In this document: positions 1 through 56,120 of the stretch, in pieces
How positions within the stretch are numbered: the stretch's first letter is position 1
Layout of the letters: every line of letters begins with the position of its first letter
Assembly (NCBI GenBank): GCA_017450065.1
Contig: JAFSYI010000079.1
Location: forward strand, 1-56,120
From: Lachnospiraceae bacterium
GTDB taxonomy: Bacteria > Bacillota > Clostridia > Lachnospirales > Lachnospiraceae
Length of the DNA: 56,120 nt
Reading direction: 5' to 3'
Made by a program: the position numbers and the translations under genes
Notes under the pieces: generated by a model
The model's database searches: none
The model's input: the letters and a program-made list of their open reading frames with translations, nothing else
Told to the model about the DNA's origin: nothing

Positions 1-157
1 CTGGATCCTACCGCTTTCAGCTGATCCACATCGGGTACATCAGGTACATCGGGTACACAGCACGAGTTTGGACTGTACCCCATGGGTTATAACCCCACAT
101 GGGGTACATGGGGTACACTATTTTTAGACCACGAGTTTACTTTACGGAGATTATAAC
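1..157. repeat. Repeat- and palindrome-rich leader at the left edge
   Basis: Five direct GGTACA units start at 34, 43, 52, 103 and 112, so there are two clusters, each with a 9-bp period. An inverted copy begins at 74. TGTACCCCATG (74-84) pairs with CATGGGGTACA (98-108), and the perfect palindrome GGGTTATAACCC (84-95) sits between the arms. CACGAGTTT occurs at 61-69 and again at 130-138. Two forward frames stay open from the window edge to about 92 and 127, so part of the stretch may be the 3' end of a truncated gene; a 9-bp period would also fit a three-residue coding repeat. A 21-residue ORF (158-223, Shine-Dalgarno GGAG upstream) could be a leader peptide. Iterons, an operator cluster or a coding repeat are all possible. 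Confidence 0.5.
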
Positions 158-200
158 ATGGAAGTCCAGATTATACCAACAAAGGAGATGAAAGTACCTT

Positions 201-488
201 ATGATTCACACTCACATCCTTAAATTAAACAGCCGCTACGTAGGTGAGATCCTGCGGGGCGCTAAGAGATTCGAGGTCAGGAACAACGACAGATCATTCC
301 AGCGCGGAGATGAAGTCATGTTCACGGTTGTTAATGACCAGGGAGAACCGATCGAAGCCGGGAACGGTGAAGCGAAGGAGATGTATCGCACACTGGAGGA
401 GATGGTCTTCCGGATAACCTTCGTAGTAACCGGATACGGTCTGAAGGAAGGCTATTGCGTATTCGGCTTCGAGGAACTGACAAAATAA
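201..488 (+). CDS. DUF3850 (ASCH/PUA-like) phage protein
   Basis: A 95-residue protein that matches the DUF3850 pattern: an N-terminal HxLKL strand, then GxKRFEVRNNDRSFQRGDEV (about residues 20-39), and a C-terminal strand ending in CVFGFEEL. This family has a PUA/ASCH-like beta-barrel fold, which suggests nucleic-acid binding; the role in phages is not established. An AAAGGAG lies 13 nt before the ATG, slightly far for a ribosome binding site. It is the first complete gene in the window and heads a run of very small early genes. Confidence 0.75.
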   Translation: MIHTHILKLNSRYVGEILRGAKRFEVRNNDRSFQRGDEVMFTVVNDQGEPIEAGNGEAKEMYRTLEEMVFRITFVVTGYGLKEGYCVFGFEELTK

Positions 489-493
489 TCAAA

Positions 494-509
494 GTTGCAC
501 CGGTGCAAC
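494..509. promoter_or_regulatory. 16-bp perfect palindrome GTTGCACCGGTGCAAC
   Basis: The sequence is a perfect palindrome in the 35-nt gap between the DUF3850 gene and the next start codon. Its 14-bp core TTGCACCGGTGCAA recurs exactly at 7066-7079 and 15651-15664, both inside coding sequence. Here it lies just upstream of the Shine-Dalgarno of a small helix-turn-helix gene, where it could act as an operator. No function is proven. Confidence 0.5.
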
Positions 510-523
510 GGAAAGGGGGAAAC

Positions 524-757
524 ATGCCAAAAACAAATCTTGGGAAGAGAAATGAGAAGGATCAGGCGATCTTCGAAACGGTAACACTGTATCTCGCAAG
601 AAGAGATATGAAGAAAGCGGATCTTGCAAGAGCTACAAAGATACCTGTCTCTACGCTTTGCAAGGCCTTAAGACAGATGGAGTATCTGAAGGTGAGTCAG
701 CTGAGACTTATCTATGATGCGCTCCGGGTACCGGCAGAAGAAAGAAGGGGGCTCTGA
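524..757 (+). CDS. Small helix-turn-helix DNA-binding protein
   Basis: A 77-residue protein. The start was placed at 524 because GAAAGGGGG sits directly upstream; the longer in-frame version would overlap the preceding gene and read through the palindrome. Residues about 25-55 (ARRDMKKADLARATKIPVST) fit a Cro/XRE-type helix-turn-helix, followed by SQLRLIYDALRV, which resembles the last helices of that fold. It may be an early phage regulator. The perfect palindrome at 494-509 is a natural candidate for its operator, which is inference only. The stop overlaps the next start (TGATG). Confidence 0.65.
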   Translation: MPKTNLGKRNEKDQAIFETVTLYLARRDMKKADLARATKIPVSTLCKALRQMEYLKVSQLRLIYDALRVPAEERRGL

Positions 758-942
758 TGGATATTATTACTATTGAATTCTTTATAGTGTTCACAATGCT
801 TGTGATCGCCGTGGCCATGGTGCTGTATCACGTGACCATAGAAATAGTGGAAGAAATCGAAAGGAGAAGAAGATGGCGCAGAAGGCAAAAAAGAAACAGA
901 CATCGATCAGGATTCACACCAGGAAGATTGACAGGGAAGTAG
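757..942 (+). CDS. Small single-pass membrane protein
   Basis: A 61-residue ORF that starts on the TGATG overlap with the preceding gene. Residues 5-28 form one hydrophobic segment (FFIVFTMLVIAVAMVLYHVT), followed by a strongly basic tail of Arg/Lys. The last 70 nt overlap the better-supported gene at 873 in another frame, so the true protein may be under constraint from two frames or may be marginal. No function can be assigned. Confidence 0.45.
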   Translation: MDIITIEFFIVFTMLVIAVAMVLYHVTIEIVEEIERRRRWRRRQKRNRHRSGFTPGRLTGK

Positions 943-1031
943 CGCGCAGGAATCTGAGGGAGATGGGATATACCAAACCGAGCAGATGGCTCCGCGACAA
1001 CTGGAAAACATTCGGGAGGGAAGTGGAATAA
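873..1031 (+). CDS. 52-residue basic phage protein, unknown function
   Basis: An ATG at 873 follows AAGGAG by six bases and opens a 52-residue basic protein that begins MAQKAKKKQTSIRIH and ends DNWKTFGREVE. The stop (1029-1031) overlaps the ATG of the following gene by one base, consistent with a tightly coupled early operon. There is no recognisable domain. The lysine-rich start suggests nucleic-acid contact, which is inference. Confidence 0.55.
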   Translation: MAQKAKKKQTSIRIHTRKIDREVARRNLREMGYTKPSRWLRDNWKTFGREVE

Positions 1032-1204
1032 TGAAGGGATATGCAGTAAACATCAAGGATAAGGCCGGAAGGAACGTAACTGTATTTGTAGGAGATCTCC
1101 GGGACATAAACAATCTCGCAACAATAATATATGGAAATAACAATGACGAGATGGTCATGACTATCAACACGTTCAATGACGACGAGGAGGATCCATATTC
1201 ATGA
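1031..1204 (+). CDS. 57-residue acidic phage protein, unknown function
   Basis: The start at 1031 was chosen because GGGAGG lies about ten bases upstream and the ATG overlaps the previous stop. The protein begins MKGYAVNIKDKAGRNVTVFV and ends in a very acidic tail (NDDEEDPYS). It looks like a small beta-rich domain, and no family is recognised. The stop overlaps the next start as ATGA. Confidence 0.55.
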   Translation: MKGYAVNIKDKAGRNVTVFVGDLRDINNLATIIYGNNNDEMVMTINTFNDDEEDPYS

Positions 1205-1443
1205 ATGACGTTATGCAGAGAAACAAGCTGAAGAGCTGTATCATCCCCCGCTTCACGCGGAAGAATCCGTCCGGATCCTATCGGATTAACCTTGAGAACG
1301 GAGCAGATATCCGGATAGAGAGCGACAGGATCAGCACGAGTATGTTCGGCCCGATAGTCGATGCTCTTGGAGCTTATGAGGAGCTGACAGAGGGGCTGAC
1401 ACCCGACCAGATCATAAGCATGCTCAGTCACCGGCATAAATAA
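1201..1443 (+). CDS. 80-residue phage protein, unknown function
   Basis: The gene is coupled to the one before by an ATGA overlap and is the last in the first early operon. The protein has a beta-like first half (SGSYRINLENGADIRIES) and a helical second half ending in TPDQIISMLSHRHK. No family is recognised. An imperfect hairpin follows immediately (about 1445-1469). Confidence 0.5.
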   Translation: MNDVMQRNKLKSCIIPRFTRKNPSGSYRINLENGADIRIESDRISTSMFGPIVDALGAYEELTEGLTPDQIISMLSHRHK

Positions 1444-1621
1444 AAGACGCCGGATCAAATCCGACGCCTCAATACTTACGACCTATGTAAGCAACAACCA
1501 CATAAATATAATACAGAAAAATGTCGTAAAAGTCAAGCAAAATAGGCGGTTCGGGATAGTTTTCGGGGGCTGCCGTTAAGGCTTGATAAGGATATTAAAC
1601 TTACGACCATAGGAGTCTCAT
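1444..1621. promoter_or_regulatory. Intergenic leader of the rep-like gene with repeats and a possible promoter
   Basis: An imperfect hairpin lies right after the previous stop (CGGAT/ATCCG core, about 1450-1463) without a U-tract. ACTTACGACC occurs at 1474-1483 and again at 1599-1608, the second copy running into the ribosome binding site of the HUH gene. CTTAC...GTAAG (1475-1491) is an inverted repeat, and a related inverted copy (GTCGTAAAAGT) lies at 1523-1533. TATAAT at 1507-1512 is a candidate -10, but no good -35 is visible. The layout would suit an autoregulatory operator or a nick-site origin for the adjacent HUH protein. Neither is shown. Confidence 0.4.
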
Positions 1622-2347
1622 ATGTATGTAGAAGTGACCTACAAGATGCTCTCCGTGATAGATGTTGAAAAATATCACACAGGGAGATATGGGGCTCCGG
1701 GATGCAAGAGACAACCCAAAAGGAAAAGGACTCCGGAAGAGATCAGGAACCAGAATTACATAAATGCCTGTAAGAGGTTAAGGAGGATCATAAACAATAA
1801 CTTCAAAGCCGGAGACCTGCACTGTACATTGACATACAAACAGGAGAATAGACTTTCCGCAGAGGACTCAAAGAAGGAGCTCGTCAACTTCCTCCGGAGG
1901 ATGAAGGGTGCATACAGGAAAAGAGGATACGAGCTCAAATGGATAGCAGTGACCGAATACCTGAACAAGGCTATCCATCATCACCTGATCATCAATATGA
2001 TTCCGGATACGGTTACCCTGCTGCAGGAGCAGTGGAGGCCGGGCAGGGTACACTTCACGCCCCTGGATGATTCGGGAGACTACAGAGCTCTGGCCGATTA
2101 CCTGATCAAGGAGACCAAAAAGACATTCGGAGATCCTGAAGCAGCCTGTAAGGAAAGATATTCAAGGTCAAGGAATCTCATCATCCCGGAGCCTAAGAAG
2201 AAAGTAATATCCTCAGCGTCCTTCAGAAAGGCACCAAAACCGATTAAAGGATATTACATCGACACTGAGTCGGTATGTACGGGGTTCAATCCGGTAACGG
2301 GTTACCCGTATCAGACCTACACCATGATCAAGATCGGAGGCGGATAG
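1622..2347 (+). CDS. HUH-type Rep-like protein (rolling-circle replication initiator family)
   Basis: The 241-residue protein carries the three HUH endonuclease motifs in order: motif 1 HCTLTY (67-72), motif 2 with a histidine cluster HHHLI (119-123), and motif 3 DYLIKETKK (159-167), where Y160 would be the nicking tyrosine and the lysine lies three to six residues on. This resembles the REP_ORF2/G2P-like proteins common in Gram-positive phages, plasmids and inoviruses. In that family the tyrosine nicks one strand and stays covalently linked to the 5' end. TAGGAG precedes the start. In a tailed prophage it may start replication or be a co-opted relative. The repeats just upstream are candidate binding sites. 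Confidence 0.75.
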   Translation: MYVEVTYKMLSVIDVEKYHTGRYGAPGCKRQPKRKRTPEEIRNQNYINACKRLRRIINNNFKAGDLHCTLTYKQENRLSAEDSKKELVNFLRRMKGAYRKRGYELKWIAVTEYLNKAIHHHLIINMIPDTVTLLQEQWRPGRVHFTPLDDSGDYRALADYLIKETKKTFGDPEAACKERYSRSRNLIIPEPKKKVISSASFRKAPKPIKGYYIDTESVCTGFNPVTGYPYQTYTMIKIGGG

Positions 2348-2806
2348 ATGGAAACGGCAGACATTTATATCACAATATCCCGAAAAGCTCCGAGAGCGGG
2401 TCCGGGTTCATACATAGCAGTCCTGGAAGCGACCACGGCGTCCGGACAGACAGGAACAAAGACCTTAAGGAAGCGGATTGATGAATGCACTCCGCACAGT
2501 CTCGAACTAATGGCCATCATAGACGCCTTCAAATGCTTTACGCGTAACTGTTCAGTCAGGATCCACTCGGATCACGGCTGGATGCAGTCCATCAGGACAA
2601 ACGGATGGCTCGACAGATGGAGAGAACAGGATTTCAAAAAGGGCGGAGCTGATATCACACACGCAGACCTGTACAGGCAGCTCGAAAGCATAGAGACAAC
2701 CCGGGGCCTAACCATTGACGAAGTAAACGCGGATCTTGGCTCTTATACCATATGGCTTAAGAGTGAGATCGAAAGAGAAAAACAGACAGAAAAGGAGAAG
2801 AAATGA
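2348..2806 (+). CDS. RNase H-like protein
   Basis: A 152-residue protein that starts on the base after the previous stop, with GGAGG upstream. ELMAIIDAF (about 53-61) and RIHSDHGWMQSI (about 72-83) match the glutamate-helix and the central aspartate strand of the RNase HI fold, and WREQDFKKGG resembles the region after it. The first catalytic aspartate of the usual D-G-S strand is not obvious (the N-terminus reads METADIYITIS), so activity is uncertain. A role in removing RNA primers during phage replication would fit its place beside the Rep-like gene. Confidence 0.65.
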   Translation: METADIYITISRKAPRAGPGSYIAVLEATTASGQTGTKTLRKRIDECTPHSLELMAIIDAFKCFTRNCSVRIHSDHGWMQSIRTNGWLDRWREQDFKKGGADITHADLYRQLESIETTRGLTIDEVNADLGSYTIWLKSEIEREKQTEKEKK

Positions 2807-3189
2807 AAACAGTAAACGGAGTATGTAAGTATTGTGGCCAGATGCGGATACTGCAGGTATCCGAGGATAAGGCCTACACGAACGAGGATCTTGACAGGAT
2901 AGCAGCGAGTGAATGCGACTGTGATGTTGCTACCTTGCTCCGCAAGCGTAACATGGCATTCGGGAACCTTGAAGGGATGCTTGACGAGAGATTCCCCGAC
3001 GACGCTACCGATGACAAGGAGAAGGTTATCAAGGAGCTTCTCAGGACAGGAGGGAAGCTTATGGGCGAGACAACCATAGATTCCCTGAGCTTTGCATCCG
3101 GAAGCAAGAAGTACAGCCTGTCGCTCTCGCAGAAGCTTACCTTCAAGCTTAAGATCGCAAATACGGAGACGGAAGTACAGGAAGCATGA
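2803..3189 (+). CDS. Phage protein with N-terminal CxxC, unknown function
   Basis: A 128-residue protein whose first residues, MKTVNGVCKYCGQMRILQ, contain a zinc-ribbon-like CxxC; a second cysteine pair (ECDCD, about residues 37-41) could complete a metal site. The middle is helical and acidic, and the C-terminal part (SLSQKLTFKLKIANTETEVQ) looks like beta strands. ATGA overlaps join it to the RNase H-like gene before and to the HNH-like gene after. No function is assigned. Confidence 0.6.
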   Translation: MKTVNGVCKYCGQMRILQVSEDKAYTNEDLDRIAASECDCDVATLLRKRNMAFGNLEGMLDERFPDDATDDKEKVIKELLRTGGKLMGETTIDSLSFASGSKKYSLSLSQKLTFKLKIANTETEVQEA

Positions 3190-3515
3190 AGAAGAGAGCC
3201 AGATCGATATTCCCCCAGGCGGACGGAGAATGCTTCTTGTGTGCGAGGCTTGAAAGATATCCGAGGTATCACAAGCATCTGGAAGCGCACCATATCTATT
3301 ACGGCTGCAACCACTCTCAGTCGGACAGATACGGATTCCTGATAAACCTGTGCGCACACCATCACAGAGGCGATCAGATGGGGAACAAGGATGCCGTCCA
3401 CTCGGAGGATAAGAACGACTACGGCGATTATATTAAGCGCTGGGCACAGGCCGAATACGAGAAGACCCACACAAGGGAAGAATTCATGGAGATATTCGGC
3501 CGCTCATGGTTATGA
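3186..3515 (+). CDS. HNH-type nuclease-like phage protein
   Basis: A 109-residue protein with a CFLC pair near residue 17, then AHHIYYGCNHSQSDRYG and LCAHHHRGDQMG. This is a typical compact phage HNH/beta-beta-alpha-metal arrangement with a structural zinc (two cysteines in each half) and a catalytic His-His. It is distinct from the terminase-linked HNH gene at 10914. Proteins like this in early regions may be recombination or repair nucleases; the substrate is unknown. Confidence 0.65.
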   Translation: MKKRARSIFPQADGECFLCARLERYPRYHKHLEAHHIYYGCNHSQSDRYGFLINLCAHHHRGDQMGNKDAVHSEDKNDYGDYIKRWAQAEYEKTHTREEFMEIFGRSWL

Positions 3516-3691
3516 TCCGAACGGTTAAACCCTAAACCGATTGGATACAGGTTGAAACACCAGGGCGGGAGCCCCGCCGCCCGAAAGAAACTGCCGGTAC
3601 TATTTGTATCACGCTTGGGCTTAAGCGGGAAGTCAGTCATGCCCCCCAGCAGAGAGATTAACCTGCTTAAGCCCTTAAGGGAGAAAAAAAG
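3516..3691. other. Intergenic stretch with nested inverted repeats
   Basis: Three structures fill the gap. GGCGGG (3564-3569) and CCCGCC (3573-3578) form a tight GC hairpin. GGGCTTAAGCGGG (3617-3629) and CCTGCTTAAGCCC (3662-3674) pair over 12 of 13 bases across a 32-nt gap. CCCTTAAGGG (3672-3681) is a palindrome just before the ribosome binding site of the next gene. A short TTG-start frame crosses the gap but looks non-coding. The layout suggests a structured leader RNA or a protein-binding site. Confidence 0.45.
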
Positions 3692-4003
3692 ATGGGTTTT
3701 CTGTACAAATACGACATATACGCCCCTGATGGCAGCATCGTAGGCAGAAATATACCGAGGAACAGGATCCCGGAGCTTATAGGCACCACCCGGGGAACCA
3801 TTGACGTATGCTTAAGACATATGGGAATAGGACAGAAGACAACACTGAAACAGTATATCATAGTGTGTTCCTACGAAAAAGCAAAGACCGACATCCATTC
3901 AAGTAAAGCCTCAGCAGCACAGATGATGTCGGAGTGGGACAAGGTATGCAGGCCATTCAGGATATTGGCTCAAAGGAGAGAAAATGACAGGAGCGCAATG
4001 TAA
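3692..4003 (+). CDS. Phage protein, unknown function
   Basis: A 103-residue protein starting eight bases after GGGAG. The first half (YKYDIYAPDGSIVGRNIPRN) and NRIPELIGTTRGTIDVCLRHMG resemble a small helix-turn-helix in which ELIGTTRGTIDVCL would be the recognition part, but the match is weak. The tail is basic. It overlaps the start of the next gene by 20 nt. The structured leader upstream suggests separate control. Confidence 0.5.
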   Translation: MGFLYKYDIYAPDGSIVGRNIPRNRIPELIGTTRGTIDVCLRHMGIGQKTTLKQYIIVCSYEKAKTDIHSSKASAAQMMSEWDKVCRPFRILAQRRENDRSAM

Positions 4004-4199
4004 AGGCTGCGAGTACGGGAAGCTCCGGCCAAATCTGACCATTAAAGCTTTTGTATTCTGCTGTGATTACAGCGGAACCTGCAAGCACAGGAAGGAGAAA
4101 GAGATATGTTCGACACATTTGGAGAATTCGACAGCTGGGAAGAAATCAATAAAGCCGCCCAGGGTCAGAAAGAAGAGGGAGACGAGGAAGCCCTCATAA
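3984..4199 (+). CDS. Small cysteine-rich phage protein
   Basis: AAAGGAG precedes the ATG by three to four bases. The protein opens MTGAQCKGCEYGK and continues FCCDYSGTCKHRKEKEICST. This spacing (CxxC, CCDY, then further cysteines) is common in small zinc-binding phage proteins found next to replication genes. After the cysteine-rich half, the frame runs 94 nt into the next gene as a lysine-rich tail, an unusually long overlap, so the C-terminal part may be of little importance. Confidence 0.55.
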   Translation: MTGAQCKGCEYGKLRPNLTIKAFVFCCDYSGTCKHRKEKEICSTHLENSTAGKKSIKPPRVRKKRETRKPS

Positions 4200-4600
4200 A
4201 ACTGGCGGAAGAGAACGGGATCGACAGGGAAGACGCAGAAGATTATTATGACGGAGCCATTCAGGAATTATGCACTTCAGTCATAGCGGCCCTCGGAAAG
4301 CTTAAGGTTGAAAAGGAAGAATACAAGAAGAGCAATAAAGAGAAGAATATCATAGACGACTGGATCTCGTACATAGAGAACCTCGTAAGCACTGATGAAG
4401 CATATGCCCTCAATATCCGCAGGAAGGGCAGAAACCTTAAGGGATGCATCGGGGCACTGCTTAAGTACTCCTTTGAGCATCAGGTGAGCGTAGACAAGGA
4501 CATCATCAAAGAGGCGAAGATAAACGCGGGCAAGGTGACTATGGGAATTCCGAATATGCAGCAGGCCCACAAGATTATCAAGGAATATTACGGAGGGTGA
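4106..4600 (+). CDS. PcfK-like / AcrIIA9-family protein (candidate anti-CRISPR)
   Basis: A 164-residue acidic, helical protein. The opening MFDTFGEFDSWEEINKAA, then ALIKLAEENGIDREDAEDYY (about 31-50) and VIAALGKLKVEKEEYK, match my memory of the PcfK-like family, to which the type II anti-CRISPR AcrIIA9 belongs. The C-terminal part (KGCIGALLKYSFEHQ) also fits. A PcfJ-like gene follows two bases downstream, and the PcfK/PcfJ pairing is known from conjugative plasmids and phages. AcrIIA9 members bind Cas9, but most family members are untested, so inhibition here is inference. AAGGAG lies six bases before the start. Confidence 0.65.
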   Translation: MFDTFGEFDSWEEINKAAQGQKEEGDEEALIKLAEENGIDREDAEDYYDGAIQELCTSVIAALGKLKVEKEEYKKSNKEKNIIDDWISYIENLVSTDEAYALNIRRKGRNLKGCIGALLKYSFEHQVSVDKDIIKEAKINAGKVTMGIPNMQQAHKIIKEYYGG

Positions 4601-4601
4601 T

Positions 4602-6215
4602 ATGTACGAAAAGGTTGAAGAGCGGAACGAGCATATGCGCTCTATTCCGGAAAAAGAACAGAAGTGGGCCGAAAAGCAATTCAATATACAGGGATACATC
4701 TACTACAAGAAATGGGGAAGCTTGGTCAGATGCCAGTGCGGAGCCTGCGGCACAGAGTATACAGCCTTTTGGAAAAAGAGCGAGGATCCCTTTGAGGCAG
4801 CCCTGCAGCATATCATCAAACCGGCACATAATAAGCCCGGCAAGTGTGAACACTGCGGATATGAAACAAAGTACAAGGCAGCCGGTAAGGTCAGACAGGA
4901 TTATATGAATGCAAAGGGCCGGTATGTGATCGGCCAGAGGATGGGGAAAGAGGAATTTGTCTTCCGCGTATTCGATGTCGAACAGTGGATGCACGTATCC
5001 GGAAAGACCACATACTCACATATGGAGTACATCCGGATATTCTGCCGGCCCGGTAAGAAGGTACAAAAGGATTACTATGTATACGATCCCTGGAACAATA
5101 CGGAGAGATGGATAGATCACAATATCGGCGGAATGAGAAACATCCCTCAGCCAGATGATGCATTCCTGACTCCGGACACGTGGAGGGCTATCAGACAGAC
5201 TCCAATGTTTAAGTACGTTCCTGATCCGAAGGATCCCAAAATCAAAGAGGAATTCCTTAATGGGAATAACTTCCCCGTGATCCGCTATTATGAGGCAGCT
5301 TCGAAGTATCCCGATTTTGAGATGATAGTAAAGACTGGGATGTGGAGGCTTACCAATTCACTCATATGGAAGCTCGGATCCGGATACAGGAAAGAGAAGA
5401 AAACATACTGGGACAGGCTCGGGATATATAAGCACAGAGTAAAAGAACTTATCGAAGCCTACGGAGACGGACAGCTCCTTAAGATATTCCAGCTCGAAAG
5501 ATTATCCGGGAAGAAATGGAGTGCTGAAGACATTAACCATGTAATGCACCAGCTGACCAGATGCCACGATTCAGAGATAAAGACCCTCGGTATTGTGTAT
5601 AAATACACAACACCTGCAAAGTTCGAGAGATATATCGAAGGAAAGATACAGGAAGAAGGCTGCGGTTCCTTCGGGGAATATATCGACTATATCAGAATGA
5701 GACGGGCAGCAGGTTATGATCTGTCAAACGAGATCATCCTTTTTCCGAGAGAGCTTCACAGAAGACATAACGAGATGGTGCTGGAAGCGGAAACCGCGAA
5801 GATGGATGAGCGCAAGAAGGAAGTCCTTGAGAAGTTCCCGAAGATAGCGGAGAAATACAAGAAGCTCTCGGAGAGATACAGCGCTGCGGCAGCAGGATAC
5901 ATCATAAGGCCTGCGAAAGATGCCGCCGAGATCGTGACAGAAGGAAGAATCCTTCATCACTGCGTAGGAGGCGATATGTATCTGTCAAGCCATAGCACCG
6001 GAAGAAGTACTATCCTCTTCCTTCGCGACGCAAAGACTCCGGATATCCCATATATCACAGTCGAGATCAAGGGAGAGACGATAAAACAGTGGTACGGAGC
6101 CTATGACAAGAAGCCGAATCAGGAATACTTCGATGCCTGGCTCAGTACCTATACAGCAGAGCTTAAAAAGCGCAAAGAGGAAAAGCAGACCTTAAAGAAG
6201 GTCAAAACCGCATAA
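4602..6215 (+). CDS. PcfJ-like protein
   Basis: A 537-residue protein. The N-terminal third has two cysteine pairs, CQCGACG (about 44-50) and CEHCGYE (about 83-89), forming a probable zinc ribbon. The C-terminal part, with PAKDAAEIVTEGRILHHCVG (about 437-456) and then TGRSTILFLRD and QWYGAYDKKP, is the PcfJ signature; LHHCVGG is its most conserved core. PcfJ was named from the enterococcal conjugative plasmid pCF10, and its biochemical role is unknown. It sits immediately after its usual partner PcfK and ends one base before the next frame. Confidence 0.75.
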   Translation: MYEKVEERNEHMRSIPEKEQKWAEKQFNIQGYIYYKKWGSLVRCQCGACGTEYTAFWKKSEDPFEAALQHIIKPAHNKPGKCEHCGYETKYKAAGKVRQDYMNAKGRYVIGQRMGKEEFVFRVFDVEQWMHVSGKTTYSHMEYIRIFCRPGKKVQKDYYVYDPWNNTERWIDHNIGGMRNIPQPDDAFLTPDTWRAIRQTPMFKYVPDPKDPKIKEEFLNGNNFPVIRYYEAASKYPDFEMIVKTGMWRLTNSLIWKLGSGYRKEKKTYWDRLGIYKHRVKELIEAYGDGQLLKIFQLERLSGKKWSAEDINHVMHQLTRCHDSEIKTLGIVYKYTTPAKFERYIEGKIQEEGCGSFGEYIDYIRMRRAAGYDLSNEIILFPRELHRRHNEMVLEAETAKMDERKKEVLEKFPKIAEKYKKLSERYSAAAAGYIIRPAKDAAEIVTEGRILHHCVGGDMYLSSHSTGRSTILFLRDAKTPDIPYITVEIKGETIKQWYGAYDKKPNQEYFDAWLSTYTAELKKRKEEKQTLKKVKTA

Positions 6216-6236
6216 ATGCCGAATAGGAGGAACGAT

Positions 6237-7373
6237 ATGGATCAGATCAATATAAACACTGTGAACGATTATGAGAGCCTGAAAAAGGCTCTCAACAATG
6301 AACTGAATGCCTCGGCATTGCATTTCTGCAGAATCGGATATCTGCTCAAAAGAGCAAGGGATGAAAGGCATATACTTATGGACTCGGCATATTCAAACGT
6401 AAACGAGTTCGCCCTGGCAGAGTTCGGCCTTGATACATCTCAAGTGAGCCGCTTCATAAGGATCAATGACCGTTTCTCGATAGGCGGATACTCCGAACAC
6501 CTTAAAAGCAAATATGAGGGATACGGCTCAGCGAAGCTGTCTCTGATGCTCCTGCTTCCGGACGAGATCAATGAAGAGCTCTCGCCGGAGTATTCAAAGG
6601 CTGAGATAAACACTATAAAGGCCGAGTACGAAGAGGAGAACAGGATATCTGATCTTGAAGTCCTGATGGAAGACAGCGCCGGTGTTCCGGATGAGTTCCT
6701 GACGGCTGTGGTAAAGGAACTTAATGACGAGAATGAGGATGTAGCTGCCTTTTTCGCCGAAACAATGAGGCTTGCGAAGAAGATGAACATCGAACCGAAC
6801 GAGGAGGATATCAAAGAGGCTTATATGCCGGATGGAGATAAGACATATTCGATCAGGATCCCGGGACAGGGAAGATTTCTAATCAACATGAAGCCATCGG
6901 ATATATCCGTAGTCAATTTAAGAGCTCCGCAGGATAAGTCGACGGTATCGTGGGAAGAGTTTACAAAGCTTATTCTTACTGATATGGCCACAAGGGATTA
7001 TCCGGAACCGGAAAAACCCAAACAGAAACCCAAGAGTAAGAAGGTGGAACCGGCAAAAACGAAAATTGCACCGGTGCAAACGGAAAACGTACAAGAAATG
7101 CCCAAAACGGACGAAAAATGCACGGAAACGGACGAAAACGCACGGGAAGAGGATAAGCAGGCAGCAGGTGAAGAGGATAAACAGGCAGCAGGCCCGAATG
7201 AAGCTCAGGCGGCAGCAGGCGATATATTAACATCTTCACAGACTGACGCTCTGCAGATGATTGATGAAATCAGGCACATGATAGCGCCTGATGATGGATC
7301 AAGGCCTGACTGGAGCGATATTTTCGGGAAGATAGCAAAGCTGAGCAGCTATGTTAAACAATTCATGTATTAA
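6237..7373 (+). CDS. Phage protein of DNA-metabolism region, unknown function
   Basis: The start was moved to the second ATG because TAGGAGG lies seven to eight bases before it; the protein is 378 residues. The N-terminal 100 residues contain NASALHFCRIGYLLKRARDE and FALAEFGLDTSQVSRFIRIN, which resemble a ParB/KorB-like helix-turn-helix adaptor. The middle is acidic. Residues about 250-330 are low-complexity Lys/Glu/Pro/Ala with a tandem EEDKQAAG repeat, and the C-terminus is helical. The palindrome TTGCACCGGTGCAA (7066-7079) lies in the low-complexity part and encodes IAPVQ. The protein may be a partition-like or replication adaptor; this is weakly supported. Confidence 0.5.
   Translation: MDQININTVNDYESLKKALNNELNASALHFCRIGYLLKRARDERHILMDSAYSNVNEFALAEFGLDTSQVSRFIRINDRFSIGGYSEHLKSKYEGYGSAKLSLMLLLPDEINEELSPEYSKAEINTIKAEYEEENRISDLEVLMEDSAGVPDEFLTAVVKELNDENEDVAAFFAETMRLAKKMNIEPNEEDIKEAYMPDGDKTYSIRIPGQGRFLINMKPSDISVVNLRAPQDKSTVSWEEFTKLILTDMATRDYPEPEKPKQKPKSKKVEPAKTKIAPVQTENVQEMPKTDEKCTETDENAREEDKQAAGEEDKQAAGPNEAQAAAGDILTSSQTDALQMIDEIRHMIAPDDGSRPDWSDIFGKIAKLSSYVKQFMY
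7066..7079. promoter_or_regulatory. Second copy of palindrome TTGCACCGGTGCAA
   Basis: An exact copy of the 14-bp core found at 495-508, here inside the low-complexity part of the coding sequence where it reads as Ile-Ala-Pro-Val-Gln. It is a candidate protein-binding site; function unknown. Confidence 0.4.
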
Positions 7374-7385
7374 GGAGGGGAAGAT

Positions 7386-7823
7386 ATGCAAATGACAGAG
7401 CAGGAAATCTGCAAAGAGTACAGAGAGGCGAAGGACCCGACACATCAGCTGACTATTTTGGCACAGCTGAACTGCTGCGGAAAAGAGGACATAGTCGAGA
7501 TCCTTACGAGAAACAACGAGCCTTTGCGTAAGAGACAGTACAAGAAGAAGGACAAGCCGGCAGAACCGAAGGCCGAGGAGACCAAAAAGGCTGCCAACAG
7601 AGAAAACCTTAAGAATATTCCGGTTGAAGACCTTGATCTGGGAGTCAAGGCAGATCCGGTGGATCCGGAGATATCAGAAAGTGTGATCCTGGCTGTAAAA
7701 GACAGGATTGTATGGGTAAAGCTCCGCATCAGCGAGCTCGAGGCAGAACTCGCCACCTACCGCGACCAATACAAGGAGCTGAATGAATTTGTAAATAAAC
7801 ACACCCGGGAGGTAAAGGAATGA
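7386..7823 (+). CDS. Phage protein with C-terminal coiled coil, unknown function
   Basis: The start at 7386 follows AAGGAGG by eight bases; a second ATG two codons on is also possible. The first 45 residues (EQEICKEYREAKDPTHQLTI and LAQLNCCGKEDIVEIL) are typical of small phage proteins with an HTH-like N-terminus. A lysine/glutamate linker follows, and residues about 100-140 (RISELEAELATYRDQYKELN) form a heptad-like coiled coil. It may oligomerise; no function is assigned. The stop overlaps the HD gene start. Confidence 0.5.
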   Translation: MQMTEQEICKEYREAKDPTHQLTILAQLNCCGKEDIVEILTRNNEPLRKRQYKKKDKPAEPKAEETKKAANRENLKNIPVEDLDLGVKADPVDPEISESVILAVKDRIVWVKLRISELEAELATYRDQYKELNEFVNKHTREVKE

Positions 7824-8320
7824 GATTACATGAGATATGCCCGCTGATTACAGAGGAATGCGACATCTGGCTGGAGAGTATCGGCTATTATGCAAAACCG
7901 GCTTCGATCAGATTTCACGGGAAGGAGACGGGAGATCTGTTCAGACATAGCAAGGCTGTGGCAGTAGAGCTCCAGAACATGACCGATATGGTTGGTCTTG
8001 ATTGGCAGCGCGAAGCGAGTCCTATGCTGGTAGGCCTGCTACATGATGTATGCAAGTGTGACGATTATGTCCGCGATCAGGACGGAGAGTGGACATATAA
8101 CAGGAATAAGACTATGGACGGGCATGGTGATAAGTCTGTGATTATGCTTGCAGGTCATATCCAGCTGACCGAAGAGGAGATATTCTGCATCCGGTTCCAT
8201 ATGGGAGCCTACACAGAAAAAGAAGAGTGGCCATATTACGGGAAAGCGGTCGAGTTATATCCAAATGTGCTCTACACGCACATGGCCGATATGGTTGCGT
8301 CCAAAGTAAAAGGGATATGA
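7820..8320 (+). CDS. HD-domain phosphohydrolase
   Basis: The 166-residue protein shows the HD metal-site series in order: FRHSKAVA (about 40-47), LLHDVCKCDDY (about 73-83), HGDKSVIML (about 101), RFHMGAY (about 125) and HMADMVAS (about 153). HD proteins use these His/Asp residues to bind divalent metals and hydrolyse phosphate esters, often nucleotides. In a phage this could shape the nucleotide pool or remove a signalling nucleotide; the substrate cannot be read from sequence. It overlaps the gene before by four bases and lies 13 bases before the glycosyltransferase. Confidence 0.75.
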   Translation: MRLHEICPLITEECDIWLESIGYYAKPASIRFHGKETGDLFRHSKAVAVELQNMTDMVGLDWQREASPMLVGLLHDVCKCDDYVRDQDGEWTYNRNKTMDGHGDKSVIMLAGHIQLTEEEIFCIRFHMGAYTEKEEWPYYGKAVELYPNVLYTHMADMVASKVKGI

Positions 8321-8333
8321 ATGGAGGGACTCA

Positions 8334-10250
8334 ATGAAACTGTCAATTATAATTCCTTGCTACAATGCCGAGAACTATCTGCCGGATCTGCTTCAGTGCC
8401 TCGAAGGCCAGATTATGAAAATGGCATATAATTCCCCGGAAACCGACAAAGAGGTTGAAGTATTCCTTATCGATGATGGCTCGAAGGTTCCTGTATCCGC
8501 AGATTATCCGTGGGTTCAGATATACCGCAAGGAGAATGAAGGCCCGGGAATTGCCCGGAATGTCGGCCTTGATCATATGACCGGAGACTACTTCACATTC
8601 ATCGACGCCGACGATATGGTGGCGGATTATTACCTCAGCGCTATATTCGACAAGATCGAAGCGGAAGACTTTGATTATTGCTACCTTTCCTGGACGACAA
8701 TGCCGGGAGGCTGGAACTGCACAGTAAAGCTTACATCAGTCGAGGATAAATTCCCGGGATTCAACCTGTGCGTATGGAACCGCGTATATAAGACGGCCAC
8801 ATTCGGACGGCAAAGATTCAATCCAAAGAAGCTGTGGTCCGAGGATGCCGATTTCATATATCGCCTGAACGAGAGAGGGAAGAAATCATTTATAAGCGAG
8901 ATCATGTATTACTATCGCTCGGATACACCTGATTCATGGACGAAGAGAATGTTCCGCGGAGAGCTTGATTACAACAGGATCGTGTATAACCTCAAAGAGG
9001 TCAGACCGGATGATACGGAGCTGCTCGAAGAGATCAGACGCGAATATGCCGACAATGAGATAGTCCTGCTCACGGACAGCAACGGCATTCCGGAACTGGA
9101 AAAATACTGCATGATCATGAAATACAATACATCCTGCTCCGGGATGGAGCTGCGAGGAGATCCATTCTCAGGATTCCGGAAGATACAGAGGCCCTATGTG
9201 ACACAGGTGCTTGTGTATGTATCTGCAGAACATGAGATAGGCGGCATTGAGACCTTCACATATAACTTCTGCGCCCATATGAGCAAATATTATGACATTA
9301 CAGTCCTGTATGATGCCAAATTCGCCAGGGAACAGATGAACAGGCTTACAGAGATAGTCCCGGTGATCAAGAACACAGACAGGACTATTATCTGCGATAC
9401 GGCGATAAATACCCGGATAGTAAAGGATCTGCCTAAGAATATCAAATACAAGCAGAGCATACAGATGTCACACACCTGCAAGATGAAACTGTGGGGACAG
9501 CTTTCGGTTCCACAGGATAAGGATTTCAAGGTTTTTGTTTCGGATGTGGCCGCCAGGTCTTTCGGCGAAAAAGAAGGCGAATATGAGGTAATCCATAACC
9601 TTACGCTTCCGACCGAAACAAAGAAAGCCCTCCTGCTTGTATCGGCAACCCGATCCACTCCGGAGAAGGGCATGAAGAGGATGCTTATGCTTGCACGGCA
9701 CCTTACAAGATCGCAGATCCCGTTTATATGGCTCTATTTCACAAAGGACCATATAAACGAAGCACCTAAGAACCTCATACACATGGATCCGACCCTGGAT
9801 ATATCGCCGTATATCAAAATGGCAGACTATCTCGTGCAGCTGTCAGATTCCGAAGCATTCGGATATTCGATGGTTGAGGCGCTTGAACTGGGAACAGCGA
9901 TCATAACTCCACCGTTTGAAGTCCTTCCGGAGCTGGGGATAGAAGAGGGAAAGCATGGGTATGTGCTTCCGTGGGATATAGACAGCTTCGACTGCAGCAA
10001 GCTCCTTAAGATCCCGAAGTTCAAATACAAGAGGGATAACGAGAAGATAGTAAAGCAGTGGCGCGACCTTCTGGGATATACCAAACCGACGCACAAATAC
10101 AAACCGTCGGAGAATGTGACAGTGAAGATTATAAAGACCTACAAGGATATAGCGCTGGATCGGGTTGTCACCAAAGACACGGTGATGAAGATGCCAAGAG
10201 ACAGGGCTCAGATAGTACAGCAGGCAGGATACGGGCAGATAGAGGGATAG
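8334..10250 (+). CDS. Two-domain glycosyltransferase (GT2-like plus GT-B-like)
   Basis: The 638-residue protein joins two transferase folds. Residues 1-230 are GT-A/GT2: IIPCYNAENY near the start, LIDDGS, ENEGPGIARNVG and FIDADDM, the DxD-type metal and nucleotide-sugar site. Residues about 290-590 are GT-B-like: a Rossmann half, VSATRSTPEKGMKRML (about 431) and SDSEAFGYSMVEALELGTAI (about 503), which is the donor-binding end of GT4-type enzymes. GGAGGG precedes the start. It may modify phage DNA bases, virion proteins or the host surface. Its place among early and middle genes, after an HD hydrolase, leaves all three open. Confidence 0.8.
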   Translation: MKLSIIIPCYNAENYLPDLLQCLEGQIMKMAYNSPETDKEVEVFLIDDGSKVPVSADYPWVQIYRKENEGPGIARNVGLDHMTGDYFTFIDADDMVADYYLSAIFDKIEAEDFDYCYLSWTTMPGGWNCTVKLTSVEDKFPGFNLCVWNRVYKTATFGRQRFNPKKLWSEDADFIYRLNERGKKSFISEIMYYYRSDTPDSWTKRMFRGELDYNRIVYNLKEVRPDDTELLEEIRREYADNEIVLLTDSNGIPELEKYCMIMKYNTSCSGMELRGDPFSGFRKIQRPYVTQVLVYVSAEHEIGGIETFTYNFCAHMSKYYDITVLYDAKFAREQMNRLTEIVPVIKNTDRTIICDTAINTRIVKDLPKNIKYKQSIQMSHTCKMKLWGQLSVPQDKDFKVFVSDVAARSFGEKEGEYEVIHNLTLPTETKKALLLVSATRSTPEKGMKRMLMLARHLTRSQIPFIWLYFTKDHINEAPKNLIHMDPTLDISPYIKMADYLVQLSDSEAFGYSMVEALELGTAIITPPFEVLPELGIEEGKHGYVLPWDIDSFDCSKLLKIPKFKYKRDNEKIVKQWRDLLGYTKPTHKYKPSENVTVKIIKTYKDIALDRVVTKDTVMKMPRDRAQIVQQAGYGQIEG

Positions 10251-10266
10251 ATAACCGGAGGGGAGA

Positions 10267-10740
10267 ATGGAAAAGACGGAGAGGTATCTACAGTCGCTGC
10301 GCTCAATGAAGTTCATGATAGACAGATACGAGGAGATGCGTAATACCACGCACCTCGATCTGGCATATATCAATAACAGTCATTCCATCGGGGACAGGGT
10401 GCAGTCCACACCCAAACCCGACAAGCTGGAGACCACAGCCATTAAGTGTCTCGAAAAGCTCCGGGGCATAGACCGGAAGCTGACCAGACTGAAAACGGAA
10501 TATTTAAACGCCCGGATAGATATATACAAGCATATCGAGAAAATGGAAGATGGGCAGTGCAAACGCTTCCTGATCGATTATTATATCGACTGCATGAGCA
10601 TGAAACAGCTGGACAGGATGTATGGCTTCACAGATAAGAGCAGCATATATCAGCTTAAGAAAAGAGCTGTAAGAAAATTTGAAAAAACGAAAAACAATAA
10701 AAAGACAAACAGGGCGAAACGCAGCAACCACGCGGATTAG
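10267..10740 (+). CDS. DUF1492/ArpU-like late transcription regulator
   Basis: The 157-residue protein has a coiled, basic N-terminal half and a C-terminal sigma-70 region 4-like helix-turn-helix (YYIDCMSMKQLDRMYGFTDK, then SSIYQLKKRAVRKFEK). The layout, and the position as last gene before the HNH-terminase block, are those of the DUF1492/ArpU/RinA group that turns on late phage genes. The promoter-like segment with tandem TTGTCAAA units starts 13 bases after the stop. GGAGGGGAG precedes the ATG. The assignment rests on architecture and context. Confidence 0.7.
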   Translation: MEKTERYLQSLRSMKFMIDRYEEMRNTTHLDLAYINNSHSIGDRVQSTPKPDKLETTAIKCLEKLRGIDRKLTRLKTEYLNARIDIYKHIEKMEDGQCKRFLIDYYIDCMSMKQLDRMYGFTDKSSIYQLKKRAVRKFEKTKNNKKTNRAKRSNHAD

Positions 10741-10753
10741 AAGGATTTAAAAG

Positions 10754-10794
10754 TTGTCAAACATTTGTCAAATCAAACCGTGTTAAAATGATAC
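10754..10794 (+). promoter_or_regulatory. Late promoter region with tandem TTGTCAAA sites
   Basis: TTGTCAAA occurs at 10754-10761 and 10765-10772, exactly 11 bp apart, which puts both copies on the same face of the helix. The second copy can serve as the -35 (TTGTCA, 10765-10770), with TGATAC (10789-10794) as the -10 at 18-bp spacing. It sits between the ArpU-like regulator and the packaging genes, where a late activator would act. Confidence 0.55.
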
Positions 10795-10843
10795 CGTAAA
10801 AGAGTGGTTGTGACGAACGATCTCTTGTAAATTTCTCACGATG

Positions 10844-10875
10844 AACACGTCCTGACAAAAAGCCCAGGGCGTGTT
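10844..10875 (+). other. Long hairpin upstream of the HNH gene
   Basis: AACACGTCCTG (10844-10854) pairs with CAGGGCGTGTT (10865-10875): 11 bp with one G-T wobble and a 10-nt loop. There is no U-tract, so a simple terminator is unlikely. Together with the hairpin at 11340-11380 it brackets the HNH gene, near where cos sites lie in HK97-like phages. Confidence 0.5.
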
Positions 10876-10913
10876 TCGCTTTAGGGAGTGCGTCAAAGAA
10901 CTGAGAGGATCAA

Positions 10914-11315
10914 ATGCTGAAGAGCTGTTCATATTGTGGAAGAATACATGACAGCCGAAAGGAATGTCCGGCCAGGAAGAAAGCTATGGCTGTCTATGAA
11001 AAGAATACGCTGGCTGCAAAAACCCGGAACAAATCCCGGTGGCAAAAAACCCGAGCCTATATCCGGAACAGAGATCATCAGGTATGTCAGCTGTGTTTGA
11101 AAAATTATCCAGGAACTTTGCGCCCCTATGAAACCGGAGACCTCAGCGTCCACCACATAGTCAAGCTCGAAGAGGATGCAAGCAAGGCATATGATGAAGA
11201 TAATTTGATAACTTTATGCAGAGTTCACCACGAAATGGCAGACAGAGGAGAGGTCAGCCAGGCTGAGCTCACAGGGATAGCTATAGAGTGTAGTAATAAA
11301 TATCGCGAAAGATAA
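10914..11315 (+). CDS. HNH endonuclease next to terminase
   Basis: A 133-residue protein. The N-terminus has CSYCGRIHDSRKECPARKK, a zinc knuckle; RWQKTRAYIRNRDHQVCQLC and LSVHHIVKLEEDASKAYDED then LITLCRVHHEMAD make the HNH core, with structural cysteines in pairs and VHH as the active-site histidines. HNH proteins encoded beside terminase genes in cos-type phages are known to be needed for DNA cutting during packaging. GAGAGG lies about eight bases before the start. Confidence 0.85.
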   Translation: MLKSCSYCGRIHDSRKECPARKKAMAVYEKNTLAAKTRNKSRWQKTRAYIRNRDHQVCQLCLKNYPGTLRPYETGDLSVHHIVKLEEDASKAYDEDNLITLCRVHHEMADRGEVSQAELTGIAIECSNKYRER

Positions 11316-11513
11316 ACGCTGAGGACGCGGACGCCACAAGGCAGGGAGGGTGCCATACTCCCGAAAGTATCCCCCCTGCCACCGAAGCCCAGCGATTCCG
11401 GGCCGCTCCACACCCACGCGGCACTTTTGTTTAAAATAAATTCCCAAAATGAGGTCGTTCGCACGGGCAGGCGTATACGTGCGCGCGCGTTAGTTGGAAG
11501 GGAAGGTGGTCAT
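11316..11513. other. HNH-terS intergenic region with long hairpin; cos-site candidate
   Basis: GGCAGGGAGG (11340-11349) pairs with CCCCCCTGCC (11371-11380), and directly inside ATACT (355-359 of that kilobase) pairs with AGTAT (366-370) around a 6-nt loop, leaving a 5-nt bulge on one side. Further on lies an alternating GTGCGCGCGCG run (about 11480-11490). No convincing ORF is present. The place between the HNH and small terminase genes is where cos-type HK97-like phages keep packaging sites. This is inference from context. Confidence 0.45.
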
Positions 11514-12056
11514 ATGGCAAGACCGGCAAAGGCAGCTTCGATCATCCGGATCGAAGGGAAGTCCCACAGAACGAAAAAAGAGCTTGCTATACGAGAGAGA
11601 GGCGAAAAAGGATTACTCACCGGGAAGGCGATGATCGAGACCGCCGAGGTGAAAAACGACAAGGCTGCTCACTTGGAATTTTTGCGGCTTAAGCCACTTT
11701 TGAAGGCCATAGAAAAATACGACGAGATTTACGGAGCCGGAGTAAGGCGGTACTGCCTGACCAAATCAAAGCTGGACGATGCCGATCGGGAAGTCCTGGA
11801 GCTGAAAAAGGAACTGGAACAGCTGAGAAATGATAAAAAGGATTTCCAGGAAGCCAAGGATATTGCCGAGTACTACCGGCTGATCACGAGGATGGAGGAC
11901 ACGATCACAAAGCGCGAACAGATGTGTAAAGGATATCGGGCCGAGATGATCGATTTTGAAAAAGAATACTGCATGACAATAAAATCGGCGCTCAGAGCGA
12001 TCCCGAAAAAGCCTGAGACAAAGACGAATTCCCTGAAGGAGGCCCTCGGTGGATAA
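11514..12056 (+). CDS. terS: Phage terminase small subunit (P27-type)
   Basis: The start at 11514 follows GAAGGTGG; a longer in-frame version reaches upstream into the structured intergenic region and was rejected. The 180-residue protein opens MARPAKAASIIRIEGKSHRT, a basic N-terminus common in P27-family small terminases, followed by helical segments with a coiled coil (LELKKELEQLRNDKKDFQEA) suited to oligomer formation. It would bind viral DNA at the packaging site and hand it to the large subunit. Its end overlaps the large-subunit start by eight bases. Confidence 0.75.
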   Translation: MARPAKAASIIRIEGKSHRTKKELAIRERGEKGLLTGKAMIETAEVKNDKAAHLEFLRLKPLLKAIEKYDEIYGAGVRRYCLTKSKLDDADREVLELKKELEQLRNDKKDFQEAKDIAEYYRLITRMEDTITKREQMCKGYRAEMIDFEKEYCMTIKSALRAIPKKPETKTNSLKEALGG

Positions 12057-13737
12057 AAATAATCCGGCATATAAATATGCGTCATGGTGTGCAGCCGATA
12101 CAAGAGGGATGGTTCCTAAATATGTCAAAATGCAGGCTGAAGACTGGCTCAATATAGCAGACGGCCTTGACAAAGAGGCCTGCGTTGACGAGGCGGCAGT
12201 CGGCAAGATTGAGAGACTGCTGAAACTTATGGTGCATCCGGATCTTCACTGTCCTATGAATGAGGGCCTGGAACCGTATGCGTGGTTCCTTATCATTGCC
12301 GGGCTGTGCACGAAGGTTAAGGACAAGAATGATACACGGTTCTATACGACCATCCTGCTCGAAATAGCCAGGAAGAACTTCAAGACCTTCAACAGCGGGA
12401 TCATATTCATATTACTGATGCTTACCGAACCGGATTTTTCAAGATTTTTCTCTGTGGCTCCGGATCTTTCGCTGTCCTCGGAGTTAAAGCTTGCCATCCG
12501 GAAGATTATAAAGACATCACCGGCGCTGTATGACGAGGTTGATCCGGCATTCAAGATACTCCGGAGCGAGATAAGATGCAACCTTAACGACAACGAATAC
12601 AAGCCGCTCGCATATTCCGAAGACAGGATGGACGGTAAGACCGCGAATGTCTTCCTTGCCGACGAAGCCGGAGCAATGGACGGCTACCCGATCGAGGCAA
12701 TGAGATCCTCGCAGATGGTTCTGCACAATAAGCTGGGAATTATCATAAGCACTCAGTATCCGAACGATAACAACGGCATGATCGACGAGATCGACAAGGC
12801 CAAGAAGACGCTGGACGGTCTGACAGACAGCAGACGGTTCTTTGCGTTGCTCTATGAACCGGACGACGATCTGAAAGCCGGAGATATCTGGATGAGCGAC
12901 GACAGGGTACTGTATCAGGCCAACCCTGTGGCGGCAACGAATGAGCACGCCTTTGAAAACCTTAAGGAAAAACGCTCCGATGCCGTTATTTACGAGAACA
13001 AGCGCGAGAACTTCCTGTGCAAACATTGCAATATCCAGTACAAGGGGCTGGGTGTAGAAGGATACATAGATGTCCAGAAGGTAAAAAAGTGCAGGCGTGA
13101 CAGGGATGATGAATGGTGGAGAGGCCGGAGAGTATGGCTTGGACTCGATCTGTCGCTCTCGGATGATAATACAGCAGTATCAATGGCCACAGAGGAAGAC
13201 GGATACATATATGCAAGGGTTCTGGGATTCATTCCGGAAGATAAGATTGAGATTAAGAGCCACAAAGAAGGCATTGATTATAAAAAGCTGATAAGAGATT
13301 CAAACTGTATAGGCTGCGGAAACGAGGTTATCGATTATTCGACGATAGAGGATCGGATCCTGTCCCTCGAAGAAAGGCTCGGAGTAGAAATAATACAGGT
13401 GGGATATGACCGTTGGAACGCCATATCTACCATCCAGAAGCTGGAACAGGCAGGTATTGAGTGCGTGGAGGTTAAACAGCACAGCTCGGTACTCCACGCT
13501 CCGACGAAGCTTCTCAAAGAGGCGATACTCGATAAGAAGTTTATATATGACGACAACAGGCTCCTGGAAATCAACTTCCAGAATGCCCGTTGTACCGAGG
13601 ATACAAACCTCAACAAGTATGTGAACAAAAAGAAATCTACCGGAAAGGTGGATATGGTAGTAGCAACAATAAATGCAATATACCTGCTGCAACAGGAAAT
13701 GCTGTATGGTATGGATTTTGTAGTACAGGATATCTGA
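12049..13737 (+). CDS. terL: Phage terminase large subunit
   Basis: The 562-residue protein starts at GTG 12049, preceded by GAAGGAGG. ATPase half: an adenine/P-loop segment LEIARKNFKTF (about 105-115; the usual glycine before Lys-Thr is replaced by Phe), and Walker B VFLADEAGA (about 200-208). Nuclease half: GLDLSLSDDN (about 364-373), QVGYDRWNA and a late Asp in KVDMVVATINAI, which form the metal-binding RNase H-like site. This is the packaging motor that pumps DNA into the prohead and cuts it. Length and motif order fit the Terminase_1/HK97-like family. The Phe in the P-loop is a departure worth noting. Confidence 0.9.
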   Translation: MDKNNPAYKYASWCAADTRGMVPKYVKMQAEDWLNIADGLDKEACVDEAAVGKIERLLKLMVHPDLHCPMNEGLEPYAWFLIIAGLCTKVKDKNDTRFYTTILLEIARKNFKTFNSGIIFILLMLTEPDFSRFFSVAPDLSLSSELKLAIRKIIKTSPALYDEVDPAFKILRSEIRCNLNDNEYKPLAYSEDRMDGKTANVFLADEAGAMDGYPIEAMRSSQMVLHNKLGIIISTQYPNDNNGMIDEIDKAKKTLDGLTDSRRFFALLYEPDDDLKAGDIWMSDDRVLYQANPVAATNEHAFENLKEKRSDAVIYENKRENFLCKHCNIQYKGLGVEGYIDVQKVKKCRRDRDDEWWRGRRVWLGLDLSLSDDNTAVSMATEEDGYIYARVLGFIPEDKIEIKSHKEGIDYKKLIRDSNCIGCGNEVIDYSTIEDRILSLEERLGVEIIQVGYDRWNAISTIQKLEQAGIECVEVKQHSSVLHAPTKLLKEAILDKKFIYDDNRLLEINFQNARCTEDTNLNKYVNKKKSTGKVDMVVATINAIYLLQQEMLYGMDFVVQDI

Positions 13738-13746
13738 GGGTGACCG

Positions 13747-15075
13747 ATGGGAATTTTTAATTTGAAAAAGAGAGCGGAAATTACAGATAGTATACAGCTG
13801 TCAGATGCGCTGCTTGAAGCATTCCTCCAGGATGATGTGATCAGCCGCAAAATGGCGATGAATGTCCCGACATTTGCCGGATGTATAAACACTATAGGGA
13901 ATACAGTGGCCTCCGTGCCCATCTATCTCTATAAGCGAAATAAGGACGGATCGAGCAAGAGAGTTAATGATCCGAGAGTAAACCTTATCAATTACGATAC
14001 AGGAGACACCTTCACCGGCTGCGATATAAAAAAGGCGCTGGTCCGCGACTATTACACAAATAAAGGCTGCTATATCTATATCAACCGGTCCCGGAATAAC
14101 ATAAAATCCCTGCATTATGTGGATCCTGACATGGTTACATTCATGTATAACGAGGATCCTATTTTCAAGAAATATGAGATTTCGTGCAATGGGAAGACCT
14201 ATAAGCCGCATGAATTCATAAAAGTATTACGTTGTACGCAAAATGGCTGGAAAAGTACCTCAATCATAGCCGAGAACGCCACTATCCTGAGCGTGGCATA
14301 CAATTCGCTGAAATTCGAGAACACACTCGTAAAAAAGGGCGGGAACAAGAAGGGATTTCTGCAGGCTGCGCACAGAATAGCGGATGATGCGCTTGAAAAA
14401 CTCAAAAAAAGTTTTAAAAAGCTGTATTCGAACGATTCCGACAATGTAATTGTGCTGAATGATGGTATTACCTTCAAAGAATCGTCCGAAACCTCCGTTG
14501 AAATGCAGCTTAATGAGAACAAAAAGAGCAATGCAGTGGAGATCTGCAAGCTGTTCAATATTCCGCCCTCAATCATAAACGGCGGAGCTACCAGCCAGGA
14601 CAGGCTCGCATACGTGCAGGATTGTATTATCCCTCTCATGAACGCGATATGCACCGCATTGGACAGGGATCTGCTCCTTGAAAAGGAGAAAAAGGACTAT
14701 TTCTTTGCGGCTGATACCTATGAATTGACAAAAGCAGACATCAAAACCCGGTTCGAAGCTTATTCGAACGGTTATAAAAACGGATTTCTGCAGTTGGATG
14801 ATATACGTAAACAGGAGAATCTTCCTTCGCTCGGCCTTAATTTTGTTAAGCTCGGGCTTCAGGATGTTCTATATAACCCTGAGAACGGCATGATCTTCAC
14901 GCCGAATATGGGACTTAAAGCTGATATCAATGATGTGGCCAACGGAAAAGCATCTTCTGATCCGACGGATCCGCCTGATGTTATAGCGTCAGGCAATGAA
15001 ATCAGGCAGACGCAGCCGGATCCTGCAGACACATCAGGAAAGGAGAAGCCAAATGAAGATAACGATAAGGGCTGA
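13747..15075 (+). CDS. Phage portal protein (HK97 family)
   Basis: A 442-residue protein of the expected length for HK97-type portals. The N-terminus has NVPTFAGCINTIGNTVASVP and IYLYKRNKDGSSKRV, typical family segments. VVQD-like motifs are replaced by ATSQDRLAYVQDCIIPLMNA, matching the long central helix. The C-terminal 40 residues are disordered and acidic. The portal forms the dodecameric ring at the capsid vertex through which DNA passes. It follows terL by nine bases and overlaps the protease start by 23 bases. Confidence 0.9.
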   Translation: MGIFNLKKRAEITDSIQLSDALLEAFLQDDVISRKMAMNVPTFAGCINTIGNTVASVPIYLYKRNKDGSSKRVNDPRVNLINYDTGDTFTGCDIKKALVRDYYTNKGCYIYINRSRNNIKSLHYVDPDMVTFMYNEDPIFKKYEISCNGKTYKPHEFIKVLRCTQNGWKSTSIIAENATILSVAYNSLKFENTLVKKGGNKKGFLQAAHRIADDALEKLKKSFKKLYSNDSDNVIVLNDGITFKESSETSVEMQLNENKKSNAVEICKLFNIPPSIINGGATSQDRLAYVQDCIIPLMNAICTALDRDLLLEKEKKDYFFAADTYELTKADIKTRFEAYSNGYKNGFLQLDDIRKQENLPSLGLNFVKLGLQDVLYNPENGMIFTPNMGLKADINDVANGKASSDPTDPPDVIASGNEIRQTQPDPADTSGKEKPNEDNDKG

Positions 15076-15718
15076 CTCGGTTGAGATCGAGGGATATGTT
15101 AATGCAGTCGGTCGTGATTCGAGACGTATGATGGATGAGTACGGAATGGACTTCGTGGAGCAGATACAGCCGGGCGCATTCGCTCTGGCGCTCAGCAAGA
15201 GAAGCGAGCCTGTGCTTATGCTGCACAATCATAACAGCGCCCGGGTCATAGGCTCGACAGACGACAATCTCGAACTCGAAGAGGACAGCATCGGACTTCA
15301 CGCCAGGGCGACGGTTACCGACGCTGAGATTATCCAACTCGCCCGTGACGGTAAGCTGGTAGGCTGGAGCTTCGGCTTCCATCAGCTTGACTCACGGACG
15401 GCCTACGACTACGACAGCCATATAGAACGGTCAATCGTGACAGAACTGGATCTTGTGGAAGTATCCCTTATTGACGACTCAATGCTTCCTGTATACGCAG
15501 GAACAAGCGTACACGCAAGGACCGAAGAGAAGGATAAGGTCATTACAAGGGCAATGGACCGGGATATTGTCCGGACACTTGAAATGACGGAAGACAAGAC
15601 CGAAGAAGCCACGGCTGACAATACGGAGCAGCGGGCAGAAAAACCTGAAATTGCACCGGTGCAACCTTTGGATTACTCAAAGTATCATGACACCATCAAA
15701 AGATTAAGGAGGAATTGA
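15053..15718 (+). CDS. HK97-type prohead protease
   Basis: The start was placed at 15053 (AAAGGAG six bases upstream) instead of a longer reading frame inside the portal gene; the protein is 221 residues. IEGYVNAVGRDSRRMMDEYG, then EPVLMLHNHN with the catalytic His region, VGWSFGFH with the Ser, and ELDLVEVSLIDDSMLP match the phage serine protease family. It matures the capsid protein by removing its N-terminal delta domain. The C-terminal 60 residues are acidic and contain IAPVQ encoded by the third TTGCACCGGTGCAA palindrome. Confidence 0.88.
   Translation: MKITIRADSVEIEGYVNAVGRDSRRMMDEYGMDFVEQIQPGAFALALSKRSEPVLMLHNHNSARVIGSTDDNLELEEDSIGLHARATVTDAEIIQLARDGKLVGWSFGFHQLDSRTAYDYDSHIERSIVTELDLVEVSLIDDSMLPVYAGTSVHARTEEKDKVITRAMDRDIVRTLEMTEDKTEEATADNTEQRAEKPEIAPVQPLDYSKYHDTIKRLRRN
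15651..15664. promoter_or_regulatory. Third copy of palindrome TTGCACCGGTGCAA
   Basis: An exact 14-bp copy inside the 3' end of the protease gene, 56 nt upstream of the major capsid gene start. As at 7066, it encodes Ile-Ala-Pro-Val-Gln in a poorly conserved tail. The site just ahead of the most highly expressed phage gene is suggestive of regulation. Confidence 0.4.
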
Positions 15719-15719
15719 A

Positions 15720-16853
15720 ATGAATCTTAAAGAGCTTTTGGAAAAGAGAAATGATCTGATTGACCAGATCGAAGCACTTACAAAGAGCGTAGAAACAGAG
15801 CAGAGAGCATTTTCTACAGAGGAAAATGACAAGTTCGAGGAACTGACGAAAGCCGTTGAGGATATCGACAAAACCATCGAACAGGTCGAGAGAGCGACCA
15901 GGCTTTCAAAGATTGACGCCGCCACCGATAATGTCGGGGAGAGCATAGAGGATATTGAGGTCAGAGCATTCGCAAACTATATCCGCGGCGTCGATCAGAA
16001 CATCACAAAGGATGATAACGGAGCAGTTATCCCCAAGACGATAGCCAGGAAGATTGTTGACAAGATCAAGGACATCGCCCCGCTGTTCAGAGATGCTGAG
16101 AAGTACAACATTAAGGGAACGGTCAGCATACCTTATGTTGACACGGCAAATGACAATATTACTGTGGCATACTCGAACGAGTTCACAGATCTTGAAGCAA
16201 AGTCAACGAAGCTTCTCACGATAGACCTCAGCGGCCATCTTGCCGGTGTACTTGCGAAGATATCTGTATCTTTGATCAACAGCACCGACATTGAACTGGT
16301 TGATTTTGTTGTTGCTAAGATGGCAGCAGCAGCTGCAGCTTTCATCGACAAGGAAATCCTTGATCCGACAAATGCATCACAGAAGATCACAGGTCTCAGC
16401 AATGCAGAGCAGATCATATATGCAGGCTCAACATCTGCCATTACAGCAGACGTGCTCATCAAGCTTAAGAATAAGCTCAAGAGCGCTTTCCAGGCCGGCG
16501 CATATTTCGTAATGCATCCCGAGACACTCACAGCTATCCAGCTGTTAAAGGACAACAATCAGAGGTATATCTTCAATGACGAGATTCAGAACGGATTTTC
16601 CGGAACGATTCTCGGCAAGCCGGTATATACCTCGGATCAGTGCCCTGTAATCGACGAGGACCATAATGTAATCTTCTACATCAATCCTTCACAGGCTCTT
16701 GCTGTTAAGTCGGTAGAAGACAGTGTTACCATCCTGCGTGAGAAGTATGCAACACAGCACGCGATCGGAGTAGTAGAGTGGCTCGAACTTGACGCAAAGA
16801 TCCAGAACCAGCAGGCAGTAGCAGTGCTTAAGATGTCCCTTGGCTCTGCTTAA
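15720..16853 (+). CDS. HK97-type major capsid protein
   Basis: The 377-residue protein has the two-part HK97 layout: a charged coiled-coil N-terminal delta domain (residues 1 to about 80, NLKELLEKRNDLIDQIEALT) that acts as internal scaffold, then the capsid fold with VIPKTIARKIVDKIKDIAPL near residue 100 and a C-terminal region with AVKSVEDSVTILREKY and GVVEWLELDAKIQN. The mature protein forms the icosahedral shell. It lies one base after the protease stop, preceded by AAGGAGG. Confidence 0.92.
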   Translation: MNLKELLEKRNDLIDQIEALTKSVETEQRAFSTEENDKFEELTKAVEDIDKTIEQVERATRLSKIDAATDNVGESIEDIEVRAFANYIRGVDQNITKDDNGAVIPKTIARKIVDKIKDIAPLFRDAEKYNIKGTVSIPYVDTANDNITVAYSNEFTDLEAKSTKLLTIDLSGHLAGVLAKISVSLINSTDIELVDFVVAKMAAAAAAFIDKEILDPTNASQKITGLSNAEQIIYAGSTSAITADVLIKLKNKLKSAFQAGAYFVMHPETLTAIQLLKDNNQRYIFNDEIQNGFSGTILGKPVYTSDQCPVIDEDHNVIFYINPSQALAVKSVEDSVTILREKYATQHAIGVVEWLELDAKIQNQQAVAVLKMSLGSA

Positions 16854-16863
16854 GGAGCCGCCT

Positions 16864-17004
16864 ATGGATATCAGGGCGAAAACGAGCTTTGCGGGCCGGA
16901 ATTTTAATGCAGTCGAAGGGCAGGTATTGAGCCTGCCCGACAGCATTGCACAGGACCTGATCAGGGCAGGTTACGCGGAGGCAGTAGAGAATGAAGATAA
17001 GTGA
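16864..17004 (+). CDS. Small head protein, unknown function
   Basis: A 46-residue ORF in the gap between the capsid and connector genes: it opens MDIRAKTSFAG and ends DLIRAGYAEAVENEDK. AAGGAG lies about eight bases upstream. Short proteins with this ending (LIRAGYAEAV) are common beside phage capsid genes and look like tail-end pieces of a head-decoration or connector domain. It overlaps the next gene by 14 bases. Confidence 0.6.
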   Translation: MDIRAKTSFAGRNFNAVEGQVLSLPDSIAQDLIRAGYAEAVENEDK

Positions 17005-17323
17005 AATAACGATGGAGATGATATTGTGCCAGCTAAGAGAAAACGAAGCAGCGCTAAGCGCTGACGAGCTCGCATACATCGAAGCGTTGAAAGAGGCTAC
17101 AATAGCATATATCAAAGACTGGACGGGGATAAAGGAAGTGAGTACACCCGATGAAAACGGAAGAATGCTCGATAATTACGAAGACCTTGTCTATCCGTTT
17201 ATGGCGATCATATCATTCATGTATGATAACAGGCAAATGACTGTTGACAGGGATAAGATAAATCCGATAGCCGCATCGGCGCTGAATCTTCATTCATTTA
17301 ATCTGGTGGAGGACAAAGAATGA
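16991..17323 (+). CDS. Head-tail connector protein (gp6-like)
   Basis: A 110-residue, mostly helical protein. ADELAYIEALKEATIAYIKD followed by WTGI is the signature helix of the gp6/DNA-packaging connector family, and DLVYPFMAIISFMYDNRQMT follows in the expected place. Connectors of this family stack under the portal to seal the head. Its place directly after the capsid gene and before head closure supports this. The start overlaps the small ORF before it. Confidence 0.8.
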   Translation: MKISEITMEMILCQLRENEAALSADELAYIEALKEATIAYIKDWTGIKEVSTPDENGRMLDNYEDLVYPFMAIISFMYDNRQMTVDRDKINPIAASALNLHSFNLVEDKE

Positions 17324-17721
17324 ACGGCGGACAGATGATATCGAACGGCAGACCGCACGAAATAAAGATACAGAAGCTTGCGGCACCGGTCCAGGATACA
17401 GCCGGGTTTGAGAATGATGAAACATGGGAGGATTACTATACCAACTATGCCTATATCAATAATCTGACCGGAAATGAACGGTGGATGGCTGCGCAGATAG
17501 ATTCTGACATGACGACGAGGTTTGTTCTCAGATGGCATCCTGCGCTTGACGCGGTTGTGCCGAAATATTACCGGATAGTCTTTGCGGAAAAACCATACAC
17601 GATAACATTCGTGGATAATGTTCAATACAGGAATGATACAGTTAAGATAGATGCGCTGGAGGTGGGGTCATGGGATTCGATGTCGTGTGCGAAGGATTCG
17701 GATACGGTGGGGTCGGTGTAA
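17320..17721 (+). CDS. Head closure / head-tail adaptor protein
   Basis: A 133-residue beta-rich protein. The segments ETWEDYYTNYAYINNLTGNE and FVLRWHPALD, then YYRIVFAEKPYTITFVDNVQ follow the head-tail adaptor (SPP1 gp16-like) pattern in which a barrel domain caps the connector. ATGA joins it to the gene before, and its last 52 bases overlap the next gene in another frame. Confidence 0.75.
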   Translation: MNGGQMISNGRPHEIKIQKLAAPVQDTAGFENDETWEDYYTNYAYINNLTGNERWMAAQIDSDMTTRFVLRWHPALDAVVPKYYRIVFAEKPYTITFVDNVQYRNDTVKIDALEVGSWDSMSCAKDSDTVGSV

Positions 17722-18152
17722 GTTCTGACCTGACACTGTTTGGCGGGAAAACATTCGAGGAGATGGGAAAGAAAGCGCTCAAAGAAGTTATGCCGGACAT
17801 GGAAGAGGCGACAAAGAGCGCCCTGAGATCCTCAATAAAACATTCCGGGGAATCTTCGCTTGTTAATTCAGTGAAATGCTTTGAACCGTCCATGACACGG
17901 GATGGCGAAGGAGTAAAGCTTGTATGCCAGCCCACAGGTAAGGACAAATCCGGCAACAGGTATAAGACAAAGAGCCATGGGAAAAGCGCAAATCACCTTG
18001 TTTATAACAACGATAAGGCATTCTGGCTGGAATATGGTGTAGCCGGAAGACAACCGGCTCATCCATGGAAAGACAGAGCACTGAACAGTGCTGAATCAAG
18101 GGCTATGCCAAAGATCCAAAATGCTATAGAGAAAGAATTAGGAGCGGAATAA
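17670..18152 (+). CDS. HK97 gp10-like tail completion protein
   Basis: A 160-residue protein, starting in the overlap with the head closure gene after GGAGGTGG. Features of the gp10 family include a long helix (EEMGKKALKEVMPDMEEATK), LRSSIKHSGESSLVNSVKCF, and a C-terminal AFWLEYGVAGRQPAHPWKDR, where the PAHPW-type turn is characteristic. These proteins join the tail tube to the head. Its order in the cluster (closure, gp10, tail completion, major tail) is standard. Confidence 0.8.
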   Translation: MGFDVVCEGFGYGGVGVSSDLTLFGGKTFEEMGKKALKEVMPDMEEATKSALRSSIKHSGESSLVNSVKCFEPSMTRDGEGVKLVCQPTGKDKSGNRYKTKSHGKSANHLVYNNDKAFWLEYGVAGRQPAHPWKDRALNSAESRAMPKIQNAIEKELGAE

Positions 18153-18505
18153 TGGATGTAAATGCAGATATTCAGGTGCTCGAAACAATCACAGGGCTGC
18201 CTGTATCGCCGGATATTTATTCCGGAAATGCTGACAAATACATAGTATACAGCTGTTCGGACGAGAGGCCGGTACTCTGGGGAGATGATGAGCCTATGGA
18301 GGATCAGGTTATTATTCAGGTTAATCTTTTTACACCGCCCAAATTCAATTATATGGACCTTAAACACCAGATCCGTGACTATCTCGAAACACTTGGGGAA
18401 ATAAGCGAGATCAGCAGCTGGCTCGACACCTTCACAGCAAAAAACAATTTGGAAGTAACCATAAGACACACAACATTCAGTGTAATCATAACGAAAGAGA
18501 GGTAA
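18152..18505 (+). CDS. Tail terminator/completion protein candidate
   Basis: A 117-residue protein coupled to the gp10-like gene by a one-base overlap (TAATG). It has an N-terminal helix (DIQVLETITGLPVSPDIYS), two central strands (KYIVYSCSDERP, DQVIIQVNLFTPP) and a C-terminal strand TIRHTTFSVII. The alpha-beta pattern and position match phage tail terminators, which stop tail-tube growth. No exact family is recognised, so the call rests on synteny. Confidence 0.6.
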   Translation: MDVNADIQVLETITGLPVSPDIYSGNADKYIVYSCSDERPVLWGDDEPMEDQVIIQVNLFTPPKFNYMDLKHQIRDYLETLGEISEISSWLDTFTAKNNLEVTIRHTTFSVIITKER

Positions 18506-18510
18506 GAAGA

Positions 18511-19068
18511 ATGGCTTTTATAGGACTCCGTAAACCCTATGTTGCTAAGTACAACAGGGCTACAAAGACTTACTCAGACGGATTCAGGTATTCTCACGCA
18601 GTAAGCATGAATGTTACACCGAACTATGCTGAAGCATCCCTGTATGGCGATGATGTTCAGACCGAGTATGAAAAGGAATTCGTTAATGCGGCAGTATCGC
18701 TCGGAACGACACACACGCCCATTCAGGCAGCTGATACGATGTTCGGTCATACTGTAAACGGCAACAAGGTAACATACAAGACTACCGACGAAGCAAATTA
18801 TGTCGGTGTAGGCGTTATAGCGCCCGAAAAGATTAATGGTGTGAAGAAGTACGCCGCGCTCATAATCAAATGTGCGAAGTTCACAGATCCGGCAGATGTT
18901 TTTGCCACTAAAGGGGATCAGATCCAGTTTAAAACACCCACCATAGACGGATCCGCTATCGCGGCCGACAACGATGGCAACTGGAAAGAGACTCAGGTAT
19001 TTGATACCGAGGCAGAAGCCGAGACTTACGTAGCAGGCTATCTCAATGTTGAGATTCCTTCTGCTTAA
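18511..19068 (+). CDS. Major tail protein
   Basis: A 185-residue protein directly before the tail chaperone genes. The opening MAFIGLRKPYVAKYNRATKT and the segment AEASLYGDDVQTEYEKEFVN are typical of clostridial phi13-type major tail tube subunits, as are the repeated beta strands. Many copies stack to form the flexible tail tube. A strong hairpin terminator follows 18 bases after the stop, so transcripts beyond the tube protein would be reduced. Confidence 0.82.
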   Translation: MAFIGLRKPYVAKYNRATKTYSDGFRYSHAVSMNVTPNYAEASLYGDDVQTEYEKEFVNAAVSLGTTHTPIQAADTMFGHTVNGNKVTYKTTDEANYVGVGVIAPEKINGVKKYAALIIKCAKFTDPADVFATKGDQIQFKTPTIDGSAIAADNDGNWKETQVFDTEAEAETYVAGYLNVEIPSA

Positions 19069-19086
19069 GTAAATCTTGATCATAAA

Positions 19087-19116
19087 CCGGGACGGGAGAA
19101 CCTGTCCCGGTTATTT
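19087..19116 (+). terminator. Rho-independent terminator after the major tail gene
   Basis: CCGGGACGGG (19087-19096) pairs with CCTGTCCCGG (19101-19110), a 10-bp stem with one G-U wobble and an AGAA loop, followed by TTATTT. It is placed where a partial stop would keep tail-tube protein in large excess over the downstream chaperones. Confidence 0.75.
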
Positions 19117-19126
19117 AAGGAGATAT

Positions 19127-19528
19127 ATGAGAAAAATAGAGCTTCCCAGGGTAGAAATAAACGGAGAAGAATACCCGATATACTGTGATCTGTTTGTATT
19201 ATCACAGATACAGGAAAGAATGGATATAAATGATTTCGAGCGTGGCATTATAGGCGCGGAGATCGTAAGAGATAAAGACGGAGATCCGGAGCACGATGAA
19301 GAGGGCAGGATCCGCCTCGCATTCGGGAAATATGATATTGATGCGCTCGTGATGGGACTGACGCTCATGATCAATGAGGGCCTCCTGATCGAATCGGAGC
19401 AGACAGGCAGTCTGTATGAGCCGGTAGATGAAAAATATATCGGAAGAGTGAGTGACATGCCGCTCATAAACCTGTCGAACACGGTTCATGAAGCGTTCGG
19501 AAGGTGCCTGATATCAAAAAAAAAATAG
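19127..19528 (+). CDS. Tail assembly chaperone (gpG-like)
   Basis: The start at 19127 follows AAGGAG by six bases; a longer frame reaching into the terminator was rejected. The 133-residue protein begins MRKIELPRVEINGEEYPIYC and has a helical middle. It ends TCA AAA AAA AAA TAG, with the stop placed at the end of a run of ten A. In lambda-like siphophages the G protein and its frameshifted G-T form escort the tape measure protein during tail assembly. The length, the tail position and the slippery run all fit. Confidence 0.8.
   Translation: MRKIELPRVEINGEEYPIYCDLFVLSQIQERMDINDFERGIIGAEIVRDKDGDPEHDEEGRIRLAFGKYDIDALVMGLTLMINEGLLIESEQTGSLYEPVDEKYIGRVSDMPLINLSNTVHEAFGRCLISKKK
19516..19525 (+). 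promoter_or_regulatory. Programmed -1 frameshift site (run of ten A)
   Basis: Ten consecutive A end directly at a TAG in frame. Slipping back one base gives ATA GAG AAT and joins the upstream chaperone to the frame ending at 19785, producing a protein of about 219 residues. This is the same logic as the lambda G/G-T slip. Confidence 0.8.
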
Positions 19529-19785
19529 AGAATGACAGCAACGAGCCCCAGGAAGAACACTTCGAAATAGATTTCGACAGGATATTTCTGATATGCCGGC
19601 TTAAATTCGGGATAGATCAGCATGATGCGGAGCTGCTCACCCTTGGCAAATGGGGCGATATATTTCATGCGTATAAGGCTTTATACAATTTCGAAACAAA
19701 GCAGATGCTTTATGCGGATGTAGAGCGCGAACTTGAACAGTATAAGGCAAAACATCAGCCGGTAACATCACTGCTAAATATATAG
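19525..19785 (+). CDS. Frameshift extension of the tail chaperone (G-T-like)
   Basis: The -1 frame continues from the A-run and adds about 86 residues: IENDSNEPQEEHFEIDFDRI and then LICRLKFGIDQHDAEL, ending QHQP-like VTSLLNI. It has no good start or ribosome binding site of its own (the in-frame GTG at 19504 lies inside the upstream gene), so it is best read as the second half of a fusion made by frameshifting. In this family the extension binds the tape measure and the shorter form binds tail-tube subunits. Confidence 0.75.
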   Translation: MENDSNEPQEEHFEIDFDRIFLICRLKFGIDQHDAELLTLGKWGDIFHAYKALYNFETKQMLYADVERELEQYKAKHQPVTSLLNI

Positions 19786-19791
19786 TTTTTA

Positions 19792-19820
19792 TTGTATTCA
19801 GGCCGCCTCTGATGTATAAT
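19792..19820 (+). promoter_or_regulatory. Sigma-70 promoter of the moron gene
   Basis: TTGTAT (19792-19797) and a perfect TATAAT (19815-19820) are separated by exactly 17 bp. It begins seven bases after the chaperone stop and points at the small membrane protein gene at 19844. It is the best sigma-70-like promoter seen in the prophage. Confidence 0.75.
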
Positions 19821-19843
19821 ATAAGTGGGAGGAGGTGGCAGGT

Positions 19844-20062
19844 ATGAGGACAGAAACATTTGAAAGAATACACAAAAAACGTGAAACAGCAGGATATATT
19901 ACCGGGGCGATCACGAGCGGGATATTTTCTCTGATCTGTCTTATACTTACTATTTCAGCTGTATATGCAAAGGCCGGGGATATGCGAATAATAATGTGCC
20001 TATTGACTCTGGCAGGAGCGACAACAACCTGTATCATGATAAAAGCGGCACGCGATATATGA
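19844..20062 (+). CDS. Moron: small two-pass membrane protein
   Basis: A 72-residue protein. ATG 19844 was chosen over the upstream GTG because GGGAGGAGG lies eight bases before it. Two hydrophobic stretches (AITSGIFSLICLILTISAVY and IIMCLLTLAGATTTCIMI) separated by a short loop with AKAGDMR make a hairpin membrane protein. It has its own promoter and a terminator and lies between the tail chaperones and tape measure, so it is a classic moron, expressed apart from the lytic programme. Lysogeny traits such as superinfection exclusion are typical of morons, but the role here is unknown. Confidence 0.7.
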   Translation: MRTETFERIHKKRETAGYITGAITSGIFSLICLILTISAVYAKAGDMRIIMCLLTLAGATTTCIMIKAARDI

Positions 20063-20094
20063 AACTGACATAATCAACATAATTTGGAACGTCT

Positions 20095-20124
20095 AAAAGA
20101 TCTATCGAAAGATAGGTCTTTTTT
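20095..20124 (+). terminator. Rho-independent terminator of the moron
   Basis: A 12-bp stem, AAAAGATCTATC (20095-20106) with GATAGGTCTTTT (20111-20122), has one G-U wobble, a stable GAAA loop and a run of six T. It closes the moron unit 33 bases after its stop and only ten bases before the tape measure start. Confidence 0.85.
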
Positions 20125-20133
20125 GGTGGAAAA

Positions 20134-23100
20134 ATGAGTAAAAAAATAGGAATAAGGCTCTATCTGGATGGGGCACCACAATTCAATAAAGACATCAGGG
20201 ATATAAATTCCTCACTTAAGGAATTTCAGTCTGAACTGAAAATGAACCAGACACAGTACAAGGACAGTCAGAACAGCCTTGAAGCTCTGTCTAAAAAAAG
20301 CGAATCCCTGAATAAAGCATATGAGACTGCTGCAAAAAAAGTTGAAGCATACCAAAAGAGGCTCGAAGAGCTTAATAAGGCAAGACAGCAGGAACAGGAA
20401 AAACAGAAAGAGATAGAAAAAGCTCTCGAAAACGAAAAAAAGAAACTCGAGGAATTGAAGAGGGCTCAGGGAGAAAACTCTGACGAATACAAGAAGCAGG
20501 CGACAGTGGTATCGGAGCTTGAAGGAAAACTTAAGCTGACCGATGAAGCCCTCGTAAAATTCAATAACGAGGAAGTAAGACTTAACACAGCCCTCAATAA
20601 CGCAACCACCGAGCAGATAAAGTACGAGAATGAGCTGAACGCTACAAATGGCTATCTTGAAGAAGCCCAAAAGAGCACGGACGGGCTTGCCAGCTCTATA
20701 GATAAATACGGCAAAGAAGTAGATGAAGGAACAGAGGCCACTAAGAATATATCAGATATTCTTGAAAAGGTAGCACAGAACGAAGCTCTTCAAAAACTTG
20801 GCGAACAAGCCAAGCAGCTTCTTGAAAATTTAATGGAATGCGCAGAGGTTGCTGAAGAGTTTGAGTATTCTATAGCCAAAGTACAATCCATAGCACACGT
20901 ATCCGACGAAGAACTGGTAAATATGTCTGCAGATATCAGAAGAATCAGTACGGAGATGGGTATAGGTGCCGCTGAAGTATCAGAGGCAGTATATCAGGCA
21001 ATATCCGCATCGGTTGACGCATCTGAAGCGATCGGGTTTGTAGAAGACGCAACGAAGCTGGCACGTGCCGGATTTACAGATACTACCACGGCTGTTGATG
21101 TTCTGACCACGGCTATTAACGCATACGGTAAGGAAGCGAACAGTACAAAGCATATAGCCGACGACCTGATCACAACGCAGAACTTAGGTAAAACGACTGT
21201 AAATGAGCTCGCCCAGTCTCTTGGAACTGTTATTCCTACAGCATCCGCACTGAACGTATCGCTCGACCAACTGTCTTCGGCATATGTGATCATGACAAAG
21301 CAGGGTATAAATACTGCGAATACGACAACATATATCAGAGCCATGCTGAACGAGCTGAGTGATGCAGGCTCGGAAGTATCAAAAGAGCTGTATAACCTGA
21401 CAGGCAATACATTTGGACAGTTGATGGAAAAAGGTAAAACCCTCGGAGATGTAATGCAGATTCTGGGAGACAGTGTTGAAGGCAATGGCGAGAGATTCAA
21501 GAACCTTTTCGGGAATGTCCGCGCAGGTTTAGGAGCATTATCTTTATTCAACCAGGGTGCAGAAGCGTTCAATGATGCCATGTATGCAATGCAGAATAAC
21601 ATCGGGGCAACAGATGAGGCATTTGCAATCATGGCCGACACGGCTGTAATGACAAATGAACGGTTTGAGGCATCTCTGGATAATCTGAAGATTGCGATCG
21701 GTGAAAGCGTAAGCCCGGCTATCAAAAGTATGAAGGAATCTGCGATAGAAATGCTGGAACCGGTGACGGAATTTATAGAAAAGCATCCGGCACTTATCTC
21801 TGGAATTGCCGGAGTAGCAGCTGGAATAGCGAGTGCGGCTACGGCAGCAGCAACTTTTGTAGCAGTAATAACCACAGCAAAGCTTGTCATGGAAGCACTC
21901 AGCGGTCCGATCGGATGGGTAACCATGGGAATAACAGCTCTTGCAGCTGCAATAGGTGGTTATGCGGGGCTTTCAGCCAACTCGAAAGATGCGACAGACA
22001 GGGTATTAGAGCTCAATGATGCCTTGCAGAAGAACAGCGAAGCCAGCAGGGAAACATATCAGACGCACCAGGATAATATATCTCATATGAGAGAACTGGC
22101 GGACAGATATAAGGAGTTATCGAGCCAGGCTCATCTTACAGATGAGGAACTGATCGAGCTGAACAATATCACAACAGAGCTCAATACAACTGTTCCCGGA
22201 TGTACGGCAGCCTACAGAGATAATAAGGATGTGATACTCGAAAATGCTGATGCTGTAAACGAGTTGATTGAAGGCCTGATAGCCGAGCAGGAATACCAGA
22301 ACAATATCCAGGATCTTACACAAGCCTATAAGGATCGGGCGACGGCGCAGGAAGCAGTTTCGAAAGCAACTTCAGAGCTTGAAGAGGCTGAAAAGCAGGA
22401 ACAATATTATCTGCAGCAGCTGAATGACGGCATCATCGAAGCTTCCGGCGCATATGACATAGCGCACGAAAAAGTAAGAGAACTAACAGAAGCCCAGAAC
22501 CAGGCGCAGGCCGTCTATGATGAAAACGAACAAAAGATCAATACATTATCTTCTGCTGTTGAGGAATATACAAAAAAGACGGAAGAACTTACAGAGACTG
22601 AAGAGGAGCTTACGGATGAGCTGGGAGTGGTACATGATACCATGGAGTCCGTGAAAGCGGCGAACAATGCCATAGAGGAAGCCACTAAGGACGCGAATGC
22701 TGCCATTGGCGATCAGATCGGACTGTTTGACGAGTGGAATAAGAAATCTGATCTTACACTCGAAAAGATGGAGAAGCGGTGGAAGGATCAAACCACCGGA
22801 GTAAACCAGTATAAAGACGACCTTATATATCTTAAGCGGGTTATTGATGGTGAGACGGATCCTGCCATCAAGGATCTTGCGCAGCATATGGCCAATATGG
22901 GCGTGGATGGTGCTGCGGAAATCCATAATTTTGTCGAGGGCTTAAAGAAGGTAAGCGACAACAAGGATAAGGTCACAGAGCTGGCAAGGACCTGGCAGGA
23001 ACATATTGATGTTATAAGCGAAGCCGAGGGGATATATGAATCAATACAGCTGGAAGAGAAGGGATACACGGAACAATCCAAGAAGCTGTTTGATCAATTC

Positions 23101-23487
23101 TATTCCGACAGCGAAAAAGCCCAAAAGGATTATAACGGCAAGATAGTCCTGCTTGCAGAGCAGGGAATAAAAGACCAGGCGGGGGCTATACAGAAAGCAT
23201 CCCCTGAAGTTGAGAAGGCAACAAAGACTGTAATGGATAATTCGTTTGCCAAAGCCTGTGAAAGCGCCGGAATGCCCACATCAGGAGGCCAGGCAGACAA
23301 GTATTATAAATTCGGAACAACCCTGATGTCGTCTATGGCCAAAGGTATTAACGACGAGGGCGGAACCATAGCGAGCGCCCTGCAGAAACAGCTGGAGACC
23401 GCAGCAAACAAAATGGATATATCCGGATTGAGCGAAAGAATAAATAAAAAGATCGGCGAAGCATTGGAAAGAGCGGGATCGAGGTGA
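20134..23487 (+). CDS. Tape measure protein
   Basis: A 1117-residue protein, the largest of the tail assembly genes. The first 250 residues are a nearly continuous coiled coil (KQKEIEKALENEKKKLEELK). The middle holds the TP901-type core with MGIGAAEVSEAVYQAISASV and TTTAVDVLTTAINAYGKEAN, followed by a hydrophobic stretch around residues 550-615 (GVAAGIASAATAAATFVAVI). The rest is helical. Tape measures set tail length and leave the tail first during DNA injection. At roughly 1.5 angstrom per residue the tail would be about 170 nm, a rule-of-thumb estimate. Confidence 0.9.
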   Translation: MSKKIGIRLYLDGAPQFNKDIRDINSSLKEFQSELKMNQTQYKDSQNSLEALSKKSESLNKAYETAAKKVEAYQKRLEELNKARQQEQEKQKEIEKALENEKKKLEELKRAQGENSDEYKKQATVVSELEGKLKLTDEALVKFNNEEVRLNTALNNATTEQIKYENELNATNGYLEEAQKSTDGLASSIDKYGKEVDEGTEATKNISDILEKVAQNEALQKLGEQAKQLLENLMECAEVAEEFEYSIAKVQSIAHVSDEELVNMSADIRRISTEMGIGAAEVSEAVYQAISASVDASEAIGFVEDATKLARAGFTDTTTAVDVLTTAINAYGKEANSTKHIADDLITTQNLGKTTVNELAQSLGTVIPTASALNVSLDQLSSAYVIMTKQGINTANTTTYIRAMLNELSDAGSEVSKELYNLTGNTFGQLMEKGKTLGDVMQILGDSVEGNGERFKNLFGNVRAGLGALSLFNQGAEAFNDAMYAMQNNIGATDEAFAIMADTAVMTNERFEASLDNLKIAIGESVSPAIKSMKESAIEMLEPVTEFIEKHPALISGIAGVAAGIASAATAAATFVAVITTAKLVMEALSGPIGWVTMGITALAAAIGGYAGLSANSKDATDRVLELNDALQKNSEASRETYQTHQDNISHMRELADRYKELSSQAHLTDEELIELNNITTELNTTVPGCTAAYRDNKDVILENADAVNELIEGLIAEQEYQNNIQDLTQAYKDRATAQEAVSKATSELEEAEKQEQYYLQQLNDGIIEASGAYDIAHEKVRELTEAQNQAQAVYDENEQKINTLSSAVEEYTKKTEELTETEEELTDELGVVHDTMESVKAANNAIEEATKDANAAIGDQIGLFDEWNKKSDLTLEKMEKRWKDQTTGVNQYKDDLIYLKRVIDGETDPAIKDLAQHMANMGVDGAAEIHNFVEGLKKVSDNKDKVTELARTWQEHIDVISEAEGIYESIQLEEKGYTEQSKKLFDQFYSDSEKAQKDYNGKIVLLAEQGIKDQAGAIQKASPEVEKATKTVMDNSFAKACESAGMPTSGGQADKYYKFGTTLMSSMAKGINDEGGTIASALQKQLETAANKMDISGLSERINKKIGEALERAGSR

Positions 23488-23490
23488 CAT

Positions 23491-24240
23491 ATGAGCATAC
23501 ATAAAATGAACGGTTTGACTATCATAGTGGAAAGTTCGGGAGCTTCCTATCATTCACTGAATGATTGGGGGCTCTATGTAGTTAATACGGACTACATCAA
23601 GGAACCGATACAGGTCAAGAACCTTGTAAGTGTTCCGGGACGCGACGGCTATCTTGACCTGTCCGAGACTGTAGCAGGCCGAATTATATACTCGTCGAGG
23701 AATATAGACCTGCAGCTTCAGGGCATAAATGAGAAAAAACGCTGGGATGCTGTGATCTCGGATTTCAGGAATAAGATAAACGGACGCATCTGCAGATTCA
23801 TATTCGATAATGATAAGACATGGTTCTGGCGCGGGAGGGTCAATATAAGTGATTTTTCCTCTGTGCTGAGAATCGGATCCCTCAGTATATCAATGCCGGA
23901 AGCAGAGCCGTATAAGTACAGTATATACACTTCTGCAGAGCCGTGGCTGTGGGATCCGTTTAATTTTGAAACGGATATGATCACACAGATAGGAGAGATT
24001 ACAGTAACCGGTTCCGGAAGCGTGACTATACCGGCAGGACACATGTACACCACGCCTGAATTTGTATGCAGCAATATAACCAGCAGTCCGTTTACAGTAT
24101 CGGACGGCACAACTACCATAAGCCTTGTGGCCGGATCCAATCGGGATCCGAGGATAAAAGTCGGCGGGGACGAGGATGTTGACCTGACCTTCACCGGGAA
24201 CGGCAAGGTAACAATAGTTTACAGAGGAGGCAGCCTGTAA
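23491..24240 (+). CDS. Distal tail protein (Dit)
   Basis: The 249-residue protein begins MSIHKMNGLTIIVESSGASY and continues with VSVPGRDGYLDLSETVAGR, the DGYLDLS-type strand typical of siphovirus distal tail proteins. The second half is a beta-rich domain (GSVTIPAGHMYTTPEFVCSN) resembling the galectin-like part of SPP1 Dit. It forms the hub between the tail tube and the adsorption machinery. The stop overlaps the next start by one base. Confidence 0.8.
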   Translation: MSIHKMNGLTIIVESSGASYHSLNDWGLYVVNTDYIKEPIQVKNLVSVPGRDGYLDLSETVAGRIIYSSRNIDLQLQGINEKKRWDAVISDFRNKINGRICRFIFDNDKTWFWRGRVNISDFSSVLRIGSLSISMPEAEPYKYSIYTSAEPWLWDPFNFETDMITQIGEITVTGSGSVTIPAGHMYTTPEFVCSNITSSPFTVSDGTTTISLVAGSNRDPRIKVGGDEDVDLTFTGNGKVTIVYRGGSL

Positions 24241-27200
24241 TGTATACGGTACTAATCGGGGATATACACGGGAACGATATGCCCCTGTATTACCCAAATG
24301 ATAAAGAATTCATCATTTATGCTACAAACCTCAATCTTCAGGTGGGCCTGTGCGGAGAATTTACTTTCAGAGTACCGCCGGATAATCCGAGATATTCTGC
24401 ACTTGAACAGTTCAAAATAATAACCGTGCAGGAAGACGGCAAGGAGATTTGGCGCGGCTTCATTAAGGAAATCAACGAGAGCTTTGACATGTCCATAGAG
24501 GTATACTGCCTTGAAGATCTGGCCTGGATGCAGACAGAGTATCTGTCACCGGTTAAGGGTACATACGACAGATCGGCCAAGCTGCAGAGCATCATAAGCG
24601 GATATAACGCTCTCGATGGTGTATCCGGGACGGTTAAGACATTCGAGGCAGGCTATGTAATAGACTCCGGATACGGTATCTTAGAGGTCAATTATGAAAC
24701 GACAATGCTTGAAGGGCTTCGGGGACTCGCCGGAGATAACCAGTATGTTCGGGTCCGCAGGGTTTATGACAATAATAATACGCTGCACAGATATATTGAT
24801 TTTGTGACCCTCAACCAGTACGGAATCACCAGCGGCCAACGGATAGAATTTGGCTCGAATCTGATCAATTTCGTTAAGGAACTCAATACTTCATGGATGC
24901 TCAATGTTATATATCCTTATGGCGCAGAGATTGAGGGTTCAGAAGTGTACGAGGACTGTCCGCAGCGGCTCACAGGTACACCCCTGAGCGACAGCACGAG
25001 TATAGAAAAGTATGGAAGAATAGCAAAGAATGTACTGTTTGAAACATCAAACAGCTCTACGCTCCAAACGCTCGCCGAGAACTATCTGGCGCAGAACAAG
25101 GATCCGCGCCTTACACTTGAACTTACAGCTGTGGATCTCTCTCAGGCCGGTTACGACATTGACAGGCTCGCCCTGGGAGATAAGGTGCGTGTGATAGCGG
25201 CTCCGTTTAACATTGATCAGTATGTTTATATTACGGATCTCAGTATCGACATTCAGGATCCGGGCAAGAATAGTATTACGCTTTCGAGCGTAGTACCGCA
25301 GCCCTCGTCCTTATCCGATCAGATCAACGCCATCACAAGGGACCTGAAGAATCAGATCCCGAATAAAGTGTCTATACTCGACAGCGCAAAAGCAAATGCG
25401 CTGGCATTACTCAACGGTACGGACGGTGGGCATATAAACATTATATTTAATGCAAACGAGCAGCCCGAACAGGTATGGATCACTGACAGCGTGGATCCGA
25501 CGCAGGCTACAAAGAAATGGGTATGGAATGAGAACGGTCTGGGATACATGTACAAGGAAAACGGTACATGGAAGACCAATGTAGCCATGACCATGAACGG
25601 GTCTGTTGTAGCGGATATGATAGCCACAGGCCTTTTAACAGACGCACTCGGAAACAACTTCTGGGATCTCGATACAGGGGAGTTTCGACTTTCGGCAAGC
25701 ACCGAGATAGGAGATGGAGAAACGACACTCGATGATCTTGCACAAAAGAGCAGCGCGATAGCAGATGTCGATGTCGAATATGCAAAAAATCAGTCAAACA
25801 CCACAGCCCCGTCTACAGGTTGGAGCACATCCTCGCCTCAATGGGAATCCGGATATTACATCTGGCAGAGGACAAAGACCACAAACGGAAACAGCCAGGT
25901 ATCATACTCGGATCCGGTCTGTATTCAGGGAGCAAAGGGACAGGACGGTTCGAGCGGACATGATGGTATCGGGATAAGCTCCGTAACGATCACCTATGGG
26001 AAATCAAGCAGTCCGAGTACACAACCGTCTTCATGGTCCTCCAATATGCCTACAGTCGGCGAAGGCGAGTATCTGTGGACAAAGACCTATACGGTATATA
26101 CGGATGTTTCTGTACCTGCCACGACCACTTATACATATGCAAAGCAGGGAGAGCAGGGGCAGGCAGGACAAAACGGACAGAACGGACAAGACGGTACATC
26201 CGTGACCGTATCGAGCATACAGTATCAGCAGGGTGATTCTGCTACCACAGCCCCGTCAGGTACATGGTCAAGTAATCCGATAGTTGTTGCCCAGGGAAAA
26301 TATCTCTGGACGAAAACGACATATTCGGATAATTCGGTAGCCTATACGGTAGCATATCAGGCGGTAAACGGCACCAATGGGACCAACGGAACGAATGGCA
26401 AAGACGGTAAAGACGGAAAAGACGGTACGAACGGCACCAATGGACAGGATGGAAGGGGAGTAGCTTCAACTACGATAAGCTACGGTACATCCAACAGCGC
26501 CGACGCCCAGCCATCGAGCTGGAGCTCAACAGCGCCCACAACGCTGACAAAGGGAACATGGCTCTGGGTAAAGACCTATATCACATATACAGACAATCAG
26601 AATCCCACGACGTCATATACAAAGTCGTACATAGGAACTGACGGAAATGACGGTACAAGCGTTTATGTGGTATCCGCTACGAAGGTCGGGAAGACCACAA
26701 CGGTTGTATTTTCGGACGGCACAACCATGACAATCGTGGACGGTACAGACGGCTCCAACGGCTCGAACGGTCTGAATGGTTACGTGCATACCGCATGGGC
26801 AACGACTGTACAGGGCATGGACGGAGCTTCCTCAACAACAGGATTCTCGACTACCGTAAGCTCGGGCAAGAAATATCTCGGAACGTATACAGATAACACG
26901 GCAGCAGACAGCTCAACCTGGAGTGATTACTCATGGTCGCTGATAAAGGGAGCAGACGGTGCAAACGGACAGGACGGTGATGATGGAGTGGGTGTATCTG
27001 CGATTGAAGAGCAGTACATACTAACAAATTCGAGCACTACGACGCCTTCCGAGAATGATCCGAATTGGAGCACAGCCCAGCCTGCGTGGTCAAGCGGTAA
27101 ATACATCTGGACACGTTCACATGTAACCTGGACGAATAACACCGTAACCAACACAGCCCCGGTACTCGCTAAGGCTATAAACGGAGCAAATGAGGCAGTA

Positions 27201-28667
27201 AATACCTTGGACACTTCGCTGGATCAGCAAGGAGTATTTGACCGCCTGACTAATGATGGACAGACTCAGGGTATCTATTTAGACAATGGCCTGCTGTACA
27301 TAAACGGAACATATATGCAAGCCGGGATAATAAAATCGAATAACTATGCCGAATCTTCGGCGAACAGTACTTTCAGCACCGCAGGAACTGAATTCGACCT
27401 AAGCAACGGACTGATTAAAGGGAAAAATTTCAGACTGAGTAATTCTGATACAAGGTTTGGAATTATGGAGATTGATACAAGCAGTCCGAATGATCCATAT
27501 ATCAGGATACCTTCAGATATCGTTATCGGGGAACTGAATAGAGTTGATTATAAAACAAAATTCGCAAGGTGCTGTTATTTCAATCCTTATACAGAAGGAT
27601 GGGAAGACGACGGAACCATAGAATATCAGTATAGTTCCGATCCCTCTGATTATCCGTGGACATGTCGCATGTATCTTCAGAGAAGGTCAGCGAGCTCTTC
27701 GTGGACAACCCTTGAAACAATATACCTGAATCATGACGGAGCAGCAGTTAAGAAAGTCGGCAATGAATGGGTATGGGATGAAGATCATGAATATGATGAG
27801 TTCAATACCAAGATAGATCACACATATGGACAGAACGCCGGCGAGAAATACCGTATCCATGCATATTTCCGTTATGATTCAAGCTGGAACCCTGACGGCG
27901 GCAACATGTACCTTGACCTGCTTGTATTTGATACCGAACGAATAAGCAAGTTTACATCGGATGAGATTATGGGATTATTCCATGGAAAATTCCGGGGAAG
28001 CGCCATACTAACAGACCTCGAAATGGGCGGATGGTCGTTCGATGAATACAACAACAGGTTTGAATGCAGCGATGGAAGATATGACACATTTATCAAACCG
28101 GAAAGTTTCGGTGTCAGTGATGAGACCACTGAACAAAGCGCTGAAATGAGCTACAGCGGGATAACGCTTCTGGCCAGCATGAGCAACAAAGAAGGCTATT
28201 ATACCGCAGATAAGGTGACGCTGCTTAATAACACAGGATCAGGAGATGAAATTGATATCGAATATGATGATGTCAGAAGGAAAGTGTCCGGAACATATCA
28301 AGGCGTTACATGGGGATCCTCTGACCGGAGGATAAAAGAGAATATCAAACCTCTTGACCCGAAGCTGTCAGCCAACCTGATCGATATGACCGAACCCCAA
28401 AGCTTCAAGTACAAGAACATTGACGGCAAGCATTACGGAATGATAGCCCAGGACGTAAGAGACCAGCTTGACAAGCTTGGAGAAACAGACGCAAAGCTTG
28501 AAAGATCAATGGGCATCTCTGAAGAATTATCGGGAATGGACGACCAGCGGACCATTGATTATCAGGAGTATATACCACACCTGATCAATTACGTGAAAGA
28601 CTTAAGGTCTGAGATAACCGGCCTTAAGGAAGAAATAAATAAACTGAAAGGAGAAGAAGATGGCTGA
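24240..28667 (+). CDS. Tail-associated modular fibre protein with S74 chaperone
   Basis: A 1475-residue protein. Residues 1-380 are the tail-hub domain found in the Gp37/Tal-like group of siphovirus proteins. Residues about 500-980 hold about seven modules, most with a Trp-rich strand pair such as GEGEYLWTKTYTVYTD, separated by collagen-like Gly-x-y stretches (GTNGKDGKDGKDGTNG). Residues 1080-1340 look beta-rich and may carry the binding function. The C-terminus is a peptidase S74 chaperone: WGSSDRRIKENIKPLDPKLS, YGMIAQDV, and a final trimeric coiled coil. S74 domains trimerise the fibre and then cut themselves off at the Ser. Confidence 0.82.
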   Translation: MYTVLIGDIHGNDMPLYYPNDKEFIIYATNLNLQVGLCGEFTFRVPPDNPRYSALEQFKIITVQEDGKEIWRGFIKEINESFDMSIEVYCLEDLAWMQTEYLSPVKGTYDRSAKLQSIISGYNALDGVSGTVKTFEAGYVIDSGYGILEVNYETTMLEGLRGLAGDNQYVRVRRVYDNNNTLHRYIDFVTLNQYGITSGQRIEFGSNLINFVKELNTSWMLNVIYPYGAEIEGSEVYEDCPQRLTGTPLSDSTSIEKYGRIAKNVLFETSNSSTLQTLAENYLAQNKDPRLTLELTAVDLSQAGYDIDRLALGDKVRVIAAPFNIDQYVYITDLSIDIQDPGKNSITLSSVVPQPSSLSDQINAITRDLKNQIPNKVSILDSAKANALALLNGTDGGHINIIFNANEQPEQVWITDSVDPTQATKKWVWNENGLGYMYKENGTWKTNVAMTMNGSVVADMIATGLLTDALGNNFWDLDTGEFRLSASTEIGDGETTLDDLAQKSSAIADVDVEYAKNQSNTTAPSTGWSTSSPQWESGYYIWQRTKTTNGNSQVSYSDPVCIQGAKGQDGSSGHDGIGISSVTITYGKSSSPSTQPSSWSSNMPTVGEGEYLWTKTYTVYTDVSVPATTTYTYAKQGEQGQAGQNGQNGQDGTSVTVSSIQYQQGDSATTAPSGTWSSNPIVVAQGKYLWTKTTYSDNSVAYTVAYQAVNGTNGTNGTNGKDGKDGKDGTNGTNGQDGRGVASTTISYGTSNSADAQPSSWSSTAPTTLTKGTWLWVKTYITYTDNQNPTTSYTKSYIGTDGNDGTSVYVVSATKVGKTTTVVFSDGTTMTIVDGTDGSNGSNGLNGYVHTAWATTVQGMDGASSTTGFSTTVSSGKKYLGTYTDNTAADSSTWSDYSWSLIKGADGANGQDGDDGVGVSAIEEQYILTNSSTTTPSENDPNWSTAQPAWSSGKYIWTRSHVTWTNNTVTNTAPVLAKAINGANEAVNTLDTSLDQQGVFDRLTNDGQTQGIYLDNGLLYINGTYMQAGIIKSNNYAESSANSTFSTAGTEFDLSNGLIKGKNFRLSNSDTRFGIMEIDTSSPNDPYIRIPSDIVIGELNRVDYKTKFARCCYFNPYTEGWEDDGTIEYQYSSDPSDYPWTCRMYLQRRSASSSWTTLETIYLNHDGAAVKKVGNEWVWDEDHEYDEFNTKIDHTYGQNAGEKYRIHAYFRYDSSWNPDGGNMYLDLLVFDTERISKFTSDEIMGLFHGKFRGSAILTDLEMGGWSFDEYNNRFECSDGRYDTFIKPESFGVSDETTEQSAEMSYSGITLLASMSNKEGYYTADKVTLLNNTGSGDEIDIEYDDVRRKVSGTYQGVTWGSSDRRIKENIKPLDPKLSANLIDMTEPQSFKYKNIDGKHYGMIAQDVRDQLDKLGETDAKLERSMGISEELSGMDDQRTIDYQEYIPHLINYVKDLRSEITGLKEEINKLKGEEDG

Positions 28668-29301
28668 TATATCACAATATTTACAGGCGATCGAATCAGC
28701 GGTATACGGCGAGGATGTGAGAGGCGCGATACATGACGCGATCGAGATCATGAACCTTGTCGGAGCCAAGACACTGTCAACCGGAACTGCGGTCACATCT
28801 GCATCATCGAGCGTTGAGGGATATTATAAGGACTCATTGTATTATAATACCTCGACTTACGACCTATGGAAGTGTACAGGAACGGCATGGCAGAACATAG
28901 GCAACCTGAAAGGAGCAAAGGGCGACAAGGGAGATAAGGGCGACAAGGGTAATACCGGAACGGCAGCAGGCTTCGGAACACCTACGGCGACCGTAGACGC
29001 GAACATAGGAACTCCGAGCGTAAATATCACGGCTTCCGGAGCAGACACCGCAAAAGTATTCTCGTTCGCCTTTCATAACCTCAAAGGCCAGAAGGGCGAC
29101 ACCGGGCAGACCGGAGCGACCGGAAACGGTATCGCCTCGATCACAAAGACCGGTACTTCCGGATTGGTGGATACATACACCATAACCATGACAAACGGCG
29201 CCACAGCAACATTCACGGTAACAAACGGCTCCGACGCCATATATGACAGCCTCGGTCTGTCAGTGGTAGACGGTAAGCTGTGCATTACATATAACGAATA
29301 A
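28660..29301 (+). CDS. BppU-like fibre protein with collagen-like repeats
   Basis: The 213-residue protein starts inside the end of the modular fibre gene (overlap of eight bases). Its N-terminus (ISQYLQAIESAVYGEDVRGA, IHDAIEIMN) matches the BppU-type baseplate attachment helices. A collagen-like run GAKGDKGDKGDKGNTG (about residues 85-100) and GQKGDTGQTGATGNG (about 143-157) flank a small domain, with a beta tip at the end. It is likely a trimeric tail fibre. It sits directly upstream of the DGR target. Confidence 0.72.
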   Translation: MADISQYLQAIESAVYGEDVRGAIHDAIEIMNLVGAKTLSTGTAVTSASSSVEGYYKDSLYYNTSTYDLWKCTGTAWQNIGNLKGAKGDKGDKGDKGNTGTAAGFGTPTATVDANIGTPSVNITASGADTAKVFSFAFHNLKGQKGDTGQTGATGNGIASITKTGTSGLVDTYTITMTNGATATFTVTNGSDAIYDSLGLSVVDGKLCITYNE

Positions 29302-29312
29302 AGGAGGACGAA

Positions 29313-30653
29313 ATGGCAGAAGTAACAAAACCGATCGTGCTGGACGAAACAGCAAAACAACTCGTGGGAGCCTGCAGGGGTATCGCAGAGGCTATCAGCA
29401 ACAACAAGATGGGAGTGGTTTACGGCTTCCATATCGACGGATCCGAATCGGATCCTGCAGCAAAGGTAACATATTTAAGGGATGCCGTAGGAGCTACACC
29501 GGCAAAGATGAACTTTACATCAGGGCAGTTTGATTACGGTTCCTGGGGATCTGCATTTTTCATGCCCCGCCCGTGTATGCTCAAATCGGATGGTTCCGTG
29601 GATTATTACCTGAGCCCGAACGATTACACCAAGAAGGCGGACGGAGTCACCGCTTCCGATGTGGCCAACACTTCATATAATGGCAATGCCATGATGGAGT
29701 GGGGACGCGACGGGAAAAAGATCTGGATGAAGATAGTTCCGGATATCAACCATCTGGGAGCAAGCGTGTATATATCGGATTACCAGGCGGACGCAGATTT
29801 CCATGATTGGCCGTTCCATAATTCTGCAGGTCAGAGCATGGATCATTTCTATACGGCGATCTATAACGGATCAGTGATCAGCAACAAGATGAGATCCTTA
29901 TCCGGCCAGCAGGTGAGCAAGACCCTGACGGCAGCTGCGGAAATCACAGCAGCGCAGGCAAACAATCCTTCCGGTTCCGGAATCATGTGGAACACGGAGC
30001 TCTATTCGGATATCACCCTGATCAACATGCTCCTGATCCTTATAGGCAAGAGCGTGAACACACAGGCAGTATTTGGCGAAGGTCTCCATACCGGAGGATC
30101 CGAAGCGATTAACGATAATTTCCGAACGGGCGTGCATAATACGAAAGGCCTGTTCTATGGCACAAATTCGGGAGCAATCTCTGACGGCTCATACGGAAAC
30201 GCTGTCAAAGTATTTGGCATGGAGAACTGGTGGGGCTTCCAGTGGAGAAGATATCAGGGTCATGTACTGTCAGGCGGTGCTCAGAAAGTAAAGAATACCT
30301 ACGGTACGGAAGACGGCTCGACATCCAACAGCTACACAGTAGACGGAGCTCCTACAGGCGCCGGATATAAGAATACCGGAGCGACAGCTTTAAGCGGGAC
30401 ATCCGGAAACTATATCAAGAACGAGTACTATACGGAAGATGGCATGTTCCCTTGCGGAGCTCTGGACGGCAGCTCCTCGACTTATTACTGCGATGCCTGC
30501 TGGTACCACAATGACGGCGTCCGGGTTCCTCTGCGCGGCGGCTATTCGTACTATGGTGCTATGGTCGGGGCTTTCTGCGTCTCCCTGGCCAGCGATGCTT
30601 CGAATGCCGGGTGGGCCGTCGGCGCGGCCCTGTCTTGTAAACCGCTTGCTTAG
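29313..30653 (+). CDS. DGR target: C-type-lectin-like phage receptor-binding protein
   Basis: A 446-residue protein preceded by AAAGGAGG. The first 130 residues look like an attachment domain. The C-terminal half is a formylglycine-enzyme/C-type-lectin-like fold, with ENWWGFQWRRYQGHVLSG (about 308-325) and a last region DGVRVPLRGGYSYYGAMVG ending in DASNAGWAVGAALSCKPLA. Residues 402-439 are encoded by the variable repeat. Of these, 12 differ from the template-encoded residues (407, 411, 413, 414, 417, 422, 424, 426, 427, 433, 435, 436). In this family the lectin fold tolerates huge sequence variety, and the target usually tips a tail fibre. Its place at the end of the fibre cluster supports a host-recognition role. 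Confidence 0.93.
   Translation: MAEVTKPIVLDETAKQLVGACRGIAEAISNNKMGVVYGFHIDGSESDPAAKVTYLRDAVGATPAKMNFTSGQFDYGSWGSAFFMPRPCMLKSDGSVDYYLSPNDYTKKADGVTASDVANTSYNGNAMMEWGRDGKKIWMKIVPDINHLGASVYISDYQADADFHDWPFHNSAGQSMDHFYTAIYNGSVISNKMRSLSGQQVSKTLTAAAEITAAQANNPSGSGIMWNTELYSDITLINMLLILIGKSVNTQAVFGEGLHTGGSEAINDNFRTGVHNTKGLFYGTNSGAISDGSYGNAVKVFGMENWWGFQWRRYQGHVLSGGAQKVKNTYGTEDGSTSNSYTVDGAPTGAGYKNTGATALSGTSGNYIKNEYYTEDGMFPCGALDGSSSTYYCDACWYHNDGVRVPLRGGYSYYGAMVGAFCVSLASDASNAGWAVGAALSCKPLA
30516..30629 (+). repeat. DGR variable repeat (VR)
   Basis: 114 bp within the target gene, aligned without gaps to the template repeat 382 bp downstream. There are 15 mismatches, all where the template has A: seven become T, five become G and three become C in my reading, which should be recounted by alignment. 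The 3' end GTCGGCGCGGCC is A-free and matches the template except for one A position, as expected for the region where cDNA priming begins. The last seven codons of the gene lie outside the repeat. Confidence 0.95.
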
Positions 30654-30665
30654 AGAGGGTGAATC

Positions 30666-30866
30666 ATGAGCGCAGCGATTGAGAGGGAGATACTTCTCCC
30701 TGATAAGCTTAACACCGAACTGATCTGCAAACTGCAGGAGATTATCGAGAGCCTCGTAGACCTGAACAAACTGACGATAGATGTACTTGCTCAATATATC
30801 AATGTTGAAGAATACGAGCACATGATCTCAAAAATACTGAGCGGCGATGATGCAATAATAAAGTAA
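30666..30866 (+). CDS. Small helical protein between VR and TR (candidate DGR accessory)
   Basis: A 66-residue protein, MSAAIEREILLPDKL..., predicted nearly all helical (LICKLQEIIESLVDLNKLTI), placed where classical DGRs carry the accessory gene avd. Avd proteins are usually about 110-130 residues and form a pentameric barrel of four-helix bundles; this one is about half that length and lacks their typical basic surface residues. GAGAGGGTG precedes the start. It may be a reduced accessory factor or an unrelated fibre partner. It ends 31 bases before the template repeat. Confidence 0.6.
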   Translation: MSAAIEREILLPDKLNTELICKLQEIIESLVDLNKLTIDVLAQYINVEEYEHMISKILSGDDAIIK

Positions 30867-30897
30867 AAATTACAGGGCTTTGCTTCACGACTCCGTG

Positions 30898-31011
30898 GGC
30901 GTCCGGGTTCCTCAGCGCGGCGGCAATTCGAACAATGGTGCTAAGGTCGGGGCTTTCTACGTCAACCTGAACAACGATGCTTCGAATGCCAGGTGGAACA
31001 TCGGCGCGGCC
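30898..31011 (+). repeat. DGR template repeat (TR)
   Basis: 114 bp with 23 adenines, grouped mostly in AAC and AAT codons when read in the VR frame. Translated in that frame it would give GVRVPQRGGNSNNGAKVGAF followed by YVNLNNDASNARWNIGAA. Asn codons are the usual DGR choice because random bases at the A positions can yield many residues but no stop. Fifteen of the 23 adenines differ in VR and none of the 91 other positions does. Confidence 0.95.
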
Positions 31012-31077
31012 TAACTTATCCGAGTACAGAGTAATAACTAAATGTGGAGCATAGTCCTTGCCCCTCGGCAAAAATAA

Positions 31078-31100
31078 ACTCACAGCAAGCATCTGTGAGT
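31078..31100 (+). promoter_or_regulatory. Hairpin in the TR-RT spacer
   Basis: ACTCACAG (31078-31085) and CTGTGAGT (31093-31100) form a perfect 8-bp stem with a 7-nt loop, 67 bases after TR and 35 bases before the RT start. It has no U-tract, so it is unlikely to terminate. It may be a structural part of the template RNA. Confidence 0.6.
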
Positions 31101-31134
31101 AGTGAATACGAAAACGGATGAGAGGATAAGACAA

Positions 31135-32226
31135 ATGAAATCTTACAAACATTTAATGGAGAAATGCATCTCCGCTGAAAACATAAAGCTTGCTATAAGG
31201 AAAGCCGCCAGAGGTAAGAGAGATCGGAAGAGAGTACAGATGATACTTGCAGATATGAATAATTACGTGCCGCACTTCCAAATGATGGCCATAGGTTATA
31301 AACACAGAAACAAGGCTCCGAAAACCATATATGACGGAATATCACGGAAGAAGAGGCAAATCATAGTTCCGAGCTTTGACGAACAAGTGCTACATCACAT
31401 GATAGTTAATGTTTTGGAACCGGTCATAATGAAAGGAATGTATGAGCATGTACACGGCTCTATTCCCAAAAGAGGACCAGCGGCCGGGAAGAAACAGATC
31501 CTGAAATGGCTTACTCGTGACCGGAAGAACTGCAAGTACTGTTTAAAGATGGATATAAAACAGTTCTTCGGTTCGGTAAATCACTACCTGTTAAAGCAGT
31601 ACATGGGCAGGTACATCCATGATGATATGTTCATGAAGCTTGTGGGTGAGGTACTCGATACGACAAAGATAGGCCTGCCGCTCGGGTTTCATACGAGCCA
31701 TTGGCTCGCGAACTGGTATCTACAAGGACTCGATCACTATATTAAAGAGGATCTTAAAGCTGGCCATTATATGAGATATATGGATGATATGGTCATATTC
31801 GGCAGTAACAAGCGCAAGCTGCATAAGATCCGGGAAAGCATAGAGAAATATCTCAACGAGCAGCTCGGGCTTGAACTCAAAGATAATTATCAGGTATTCC
31901 GAATGGAGTACTGCGATAAATACGGCAATATACATGGGCGGGATCTTGATTTCATGGGTTTTCGCTTCCGACCGGGCCGCGTGATAATGAGAAAGTCCAT
32001 TATGTTCCGGATGTGCCGCAAGGCTAAAAGAGTCGGTAAGAAAGAAAAACCGACAATACATGACTGTAAGCAGATGATGTCAGCTCTTTCGTGGCTTAAG
32101 AGTACCGACACATACGGCATGTATCTTATACACATCAAGCCATATGTAAACTTTCAAAACATGAAACGCCGGATATCAAGATATGATAGGCGGCAGAACA
32201 GGAGGCTTAATTATGGAATGGTATAA
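31135..32226 (+). CDS. DGR reverse transcriptase
   Basis: The start was moved to ATG 31135 (GAGAGG upstream) from an in-frame GTG; the protein is 363 residues, typical for DGR enzymes. It has the palm motifs: KYCLKMDIKQFFGSVN (D140 metal ligand), IGLPLGFHTSHWLAN (about 179-193, motif 4) and YMRYMDDMVIFG (Y215-M-D-D catalytic box). Motif 4 in DGR enzymes usually reads I/L/V-GxxxSQ; here the Gln is His. The enzyme copies TR RNA into cDNA with errors at A, and the cDNA then replaces VR. It overlaps the next gene by 14 bases. Confidence 0.95.
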   Translation: MKSYKHLMEKCISAENIKLAIRKAARGKRDRKRVQMILADMNNYVPHFQMMAIGYKHRNKAPKTIYDGISRKKRQIIVPSFDEQVLHHMIVNVLEPVIMKGMYEHVHGSIPKRGPAAGKKQILKWLTRDRKNCKYCLKMDIKQFFGSVNHYLLKQYMGRYIHDDMFMKLVGEVLDTTKIGLPLGFHTSHWLANWYLQGLDHYIKEDLKAGHYMRYMDDMVIFGSNKRKLHKIRESIEKYLNEQLGLELKDNYQVFRMEYCDKYGNIHGRDLDFMGFRFRPGRVIMRKSIMFRMCRKAKRVGKKEKPTIHDCKQMMSALSWLKSTDTYGMYLIHIKPYVNFQNMKRRISRYDRRQNRRLNYGMV

Positions 32227-32455
32227 CTCAGAATCAATGATCGAACCTGCGGAGACCGATACTGCATCAAGTAAGATATGGAATTATGTCCGCAGGAACA
32301 TACAGGCAGTCGAGGTGGAAGAGGAAGGTCAGACCCTTACCAAGTATACATATGAGGAGTGCAAGATACCCAAGGAATCATGGGGAATGTATCTTGAGCT
32401 CCTGCAGGCGCAGGCAGACATAGACTATCTCACAATGATTACGGAGGACTTATAA
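32213..32455 (+). CDS. Small phage baseplate-region protein
   Basis: ATG 32213 follows AGGAGG; the protein has 80 residues, MEWYNSESMIEPAETDTASS then KIWNYVRRNIQAVEVEE. Proteins with this Trp-containing opening and a DYLTMI-type end commonly sit just ahead of XkdX in clostridial phages, which fits here. The start overlaps the RT gene end. The function is unknown. Confidence 0.65.
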   Translation: MEWYNSESMIEPAETDTASSKIWNYVRRNIQAVEVEEEGQTLTKYTYEECKIPKESWGMYLELLQAQADIDYLTMITEDL

Positions 32456-32456
32456 G

Positions 32457-32624
32457 ATGGGAAAGAAAAATACAGAGCATTCACCGAAGTATAACCTTGT
32501 CAAGAACTATTATGATCACGGCCTGTGGGATATCACAAGAGTCCACAAGGCAGTGGAGAAGGGCTGGATCACAGCTGAGGAATACAAAGAGATTACAGGA
32601 GAAGATTATGAGCCTGTCGATTGA
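32457..32624 (+). CDS. XkdX-family phage protein
   Basis: A 55-residue protein that opens one base after the previous stop. NLVKNYYDHGLWDITRVHKA followed by VEKGWITAEEYKEITGEDY is the XkdX signature; the family is found after tail-fibre genes in many Bacillus- and Clostridium-type phages and prophages (named from the PBSX element). The function is not known. The 3' end overlaps the next gene. Confidence 0.82.
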   Translation: MGKKNTEHSPKYNLVKNYYDHGLWDITRVHKAVEKGWITAEEYKEITGEDYEPVD

Positions 32625-32754
32625 GGATATCTGCATCGATCTTATGAATGAGAACAAGAGCAAGGACGACATCATAGATTCCTTGATCAAGGAGAACAAT
32701 AAGCTCCGGAAGGAGCTGCAAGAATATAAGGAAGGGGAGGATGATCTGAAATGA
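32608..32754 (+). CDS. 48-residue helical phage protein
   Basis: The start at 32608 was chosen because AGGAGAAG lies just upstream; a longer in-frame version would run on inside XkdX in another frame. The protein is almost all helix (SKDDIIDSLIKENNKLRKEL) and probably forms a coiled coil. It overlaps the following XhlA-like gene by four bases (ATGA). No function is assigned. Confidence 0.55.
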   Translation: MSLSIEDICIDLMNENKSKDDIIDSLIKENNKLRKELQEYKEGEDDLK

Positions 32755-33062
32755 ATGAAGAATATGTGTCAAAAGCAGTGCATGAAGAATTCGTCAAACG
32801 CATGGAAGACGAAAACAAAAGGCAGAATGCAAGGCTGCAGTCATTGGAGACTGCCGTGAAAGAGATTGGCCAGCTTACGATATCGGTCGAGAAGATGGCA
32901 ATATCGCTCGAAAATATGGTCAAAGAGCAGAAAGCCCAGGGCGATCGCCTGACTAAGATCGAGCAGCGCCCGGTAGATAAATGGGACACACTCATCAAAT
33001 GTGTGATCACAGGAACCGTGACCATTATCATAGGCTTCGCGCTCGGAAAGGTGTTCCTATGA
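32751..33062 (+). CDS. XhlA-like hemolysin/lysis-region protein
   Basis: A 103-residue protein with an amphipathic coiled-coil stretch (NARLQSLETAVKEIGQLTIS) and a C-terminal membrane segment (LIKCVITGTVTIIIGFALGK). This build, and its place just before the holin, match the XhlA family from PBSX-like phages, which works with holins in lysis. It sits in a string of ATGA overlaps with its neighbours. Confidence 0.72.
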   Translation: MNEEYVSKAVHEEFVKRMEDENKRQNARLQSLETAVKEIGQLTISVEKMAISLENMVKEQKAQGDRLTKIEQRPVDKWDTLIKCVITGTVTIIIGFALGKVFL

Positions 33063-33391
33063 AATACCCGATTACAAGAATAGTCAGATGGCTGAAGAGA
33101 ACAAAAGAAAAACGTCATAACAAAGTGAGGGCCTTATTTTATAAGGTCCTTCTTATTTGTGTGGAAGCGTATGCTATGGCCATGCTCGGCATGTCTTATT
33201 ATCTTGCCTACATTGGCCGGGATGTAGTCCTTGAAGAACTGTCCAAGACGATCACAAAGGTTATCGTCTATCCGTTTATCGCTTTCACGATCAACAGGAC
33301 AGTGGAGAATCTTGCGGAAAAGAATGTAACAAAATTTCACACGCCGATAGGAGAAGTTCCTTTTGACGAAGATGAGGAGGGTGATGGATGA
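33059..33391 (+). CDS. Membrane protein of lysis cassette, unknown function
   Basis: ATG 33059 overlaps the previous stop (ATGA); the long upstream extension of this frame was rejected because it lies inside the XhlA-like gene. The 110-residue protein has a basic N-terminus (MKYPITRIVRWLKRTKEKRH), one or two membrane helices (YKVLLICVEAYAMAMLGMSY, VIVYPFIAFTINRTVENL) and an acidic C-terminus. It may be a second holin or a pinholin, judging by position only. Confidence 0.55.
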   Translation: MKYPITRIVRWLKRTKEKRHNKVRALFYKVLLICVEAYAMAMLGMSYYLAYIGRDVVLEELSKTITKVIVYPFIAFTINRTVENLAEKNVTKFHTPIGEVPFDEDEEGDG

Positions 33392-33693
33392 ATAACGAAA
33401 TGATATCAATGATAATCAAAATGGTTATAACAGTTTTAATTATGATACTTACCTCGGTGGTTATCCCATACATCAAGGAAAAGATGGGAGAGGATGCATA
33501 TGCAGAACTGATCAGATGCATTGAGTATGCCGTGAGATGCGCAGAGCAGCTCTACACTCCGGAACAATGGGCAGAAAAGAAGGAATACGTAGCCGGATAT
33601 ATTACCCGTAAGGCTCGCGAAATGAGCCTCAATCTGTCCGAGGAAGATATAAATGTATTGATCGAGGGAATAGTAAACACTGTAAAGCATTGA
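33388..33693 (+). CDS. Phage holin, LLH family
   Basis: A 101-residue protein with a single strong N-terminal membrane helix (MIIKMVITVLIMILTSVVIP) followed by KEKMGEDAYAELIRCIEYAV, CAEQLYTPEQWAEKKEYVAG and a helical tail with INVLIEGIVNT. That is the pattern of the LLH holin family. Holins form pores that let the endolysin reach the wall at lysis. It directly precedes the endolysin gene. Confidence 0.8.
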   Translation: MNNEMISMIIKMVITVLIMILTSVVIPYIKEKMGEDAYAELIRCIEYAVRCAEQLYTPEQWAEKKEYVAGYITRKAREMSLNLSEEDINVLIEGIVNTVKH

Positions 33694-33703
33694 GGTGAGT
33701 ATT

Positions 33704-35017
33704 ATGACTAAAGAACAGTTTATAGATGAAATAGCGAAATATGCCCATAAATACGCACCACAGTTTGGGATAAAGATAGTAAGCCCGGTCATTGCCCAGG
33801 CCTGTCTTGAATCCGGATACGGCACAAGCTCAAAAGCCAAGTACAACAATTATTTTGGATTGAAGTACAGGCCCGGTCGCGTTAGCTGTAATAATGGCTA
33901 TATAACCGATGATGGAACCGAACAGGAACCGAATGGACAGTATAAACCGATCGTAACAGACTGGTATACCTTTCCGGATATGGAGGCAGGTGTACTTGGA
34001 TATTTTCAATTCACATCTGCATCGTGGTATTCATCGATCAAAGGCATCACGGATCCGTATCAGTATCTTGTCAATATCAAACTGATTGGATACGCTACCG
34101 ATCAGGACTATGTCAAAAAGGCATGGTACATCCTACAGAACGAAAGCCTCACAAGATACGATGATTATTTTGAGCCCTCAGAAAAGAGCAAATACAAAGT
34201 AGCGATCGATGCAGGACACGGATCCAACACCGCAGGCAAGAGAACTCCTGACGGATACAGAGAGCACTGGATAAATGTTGCGACTGCTTCGTTTTGCGAT
34301 ACTGCCCTGAGAAGATGTGGAATAGATGTACTGCGGGTGGCCTGGGATGATGGCAACGCAAAGGATGATGAAGATCTTGCTCTGGCCGCCCGTCAGAAGA
34401 TTATAAAGAATTCCGGATGTATAGTCTCCATATCCTTCCATGCGAACGCATACGGCTCCGGATGGAACGATGCCCAGGGAGTAGAGACGCTCATCAGTAA
34501 CAAAGCGCCGGGCGATTCCCTTAAACTGGCCAAACTCGCGCAAAGTTATCTGATCAAAGGAACACCACAGAAGAACAGGGGAGTGAAAACACAGTCCTTG
34601 GCCATGTGTAATTGTAATACCATGGGAACAAAAGCAGCTATCCTTGTAGAAATCGGCTTCATGACGAACAGAGCCGAAGCCGATCTTATGAGGACGGATG
34701 CATTTTGTAAGGAACAGGCCGAAGAAGTAGCCCATGCTGTATGCGATTACCTGGGAGTAAAATATACAGCTCCTTCGGAAAGTGTAATCCAGACGATAGT
34801 TGAAAACACCAAGCCGGCAGCATCAGCCTCCGATCCTTATCTCGTCCGGATAAATACAGATGTGCTCAATGTCCGATCGGGTCCGGGCACATCATATTCA
34901 AAGACTACCACAGTAAAGCGTGGACAGGTCTATACCATTGTAGGCGAATCCGGAGGATGGGGACGTCTTAAGAGCGGAGCCGGATGGATCTCACTCAGCT
35001 ACACCGTAAGGATATAA
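33704..35017 (+). CDS. Endolysin: glucosaminidase plus amidase_3 plus SH3
   Basis: ATG 33704 was preferred to an upstream GTG because GAGGTGA lies five bases before the ATG and would overlap the GTG. The 437-residue enzyme has three parts. Residues 1-150 are a FlgJ-like glucosaminidase (VIAQACLESGYGTSSKAKYN, with the catalytic Glu, then NNYFGLKY). Residues 160-345 are an amidase_3 domain (KVAIDAGHGSNTAG, REHWINVA, SISFHANAYG, LVEIGFMTNRAEADL), giving the zinc ligands and catalytic Glu. Residues 375-437 are an SH3 wall-binding domain (LNVRSGPGTSYSKTTTVKRG). It cuts two different bonds in peptidoglycan during lysis. Confidence 0.92.
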   Translation: MTKEQFIDEIAKYAHKYAPQFGIKIVSPVIAQACLESGYGTSSKAKYNNYFGLKYRPGRVSCNNGYITDDGTEQEPNGQYKPIVTDWYTFPDMEAGVLGYFQFTSASWYSSIKGITDPYQYLVNIKLIGYATDQDYVKKAWYILQNESLTRYDDYFEPSEKSKYKVAIDAGHGSNTAGKRTPDGYREHWINVATASFCDTALRRCGIDVLRVAWDDGNAKDDEDLALAARQKIIKNSGCIVSISFHANAYGSGWNDAQGVETLISNKAPGDSLKLAKLAQSYLIKGTPQKNRGVKTQSLAMCNCNTMGTKAAILVEIGFMTNRAEADLMRTDAFCKEQAEEVAHAVCDYLGVKYTAPSESVIQTIVENTKPAASASDPYLVRINTDVLNVRSGPGTSYSKTTTVKRGQVYTIVGESGGWGRLKSGAGWISLSYTVRI

Positions 35018-35041
35018 TTTCGTGGCAACTTTCGTGGCAAC
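35018..35041. repeat. Tandem 12-bp repeat TTTCGTGGCAAC at the prophage edge
   Basis: Two exact copies (35018-35029, 35030-35041) lie directly after the endolysin stop, followed by an AT-rich stretch to about 35130. Short tandem repeats like this often serve as integrase arm or attachment-linked sites at phage ends. The prophage-host junction probably lies between here and the terminator at 35213, but the core cannot be fixed from one end. Confidence 0.4.
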
Positions 35042-35212
35042 TATTTTGATATTTTTATGTTTCGAAGATATTATAATACAGAAAATAATACAATAGTATA
35101 GCCAACAAAGCCAGTAAATAAGCGGATTCGGAGGAAAAGCCAGTAAAATAGCGGAAATTATAAAAATGAGCCGGAAAGTTTTCAAGTCTCTTTTCCTGCA
35201 CGAGTATAAAAC
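35042..35212. other. AT-rich junction region, probable attR side
   Basis: No convincing gene lies here. A repeat GCCAGTAAA-TA-AGCGGA/GCCAGTAAAATAGCGGAA appears twice (about 35108-35128 and 35138-35158). Gene content changes from phage to host across this gap. No tRNA gene is present. Confidence 0.4.
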
Positions 35213-35245
35213 AAGGACAGGAGCAGATCTCCTGTCCTTGCTTTT
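35213..35245. terminator. Bidirectional Rho-independent terminator
   Basis: AAGGACAGGAG (35213-35223) and CTCCTGTCCTT (35229-35239) form a perfect 11-bp stem with a 5-nt loop. On the minus strand it is followed by GTTTTAT, so it ends the small membrane gene at 35256; on the plus strand it is followed by GCTTTT. Confidence 0.8.
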
Positions 35246-35255
35246 GCCGTCTGGA

Positions 35256-35474
35256 TCATTGTTCTTTGTCGGAGCCGTCCCGAGCCTGAGGGTGGATCAG
35301 AGCATATATCCTCTGGTATGCATACAGCATGATCGGAACAAGTATGGTGGCTCCTATCGACGCCATTAAAAGATCCGTGGTCTTCGGATCCTGCATAAGC
35401 CCAAGGATAAGGGTCAGTACATACATTCCTATAAGAAGCACCGCAAGAGTGCATGCAAATATTCGTTTGAACAT
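35256..35474 (-). CDS. Small two-pass membrane protein
   Basis: A 72-residue protein with two hydrophobic helices (RIFACTLAVLLIGMYVLTLI, then DLLMASIGATILVPIMLYAY) and a charged C-terminus. It has its own promoter (35520-35548, minus strand) and terminator, and is the first host gene after the prophage. It resembles uncharacterised Lachnospiraceae membrane proteins. No function can be given. Confidence 0.6.
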   Translation of the reverse strand: MFKRIFACTLAVLLIGMYVLTLILGLMQDPKTTDLLMASIGATILVPIMLYAYQRIYALIHPQARDGSDKEQ

Positions 35475-35519
35475 TATCGGTATCTCCTGAAGACTGTAAT
35501 ATTTGATCGTTCCGATAAG

Positions 35520-35548
35520 ATTATACCCTAAAAAATATTTAAAACCAA
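35520..35548 (-). promoter_or_regulatory. Minus-strand sigma-70 promoter
   Basis: Read on the minus strand, TTGGTT (35543-35548) and a perfect TATAAT (35520-35525) are 17 bp apart, driving the small membrane protein at 35474. Confidence 0.65.
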
Positions 35549-35561
35549 TGACAAAATCATT

Positions 35562-35590
35562 TTGTTGATATAGAATTATAAAGATAGATT
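35562..35590 (+). promoter_or_regulatory. Plus-strand sigma-70 promoter
   Basis: TTGTTG (35562-35567) and TAGATT (35585-35590) with 17-bp spacing, 49 bp ahead of the gene at 35639. It is divergent from the promoter of the minus-strand gene. Confidence 0.5.
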
Positions 35591-35638
35591 ATCATAACCG
35601 GGTGACGGAAATCGTTACACATTGTAAAGGAAACGGAA

Positions 35639-36175
35639 ATGAAGGTAGTAAGAAATATTTTTCTCGTTCTGGCAGGCCTGCTGGTGCTGATCACGGTACT
35701 GATAGTGACCTGCGCTTATAATCCGGGTCTTACGGCAGAGCTTCAAAGACTTATATACAGAGGGAAAACGGTAGGAGTGTCAAGCGTTTCCAATAATGAA
35801 GCGGCTGCAATGGGTGAGGAATCGGGTGTATCGGGTAATACGGTCAAGGCTCCCGCGGTAAGGATGCGGACTCTTGAGGAGCTTGGGCTGTCCGAGGATG
35901 ATATGATCACAACTCTGGATGATTACTATAAGAACTGTCATGACCAGATTGTGGAACGTGGGGTTGGTACATATGATTTTGATAATATCATAGCAACCGA
36001 AACACTCGTACAGGAAATATATGCCAAATACAGCGATAAGGAATATGTTGACGGATATATGAACGCAACGCTTATTGAAGTGGGAGCGGCATCATATGAG
36101 ATGAACCTGATGGTTGAGGAGCTTGAGGGAAAACATTTCAGGCTTACCCACCAGCTTGTGTTAAATGAGGGGTAA
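35639..36175 (+). CDS. Membrane-anchored protein, unknown function
   Basis: A 178-residue protein with one N-terminal membrane segment (NIFLVLAGLLVLITVLIVTC), which could be a signal anchor, a flexible Ser/Ala/Val stretch (about 45-75) and a helical, acidic outer domain (LEELGLSEDDMITTLDDYYK; NIIATETLVQEIYAKYSDKE). AAGGAAA precedes the start. It is followed closely by the TPR-like gene, so the two may be co-transcribed. No family is recognised. Confidence 0.6.
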   Translation: MKVVRNIFLVLAGLLVLITVLIVTCAYNPGLTAELQRLIYRGKTVGVSSVSNNEAAAMGEESGVSGNTVKAPAVRMRTLEELGLSEDDMITTLDDYYKNCHDQIVERGVGTYDFDNIIATETLVQEIYAKYSDKEYVDGYMNATLIEVGAASYEMNLMVEELEGKHFRLTHQLVLNEG

Positions 36176-36192
36176 TAAAGGGGTAACGGATA

Positions 36193-37809
36193 ATGATATT
36201 TTTTGAACTGTTTCATCAGCTGGATGAACGTATGTACAGAACCGTAAAGCAGATGGATCCGCTGATGAATCCGTGCTCCAGGTATCTGATAGACGGGAAC
36301 TGCCTGATAATACTGGGCGCAAATGTTTCGATGAGATGGAATATTACGAACAGAGAGATTACGGAGGAAATGCCCGTAAAGAATTTCGATCTTGCGAATG
36401 AGACACTTTACTGGTTTTCGGAAGAGTCAGCAGAAGGCGCTATGATCAGAATGATCAGTAATGCGTTCAGGCAGTGGTACAATATCGACCCGTTTAAATC
36501 GTTTGCTGAATTTGAAATTTCGGAGAACGATATAAACAGAAAGCTTATGGAATACGGTTTCCAGATGGCGTGGGCGATGGATAAGATGGCCGTGATCAGC
36601 AATGAGGGTATAGTTGCGCTGGAAAGTGCCATAACGACGGCCATTGAGGATGATGCTCTCCGTACTGCGGGAATAAGCAAAGATGAATGGATTTATGATG
36701 CCAGGTATTTTAGAAGGACCGATCAGCTGGAAAGGGCAATAGACCAGTATGAAAGAGTCTTAAGATACAGCAACTTCAATGAACGTATATTTACGGAGGC
36801 AGCGTTCTGCCTGGGGGAGAGCAGCTATTTCCTGGGGAATTACGATAACGCCGTTTCGATGTATTATAAATGCAATCTGGACTATATAGACGATGAAAAT
36901 GATTTCTATATCCATATAGGTCATGCCCTGCTTGACGTCAAGATGAAGCATTATGAAAAGGAGCTCAGGACATATTACAGGGGATGTCTGGACAGATCCT
37001 ATGCAACAGAGCATATGAGGGAGGTGGAACGTGCCGCGGCAGAGGTGGCAGCCGAGTTCGAGGAATATGAAAAGACCTGCCTGACCATAGGAAAGAAGAA
37101 GTATAACGAGCATATTGCGGCCCTTCCTCTTAAAGAGGATGCCTTGAACTTTGTTGAAATGGAAGAGGTGCCGGTGGAAGAAAGCAGGAAAACGGCCGAC
37201 AACAGGTACCGGGATGTTAAGCTTGTAAAGCCTAAGATATTGGCTGATTACTATACCATTTCATTGAATGAAACAATGTCGGATGCTCTGGGATTTATGT
37301 CAACCGGGGAGTATCAGAAGGCATATGAACTGTATTATAAGCTGGCACAGTCGCTTGACCCCGAGTCCGATTATGCAACATGGGTTAACTTCCAGCTGGG
37401 CAAGCTGTACTGCATATGCAATGACGCAAAGAATTCATATGAAACACTGTGCAGATGCCGTCCGGGCAAGTTCGGTGTTGTGTACAGGCAGAGTGATTTC
37501 TTTCTGCTGTATACCCATGTCCGTATCATGTGTGACGATCTTGAGAGTGATGAACGCTTCAGAAAGCTTATCCGCGGCAGGATAGACGACTATTATGCCA
37601 AGTTCGATTCGGAATACATAAGCTTGAGAAGCGACCAGAGTATCATGGGTGAGTTCAGAAAATATGAGAAGGAATGCATGAATCAGGCAAGGGCGGAATT
37701 CAGCGCATATGCGTTTACCGAAAATAAAAGCAAGGGGAACAGGAAGAAAAGGGAAGAGGGAAGAGAGAACCGTGTACTGCGCGGTATATCCCGTTATATT
37801 AACGAATAG
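36193..37809 (+). CDS. TPR-like repeat protein, unknown function
   Basis: A 538-residue, helical protein. Two groups of tetratricopeptide-like helices are visible: RRTDQLERAIDQYERVLRYS with FCLGESSYFLGNYDNAVSMY (about 175-230), and STGEYQKAYELYYKLAQSLD with FQLGKLYCICNDAKNSYETL (about 371-420). The N-terminal 120 residues are a separate domain and the C-terminus is basic. TPR arrays hold protein partners; the partner is unknown, but the SPFH/zinc-ribbon gene downstream and the small membrane protein upstream are candidates. Confidence 0.6.
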   Translation: MIFFELFHQLDERMYRTVKQMDPLMNPCSRYLIDGNCLIILGANVSMRWNITNREITEEMPVKNFDLANETLYWFSEESAEGAMIRMISNAFRQWYNIDPFKSFAEFEISENDINRKLMEYGFQMAWAMDKMAVISNEGIVALESAITTAIEDDALRTAGISKDEWIYDARYFRRTDQLERAIDQYERVLRYSNFNERIFTEAAFCLGESSYFLGNYDNAVSMYYKCNLDYIDDENDFYIHIGHALLDVKMKHYEKELRTYYRGCLDRSYATEHMREVERAAAEVAAEFEEYEKTCLTIGKKKYNEHIAALPLKEDALNFVEMEEVPVEESRKTADNRYRDVKLVKPKILADYYTISLNETMSDALGFMSTGEYQKAYELYYKLAQSLDPESDYATWVNFQLGKLYCICNDAKNSYETLCRCRPGKFGVVYRQSDFFLLYTHVRIMCDDLESDERFRKLIRGRIDDYYAKFDSEYISLRSDQSIMGEFRKYEKECMNQARAEFSAYAFTENKSKGNRKKREEGRENRVLRGISRYINE

Positions 37810-37960
37810 CCTCATTTATTGACAAAATTAACTGTAATTTTGGGGCATGTTGTGTTACTATATGTTATGCAGGTTTATATCACTGCGGAGCATTACAGTA
37901 AACGGTACTGCGTATTCCGTTTATTAAATTAAAATTTGCAGGATTCAGGAGGGTCAGGAA
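37810..37960 (+). promoter_or_regulatory. Leader with possible promoter ahead of the SPFH gene
   Basis: TTGACA occurs at about 37820, but no -10 lies at the right distance. TTGGGG with TGTTAT 17 bp later (about 37839-37867) is a weak candidate promoter. AGGAGGG lies eight bases ahead of the start at 37961. Confidence 0.35.
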
Positions 37961-39280
37961 ATGGGATTAATTTCAGCTGCAATGGGTGCGGCATCGAGTG
38001 CGCTTGCTGATGCATGGCGTGATTATTTTTACTGTGAAGCGATGAGCCCCGACGTACTGGTGGTAAAGGGCGCCAAGAGAGTCAACAAGTCACACAGCTC
38101 CAATACAAAGGGAGACCAGAATATCATAAGCAACGGTTCTATCGTGGCTGTAAATGAAGGTCAGTGTATGATCATTGTTGATCAGGGCAAGGTTGTTGAG
38201 CTTTGTGCAGAGCCCGGTGAGTTCTTATATGATGAGTCCACAGAGCCGAGTATTTTCTACGGTGGCCTCGGACAGGGTATCAAGGATACTTTTGCGCAGA
38301 TAGGCAAGAGACTTACCTTCGGCGGCGATACGGCGAAGGATCAGAGGGTATATTACATAAATACCAAGGAGATCATAGGCAATAAGTACGGAACCGTCAA
38401 TCCGGTTCCCTTCAGGGTTGTTGACAGGAATATTAATCTGGATGTGGATATATCGATCCGCTGTCATGGTGAGTATTCATATAAGATAGTAGATCCCATA
38501 CTTTTCTATACAAATGTCTGCGCGAACGTTAAAGAGAAGTATGAGAGATCCGAGATTGACGGACAGCTTAAGTCAGAGCTCATGACAGCTCTTCAGCCGG
38601 CATTTGCAAAGATATCGGAGAAGGGTATCCGATACAGCGCTCTTCCCGGTCATACAACAGAAATAGCCGATGCGCTTAATGATGTGCTTTCAAAGAAGTG
38701 GGGCGAGCTTCGTGGTGTTGAGGTTGTATCCTTCGGTGTTAATTCGGTGACCGCATCACCCGAGGATGAGCAGATGATCAAGGATCTGCAGAAGACAGCC
38801 ACAATGAAGGATGCTTCCATGGGTGCAGCAGCTCTTACGGCGGCACAGGCTGAAGCAATGAAGGCGGCAGCCAGCAATACGGCGGCAGGTCCTGTGATGG
38901 CATTTGCAGGCATGAATATGGCTCAGCAGGCAGGCGGGATAAACGCAAACCAGTTATATGCGATGGGTCAGCAGCAGGCAGCTCAGGCACAGGCAGCTGC
39001 TCCGGCAGCAGGATGGACATGCTCTTGCGGGAAGACCGGAAATACAGGCAGGTTCTGCGGCGACTGCGGAGCACCGAAGCCGGCAGAAGACGGCTGGACA
39101 TGCTCCTGCGGAACGGTAAACAAAGGCAAGTTCTGCAGCAACTGCGGTGCAAAGAAGCCTGCTGGAGCACCTCTTTACAAGTGCGATAAGTGCGGATGGG
39201 AGCCCGAAGATCCCGCCAATCCTCCCAAGTTCTGTCCCGAATGCGGCGACAGGTTTGATGACAGTGATGTTGTAGGTTAA
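37961..39280 (+). CDS. SPFH-domain virion-core-like protein with zinc ribbons
   Basis: The 439-residue protein has an SPFH/band-7-like core (residues about 20-270: EAMSPDVLVVKGAKRVNKSH, then VPFRVVDRNINLDVDISIRC and ILFYTNVCANVKEKYERSE) of the group labelled 'virion core' (YdjI-like). An Ala/Gln-rich linker follows, then three zinc ribbons, each with two cysteine pairs (WTCSCGKTGNTGRFCGDCG; WTCSCGTVNKGKFCSNCG; YKCDKCGW...FCPECG). SPFH proteins form ring scaffolds, often on membranes; the bacterial role of this group is unclear. A strong terminator follows. Confidence 0.8.
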   Translation: MGLISAAMGAASSALADAWRDYFYCEAMSPDVLVVKGAKRVNKSHSSNTKGDQNIISNGSIVAVNEGQCMIIVDQGKVVELCAEPGEFLYDESTEPSIFYGGLGQGIKDTFAQIGKRLTFGGDTAKDQRVYYINTKEIIGNKYGTVNPVPFRVVDRNINLDVDISIRCHGEYSYKIVDPILFYTNVCANVKEKYERSEIDGQLKSELMTALQPAFAKISEKGIRYSALPGHTTEIADALNDVLSKKWGELRGVEVVSFGVNSVTASPEDEQMIKDLQKTATMKDASMGAAALTAAQAEAMKAAASNTAAGPVMAFAGMNMAQQAGGINANQLYAMGQQQAAQAQAAAPAAGWTCSCGKTGNTGRFCGDCGAPKPAEDGWTCSCGTVNKGKFCSNCGAKKPAGAPLYKCDKCGWEPEDPANPPKFCPECGDRFDDSDVVG

Positions 39281-39308
39281 GATAACACAGGAAATTAAAA
39301 TAAAAAAG

Positions 39309-39342
39309 TACGTCCGGGTATTGTTAAACCGGACGTATTTTT
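39309..39342 (+). terminator. Rho-independent terminator after the SPFH gene
   Basis: TACGTCCGG (39309-39317) and CCGGACGTA (39329-39337) form a perfect 9-bp stem with an 11-nt loop, followed by TTTTT and GTT. Confidence 0.85.
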
Positions 39343-39350
39343 GTTATACT
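39321..39350 (+). promoter_or_regulatory. Possible carB promoter overlapping the terminator
   Basis: TTGTTA (39321-39326) in the terminator loop and TATACT (39345-39350) with 18-bp spacing precede carB by about 40 bp. A -35 inside a hairpin loop is unusual but possible. Confidence 0.4.
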
Positions 39351-39392
39351 ATATATTTAGGTGTAAACATAATCAGAACAAGGAGAATCCCC

Positions 39393-42300
39393 ATGAAAAA
39401 GAGAGAAGACATTCATAAAATACTTATTATAGGCTCCGGACCGATAATAATCGGTCAGGCATGTGAATTTGATTATTCCGGAACCCAGGCATGTAAGGCG
39501 CTTAAGAAGCTTGGGTATGAGATCGTTCTCGTTAATTCCAATCCCGCAACAATCATGACCGATCCGGAGACGGCGGACGTGACTTATATCGAGCCTCTTA
39601 ATGTTGAACGTCTTACTCAGATAATAGAAAAGGAAAGACCGGATGGATTGCTGCCTAATCTTGGCGGACAGACCGGTCTTAATTTATGTTCCGAGCTGTA
39701 TAAAGCCGGAGTGCTTGACAAATACGGCGTAAAGGTCATAGGAGTCCAGGTGGATGCGATCGAGAGAGGAGAGGACCGTATCGAATTCAAGAATACCATG
39801 AATGAGCTGGGAATCGAGATGGCCCGCTCGGAGGTTGCATACTCGGTCGATGATGCGCTCAGGATAGCCGAGAAGCTCGGGTATCCCGTTGTTCTCCGTC
39901 CCGCCTACACGATGGGCGGCGCAGGCGGCGGTCTTGTATATAACGTAGAAGAGCTTAAGACTGTCTGTGAACGCGGTCTTCAGGCATCGCTGGTAGGTCA
40001 GGTTCTTGTTGAGGAATCGGTTCTTGGCTGGGAAGAGCTTGAGCTTGAGGTTGTCAGGGATGCTACGGGCAAGATGATCACGGTCTGCTTCATTGAGAAT
40101 ATAGATCCACTCGGGGTTCATACCGGTGATTCCTTCTGTTCAGCCCCCATGCTCACGATTCCGGAGGATGTTCAGGAGGAGCTTCAGCGCCAGGCATATA
40201 AGATAGTGGACAGGATCCAGGTGATCGGCGGAACCAATGTACAGTTCGCAAGGAATACGGAGACCGGAAGGATAATCGTTATAGAGATCAATCCAAGGAC
40301 ATCGAGATCCTCCGCGCTGGCCTCCAAGGCAACAGGCTTCCCGATAGCCCTCGTATCGGCAATGCTTGCAGCAGGACTTGATCTTGCGGATATTCCCTGC
40401 GGTAAATACGGTACTCTGGATAAATATAAGCCGGACGGTGATTATATAGTTATTAAGTATGCTCGCTGGGCCTTTGAAAAGTTCAAGGGTGCAGAGGATA
40501 AGCTGGGAACACAGATGCGCGCCGTAGGCGAGGTGATGAGTATAGGTAAGACCTATAAGGAAGCCTTCCAGAAGGCTATAAGGTCACTTGAGATAGGCAG
40601 ATACGGACTGGGAGGAGCAAAGGATTTCGCAGAGAAGACCAGGAAAGAGCTGATGGACATGCTCCTTGTACCCACATCAGAACGCCAGTTTATAATGTAT
40701 GAGGCAATAAGGAAGGGTGCCACGGTTGATGAGCTCTACAACATAACGAAGATCAAGCCCTATTTCATAGAGCAGATGCAGGAGCTGGTATTTGAAGAGG
40801 AAACGATAAAGACCTATAAGGGACAGGTTCCCCCGGCCGAGGTGCTGACCGCAGCCAAGAAGGATGGATTCTCCGACAAATATTTAAGCCTTCTGCTGGA
40901 TGTTTCCGAGGAAGAGATAAGAGATGCAAGGATAGCACTGGGGGTTACGGAAGCGTGGGAAGGAGTTCATGTAAGCGGAACCCAGGACAGCGCATATTAC
41001 TATTCTTCATATAATATGAAGGACAGTAATCCGGTAAATACAGATACAAAGAAGGTTATGATCCTCGGCGGAGGTCCCAACAGGATCGGGCAGGGTATCG
41101 AGTTCGATTACTGCTGCGTACATGCAGCTAAGGCGCTTAAGAAGCTTGGCTTCGAGACTATAATCGTTAACTGTAATCCCGAGACTGTATCGACCGATTA
41201 TGATACCTCCGACAAGCTGTATTTCGAGCCGCTGACGCTTGAGGATGTTTTAAGCATATATGAAAAGGAAAAGCCGCTTGGAGTCATTGCACAGTTCGGC
41301 GGGCAGACTCCGCTTAATCTGGCAGCTGACCTTAAAAAATACGGCGTGAACATTCTCGGAACAACACCTGAGACCATAGATCTTGCCGAAGACAGGGATC
41401 TGTTCAGGGAGATGATGGATAAGCTTGATATTCCGATGCCTGAGTCGGGAATGGCAGTGAATGTGGAAGAGGCACTTGAGTGCGCAAGGAAGATCGGTTA
41501 TCCCGTAATGGTTCGTCCTTCTTATGTTCTCGGAGGCCGCGGAATGGAGGTCGTTCATGATGATGAGCATATGAAGGTTTATATGGCGGCTGCCGTAGGC
41601 GTAACGCCGGACAGGCCTATCCTTATAGACCGTTTCCTTAATAATGCTCTTGAATGTGAGGCTGATGCGATAAGCGATGGCGAGCATGTATTTGTTCCTG
41701 CCGTAATGGAGCATATTGAGCTCGCGGGGATCCATTCGGGTGATTCGGCCTGCGTGCTCCCTTCGATCAATATCTCACCCGAGAATGTCGAAATTATCAG
41801 GACCTATACGAAGAAGATAGCACAGGAGATGAATGTGCGCGGTCTTATGAATATGCAGTACGCCATAGAGAATGACAAGGTATATGTTCTGGAGGCCAAT
41901 CCCAGAGCTTCGCGTACAGTTCCTCTTGTATCCAAGGTCTGCAATATAAGGATGGTTCCCATAGCAACGGAGATAATAACCATGCCTCTTACCGGGAATC
42001 CTTCACCGGTTCCGGCTCTTAAGGAGAAGAAATTTAAGCACTACGGAGTTAAGGAAGCTGTATTCCCGTTCAATATGTTCCAGGAGGTGGATCCGCTGCT
42101 CGGTCCCGAAATGAGATCGACAGGCGAGGTTCTCGGAATGGCGGAAACCTTCGGAGAGGCATATTACAAGGCGCAGGAAGCCACACAGACATCTCTTCCG
42201 CTGTCGGGAACGGTACTGATAAGTGTTAATGACAGGGATAAGAAGGATCTTGTTGAGGTGGCAAGGATGTTTAACGACTGCGGCTTTAAGATAATAGCTA

Positions 42301-42608
42301 CCGGCGGAACCTGCGATATGATAGTGAATGCGGGTATTCCGGCGACCAAGATATATAAGCTTCAGCAGGGCAGGCCCAATGTTCTTGATGCGATCACCAA
42401 TAATGAGGTGGATCTTGTTATCAACACACCGGATGACAAGAAGGGAGCCATGGATGACAGCTATATAAGAAAAGGAGTTATCAAGGCGCGTATACCGTAT
42501 GTTACCACAATGGCAGCCGCCAGGGCTTCGGCACAGGGTATTAAGACGATGCAGGACAAGACTTCAGGTGTCAAGAGCCTTCAAAAGTTCCATGAGGAGA
42601 TAGGCTGA
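39393..42608 (+). CDS. carB: Carbamoyl-phosphate synthase large subunit
   Basis: The start at 39393 (AAGGAG upstream) gives 1071 residues, normal for CarB. Two homologous ATP-grasp halves are clear: GSGPIIIGQACEFDYSGTQA with RPAYTMGGAGGG in the first, and GGGPNRIGQGIEFDYCCVHA with RPSYVLGGRGMEVV in the second. A C-terminal MGS-like regulatory domain (about 935-1071, VARMFNDCGFKIIATGGTCD) follows. It makes carbamoyl phosphate from bicarbonate, ATP and ammonia delivered by CarA, for pyrimidine and arginine synthesis. carA is not next to it, so the two subunits are encoded apart in this genome, or carA lies elsewhere. Confidence 0.97.
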   Translation: MKKREDIHKILIIGSGPIIIGQACEFDYSGTQACKALKKLGYEIVLVNSNPATIMTDPETADVTYIEPLNVERLTQIIEKERPDGLLPNLGGQTGLNLCSELYKAGVLDKYGVKVIGVQVDAIERGEDRIEFKNTMNELGIEMARSEVAYSVDDALRIAEKLGYPVVLRPAYTMGGAGGGLVYNVEELKTVCERGLQASLVGQVLVEESVLGWEELELEVVRDATGKMITVCFIENIDPLGVHTGDSFCSAPMLTIPEDVQEELQRQAYKIVDRIQVIGGTNVQFARNTETGRIIVIEINPRTSRSSALASKATGFPIALVSAMLAAGLDLADIPCGKYGTLDKYKPDGDYIVIKYARWAFEKFKGAEDKLGTQMRAVGEVMSIGKTYKEAFQKAIRSLEIGRYGLGGAKDFAEKTRKELMDMLLVPTSERQFIMYEAIRKGATVDELYNITKIKPYFIEQMQELVFEEETIKTYKGQVPPAEVLTAAKKDGFSDKYLSLLLDVSEEEIRDARIALGVTEAWEGVHVSGTQDSAYYYSSYNMKDSNPVNTDTKKVMILGGGPNRIGQGIEFDYCCVHAAKALKKLGFETIIVNCNPETVSTDYDTSDKLYFEPLTLEDVLSIYEKEKPLGVIAQFGGQTPLNLAADLKKYGVNILGTTPETIDLAEDRDLFREMMDKLDIPMPESGMAVNVEEALECARKIGYPVMVRPSYVLGGRGMEVVHDDEHMKVYMAAAVGVTPDRPILIDRFLNNALECEADAISDGEHVFVPAVMEHIELAGIHSGDSACVLPSINISPENVEIIRTYTKKIAQEMNVRGLMNMQYAIENDKVYVLEANPRASRTVPLVSKVCNIRMVPIATEIITMPLTGNPSPVPALKEKKFKHYGVKEAVFPFNMFQEVDPLLGPEMRSTGEVLGMAETFGEAYYKAQEATQTSLPLSGTVLISVNDRDKKDLVEVARMFNDCGFKIIATGGTCDMIVNAGIPATKIYKLQQGRPNVLDAITNNEVDLVINTPDDKKGAMDDSYIRKGVIKARIPYVTTMAAARASAQGIKTMQDKTSGVKSLQKFHEEIG

Positions 42609-42653
42609 CAGCATTTAAAGAGAACGATAAATAAACGGAGGACAGGGTAGGAA

Positions 42654-43940
42654 ATGTTAGATATGAAATTTGTCAGGGAGAATCCCGACATAGTAAAGCA
42701 GAACTTAAGGAATAAGTTTCAGGAGGAGAAGCTTCCTCTTGTTGATGAGGTTATAGAGCTTGACGCAAAGTCACGCGCTGCCAAGCAGGAGGCAGACGGA
42801 CTGCGCGCCGGAAGGAATACGATATCCAAACAGATCGGTACGCTTATGGCTCAGGGAAAGAAGGATGAGGCCGAGGAGCTTAAGAAGCAGGTGAGCGCCA
42901 ATGCCGCAAGGCTTGCGGAGCTCGAGGAGCAGGAAAACGAGCTTACCGAAAAGGTGACGAAGATAATGATGACACTTCCCAATATCATCGATCCTTCGGT
43001 TCCCATAGGAAAGGATGATTCGGAGAACGTGGAAGTAACAAAGTACGGAGATCCTGTGGTTCCCGATTTCGAAATCCCCTACCATACGGAGATTATGGAG
43101 AGATTTGACGGAATAGACCTGGATGCTGCCGGAAGGGTAGCGGGAAACGGATTCTATTATCTTATGGGTGATATCGCAAGGCTTCATTCTGCTGTGATAT
43201 CCTATGCACGTGATTTCATGATCGACAGGGGATTTACCTACTGTGTGCCTCCGTTTATGATAAGGAGCAATGTGGTAACGGGTGTAATGAGCTTTGCCGA
43301 GATGGATGCAATGATGTACAAGATAGAAGGCGAGGATCTGTATCTTATAGGAACAAGTGAGCATTCGATGATCGGAAAGTTCATCAATACAATTGTGGAA
43401 GAGGAAGAGCTTCCCAAGACGCTGACCAGCTATTCACCCTGCTTCCGCAAGGAAAAGGGTGCGCATGGTATCGAGGAAAGAGGCGTATACAGGATCCATC
43501 AGTTTGAAAAGCAGGAAATGATCGTTGTATGTAAGCCGGAGGAGTCTCCGATGTGGTTTGACAGGCTGTGGCAGAACACGGTAGACCTGTTCCGCTCGAT
43601 GGATATTCCGGTACGCACGCTTGAGTGCTGTTCGGGTGATCTTGCTGATCTTAAGGTAAAATCATTTGATGTTGAGGCATGGAGTCCGAGACAGAAGAAA
43701 TATTTCGAGGTGGGAAGCTGCTCAAACCTTGGTGACGCACAGGCAAGAAGGCTTAAGATAAGAGTAAACGGAAAAGATGGCAAGTACTTTGCACACACAC
43801 TTAACAATACCGTTGTCGCACCGCCCCGTATGCTTATTGCCTTCCTTGAGAATAATTTGAACGCTGACGGAAGCGTGAACATTCCGGAGGTATTAAGACC
43901 TTACATGGGAGGTAAGGAGAAGCTTATACCTACGAAATGA
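42654..43940 (+). CDS. serS: Seryl-tRNA synthetase
   Basis: A 428-residue class II synthetase of normal length. Residues 1-100 form the coiled-coil tRNA-binding arm (AKQEADGLRAGRN, then ELEEQENELTEKVT). Motif 2 is CFRKEKGAHGIEERGVYRIH (about 264-283) and motif 3 lies around GSCSNLGDAQARRLKIRVN and later PRMLIAFLENN. It charges tRNA-Ser with serine. The gap to carB is only 45 nt, with no T-box leader, so it is probably co-transcribed with carB or uses a promoter inside carB's end. Confidence 0.97.
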   Translation: MLDMKFVRENPDIVKQNLRNKFQEEKLPLVDEVIELDAKSRAAKQEADGLRAGRNTISKQIGTLMAQGKKDEAEELKKQVSANAARLAELEEQENELTEKVTKIMMTLPNIIDPSVPIGKDDSENVEVTKYGDPVVPDFEIPYHTEIMERFDGIDLDAAGRVAGNGFYYLMGDIARLHSAVISYARDFMIDRGFTYCVPPFMIRSNVVTGVMSFAEMDAMMYKIEGEDLYLIGTSEHSMIGKFINTIVEEEELPKTLTSYSPCFRKEKGAHGIEERGVYRIHQFEKQEMIVVCKPEESPMWFDRLWQNTVDLFRSMDIPVRTLECCSGDLADLKVKSFDVEAWSPRQKKYFEVGSCSNLGDAQARRLKIRVNGKDGKYFAHTLNNTVVAPPRMLIAFLENNLNADGSVNIPEVLRPYMGGKEKLIPTK

Positions 43941-43974
43941 TCAATCCGTGCAGGGTGTAATACAGAGGCGTAAT

Positions 43975-44382
43975 ATGTATACATATATTCACAAAACACA
44001 GTATTATGAGAGTGACCAGATGGGAGTCATTCATCATTCCAACTATATACGCTGGTTCGAGGAGGCCCGTACCGCGTTCATGGATGACAGGGGATATACC
44101 TATGCAAGGCTTGAACATGAGGGAATAATCAGTCCCGTGCTTGCTGTTGAATGTGAGTACAGGAAGATGATGCATTACGGTGATACTGCAAGGATTGAAC
44201 TGGAGCTTGAAAAGTTCAACGGGATCAAAATGACGGTGAGCTATAAGGTATACCTTGATTCAACCGGAGAACTCTGTTCGGTGGGAAAGAGCAGTCACTG
44301 TTTCCTTAATTCGGACCACAAGCCCGTATCCATGAAAAAAGTAAACAGAGAGTTCTACGAAAAGATGACTGATAACAGATAA
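43975..44382 (+). CDS. Acyl-CoA thioesterase, hotdog fold (YbgC/4HBT-like)
   Basis: ATG 43975, after AGAGGCG, gives a 135-residue protein. KTQYYESDQMGVIHHSNYIR is the 4HBT signature, with an Asp that is usually catalytic and HHSNY; WFEEARTAFMDDRGYTYARL follows, and EYRKMMHYGDTARIELEL supplies the later strands. This family hydrolyses acyl-CoA thioesters in the cytoplasm; the natural substrate is unknown. It sits in a run of unrelated housekeeping genes. Confidence 0.85.
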   Translation: MYTYIHKTQYYESDQMGVIHHSNYIRWFEEARTAFMDDRGYTYARLEHEGIISPVLAVECEYRKMMHYGDTARIELELEKFNGIKMTVSYKVYLDSTGELCSVGKSSHCFLNSDHKPVSMKKVNREFYEKMTDNR

Positions 44383-44394
44383 ACGGAGCTTATT

Positions 44395-45294
44395 ATGGAA
44401 CAGCAGGATAAAAGACTGGCAGTACTTATTGATTCAGAGAACATTTCGATAAGATATATCAAATTTATACTTGATGAGATATCCAATTACGGCATAGCCA
44501 CATATAAGAGAGCCTACGGAGACTGGACGAATCCGTCAACCGCCGGCTGGAAGGAAGTGGTACTCAAGAATTCGATAACTCCGGTACAGCAGTACAGTTA
44601 TACCCAGGGTAAGAATTCAACGGATTCCGCAATGATCATAGATGCCATGGATATCCTGTATTCAGGCAAGGTGGACGGTTTCTGCATAGTCAGCAGCGAC
44701 AGTGATTTTACAAGACTGGCGGCGAGGCTTCGCGAAGCGGGCATGCTCGTCATAGGTATGGGTGAGAAGAAAACGGTTGAGGCATTCCGTGCTTCATGTT
44801 CCCTGTTTAAATATCTTGAAGTACTGGCAGCGGAAGAAACGCAGGGCGGTGATGTTTCAAGAGAAGATATCGAGGAAACGATATTAAAGATCATTACAGA
44901 CAATGATGCCAATGACAAGGATACCACTGTCGGAGAGCTTGGAAACAAGATAAGCAACAGACATGCCGATTTCGATGTACGTAATTACGGGTACAGCAAG
45001 CTCAGCAAGTTTCTGGAGAGCTTCAAGAGCCTCCATCTTACACAGAGCGGAAAGACGATATATGTCGATCTCGCCGAGAGTGATGTTACAAGGGATCAGA
45101 TCGAGCGTATCATACAGGATATAGTAAATGCCGCACCGAAGAAATCGATGAGTCTTCCCGAGCTTAAACAGAAGATAGAAAAGAAGGTGCCGAACTTCAA
45201 TATAAGGAATTATAAGTATTCGAAGTTCTCACAGTTTATCAATGATATGGACGGAATGACGGTCAATAATAATAATGTTAAGTATCAGCCCTGA
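44395..45294 (+). CDS. NYN-domain nuclease-like protein with two OST-HTH domains
   Basis: A 299-residue protein. Residues 1-145 are a NYN/PIN-like domain: LAVLIDSENISIRYIKFILD, then DSAMIIDAMDILYSGKVDGF and CIVSSDSDFTRLAARLREAG, with the acidic residues that bind metal in this fold. Two OST-HTH/LOTUS repeats follow (about 160-225 and 235-299), with the paired motifs DVRNYGYSKLSKFLESF and NIRNYKYSKFSQFINDM. NYN domains are likely RNA nucleases and OST-HTH domains bind RNA or partners. Its target is unknown. Confidence 0.85.
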   Translation: MEQQDKRLAVLIDSENISIRYIKFILDEISNYGIATYKRAYGDWTNPSTAGWKEVVLKNSITPVQQYSYTQGKNSTDSAMIIDAMDILYSGKVDGFCIVSSDSDFTRLAARLREAGMLVIGMGEKKTVEAFRASCSLFKYLEVLAAEETQGGDVSREDIEETILKIITDNDANDKDTTVGELGNKISNRHADFDVRNYGYSKLSKFLESFKSLHLTQSGKTIYVDLAESDVTRDQIERIIQDIVNAAPKKSMSLPELKQKIEKKVPNFNIRNYKYSKFSQFINDMDGMTVNNNNVKYQP

Positions 45295-45342
45295 CAAAAG
45301 CTCCGGGTTCAATGGAAGAATAAAGAACAAAGGTAAAATAGC

Positions 45343-46734
45343 ATGAGAATAGGTATTATAGGTGCCGGCAGCATAGCCGGGATAATGGCAACGACATTAC
45401 AGCCGCTTCACGGAGCTCAGTGTTACGCCATTGCATCAAGGGATATAAAAAGAGCAAGGGAATTTGCCGATAAATACGGGTTCGAAAGAGCTTACGGATC
45501 ATATGCGGATATGCTTAGTGATCCGGGAGTTGAACTGGTGTATATCGCAACGCCGCATTCCCACCATTATGAGCATATTAAAATGTGCCTTGAGCATGGC
45601 AAGCATGTACTCTGCGAAAAGGCCTTCTGTGCAAACGCCGATCAGGCAAGGGAGGTTCTGCTGATGGCCGAGGAACGCGGACTTCTGCTTGCCGAGGCTA
45701 TATGGACGCGTTATATGCCAATGAGAGAGATAATAAACAAGGTCCTTAAGTCGGGAATTATCGGAAACGCCACTTCTTTGTCAGCGAATCTGGGTTATCC
45801 GCTCATCGGAAAGTCACGTATGGTAAGGCCTGAGCTTGCAGGCGGAGCCCTGCTCGATCTGGGAGTATATGTGCTTAATTTTGCATCAATGGTATTCGGA
45901 GACGAAATAGACAGCATAGCGGCCAATTGTATCAAACTCGATACGGGAGTGGATGCACAGGAGACCATTATGCTTACCTACAGGGACGGCCGTATGGCTT
46001 CTCTGTATGCCACAATGCTCGCACAGACCGACAGGCGCGGGCTTATAAACGGAACAGCCGGATATATTGAGATTGAGAATATAAATAACTACGAGATGGT
46101 CAGGGTATTTAATCTTGAGCGCAAGATAGTTGCTGAATATACGGCGCCGACCCAGATAACGGGCTATGAGTATGAAGTCCAGTCGGCTATGAAGGCTATT
46201 CAGAACGGCCTTACGGAGTGCCCCGAAATGCCTCATGCGGAAATCCTCCGTATGATGCAGCTTATGGACAGTATCAGGGAAGCGTGGGGTATCGAATTCC
46301 CGTTTGAAAAGGATAATACGATACGGATAACTGCTCAGGATATTGCTCCGGGCAGAAAGAGCTCTGTGGTCAGGACAGATGATGATAAGGCACAAAAGAA
46401 GCCCGGCTCTGTTGTACGTAAAATAAGCGAGACTTCTGATAAGATTTCAAAGGAAGAGGAACGTGAGGAAAAGGCTAAGGATGCCAGGGAGAAGCCCGGC
46501 CGGGGACATGATGATGAAAAGTCAGCAACACAGAAGCTTAAGGATCCGGGAGACAGGCTGAAGATAGAGGAAGGAAGCAGTGAACCCGGCAGTGTAACGG
46601 AAAAGATACAGCATATAGTGATAGATGATGATGACAGGCCTGTTGACAAACGAAGCCTTACGGGAAAGCTCAGGGACTTAAGCCTTGATGAGGACACGGT
46701 ATTACCTTACACTGATTACAGAAAGCTGAAGTGA
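45343..46734 (+). CDS. Gfo/Idh/MocA-type oxidoreductase with long charged tail
   Basis: The 463-residue protein has an NAD(P)-binding Rossmann domain (RIGIIGAGSIAGIMATTL) and the family's conserved catalytic Lys region GKHVLCEKAFCANADQA (about 86-102), then the C-terminal beta-sheet domain to about residue 325. The last 135 residues are low-complexity, rich in Lys, Glu, Asp and Ser, and not part of the enzyme fold; they include repeated KxxGSVVRKI- and DDDxR-like segments. Usual length is about 330-380. The tail may bind a partner or be an intrinsically disordered linker. The substrate (probably a sugar) cannot be named. Confidence 0.85.
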   Translation: MRIGIIGAGSIAGIMATTLQPLHGAQCYAIASRDIKRAREFADKYGFERAYGSYADMLSDPGVELVYIATPHSHHYEHIKMCLEHGKHVLCEKAFCANADQAREVLLMAEERGLLLAEAIWTRYMPMREIINKVLKSGIIGNATSLSANLGYPLIGKSRMVRPELAGGALLDLGVYVLNFASMVFGDEIDSIAANCIKLDTGVDAQETIMLTYRDGRMASLYATMLAQTDRRGLINGTAGYIEIENINNYEMVRVFNLERKIVAEYTAPTQITGYEYEVQSAMKAIQNGLTECPEMPHAEILRMMQLMDSIREAWGIEFPFEKDNTIRITAQDIAPGRKSSVVRTDDDKAQKKPGSVVRKISETSDKISKEEEREEKAKDAREKPGRGHDDEKSATQKLKDPGDRLKIEEGSSEPGSVTEKIQHIVIDDDDRPVDKRSLTGKLRDLSLDEDTVLPYTDYRKLK

Positions 46735-46856
46735 TGGCTGATCAATGGAATATGAGCTGTTCTGAATAGTTACGGTAACATATAGAGAATATACAAAGAG
46801 AGTGTCCGACATGACGGTATCGGACACTCTCTTTATAATATGTTACACTGCCTTAC
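46735..46856. terminator. Bidirectional terminator between the oxidoreductase and rpsT
   Basis: AAAGAGAGTGTCCGA (46795-46809) pairs perfectly with TCGGACACTCTCTTT (46820-46834) over 15 bp with a 10-nt loop, giving strong stems on both strands (A-runs and T-runs at each end). A small GTTAC/GTAAC hairpin and an 11-bp match to the four-way-junction element (CTGTTCTGAAT, 46757-46767) lie upstream. Confidence 0.85.
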
Positions 46857-47120
46857 TCAGGCAATCTTGTTAACTGCTTTGGTTAAACGTGATATCTTTC
46901 TGGAAGCAGTACTCTTATGATAGATTCCCTTGGAAGCAGCCTTGCTTATCTCGGATATTGCTTCGTTAAGAGCAGCTGTTGCTGCAGCCTTGTCGCCTGC
47001 ATCGATAGCTGCATATACCTTCTTTACATAGGTCTTAACTTTTGACTTTGCAGCTTTGTTGCGCTCTGTCCTGGTCTCTATAACAAGAATTCTCTTCTTG
47101 GCGGATTTAATGTTAGCCAT
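46857..47120 (-). CDS. rpsT: Ribosomal protein S20
   Basis: The start was placed at the minus-strand ATG ending at 47120 (preceded by AGGAGG), giving 87 residues, the usual S20 length; a longer reading frame was rejected. MANIKSAKKRILVIETRTER and then KAASKGIYHKSTASRKISRL are the conserved S20 helices. It binds 16S rRNA in the small subunit. It ends at the bidirectional terminator and diverges from rnfC. Confidence 0.97.
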   Translation of the reverse strand: MANIKSAKKRILVIETRTERNKAAKSKVKTYVKKVYAAIDAGDKAAATAALNEAISEISKAASKGIYHKSTASRKISRLTKAVNKIA

Positions 47121-47371
47121 ATCGCACCTCCTATGAATACTTCTTGTTGCCTCTCCGTACGGATAGGCCGGATTCATAATACAAAAGTATGTGCAGACGG
47201 AAAAGGACACGGACTCCCCGCGCACACTGTGATATTTTATGACAGATTTGAAAGTATGTCAAGAGAAATGTTTTATATGGAAAATAATAATCAGATTTGG
47301 TACAATAGACCTGTTAATAAACTTATAGTAAACGAAATAAATTCGTTCACTATAAAAAAAGAGGTGATCGA
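47121..47371. promoter_or_regulatory. Divergent rpsT/rnfC intergenic region
   Basis: On the minus strand a weak promoter (TTTTCC, 17 bp, TATTAT at 47176-47181) serves rpsT. On the plus strand TGGTACAAT (47298-47306) is an extended -10 likely to drive the rnf operon. A 13-bp stem, TATAGTAAACGAA (47324-47336) with TTCGTTCACTATA (47342-47354), has one mismatch and a 5-nt loop; it lies in the rnf leader just before the ribosome binding site and could influence translation. Confidence 0.5.
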
Positions 47372-48691
47372 ATGGCCGGATTTACATTTAAAGGCGGAAT
47401 ACATCCGTATGAGGGAAAGGAACTGTCCAAGGATAAGCCGATAAAGAGGCTGATCCCCGAGGGCAATATGGTGTATCCGTTATCACAGCATATAGGTGCG
47501 CCCGCAAAGCCTGTTGTTAAGAAGGGTGACAGGGTACTCGCCGGACAGCTGATAGCGGAAGCAGGCGGCTTCGTCAGCGCCAATATCTATTCGTCGGTTT
47601 CCGGCACTGTGAAGTCAATCGAGAAACACAGGGTGGCTGTCGGCGATATGGTTGAGTCGGTAATAATAGAAAATGACGGTCTCTATGAGGCTGCTCCGCC
47701 GCTCCCTGTTGATGATATAGAGAATATGAAGAAGCAGGATGTCATAGATGCTGTTAAGCTTGCAGGTATAGTGGGCATGGGTGGAGCAGGTTTCCCGACC
47801 CATGTCAAGCTTTCACCCAAGGATCCGGATAAGATATATTACTGCATCGTTAACTGCTCGGAATGTGAGCCTTATCTTACGTCGGATTACAGGCGGATGC
47901 TTGAGGAACCGGAGAAGCTTGTTGCAGGACTTAAGATAATTCTCTGCCTGTTTGATCATGCCGAAGGTATCCTGGCGGTTGAGGACAATAAGCCTGACTG
48001 TGTCAAACTGTTAAAGGAGCTGTGCTTTAATGAGCCGAGGATCACCGTAAAGGCACTGAAGACCAAGTATCCCCAGGGAGCCGAGCGCCAGCTTATCTAT
48101 GCAACAACGCGAAGGGCTATCAGCTCGTCAATGCTTCCCGCCGATGCCGGATGTATTGTGAATAACGTGGATACGGTAGTATCCATATATCATGCCATAA
48201 TAGAAAAACGTCCTCTTACCGAGAGGATAGTGACAGTAACGGGAGATGCAATTGCAGAACCCGGAAACTATCTGGTACCCATCGGTACGAGCATGCAGCA
48301 GCTGATAGATGTATCGGGCGGTTTTAAACAGAAGCCCGAGAAGATCATATCAGGCGGTCCCATGATGGGCTTTGCCATGTTCGATACGGATGTTCCGGTG
48401 ACCAAGACATCATCTGCAATTACCTGCTTTACAAAGGATGAGGTGGCAGCCAATGCTCCAAGTGCATGTATCAACTGCGGACGCTGCGCAGATGTGTGCC
48501 CGGGACGTGTGATACCTGCGAGGCTGTCTGTCTTTGCGGAGAATCATGATGAGGAACAGTTCCTTAAATATAACGGTATGGAATGCTGCGAATGCGGTTG
48601 CTGTTCTTATGTATGTCCCGCGAAACGCCAGCTTACACAGAGCATAAAAACAATGCGTAAGATTATTCTTGCAAAAAGGAAGAAATCCTGA
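47372..48691 (+). CDS. rnfC: Ion-translocating Rnf complex subunit RnfC
   Basis: A 439-residue protein that starts after GAGGTGA. GIVGMGGAGFPTHVKLSP (about 132-149) is the NADH/FMN-binding glycine-rich region. Two ferredoxin-like clusters follow: CINCGRCADVCPGRVIP (about 366) and CCECGCCSYVCPAKRQL (about 404). RnfC is the cytoplasmic subunit thought to exchange electrons with NAD(H) in the Rnf complex. The complex couples electron flow from ferredoxin to NAD+ with pumping of Na+ or H+. First gene of rnfCDGEAB. Confidence 0.96.
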   Translation: MAGFTFKGGIHPYEGKELSKDKPIKRLIPEGNMVYPLSQHIGAPAKPVVKKGDRVLAGQLIAEAGGFVSANIYSSVSGTVKSIEKHRVAVGDMVESVIIENDGLYEAAPPLPVDDIENMKKQDVIDAVKLAGIVGMGGAGFPTHVKLSPKDPDKIYYCIVNCSECEPYLTSDYRRMLEEPEKLVAGLKIILCLFDHAEGILAVEDNKPDCVKLLKELCFNEPRITVKALKTKYPQGAERQLIYATTRRAISSSMLPADAGCIVNNVDTVVSIYHAIIEKRPLTERIVTVTGDAIAEPGNYLVPIGTSMQQLIDVSGGFKQKPEKIISGGPMMGFAMFDTDVPVTKTSSAITCFTKDEVAANAPSACINCGRCADVCPGRVIPARLSVFAENHDEEQFLKYNGMECCECGCCSYVCPAKRQLTQSIKTMRKIILAKRKKS

Positions 48692-48778
48692 CGGATTTCC
48701 CTGATGTCTCAAAGCCGACGGGCTCCCCCGCCGTAAAGCCGGGGGCAGTAAAAAGGAAGAAATCCTGACGGATTTCCC
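48673..48778. repeat. Duplicated 29-bp unit around the rnfC stop
   Basis: A 29-bp sequence starting AAAAAGGAAGAAATCCTGAC appears at 48673-48701, where it holds the end of rnfC (Lys-Arg-Lys-Lys-Ser-stop), and again at 48750-48778. Each copy contains a small hairpin (GGATTTCC against GGAA-AATCC with a bulge). Between them lies a GC-rich hairpin (CCCCCG/CGGGGG, about 48724-48745). The repeat may tune read-through from rnfC into rnfD. Confidence 0.6.
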
Positions 48779-48819
48779 AAAAAATTGACAGTTATTAAAA
48801 CAGTAGGAGGGCAGATATC

Positions 48820-49749
48820 GTGAGCGATCTGTACAATGTATCCTCGGGACCCCATGTAAGGGATAAATACACAACGGGAAAGATAATGGCAATAGTGCTC
48901 CTGGCACTTATACCGGCCTCGGTATACGGTATATACCATTTCGGCGTTAATGCGGCGATCCTTATAGTTGTAAGTATCGTTTCGTGTGTCCTTACGGAGC
49001 TTATATATGAGATTGTAATGAAACAGAAGATAACGGTAAAGGACTTGAGCGCAGCCGTTACGGGGCTTCTTCTTGCACTTAACATGCCTCCGACGGCAGC
49101 ATGGTGGCTTCCCGTTATAGGCGGCGTATTTGCGATCATATTCGTAAAGATGCTGTTCGGAGGTATAGGGCAGAATTTCATGAATCCGGCGCTCGGAGGA
49201 AGATGCTTCCTGGTTATCTGCTTTGCAGCCAGGATGACGGATTTCAACTATGACGGTATTACCTCTGCGACTCCGCTCGCAAGGATAAGAGCGGGGGAGG
49301 CGGTTAACCTCTGGGACATGATAAAGGGAAACATAGCGGGAACAGTAGGCGAGACTTCGCTTATTGCGATCGTGCTGGGAGCCTGCATCATGCTTGCTTT
49401 CGGAATTATAGATCTTAAGATCCCGGCAGCCTATATCATCAGCTTTACCATATTTATGGGCCTGTTTTCGGGAAGAGGCTGGGATGTAAGCTATCTTATC
49501 GCACAGCTTGCCGGGGGCGGACTTATGCTGGGGGCATTCTTTATGGCAACGGACTATGCAACCAGTCCGATAACACCGGGAGGCAAGGTGGTATACGGAA
49601 TACTGCTGGGTATAATGACAGGGATTTTCAGATGCTTCTCAAGTACTGCGGAGGGCGTCAGCTTTGCGATCATCTTCTGCAATCTTCTTGTACCGATAAT
49701 CGAGAAGCTTACACTGCCCAAGTGCTTCGGAAAGGGTGGTGAGGCATAA
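48820..49749 (+). CDS. rnfD: Rnf complex subunit RnfD
   Basis: The 309-residue integral membrane protein starts at GTG 48820 after TAGGAGGG. It has about nine hydrophobic segments (MAIVLLALIPASVYGIYHFG and others). FMATDYATSPITPGGK (about residue 242 on) holds the Thr region where flavin is covalently bound in this family, and NPALGGRCFLVICF is another conserved part. The stop overlaps the rnfG start by one base (TAATG). Confidence 0.95.
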   Translation: MSDLYNVSSGPHVRDKYTTGKIMAIVLLALIPASVYGIYHFGVNAAILIVVSIVSCVLTELIYEIVMKQKITVKDLSAAVTGLLLALNMPPTAAWWLPVIGGVFAIIFVKMLFGGIGQNFMNPALGGRCFLVICFAARMTDFNYDGITSATPLARIRAGEAVNLWDMIKGNIAGTVGETSLIAIVLGACIMLAFGIIDLKIPAAYIISFTIFMGLFSGRGWDVSYLIAQLAGGGLMLGAFFMATDYATSPITPGGKVVYGILLGIMTGIFRCFSSTAEGVSFAIIFCNLLVPIIEKLTLPKCFGKGGEA

Positions 49750-50348
49750 TGAAGGAAAATATAAAAGCTGTTCTTACGCTGACCATAATAACCTTGACGG
49801 CAGGAATTTTACTTGGATATGTATACGAGGTTACCAAACAGCCCATAGCGGCAAAGACACTGGAGACCAAGCTTAATTCATATAAGACGGTATTTCCGGA
49901 TGCAGCCGGTTTCGCCGAATCGGATAAGGTGGATTATGCTGCGGCGGCTGCGGTGCTTAACGATAACGGCTATGACAAGGAATCAGTGGATGAATGCCTT
50001 GCTGCGGTAGATGCAGGCAATTCGGTCCTTGGATATGTAATGACGGTTACTACTTCGGAAGGCTACGGCGGCGATATCACGGTATCAATGGGAGTGCGGA
50101 ATGACGGAACACTTAACGGGATAGAGATCCTCTCGATATCGGAGACGGCCGGCCTTGGAATGAAGGCGGATACGGATGATTTCAAGGGCAGGTTCAGCAA
50201 TAAGAAGGTAGCGCAGTTCAATTACACCAAGTCCGGAGCAACAGCGGAATATGAGATCGATGCATTAAGCGGAGCCACGATCACGACCAATGCCATGGTC
50301 AATGCCGTAAATGCCGGACTGTCATATGCAAAGAGCCTTAATGAGTAG
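49749..50348 (+). CDS. rnfG: Rnf complex subunit RnfG
   Basis: A 199-residue protein with one N-terminal membrane helix (AVLTLTIITLTAGILLGYVY) and an outer FMN-binding domain. The motif IDALSGATITTNAM (about 170-183) contains the SGATxT sequence whose second Thr is covalently flavinylated by ApbE. AGLGMKADTDDFKGRFS is also conserved. An apbE gene sits 2.3 kb downstream on the other strand, which fits. Confidence 0.95.
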   Translation: MKENIKAVLTLTIITLTAGILLGYVYEVTKQPIAAKTLETKLNSYKTVFPDAAGFAESDKVDYAAAAAVLNDNGYDKESVDECLAAVDAGNSVLGYVMTVTTSEGYGGDITVSMGVRNDGTLNGIEILSISETAGLGMKADTDDFKGRFSNKKVAQFNYTKSGATAEYEIDALSGATITTNAMVNAVNAGLSYAKSLNE

Positions 50349-50392
50349 GATACTTAAAGAATAATATTAACTGTTTTATTCAGGAGAAAAAA

Positions 50393-51082
50393 ATGAGTAA
50401 ATCAATGGAAAGACTGTATAACGGAGTAATAAAGGAGAATCCCACGCTGGTACTGATGCTCGGAATGTGTCCGACACTTGCGGTTACAACGAGCGCGATA
50501 AACGGTGTCGGAATGGGACTTACGACAACAGTGGTGCTGGTAATGTCCAATCTGCTTATCTCCATGTTAAGGAAGGTAATCCCCGACAAGGTCAGGATTC
50601 CGGCTTTTATCGTTATCATCGCATCATTTGTTACCATAGTGCAGCTGCTTCTTGAGGCATATATACCCTCTCTGTATGCTGCGCTCGGAATATATATCCC
50701 CCTGATAGTGGTTAACTGTATCATACTTGGAAGAGCGGAGGCATATGCATCCAAGAATCCGGTAGTTCCGTCGATATTTGACGGACTTGGCATGGGACTC
50801 GGATTTACATTGGGGCTTACGCTTATCGGAATGATAAGGGAGATACTTGGCGCAGGAGCGATATTCGGATTCAGATTCCTGCCGGAAGGTATGGATACGC
50901 TTACGATATTCATTCTGGCTCCGGGCGCGTTCTTCGTCCTTGCCGTGCTTACCGCGGTAATGAATAAGATAAAGCAGGCTTCCGGCAAGGCATCGGATCC
51001 GATCCAGTGCAGTATGGAAATGTGCAGCGGCTGCATGAATACGGAATGCAGGGGCAGGATGGAAGAGATAGAAAAGCAGTAA
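50393..51082 (+). CDS. rnfE: Rnf complex subunit RnfE with a cysteine-rich tail
   Basis: A 229-residue membrane protein with about six hydrophobic helices. NPTLVLMLGMCPTLAVTTSA near the start and GLGMGLGFTLGLTLIGMIRE (about 123-142) are RnfE hallmarks, including the conserved Cys that helps bind a membrane iron-sulfur centre with RnfA. Beyond the usual length it has a C-terminal extension with CSMEMCSGCMNTEC (about 206-219), four cysteines that could bind metal. Starts after a 44-bp gap from rnfG with AGGAG upstream. Confidence 0.94.
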   Translation: MSKSMERLYNGVIKENPTLVLMLGMCPTLAVTTSAINGVGMGLTTTVVLVMSNLLISMLRKVIPDKVRIPAFIVIIASFVTIVQLLLEAYIPSLYAALGIYIPLIVVNCIILGRAEAYASKNPVVPSIFDGLGMGLGFTLGLTLIGMIREILGAGAIFGFRFLPEGMDTLTIFILAPGAFFVLAVLTAVMNKIKQASGKASDPIQCSMEMCSGCMNTECRGRMEEIEKQ

Positions 51083-51104
51083 AGTCGTAGGGAAGGAGAA
51101 AACA

Positions 51105-51680
51105 ATGGGTAAGCTTCTTACAATAGCAATAGGCTCTGCCTTTATTAATAATGTGGTATTAAGTCAGTTCCTTGGGATATGTCCGTTCCTCGGAGTATCC
51201 AAAAAGGTAAAGACGGCAGCCGGTATGGGATCCGCGGTCGTGTTTGTCATAACACTTGCTTCACTGGTGACATCACTCATATATAAGTATCTGCTGGTTC
51301 CCTTTAATATCACCTATCTGCAGACGATAGTATTCATACTGGTGATCGCGGCGCTTGTCCAGTTCGTTGAGATGTTTCTTAAAAAGAAAATGCAGGGACT
51401 TTATAATGCCCTCGGCGTATATCTTCCTCTGATCACAACGAACTGTGCAGTTCTGGGTGTTGCCCTTAAGAATGTGCAGAACTCCTACAACATACTGGAG
51501 AGTGTGGTGAACGGTTTTGCGGTTTCGGTTGGTTTTCTTGTTGCCATTGTGATCATGGCGGGAATCCGTGAAAAGATAGAGTATAACAGTATTCCCGGGG
51601 CTTTTAAGGGTACTCCGATAGTTCTTGTCACGGCCGGCCTGATGGCAATTGCTTTCTTTGGATTCTCAGGCCTTAAATAA
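51105..51680 (+). CDS. rnfA: Rnf complex subunit RnfA
   Basis: A 191-residue membrane protein with six predicted helices. NNVVLSQFLGICPFLGVSKK (about 14-33) and LPLITTNCAVLGVALKNVQN (about 106-125) each hold a conserved Cys that, with those of RnfE, frames an in-membrane [2Fe-2S] cluster. Length is normal. It follows rnfE by 22 bases with AAGGAG. Confidence 0.95.
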   Translation: MGKLLTIAIGSAFINNVVLSQFLGICPFLGVSKKVKTAAGMGSAVVFVITLASLVTSLIYKYLLVPFNITYLQTIVFILVIAALVQFVEMFLKKKMQGLYNALGVYLPLITTNCAVLGVALKNVQNSYNILESVVNGFAVSVGFLVAIVIMAGIREKIEYNSIPGAFKGTPIVLVTAGLMAIAFFGFSGLK

Positions 51681-51733
51681 GAAGTCATAAAGATAAGAGA
51701 ATGAATCTATAAACTGGTAAAAGAGGTAAGGGA

Positions 51734-52534
51734 ATGAATATCACAGGAATTATTATTGCTGTATGTGTTGTGGGTGGTACGGGTCTTTTGATCGGAATCT
51801 TTCTAAGCGTTGCCGGAAATGTGTTCAGGGTTGAGACCAATCCGCTGGTGGATGAAATAATCGAAGCCCTTCCCGGAAATAACTGCGGAGGCTGCGGATA
51901 TGCAGGGTGCAGCGCATTGGCTGAGGCGATAGCAGCAGGAGAAGCTCCCGTGTCCCAGTGCCCTGTCGGCGGCGATCCCGTGGCATCTGTCATAGCGGGG
52001 ATAATGGGCGTTGAAGCGGGTTCTGCGGATAAGCAGGTTGCGCATGTAAAGTGTAAGGGTAACTGCGATCTTACGTTCAGCAATTACAATTATAAAGGCG
52101 TTATGGACTGCAGGATGGCTAATTTTGTTCCCGCGGGCGGTCCGAAGAGCTGTGATTTCGGATGTATAGGTTTCGGAACCTGTGCGGATGTGTGTGAGTT
52201 CGGTGCGATAAGCGTGGTAAACGGCGTTGCGGTGGTTGATAAGGATAAATGCAAGGCCTGTGGTAAATGTATTGAAGCATGTCCCAAGCACCTTATAGAG
52301 ATGATACCTTATAAGGCAAAATATGCGGTCGACTGTATGAATAAGGATAAGGGTCCGCAGGTGATGAAGGTATGCAAGACCGGCTGTATCGGATGTTCGC
52401 TTTGCGCGAAGGAATGCCCGGTCGAAGCGATCAGCGTTGAGAATCTGCTGGCACATATAGATCAGGAAAAATGTGTGGGATGCGGCAAATGTGCCGGTAA
52501 ATGTCCCAAGGGAGCGATAACGAAATTACAATGA
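51734..52534 (+). CDS. rnfB: Rnf complex subunit RnfB
   Basis: A 266-residue protein with one N-terminal membrane helix (IIIAVCVVGGTGLLIGIFLS). It carries a chain of iron-sulfur sites: NNCGGCGYAGC (about 53-63) with a later Cys, then four ferredoxin-type groups (DFGCIGFGTCADVCEFG, CKACGKCIEACPK, CKTGCIGCSLCAKECP, CVGCGKCAGKCP). RnfB takes electrons from reduced ferredoxin on the cytoplasmic side. It is the last gene of the rnf operon. Confidence 0.96.
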   Translation: MNITGIIIAVCVVGGTGLLIGIFLSVAGNVFRVETNPLVDEIIEALPGNNCGGCGYAGCSALAEAIAAGEAPVSQCPVGGDPVASVIAGIMGVEAGSADKQVAHVKCKGNCDLTFSNYNYKGVMDCRMANFVPAGGPKSCDFGCIGFGTCADVCEFGAISVVNGVAVVDKDKCKACGKCIEACPKHLIEMIPYKAKYAVDCMNKDKGPQVMKVCKTGCIGCSLCAKECPVEAISVENLLAHIDQEKCVGCGKCAGKCPKGAITKLQ

Positions 52535-52603
52535 TAATAGTAAACCCATCATGATCATGTTATGAAGTATTTGATATTTGACAGTTTACTGCCCGGTAAA
52601 TAC
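52535..52603. other. Convergent rnfB/apbE gap
   Basis: AAGTATTT (52565-52572) and AAATACTT (52598-52605) form a stem closing a loop that itself holds TTTAC/GTAAA. No T-run follows. It may slow convergent transcription. CATGATCATG near 52549 is a small palindrome. Confidence 0.35.
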
Positions 52604-53653
52604 TTATTCAAGATAGTATGCGGCACCCTCTGTGTAATGAAGCTTACCGTCTTCGGTTATGAAGACGGCTTCAACACCGGGGGTGTTTTCTATAAGCTCA
52701 TCTGCTTTGTTAAGACCATACAGAAGACAGATCGTTGAGAGGGCATCGCCGTCAAGAGAAGAGTCGCTGATGACCGTTGCACTTACGAGATCGGTTTTAA
52801 CAGGATAACCGGTCGCTGTATCCAGTATATGATGGTACAGTTCGCCGTTATATATGAAGTATCTTTCATAAGTACCGGAAGTAACAACGGATCTGTCTTT
52901 TATTTTAAGAGATGCGGCGATAGCGCTGTTTTCCGTAAACGGCTGCTTTATACCGATACGGAAGGATGATCCGTCGGGTCTTGATCCGATCGTAAGTATG
53001 TTTCCGCCAAGTGATATTATTGCGGATCTGACGCCGTGTTCCTTAAGCATATCCTTCAGCCTGTCTGCGACATAACCTTTGCCGAGAGCCCCCGGATCAA
53101 GCATCAGTGACCTGTCTTTTTTGGTTACGGTTAAGTTGCTTCTGTCATATGAAAGCTTATCCGATCCTATGTCCGGGATAAGGGAAGCAACTGTGTCACC
53201 GGCCGGGGGAGTTCCCGAATTGCGTGCCCCGGTCCAGAGCTGTGTAAGAGGTGCAACGGAAATATCAAGCCTGCCGTCCGATTCTTTATAATATCTGAGT
53301 GAGGCTTCTATAAAATCGATCGTATCCGAAGACACCGTAACAGGTATACCGGCATCTGCTTCATTTATCCGTGAGATATCGCTTCCGCTTACCGTCATGG
53401 ACAGAAGACTCTCGTAGCAGGAACACATATCGAAGCATTCATCAAGCAGTTTCTCACCATCGGGATCGTAGATGGTGATCGTGACCAGCGTATCAAAGCA
53501 GAAGCCCGAACGGGTGAAGCCTGAATCCCTGTTTGCGGATGACGGGCTTAAGCCCTTTTCCGCACACCCTGTAATCGAACAGATAAGGGATGCGGTAAGG
53601 GCGAGTATGATGACCGGTATTATACGTATACGTGGAATTATTGTATCATTCAT
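52604..53653 (-). CDS. apbE: FAD:protein FMN transferase (lipoprotein)
   Basis: The 349-residue protein has a signal peptide with a lipobox, LICSITGC (Cys about 30), so it is a lipoprotein on the outer face of the membrane. It then shows ApbE features: TRSGFCFDTLVTITIYDPDG, LSIVTS-like SDISRINEADAGIPVT, DPGALGKGYVADRL and ISLGGNILTIGSRPDG, plus DTATGYPVKTDLVSATVISD with the Mg-binding Asp region. ApbE moves FMN from FAD to Thr in target proteins. RnfG (and RnfD) next door are classic targets, which explains the location. Confidence 0.95.
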   Translation of the reverse strand: MNDTIIPRIRIIPVIILALTASLICSITGCAEKGLSPSSANRDSGFTRSGFCFDTLVTITIYDPDGEKLLDECFDMCSCYESLLSMTVSGSDISRINEADAGIPVTVSSDTIDFIEASLRYYKESDGRLDISVAPLTQLWTGARNSGTPPAGDTVASLIPDIGSDKLSYDRSNLTVTKKDRSLMLDPGALGKGYVADRLKDMLKEHGVRSAIISLGGNILTIGSRPDGSSFRIGIKQPFTENSAIAASLKIKDRSVVTSGTYERYFIYNGELYHHILDTATGYPVKTDLVSATVISDSSLDGDALSTICLLYGLNKADELIENTPGVEAVFITEDGKLHYTEGAAYYLE

Positions 53654-53878
53654 GTTATAATCTTATCACAAAATTCAGAACAGCACATAAATTTTAAAAT
53701 ATGAACCGTCAAGCTTGCTTGTAAGGGGCATATTTTATAAATTTATGTATTGGATGAATCCAATAAAGCGAAAAATACGAAGTATTTTGAGCCTGTTCTG
53801 AATGGCTGCTACAAATATTATAAATATGGCTCTCATGCTTGCATGATAGAGACATAGAACACCAACGGGGAGCATATT
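53654..53878. promoter_or_regulatory. apbE/GH25 divergent region
   Basis: 225 bp that hold the four-way-junction element (53673-53803) and, after it, a further hairpin TCATGC-TT-GCATGA (53833-53846). CGGGGAG lies six to eight bases before the lysozyme start. No clear -35/-10 pair is seen outside the structured element. Confidence 0.4.
53673..53803. repeat. 131-nt element folding into a closed multi-stem structure
   Basis: An outer stem of 11 bp, ATTCAGAACAG (53673-53683) with CTGTTCTGAAT (53793-53803), encloses three stems. Stem one: 53685-53703 with 53729-53748, 19 bp with one bulged base, its loop containing CAAG/CTTG. Stem two: TTGGA with TCCAA (53750-53763). Stem three: AAAATAC with GTATTTT (53772-53788). 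The whole is a four-way junction at DNA or RNA level. The outer-stem half recurs at 46757-46767. It may be a miniature mobile repeat, a cruciform or a structured RNA. Confidence 0.6.
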
Positions 53879-55156
53879 ATGGCAGGTTTCTTTGACGATC
53901 AGGAAAGAGAAGACAAAAAAGCATATAAGAGAACCGTGATATATTTTATTGCCGCAGTATCTCTTGTCATGCTTCTTTTTCTTCTTGTTATATATTCAAA
54001 TACCAGGGAAAAGCAGGCGCGCGAACGGACAAAACGTCTCGAAGAAAAAGCAAAACAGGAGGAAATTGAAGAACAGAAGCTTGAGGATGAAGCACTCGGG
54101 GTGGGAGAACATAATCTTACATCAGAGGATCTTGACTTCTGGGAGATGTATGAGAAGGACAGTGATAAGGACAGTAAGGAACCATCGGTAGCCGCCGGTA
54201 ATGATGATCTTGTGGACCGCAAGGACAGACCGCAGGATGAGGACGAAGGCTCCGTCTCTTCAAACACGACTGACAGGAAGAACAGTGATGAGGATAAGGA
54301 CAGGAGGGGAAATGCCGGCACAGTGACTTCGGGTGATGAAGACACAGATGAGGCAGGGGAAGAGGAAAAGCCCAAAGAGAAGGAGGATGACGGAAAGCAT
54401 ATAAAGGCGCAGGCAAAGGGCGAAAACGCCACCTGGTATGAGATAATCGGTGATCTTGACAAGCATGGCTATGATCTGAAGACAAACCTTAGTATGGATG
54501 AAGAAAATCTCGAATATAAGGACAAGAACATTACATCCAAAAGAGGTGTTGATGTTTCCAAATATCAGGGAGCGATCGACTGGATGAAGGTTAGAGCAGC
54601 CGGGATTGATTTCGCCATGATAAGAGTGGGAGCAAGAGGATACGGCAGCGGCCAGCTTACACTTGATGATAATTTTGTTATAAATATCATGGGAGCCAAG
54701 GCGGCAGGTCTTGATACGGGAGTATATTTCTTCACACAGGCGACGACGGAGGATGAAGCGGTGGAAGAGGGTAATTTTACCGTGGGAGCCCTTATGAATT
54801 ACGGGGTGTCATATCCCGTGGCAGTGGATGTCGAATGGATAGAGGGCGACAGGGCCAGAACGGATGAGCTGACACCCGAAGAAAGAACGGCTCTTGTAAT
54901 AAAATACTGCGATACAGTCAAATCCTTCGGATATGAGCCGATCATCTATGCTTCGAGGGATATGCTGATAGCCGGGCTTCTTCCGGATAAGCTTAATGAT
55001 TATGATGTATGGCTGAGTGATGATTACGAGCCGCAGGACGGGACGGATTATCCGTACAGGTTTTCTATGTGGCAGTATACCAAGAAGGGACATGTTGACG
55101 GTATAGAAGGGGAAGTCGATCTGAATCTCAGATTTATAAATAACAAAGAGAAATAA
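53879..55156 (+). CDS. Membrane-anchored GH25 lysozyme
   Basis: A 425-residue protein: one membrane helix (TVIYFIAAVSLVMLLFLLVI, about 18-37), a highly charged linker rich in Glu, Lys and Asp (about 40-190), then a GH25 muramidase domain from residue 222. RGVDVSKYQGAIDWMKVRAA and FAMIRVGARGYG lead in, with the catalytic acids in the VDVSKYQG Asp and AVDVEW (about 314-319), and LSDDYEPQDGTDYPYRFSMW with the closing strand. It would cut peptidoglycan outside the membrane, tethered through the flexible linker, probably for host wall turnover and not as a phage lysin. Confidence 0.92.
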   Translation: MAGFFDDQEREDKKAYKRTVIYFIAAVSLVMLLFLLVIYSNTREKQARERTKRLEEKAKQEEIEEQKLEDEALGVGEHNLTSEDLDFWEMYEKDSDKDSKEPSVAAGNDDLVDRKDRPQDEDEGSVSSNTTDRKNSDEDKDRRGNAGTVTSGDEDTDEAGEEEKPKEKEDDGKHIKAQAKGENATWYEIIGDLDKHGYDLKTNLSMDEENLEYKDKNITSKRGVDVSKYQGAIDWMKVRAAGIDFAMIRVGARGYGSGQLTLDDNFVINIMGAKAAGLDTGVYFFTQATTEDEAVEEGNFTVGALMNYGVSYPVAVDVEWIEGDRARTDELTPEERTALVIKYCDTVKSFGYEPIIYASRDMLIAGLLPDKLNDYDVWLSDDYEPQDGTDYPYRFSMWQYTKKGHVDGIEGEVDLNLRFINNKEK

Positions 55157-55159
55157 GCC

Positions 55160-55948
55160 TCACCGGCGAAGCCCGGTGATCGATGGAGATATTGTTATTG
55201 AAGTATAAATGTCTGCATAGGCTGAGGGACTCAGGGTATCTACATAGTTCTGATCGTATCCCCTGTCCGGATATATGCGCTTAACAATGTCCACAGCCTT
55301 GTTATATGCAATTGCGGCCATCTCCTCAGTAGGGTAGGAGCCGACCGTGTAGTTGCCGTTTATAAGGATGACGGCCTTGTAGCTGACATGGCCTTTTTTT
55401 GTCACCTTTTTCCGTACTCCGTGATAGCGGTTGATGATCTCGATGTTTTCGTACCTGAAATCATATCTGTCATTATTTATGAAACGGTAATCACGGTTGA
55501 GTACGGCATGCTTTTTTATTCCGTAGCGCGAATGGAGATTCACCTGCATTCCGTAATCCGCGACAAACAGATGACGTCCGCGTCTTGATATCTTGTGTTC
55601 GGAATAGTAAAACAGATCCTCGGCGTCGAACTTGTAAACATGTTCCCTGTCCAGGTAATAGTAGAAGAACCTCTTCTGTAGATAGATTGGATTTCTGATA
55701 TATACACGGTTATCGCGGAAATTCACCAATACGACATATTTCCCGAAGTCAAGAGGACAGTCATCCGGATAATCCTCCACAGACTGTGTGTTCTTTACAA
55801 GTAAGCGGGCATATTCATATGCTCTGCCTGCTTCGGAAGCACTTTTATAGCTCCCGAGGCTTATGTGCTTGTTCCTGTAGGTCATTGAGGAACGGTAGTA
55901 CAGTTCGCCGTTCTTTTTTTTTGCCTCGAATACACCTGCCTGACTCAT
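55160..55948 (-). CDS. Protein with AP2-like domains at both ends
   Basis: A 262-residue protein. Residues 5-47 (GVFEAKKKNGELYYRSSMTY, then HISLGSYKSASEAGRAYEYA) and about 176-222 (YHGVRKKVTKKGHVSYKAVI, then YTVGSYPTEEMAAIAYNKAV) both match the AP2/ERF DNA-binding pattern (three strands then a helix). The middle has a stretch NRDYRFINNDRYDFRYENIE like the NHE/HNH-associated NUMOD-type segment. Bacterial AP2 proteins are often linked to HNH homing endonucleases; here no catalytic HNH is clear, so it may be a DNA-binding relic or regulator. It converges on the lysozyme gene, with only three bases between the stops, and a CACCGG/CCGGTG hairpin (55161-55178) lies in its 3' end. Confidence 0.72.
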   Translation of the reverse strand: MSQAGVFEAKKKNGELYYRSSMTYRNKHISLGSYKSASEAGRAYEYARLLVKNTQSVEDYPDDCPLDFGKYVVLVNFRDNRVYIRNPIYLQKRFFYYYLDREHVYKFDAEDLFYYSEHKISRRGRHLFVADYGMQVNLHSRYGIKKHAVLNRDYRFINNDRYDFRYENIEIINRYHGVRKKVTKKGHVSYKAVILINGNYTVGSYPTEEMAAIAYNKAVDIVKRIYPDRGYDQNYVDTLSPSAYADIYTSITISPSITGLRR

Positions 55949-56120
55949 TTCGTATTTCCTTACTATATTATGATTTAGGGGTCAAAACTATATTTTTTAT
56001 GATTAACGGATTGTTCCGTGCTTCGCACTCCCACAATCCTACCCACCATTCGCAATTCCGTGGTGCTAAGCCCCACTTCTTGCTCATGTTGGGGCGGGTC
56101 ATAAATCCTTGTCCCCACCA
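55949..56120. other. Window end, no gene seen
   Basis: 172 bp upstream of the AP2-like gene. AGGAAATACG is its ribosome binding site. TTGACC on the minus strand is a possible -35, without a good -10. The last 70 bases are GC-rich with short inverted pieces (CCCCAC, GTGGGG-like) and no open gene. Confidence 0.4.

Follow-up and report, generated by a model that had tools for sequence, protein, structure and literature searches.

A prophage diversity-generating retroelement without a detectable Avd gene, and a covarying RNA helix at the edge of its template repeat

The locus

The window analysed here is a stretch of 56,120 nucleotides (C46:1-56120) from a Lachnospiraceae genome of 3.22 Mb that is 88% complete. 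Genes for terminase, portal, protease, capsid, tail tape-measure and amidase lie at 12–35 kb and bacterial genes begin at about 39 kb (carbamoyl-phosphate synthase, seryl-tRNA synthetase, Rnf), which together indicate an integrated tailed phage. Upstream of the terminase gene, positions 8334–10250 encode a protein of 638 aa that contains two glycosyltransferase domains. The cassette studied here comprises the following features:

29313–30653, + strand: target gene, 446-aa phage tail protein (phrog_5302) with a variable C-terminal domain of predicted C-type-lectin/FGE-like fold
30516–30629, + strand: variable repeat (VR), 38 codons, ending 7 codons ahead of the stop
30666–30866, + strand: small ORF, 66 aa, predicted helical, not Avd by sequence
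30684–30701, no strand assigned: candidate DNA hairpin/cruciform, 7-bp stem AGGGAGA/TCTCCCT, 4-nt loop TACT, 54 bp after VR
30898–31011, + strand: template repeat (TR), with 23 adenines, all at codon positions 1 and 2
31012–31132, + strand: structured spacer RNA (model R1, 111.7 bits)
31014–31020, + strand: 5' strand of helix P1, at the TR 3' edge; its first pair is an A-A mismatch in the window, which leaves 6 bp
31058–31071, + strand: hairpin P2, TTGCC-CCTC-GGCAA, from the spacer alignment
31079–31124, + strand: helices P3 (31079–31081 with 31122–31124) and P4 (31090–31095 with 31115–31120), from the spacer alignment
31125–31131, + strand: 3' strand of P1, 3 nt ahead of the RT start codon
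31135–32226, + strand: reverse transcriptase (RT), 363 aa, with RYMDDM and the motif LPLGFHTSH (RVT_1, phrog_1423, 8ub7)

The order target, small ORF, TR and RT is the one given in the initial annotation, and the reading frames are open at these coordinates. That annotation had called the element a complete diversity-generating retroelement (DGR); target, VR, TR and RT are indeed present, but no Avd homologue was detected. It had mentioned neither this lack nor the structured RNA at 31012–31132, the hairpin at 30684–30701 and the SH motif of the RT. VR forms the C-terminal end of the target, and the lectin-type fold proposed for this end is backed by structure prediction. A sequence comparison of the target with the PDB gave no match, nor did a distant blastn search of the cassette against phages. 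By analogy with Mtd, the target may be receptor-binding.

VR and TR differ only at template adenines

A scripted alignment of VR and TR ran over 114 bp without gaps and contained 15 mismatches, all of them at the 23 TR adenines and none at the other 91 positions, exactly as the initial annotation had described. The chance of 15/15 mismatches landing on 23 of 114 positions is 2.4e-13, in agreement with its argument that other kinds of mutation are not absent by accident. At the mismatched adenines VR carries T (6), G (6) or C (3). Twelve residues are changed, the number annotated, including seven Asn replaced by Tyr, Ser or Ala, and codon positions 1 and 2 hold all 23 TR adenines. Identity between the repeats ends abruptly on both sides. 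Two similar 114-bp stretches might be thought to stem from ordinary duplication and random divergence, but the adenine-only mismatches refute this origin, to which we assign practically no probability, and the same layout recurs in tens of relatives. That the element has acted in this lineage, as first proposed, is a fair inference from the adenine-only pattern.

Searched with a 221-bp query covering the TR region, the genome yielded TR, the window VR and a further match no better than chance (E 0.6); no second TR or VR was found in these 3.22 Mb. The suggested search for further VR versions of the locus returned none from 99 relative genomes, in which no near copy was found; they gave two distant matches (G024 and G016), each with a DGR.

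The reverse transcriptase and its SH motif

The RT matched RVT_1 (1.1e-18) and phrog_1423 (1.5e-90), and its best relative of solved structure is 8ub7, titled 'Reverse transcriptase', which we take to be the Bordetella DGR RT. It contains YMDD and groups with DGR enzymes, since relatives at 27–75% identity have TR/VR pairs. Eighteen RT relatives lie in named genomes, 13 of them Bacillota, including 4 Lachnospiraceae, by record titles. Together, the RT family, the relation to 8ub7, the adenine-only mismatches and the lectin-type target support the annotated identity of the element. With a probability of about 0.93, we read the locus as a tailed-prophage DGR in which no Avd gene was detected and which acts on a tail protein, diversifying its lectin-like C-terminal end by a likely course of RNA and cDNA steps.

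In region 4 the window RT reads LGFHTSH and lacks the typical DGR motif (I/V/L)GxxxSQ, which is not obligatory and occurs in 90% of DGRs (PMC3521204, in extract). Among 71 aligned RTs (near-duplicates included), 66 have a motif ending in SQ; the ending is SH in the other five, namely the window, L004, L005, L060 and L061, which form one clade (support 100/99). A second scan, whose pattern missed the motif in some RTs, added at least five further enzymes with SH (L102, L103, L111, L140, L163). In the SH clade, TR/VR mismatches fell at A in 15/15, 20/20, 14/14, 13/14 and 19/19 cases. DiGReF lists SH among rare variants that retain adenine exchange (PMC3521204, in extract), and we dropped any claim that the motif is new. 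In this clade, nature itself tests the idea that adenine-restricted mutagenesis can do without the SQ glutamine.

Activity in related elements

A TR/VR pair adjoined the RT in 61/71 loci and in 44/47 of a further set, and mismatches fell at A in 920/952 and 723/739 cases in two locus sets, shares that are not independent of the search, in which pairs were marked down for mismatches outside TR adenines. Near-duplicates were left out of the mismatch spectrum of the non-SH group. Comparison of VRs between sister elements gives sequence evidence independent of this bias. Ten sister pairs have identical TRs; in six, VR shows no difference and the flanks are identical too, and in the other four VR differences lie at TR adenines in 18/19, 11/12, 14/14 and 14/16 cases, with upstream flanks 97.8–100% identical. 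Five more pairs, in which the TRs differ, have 21/23, 20/30, 10/12, 11/13 and 14/15 VR differences at shared TR adenines. The TRs of L012 and L013 differ at two positions, and each time the VR agrees with its own TR, as expected if VR is copied from TR.

In L085 (2205–3273, from relative genome G024) the RT match is split over two frames near codon 145, so that the gene appears to be broken or wrongly assembled; in the TR/VR pair of this locus 19/19 mismatches still fall at A.

The small ORF and the missing Avd

No Pfam match of the Avd kind was found in the ORFs scanned, and no avd gene was detected beside TR, its place in Avd-type DGRs of the BPP-1 class. In the whole genome PF05635 gave one weak match of 15.4 bits on another contig (G000:C59:319-651, L164; 23S IVP/Avd-like). 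As a control, the model matched in L050, L054, L056 and L059 at coordinates in the VR–TR gap, only L054 exceeding the cut-off, and was silent in the records of L004, L005, L012, L024 and L036. It also fails on BPP-1's own Avd, so a divergent Avd could escape it, in the window as elsewhere. The VR–TR gap measures 55–167 bp in 80/105 TR/VR pairs found (near-duplicates included), and distant relatives with gaps of 478–582 bp encode Avd where tested. DGRs free of accessory genes are known, about a quarter being without Avd (PMC7290462, in extract), and the absence of Avd was accordingly dropped as a novelty.

Could the 66-aa protein substitute for Avd? Its ORF occupies the place of avd, and relatives occur in four other DGR loci (L005, L004, L104 and L106). 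In 7 of 10 comparisons, the computable ones, dN/dS was 0.11–0.17, with dS saturated in six of them. From its low dN/dS and its four relatives the ORF looks like a real gene. The predicted structure is helical, a long helix and a short one, in a model of modest quality (pLDDT 77.9, pTM 0.45). Avd, however, is about twice as long; a tblastn search of every locus retrieved detected the protein in these four and no others, phages gave no match, and the 80 short gaps leave merely 55–167 bp between VR and TR. We regard the substitution as possible, on balance doubtful.

With its SH motif and with no Avd detected, the cassette could also be a relic, once active and now silent within a decaying prophage, and variation was not observed at the window locus. 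This seems distinctly improbable: the RT is open with its YMDD, all five members of the SH clade have A-biased pairs, and the prophage terminase, portal, protease, capsid and tail genes are all open. Moreover, VR has no non-A difference from TR, which leaves little time for decay. We favour the reading as a DGR whose copy in the window may still be active.

A structured RNA between TR and the RT gene

As expected of a DGR, the spacer between TR and the RT gene contains a structured RNA. In an alignment of 15 spacers, P2, P3 and P4 show clear covariation, and R1 was built from those 15 sequences, the window included. R1 matched 53/77 sources (training set included), with one match per source. 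The 24 without a match were L025, L026, L040–L043, L067, L074–L077, LMMB, BPP-1, L031 and L069 (the last two with little or no spacer in the record) and nine viral loci with long VR–TR gaps (L050–L056, L058 and L059). In a second set R1 matched 55/56 sources, comprising each of the 48 loci newly picked on their RT protein alone and 7/8 others, which are mostly dependent (L085 and L086 had matched earlier as L079 and L080; L095, L096, L099 and L100 were found by R1 and L098 by RT-18). The RT-18 locus L097 gave no R1 match, and in L155 the match lies about 1.2 kb from the RT. Across 392 genomes of the order, R1 matched five, our own and four others. An RT match lies downstream in all four; three have a TR/VR pair (16/16, 14/14 and 19/21 mismatches at A), and in the fourth about 77 bp of contig precede the RNA. 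R1 therefore provides an RNA-first route to such cassettes.

The Rfam model RT-18 scored 40.0 bits on window positions 31059–31133, slightly below its gathering score of 41.3, and 15 of the 19 related-locus spacers scanned reached gathering scores (RT-18, 10; RT-4, 3; RT-14, 2). These matches place the RT-18, RT-4 and RT-14 RNAs in DGR spacers, and a literature search found no RT-# RNA named together with DGRs among the matches listed. RT-18 gave three matches over 291 genomes of the class, two of them above cut-off; RT-17 gave none over 249 genomes of the phylum, where the controls were silent as well. L054 and L058, the ones scanned among the long-gap relatives L050–L059 and L077, have RT-14-type spacers. 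That a DGR spacer can be structured is already known: the BPP-1 spacer recruits RT-Avd and primes cDNA (PMC12875486, in extract). It matches Rfam RF03022 Phage_DGR, and we dropped the idea that Rfam has no family named after these elements.

Helix P1 at the TR boundary

P1 joins the TR edge to the bases right before the RT gene. It is nearly invariant in the 15 spacers and covaries in wider sets. In 41 distinct rows, changes on both sides occur in 7/7 pairs (26 cells versus 2.7 in shuffled and at most 4 in slid versions), and 51 distinct rows of the second set vary on both sides in 7/7 pairs with 97.1% paired, both counts (A3 and A5) coming from alignments fitted to R1. When no model was used, P1 was the first-ranked helix in 25/37 loci and ranked 2–3 in eight, including the window; the conserved helix was absent or in another register in the remaining four (L025, L026, L036, L063). 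For 28 distinct P1 sequences, pairing covers 6.5 of 7 positions with the partner from the same locus and 4.9 with partners from other loci, and 0/20,000 permutations reached the total (98/108 rows; 10 with gaps in P1 dropped). In a free search, closing helices scored modestly higher within loci than across loci (mean 17.4 versus 15.4; L045 left out). In the Rfam models RT-18 and RT-4, unlike in R1, the P1 3' strand has no partner and the TR edge is not reached.

The window copy itself is less clear-cut: folded in isolation, its spacer is predicted to pair 31015–31022 with 31115–31122 in preference to P1 and P4, which counts against P1 there. At window positions 31115–31131, a tandem GGATGAGA/GGATAAGA gives the TR-edge strand two competing partners, of which the isolated fold takes the non-P1 one; the tandem is a possible switch.

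Where does P1 lie relative to the rewritten stretch? In 67/72 loci, no more than 6 nt separate its start from the point where TR–VR identity ends. In 65 P1-aligned loci, identity at non-A positions is 99–100% up to -5 (partly by construction) and 76% at -1; within P1 it is 78–89% at bases 1–4, 0/8 at base 5 and 48% at base 6, then 7–15%. Both lists are hand-compiled R1 matches with TR/VR pairs, and the 65-locus set omits near-duplicates, some outliers and loci with the TR edge more than 15 nt from P1. Because the pair finder penalised non-A mismatches, identity inside TR is partly built in; its end relative to P1 is not. Judging from this profile, copying seems to stop about 4–5 nt from P1. 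Of the TR adenines at -5 to -1, 81/85 differ from VR; at -2 and -1 the count is 59/61, of which 53 have T or C. At P1 base 5 it is 46/57 (32 to G). Such skewed differences, some of which fall inside pairs of the A-share count above, look like fixed ones rather than mutagenesis. A covarying TR-edge helix common to tens of elements offers a concrete, testable boundary signal.

What could P1 do? It may bear on how cDNA starts in DGRs without Avd. The 3' end of the second P1 strand points at the TR edge, a primer-like geometry, and the template RNA of this Avd-less lineage might bring its own primer, a nick or a 2'-OH at that strand starting cDNA exactly at the TR edge. Retron RNA, which is framed by an a1/a2 stem, offers a likeness. 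We consider this self-priming unlikely; if true, RNA pairing rather than Avd would set the TR edge and the rewritten stretch.

Alternatively, P1 could hide the ribosome-binding site of the RT and so control its translation, not the cDNA start. In 11 of 25 listed loci, the window among them, no Shine-Dalgarno-like stretch was seen apart from a GAGGA within the 3' strand of P3/P1, and L034 and L044 have AGGAG at that place. Yet P1 is kept in six of the 25 (L014, L027, L038, L029, L068, L041) where the RT starts 13–55 nt away with a Shine-Dalgarno-like stretch in between, L038 and L041 having one in P3/P1 too, and five (L008, L024, L048, L036, L032) have none by the pattern used. Nor does translation control predict the placement of P1 at the end of TR–VR identity. 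We hold this role to be rather unlikely, if slightly less so than self-priming.

The DNA hairpin beyond VR and a proposed course of retrohoming

Downstream of VR lies a GC-rich hairpin, as in other DGRs, and stems scoring at least 16 occur in 29/44 loci versus 3% of shuffles (near-duplicates left out). These stems agree with the rule for such cruciforms, which gives a GRNA loop consensus and a distance of 4–34 bp (PMC3240598, in extract), except that the window hairpin departs from it in its TACT loop and its 54 bp.

In the course that we propose as likely, one transcript would carry TR, the spacer RNA and the RT message, and RT would bind the spacer core (P2–P4). cDNA would start at the TR 3' edge marked by P1, TR being copied with errors at adenines. 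The cDNA would then replace VR, probably aided by the shared 3'-edge bases and the DNA hairpin beyond VR.

Comparison with known elements

Phage DGRs are well known, and what this locus adds is the spacer RNA and the edge helix. Wu 2018 is said to describe a lineage 3 of DGRs that includes the Avd-less crAssphage LMMB. Like the window, LMMB has the layout target-VR-TR-RT without avd (PMC7290462, in extract); its RT is 28.7% identical to the window RT and far from it in the tree, and it has no R1 match, unlike the window. The DGR of Bordetella phage BPP-1 (mtd-avd-TR-brt) shares with the window the order target-TR-RT, adenine-only mismatches (19/19 in BPP-1), a lectin-fold target, a structured TR–RT spacer RNA and a hairpin after VR (PMC3240598, in extract). 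In contrast, BPP-1 has avd where in the window no Avd was found and a 66-aa protein is encoded instead, the BPP-1 RT has SQ where the window has SH, and the BPP-1 spacer does not match R1 with its helix P1.

Finally, L136 is a 244-kb viral contig in which a single TR next to the RT has two matching VRs, each lying several kb farther downstream (3653–3757, 6902–7006 and 8749–8853). Both VRs are A-biased (12/12 and 14/14), so that one cassette appears to serve two targets.
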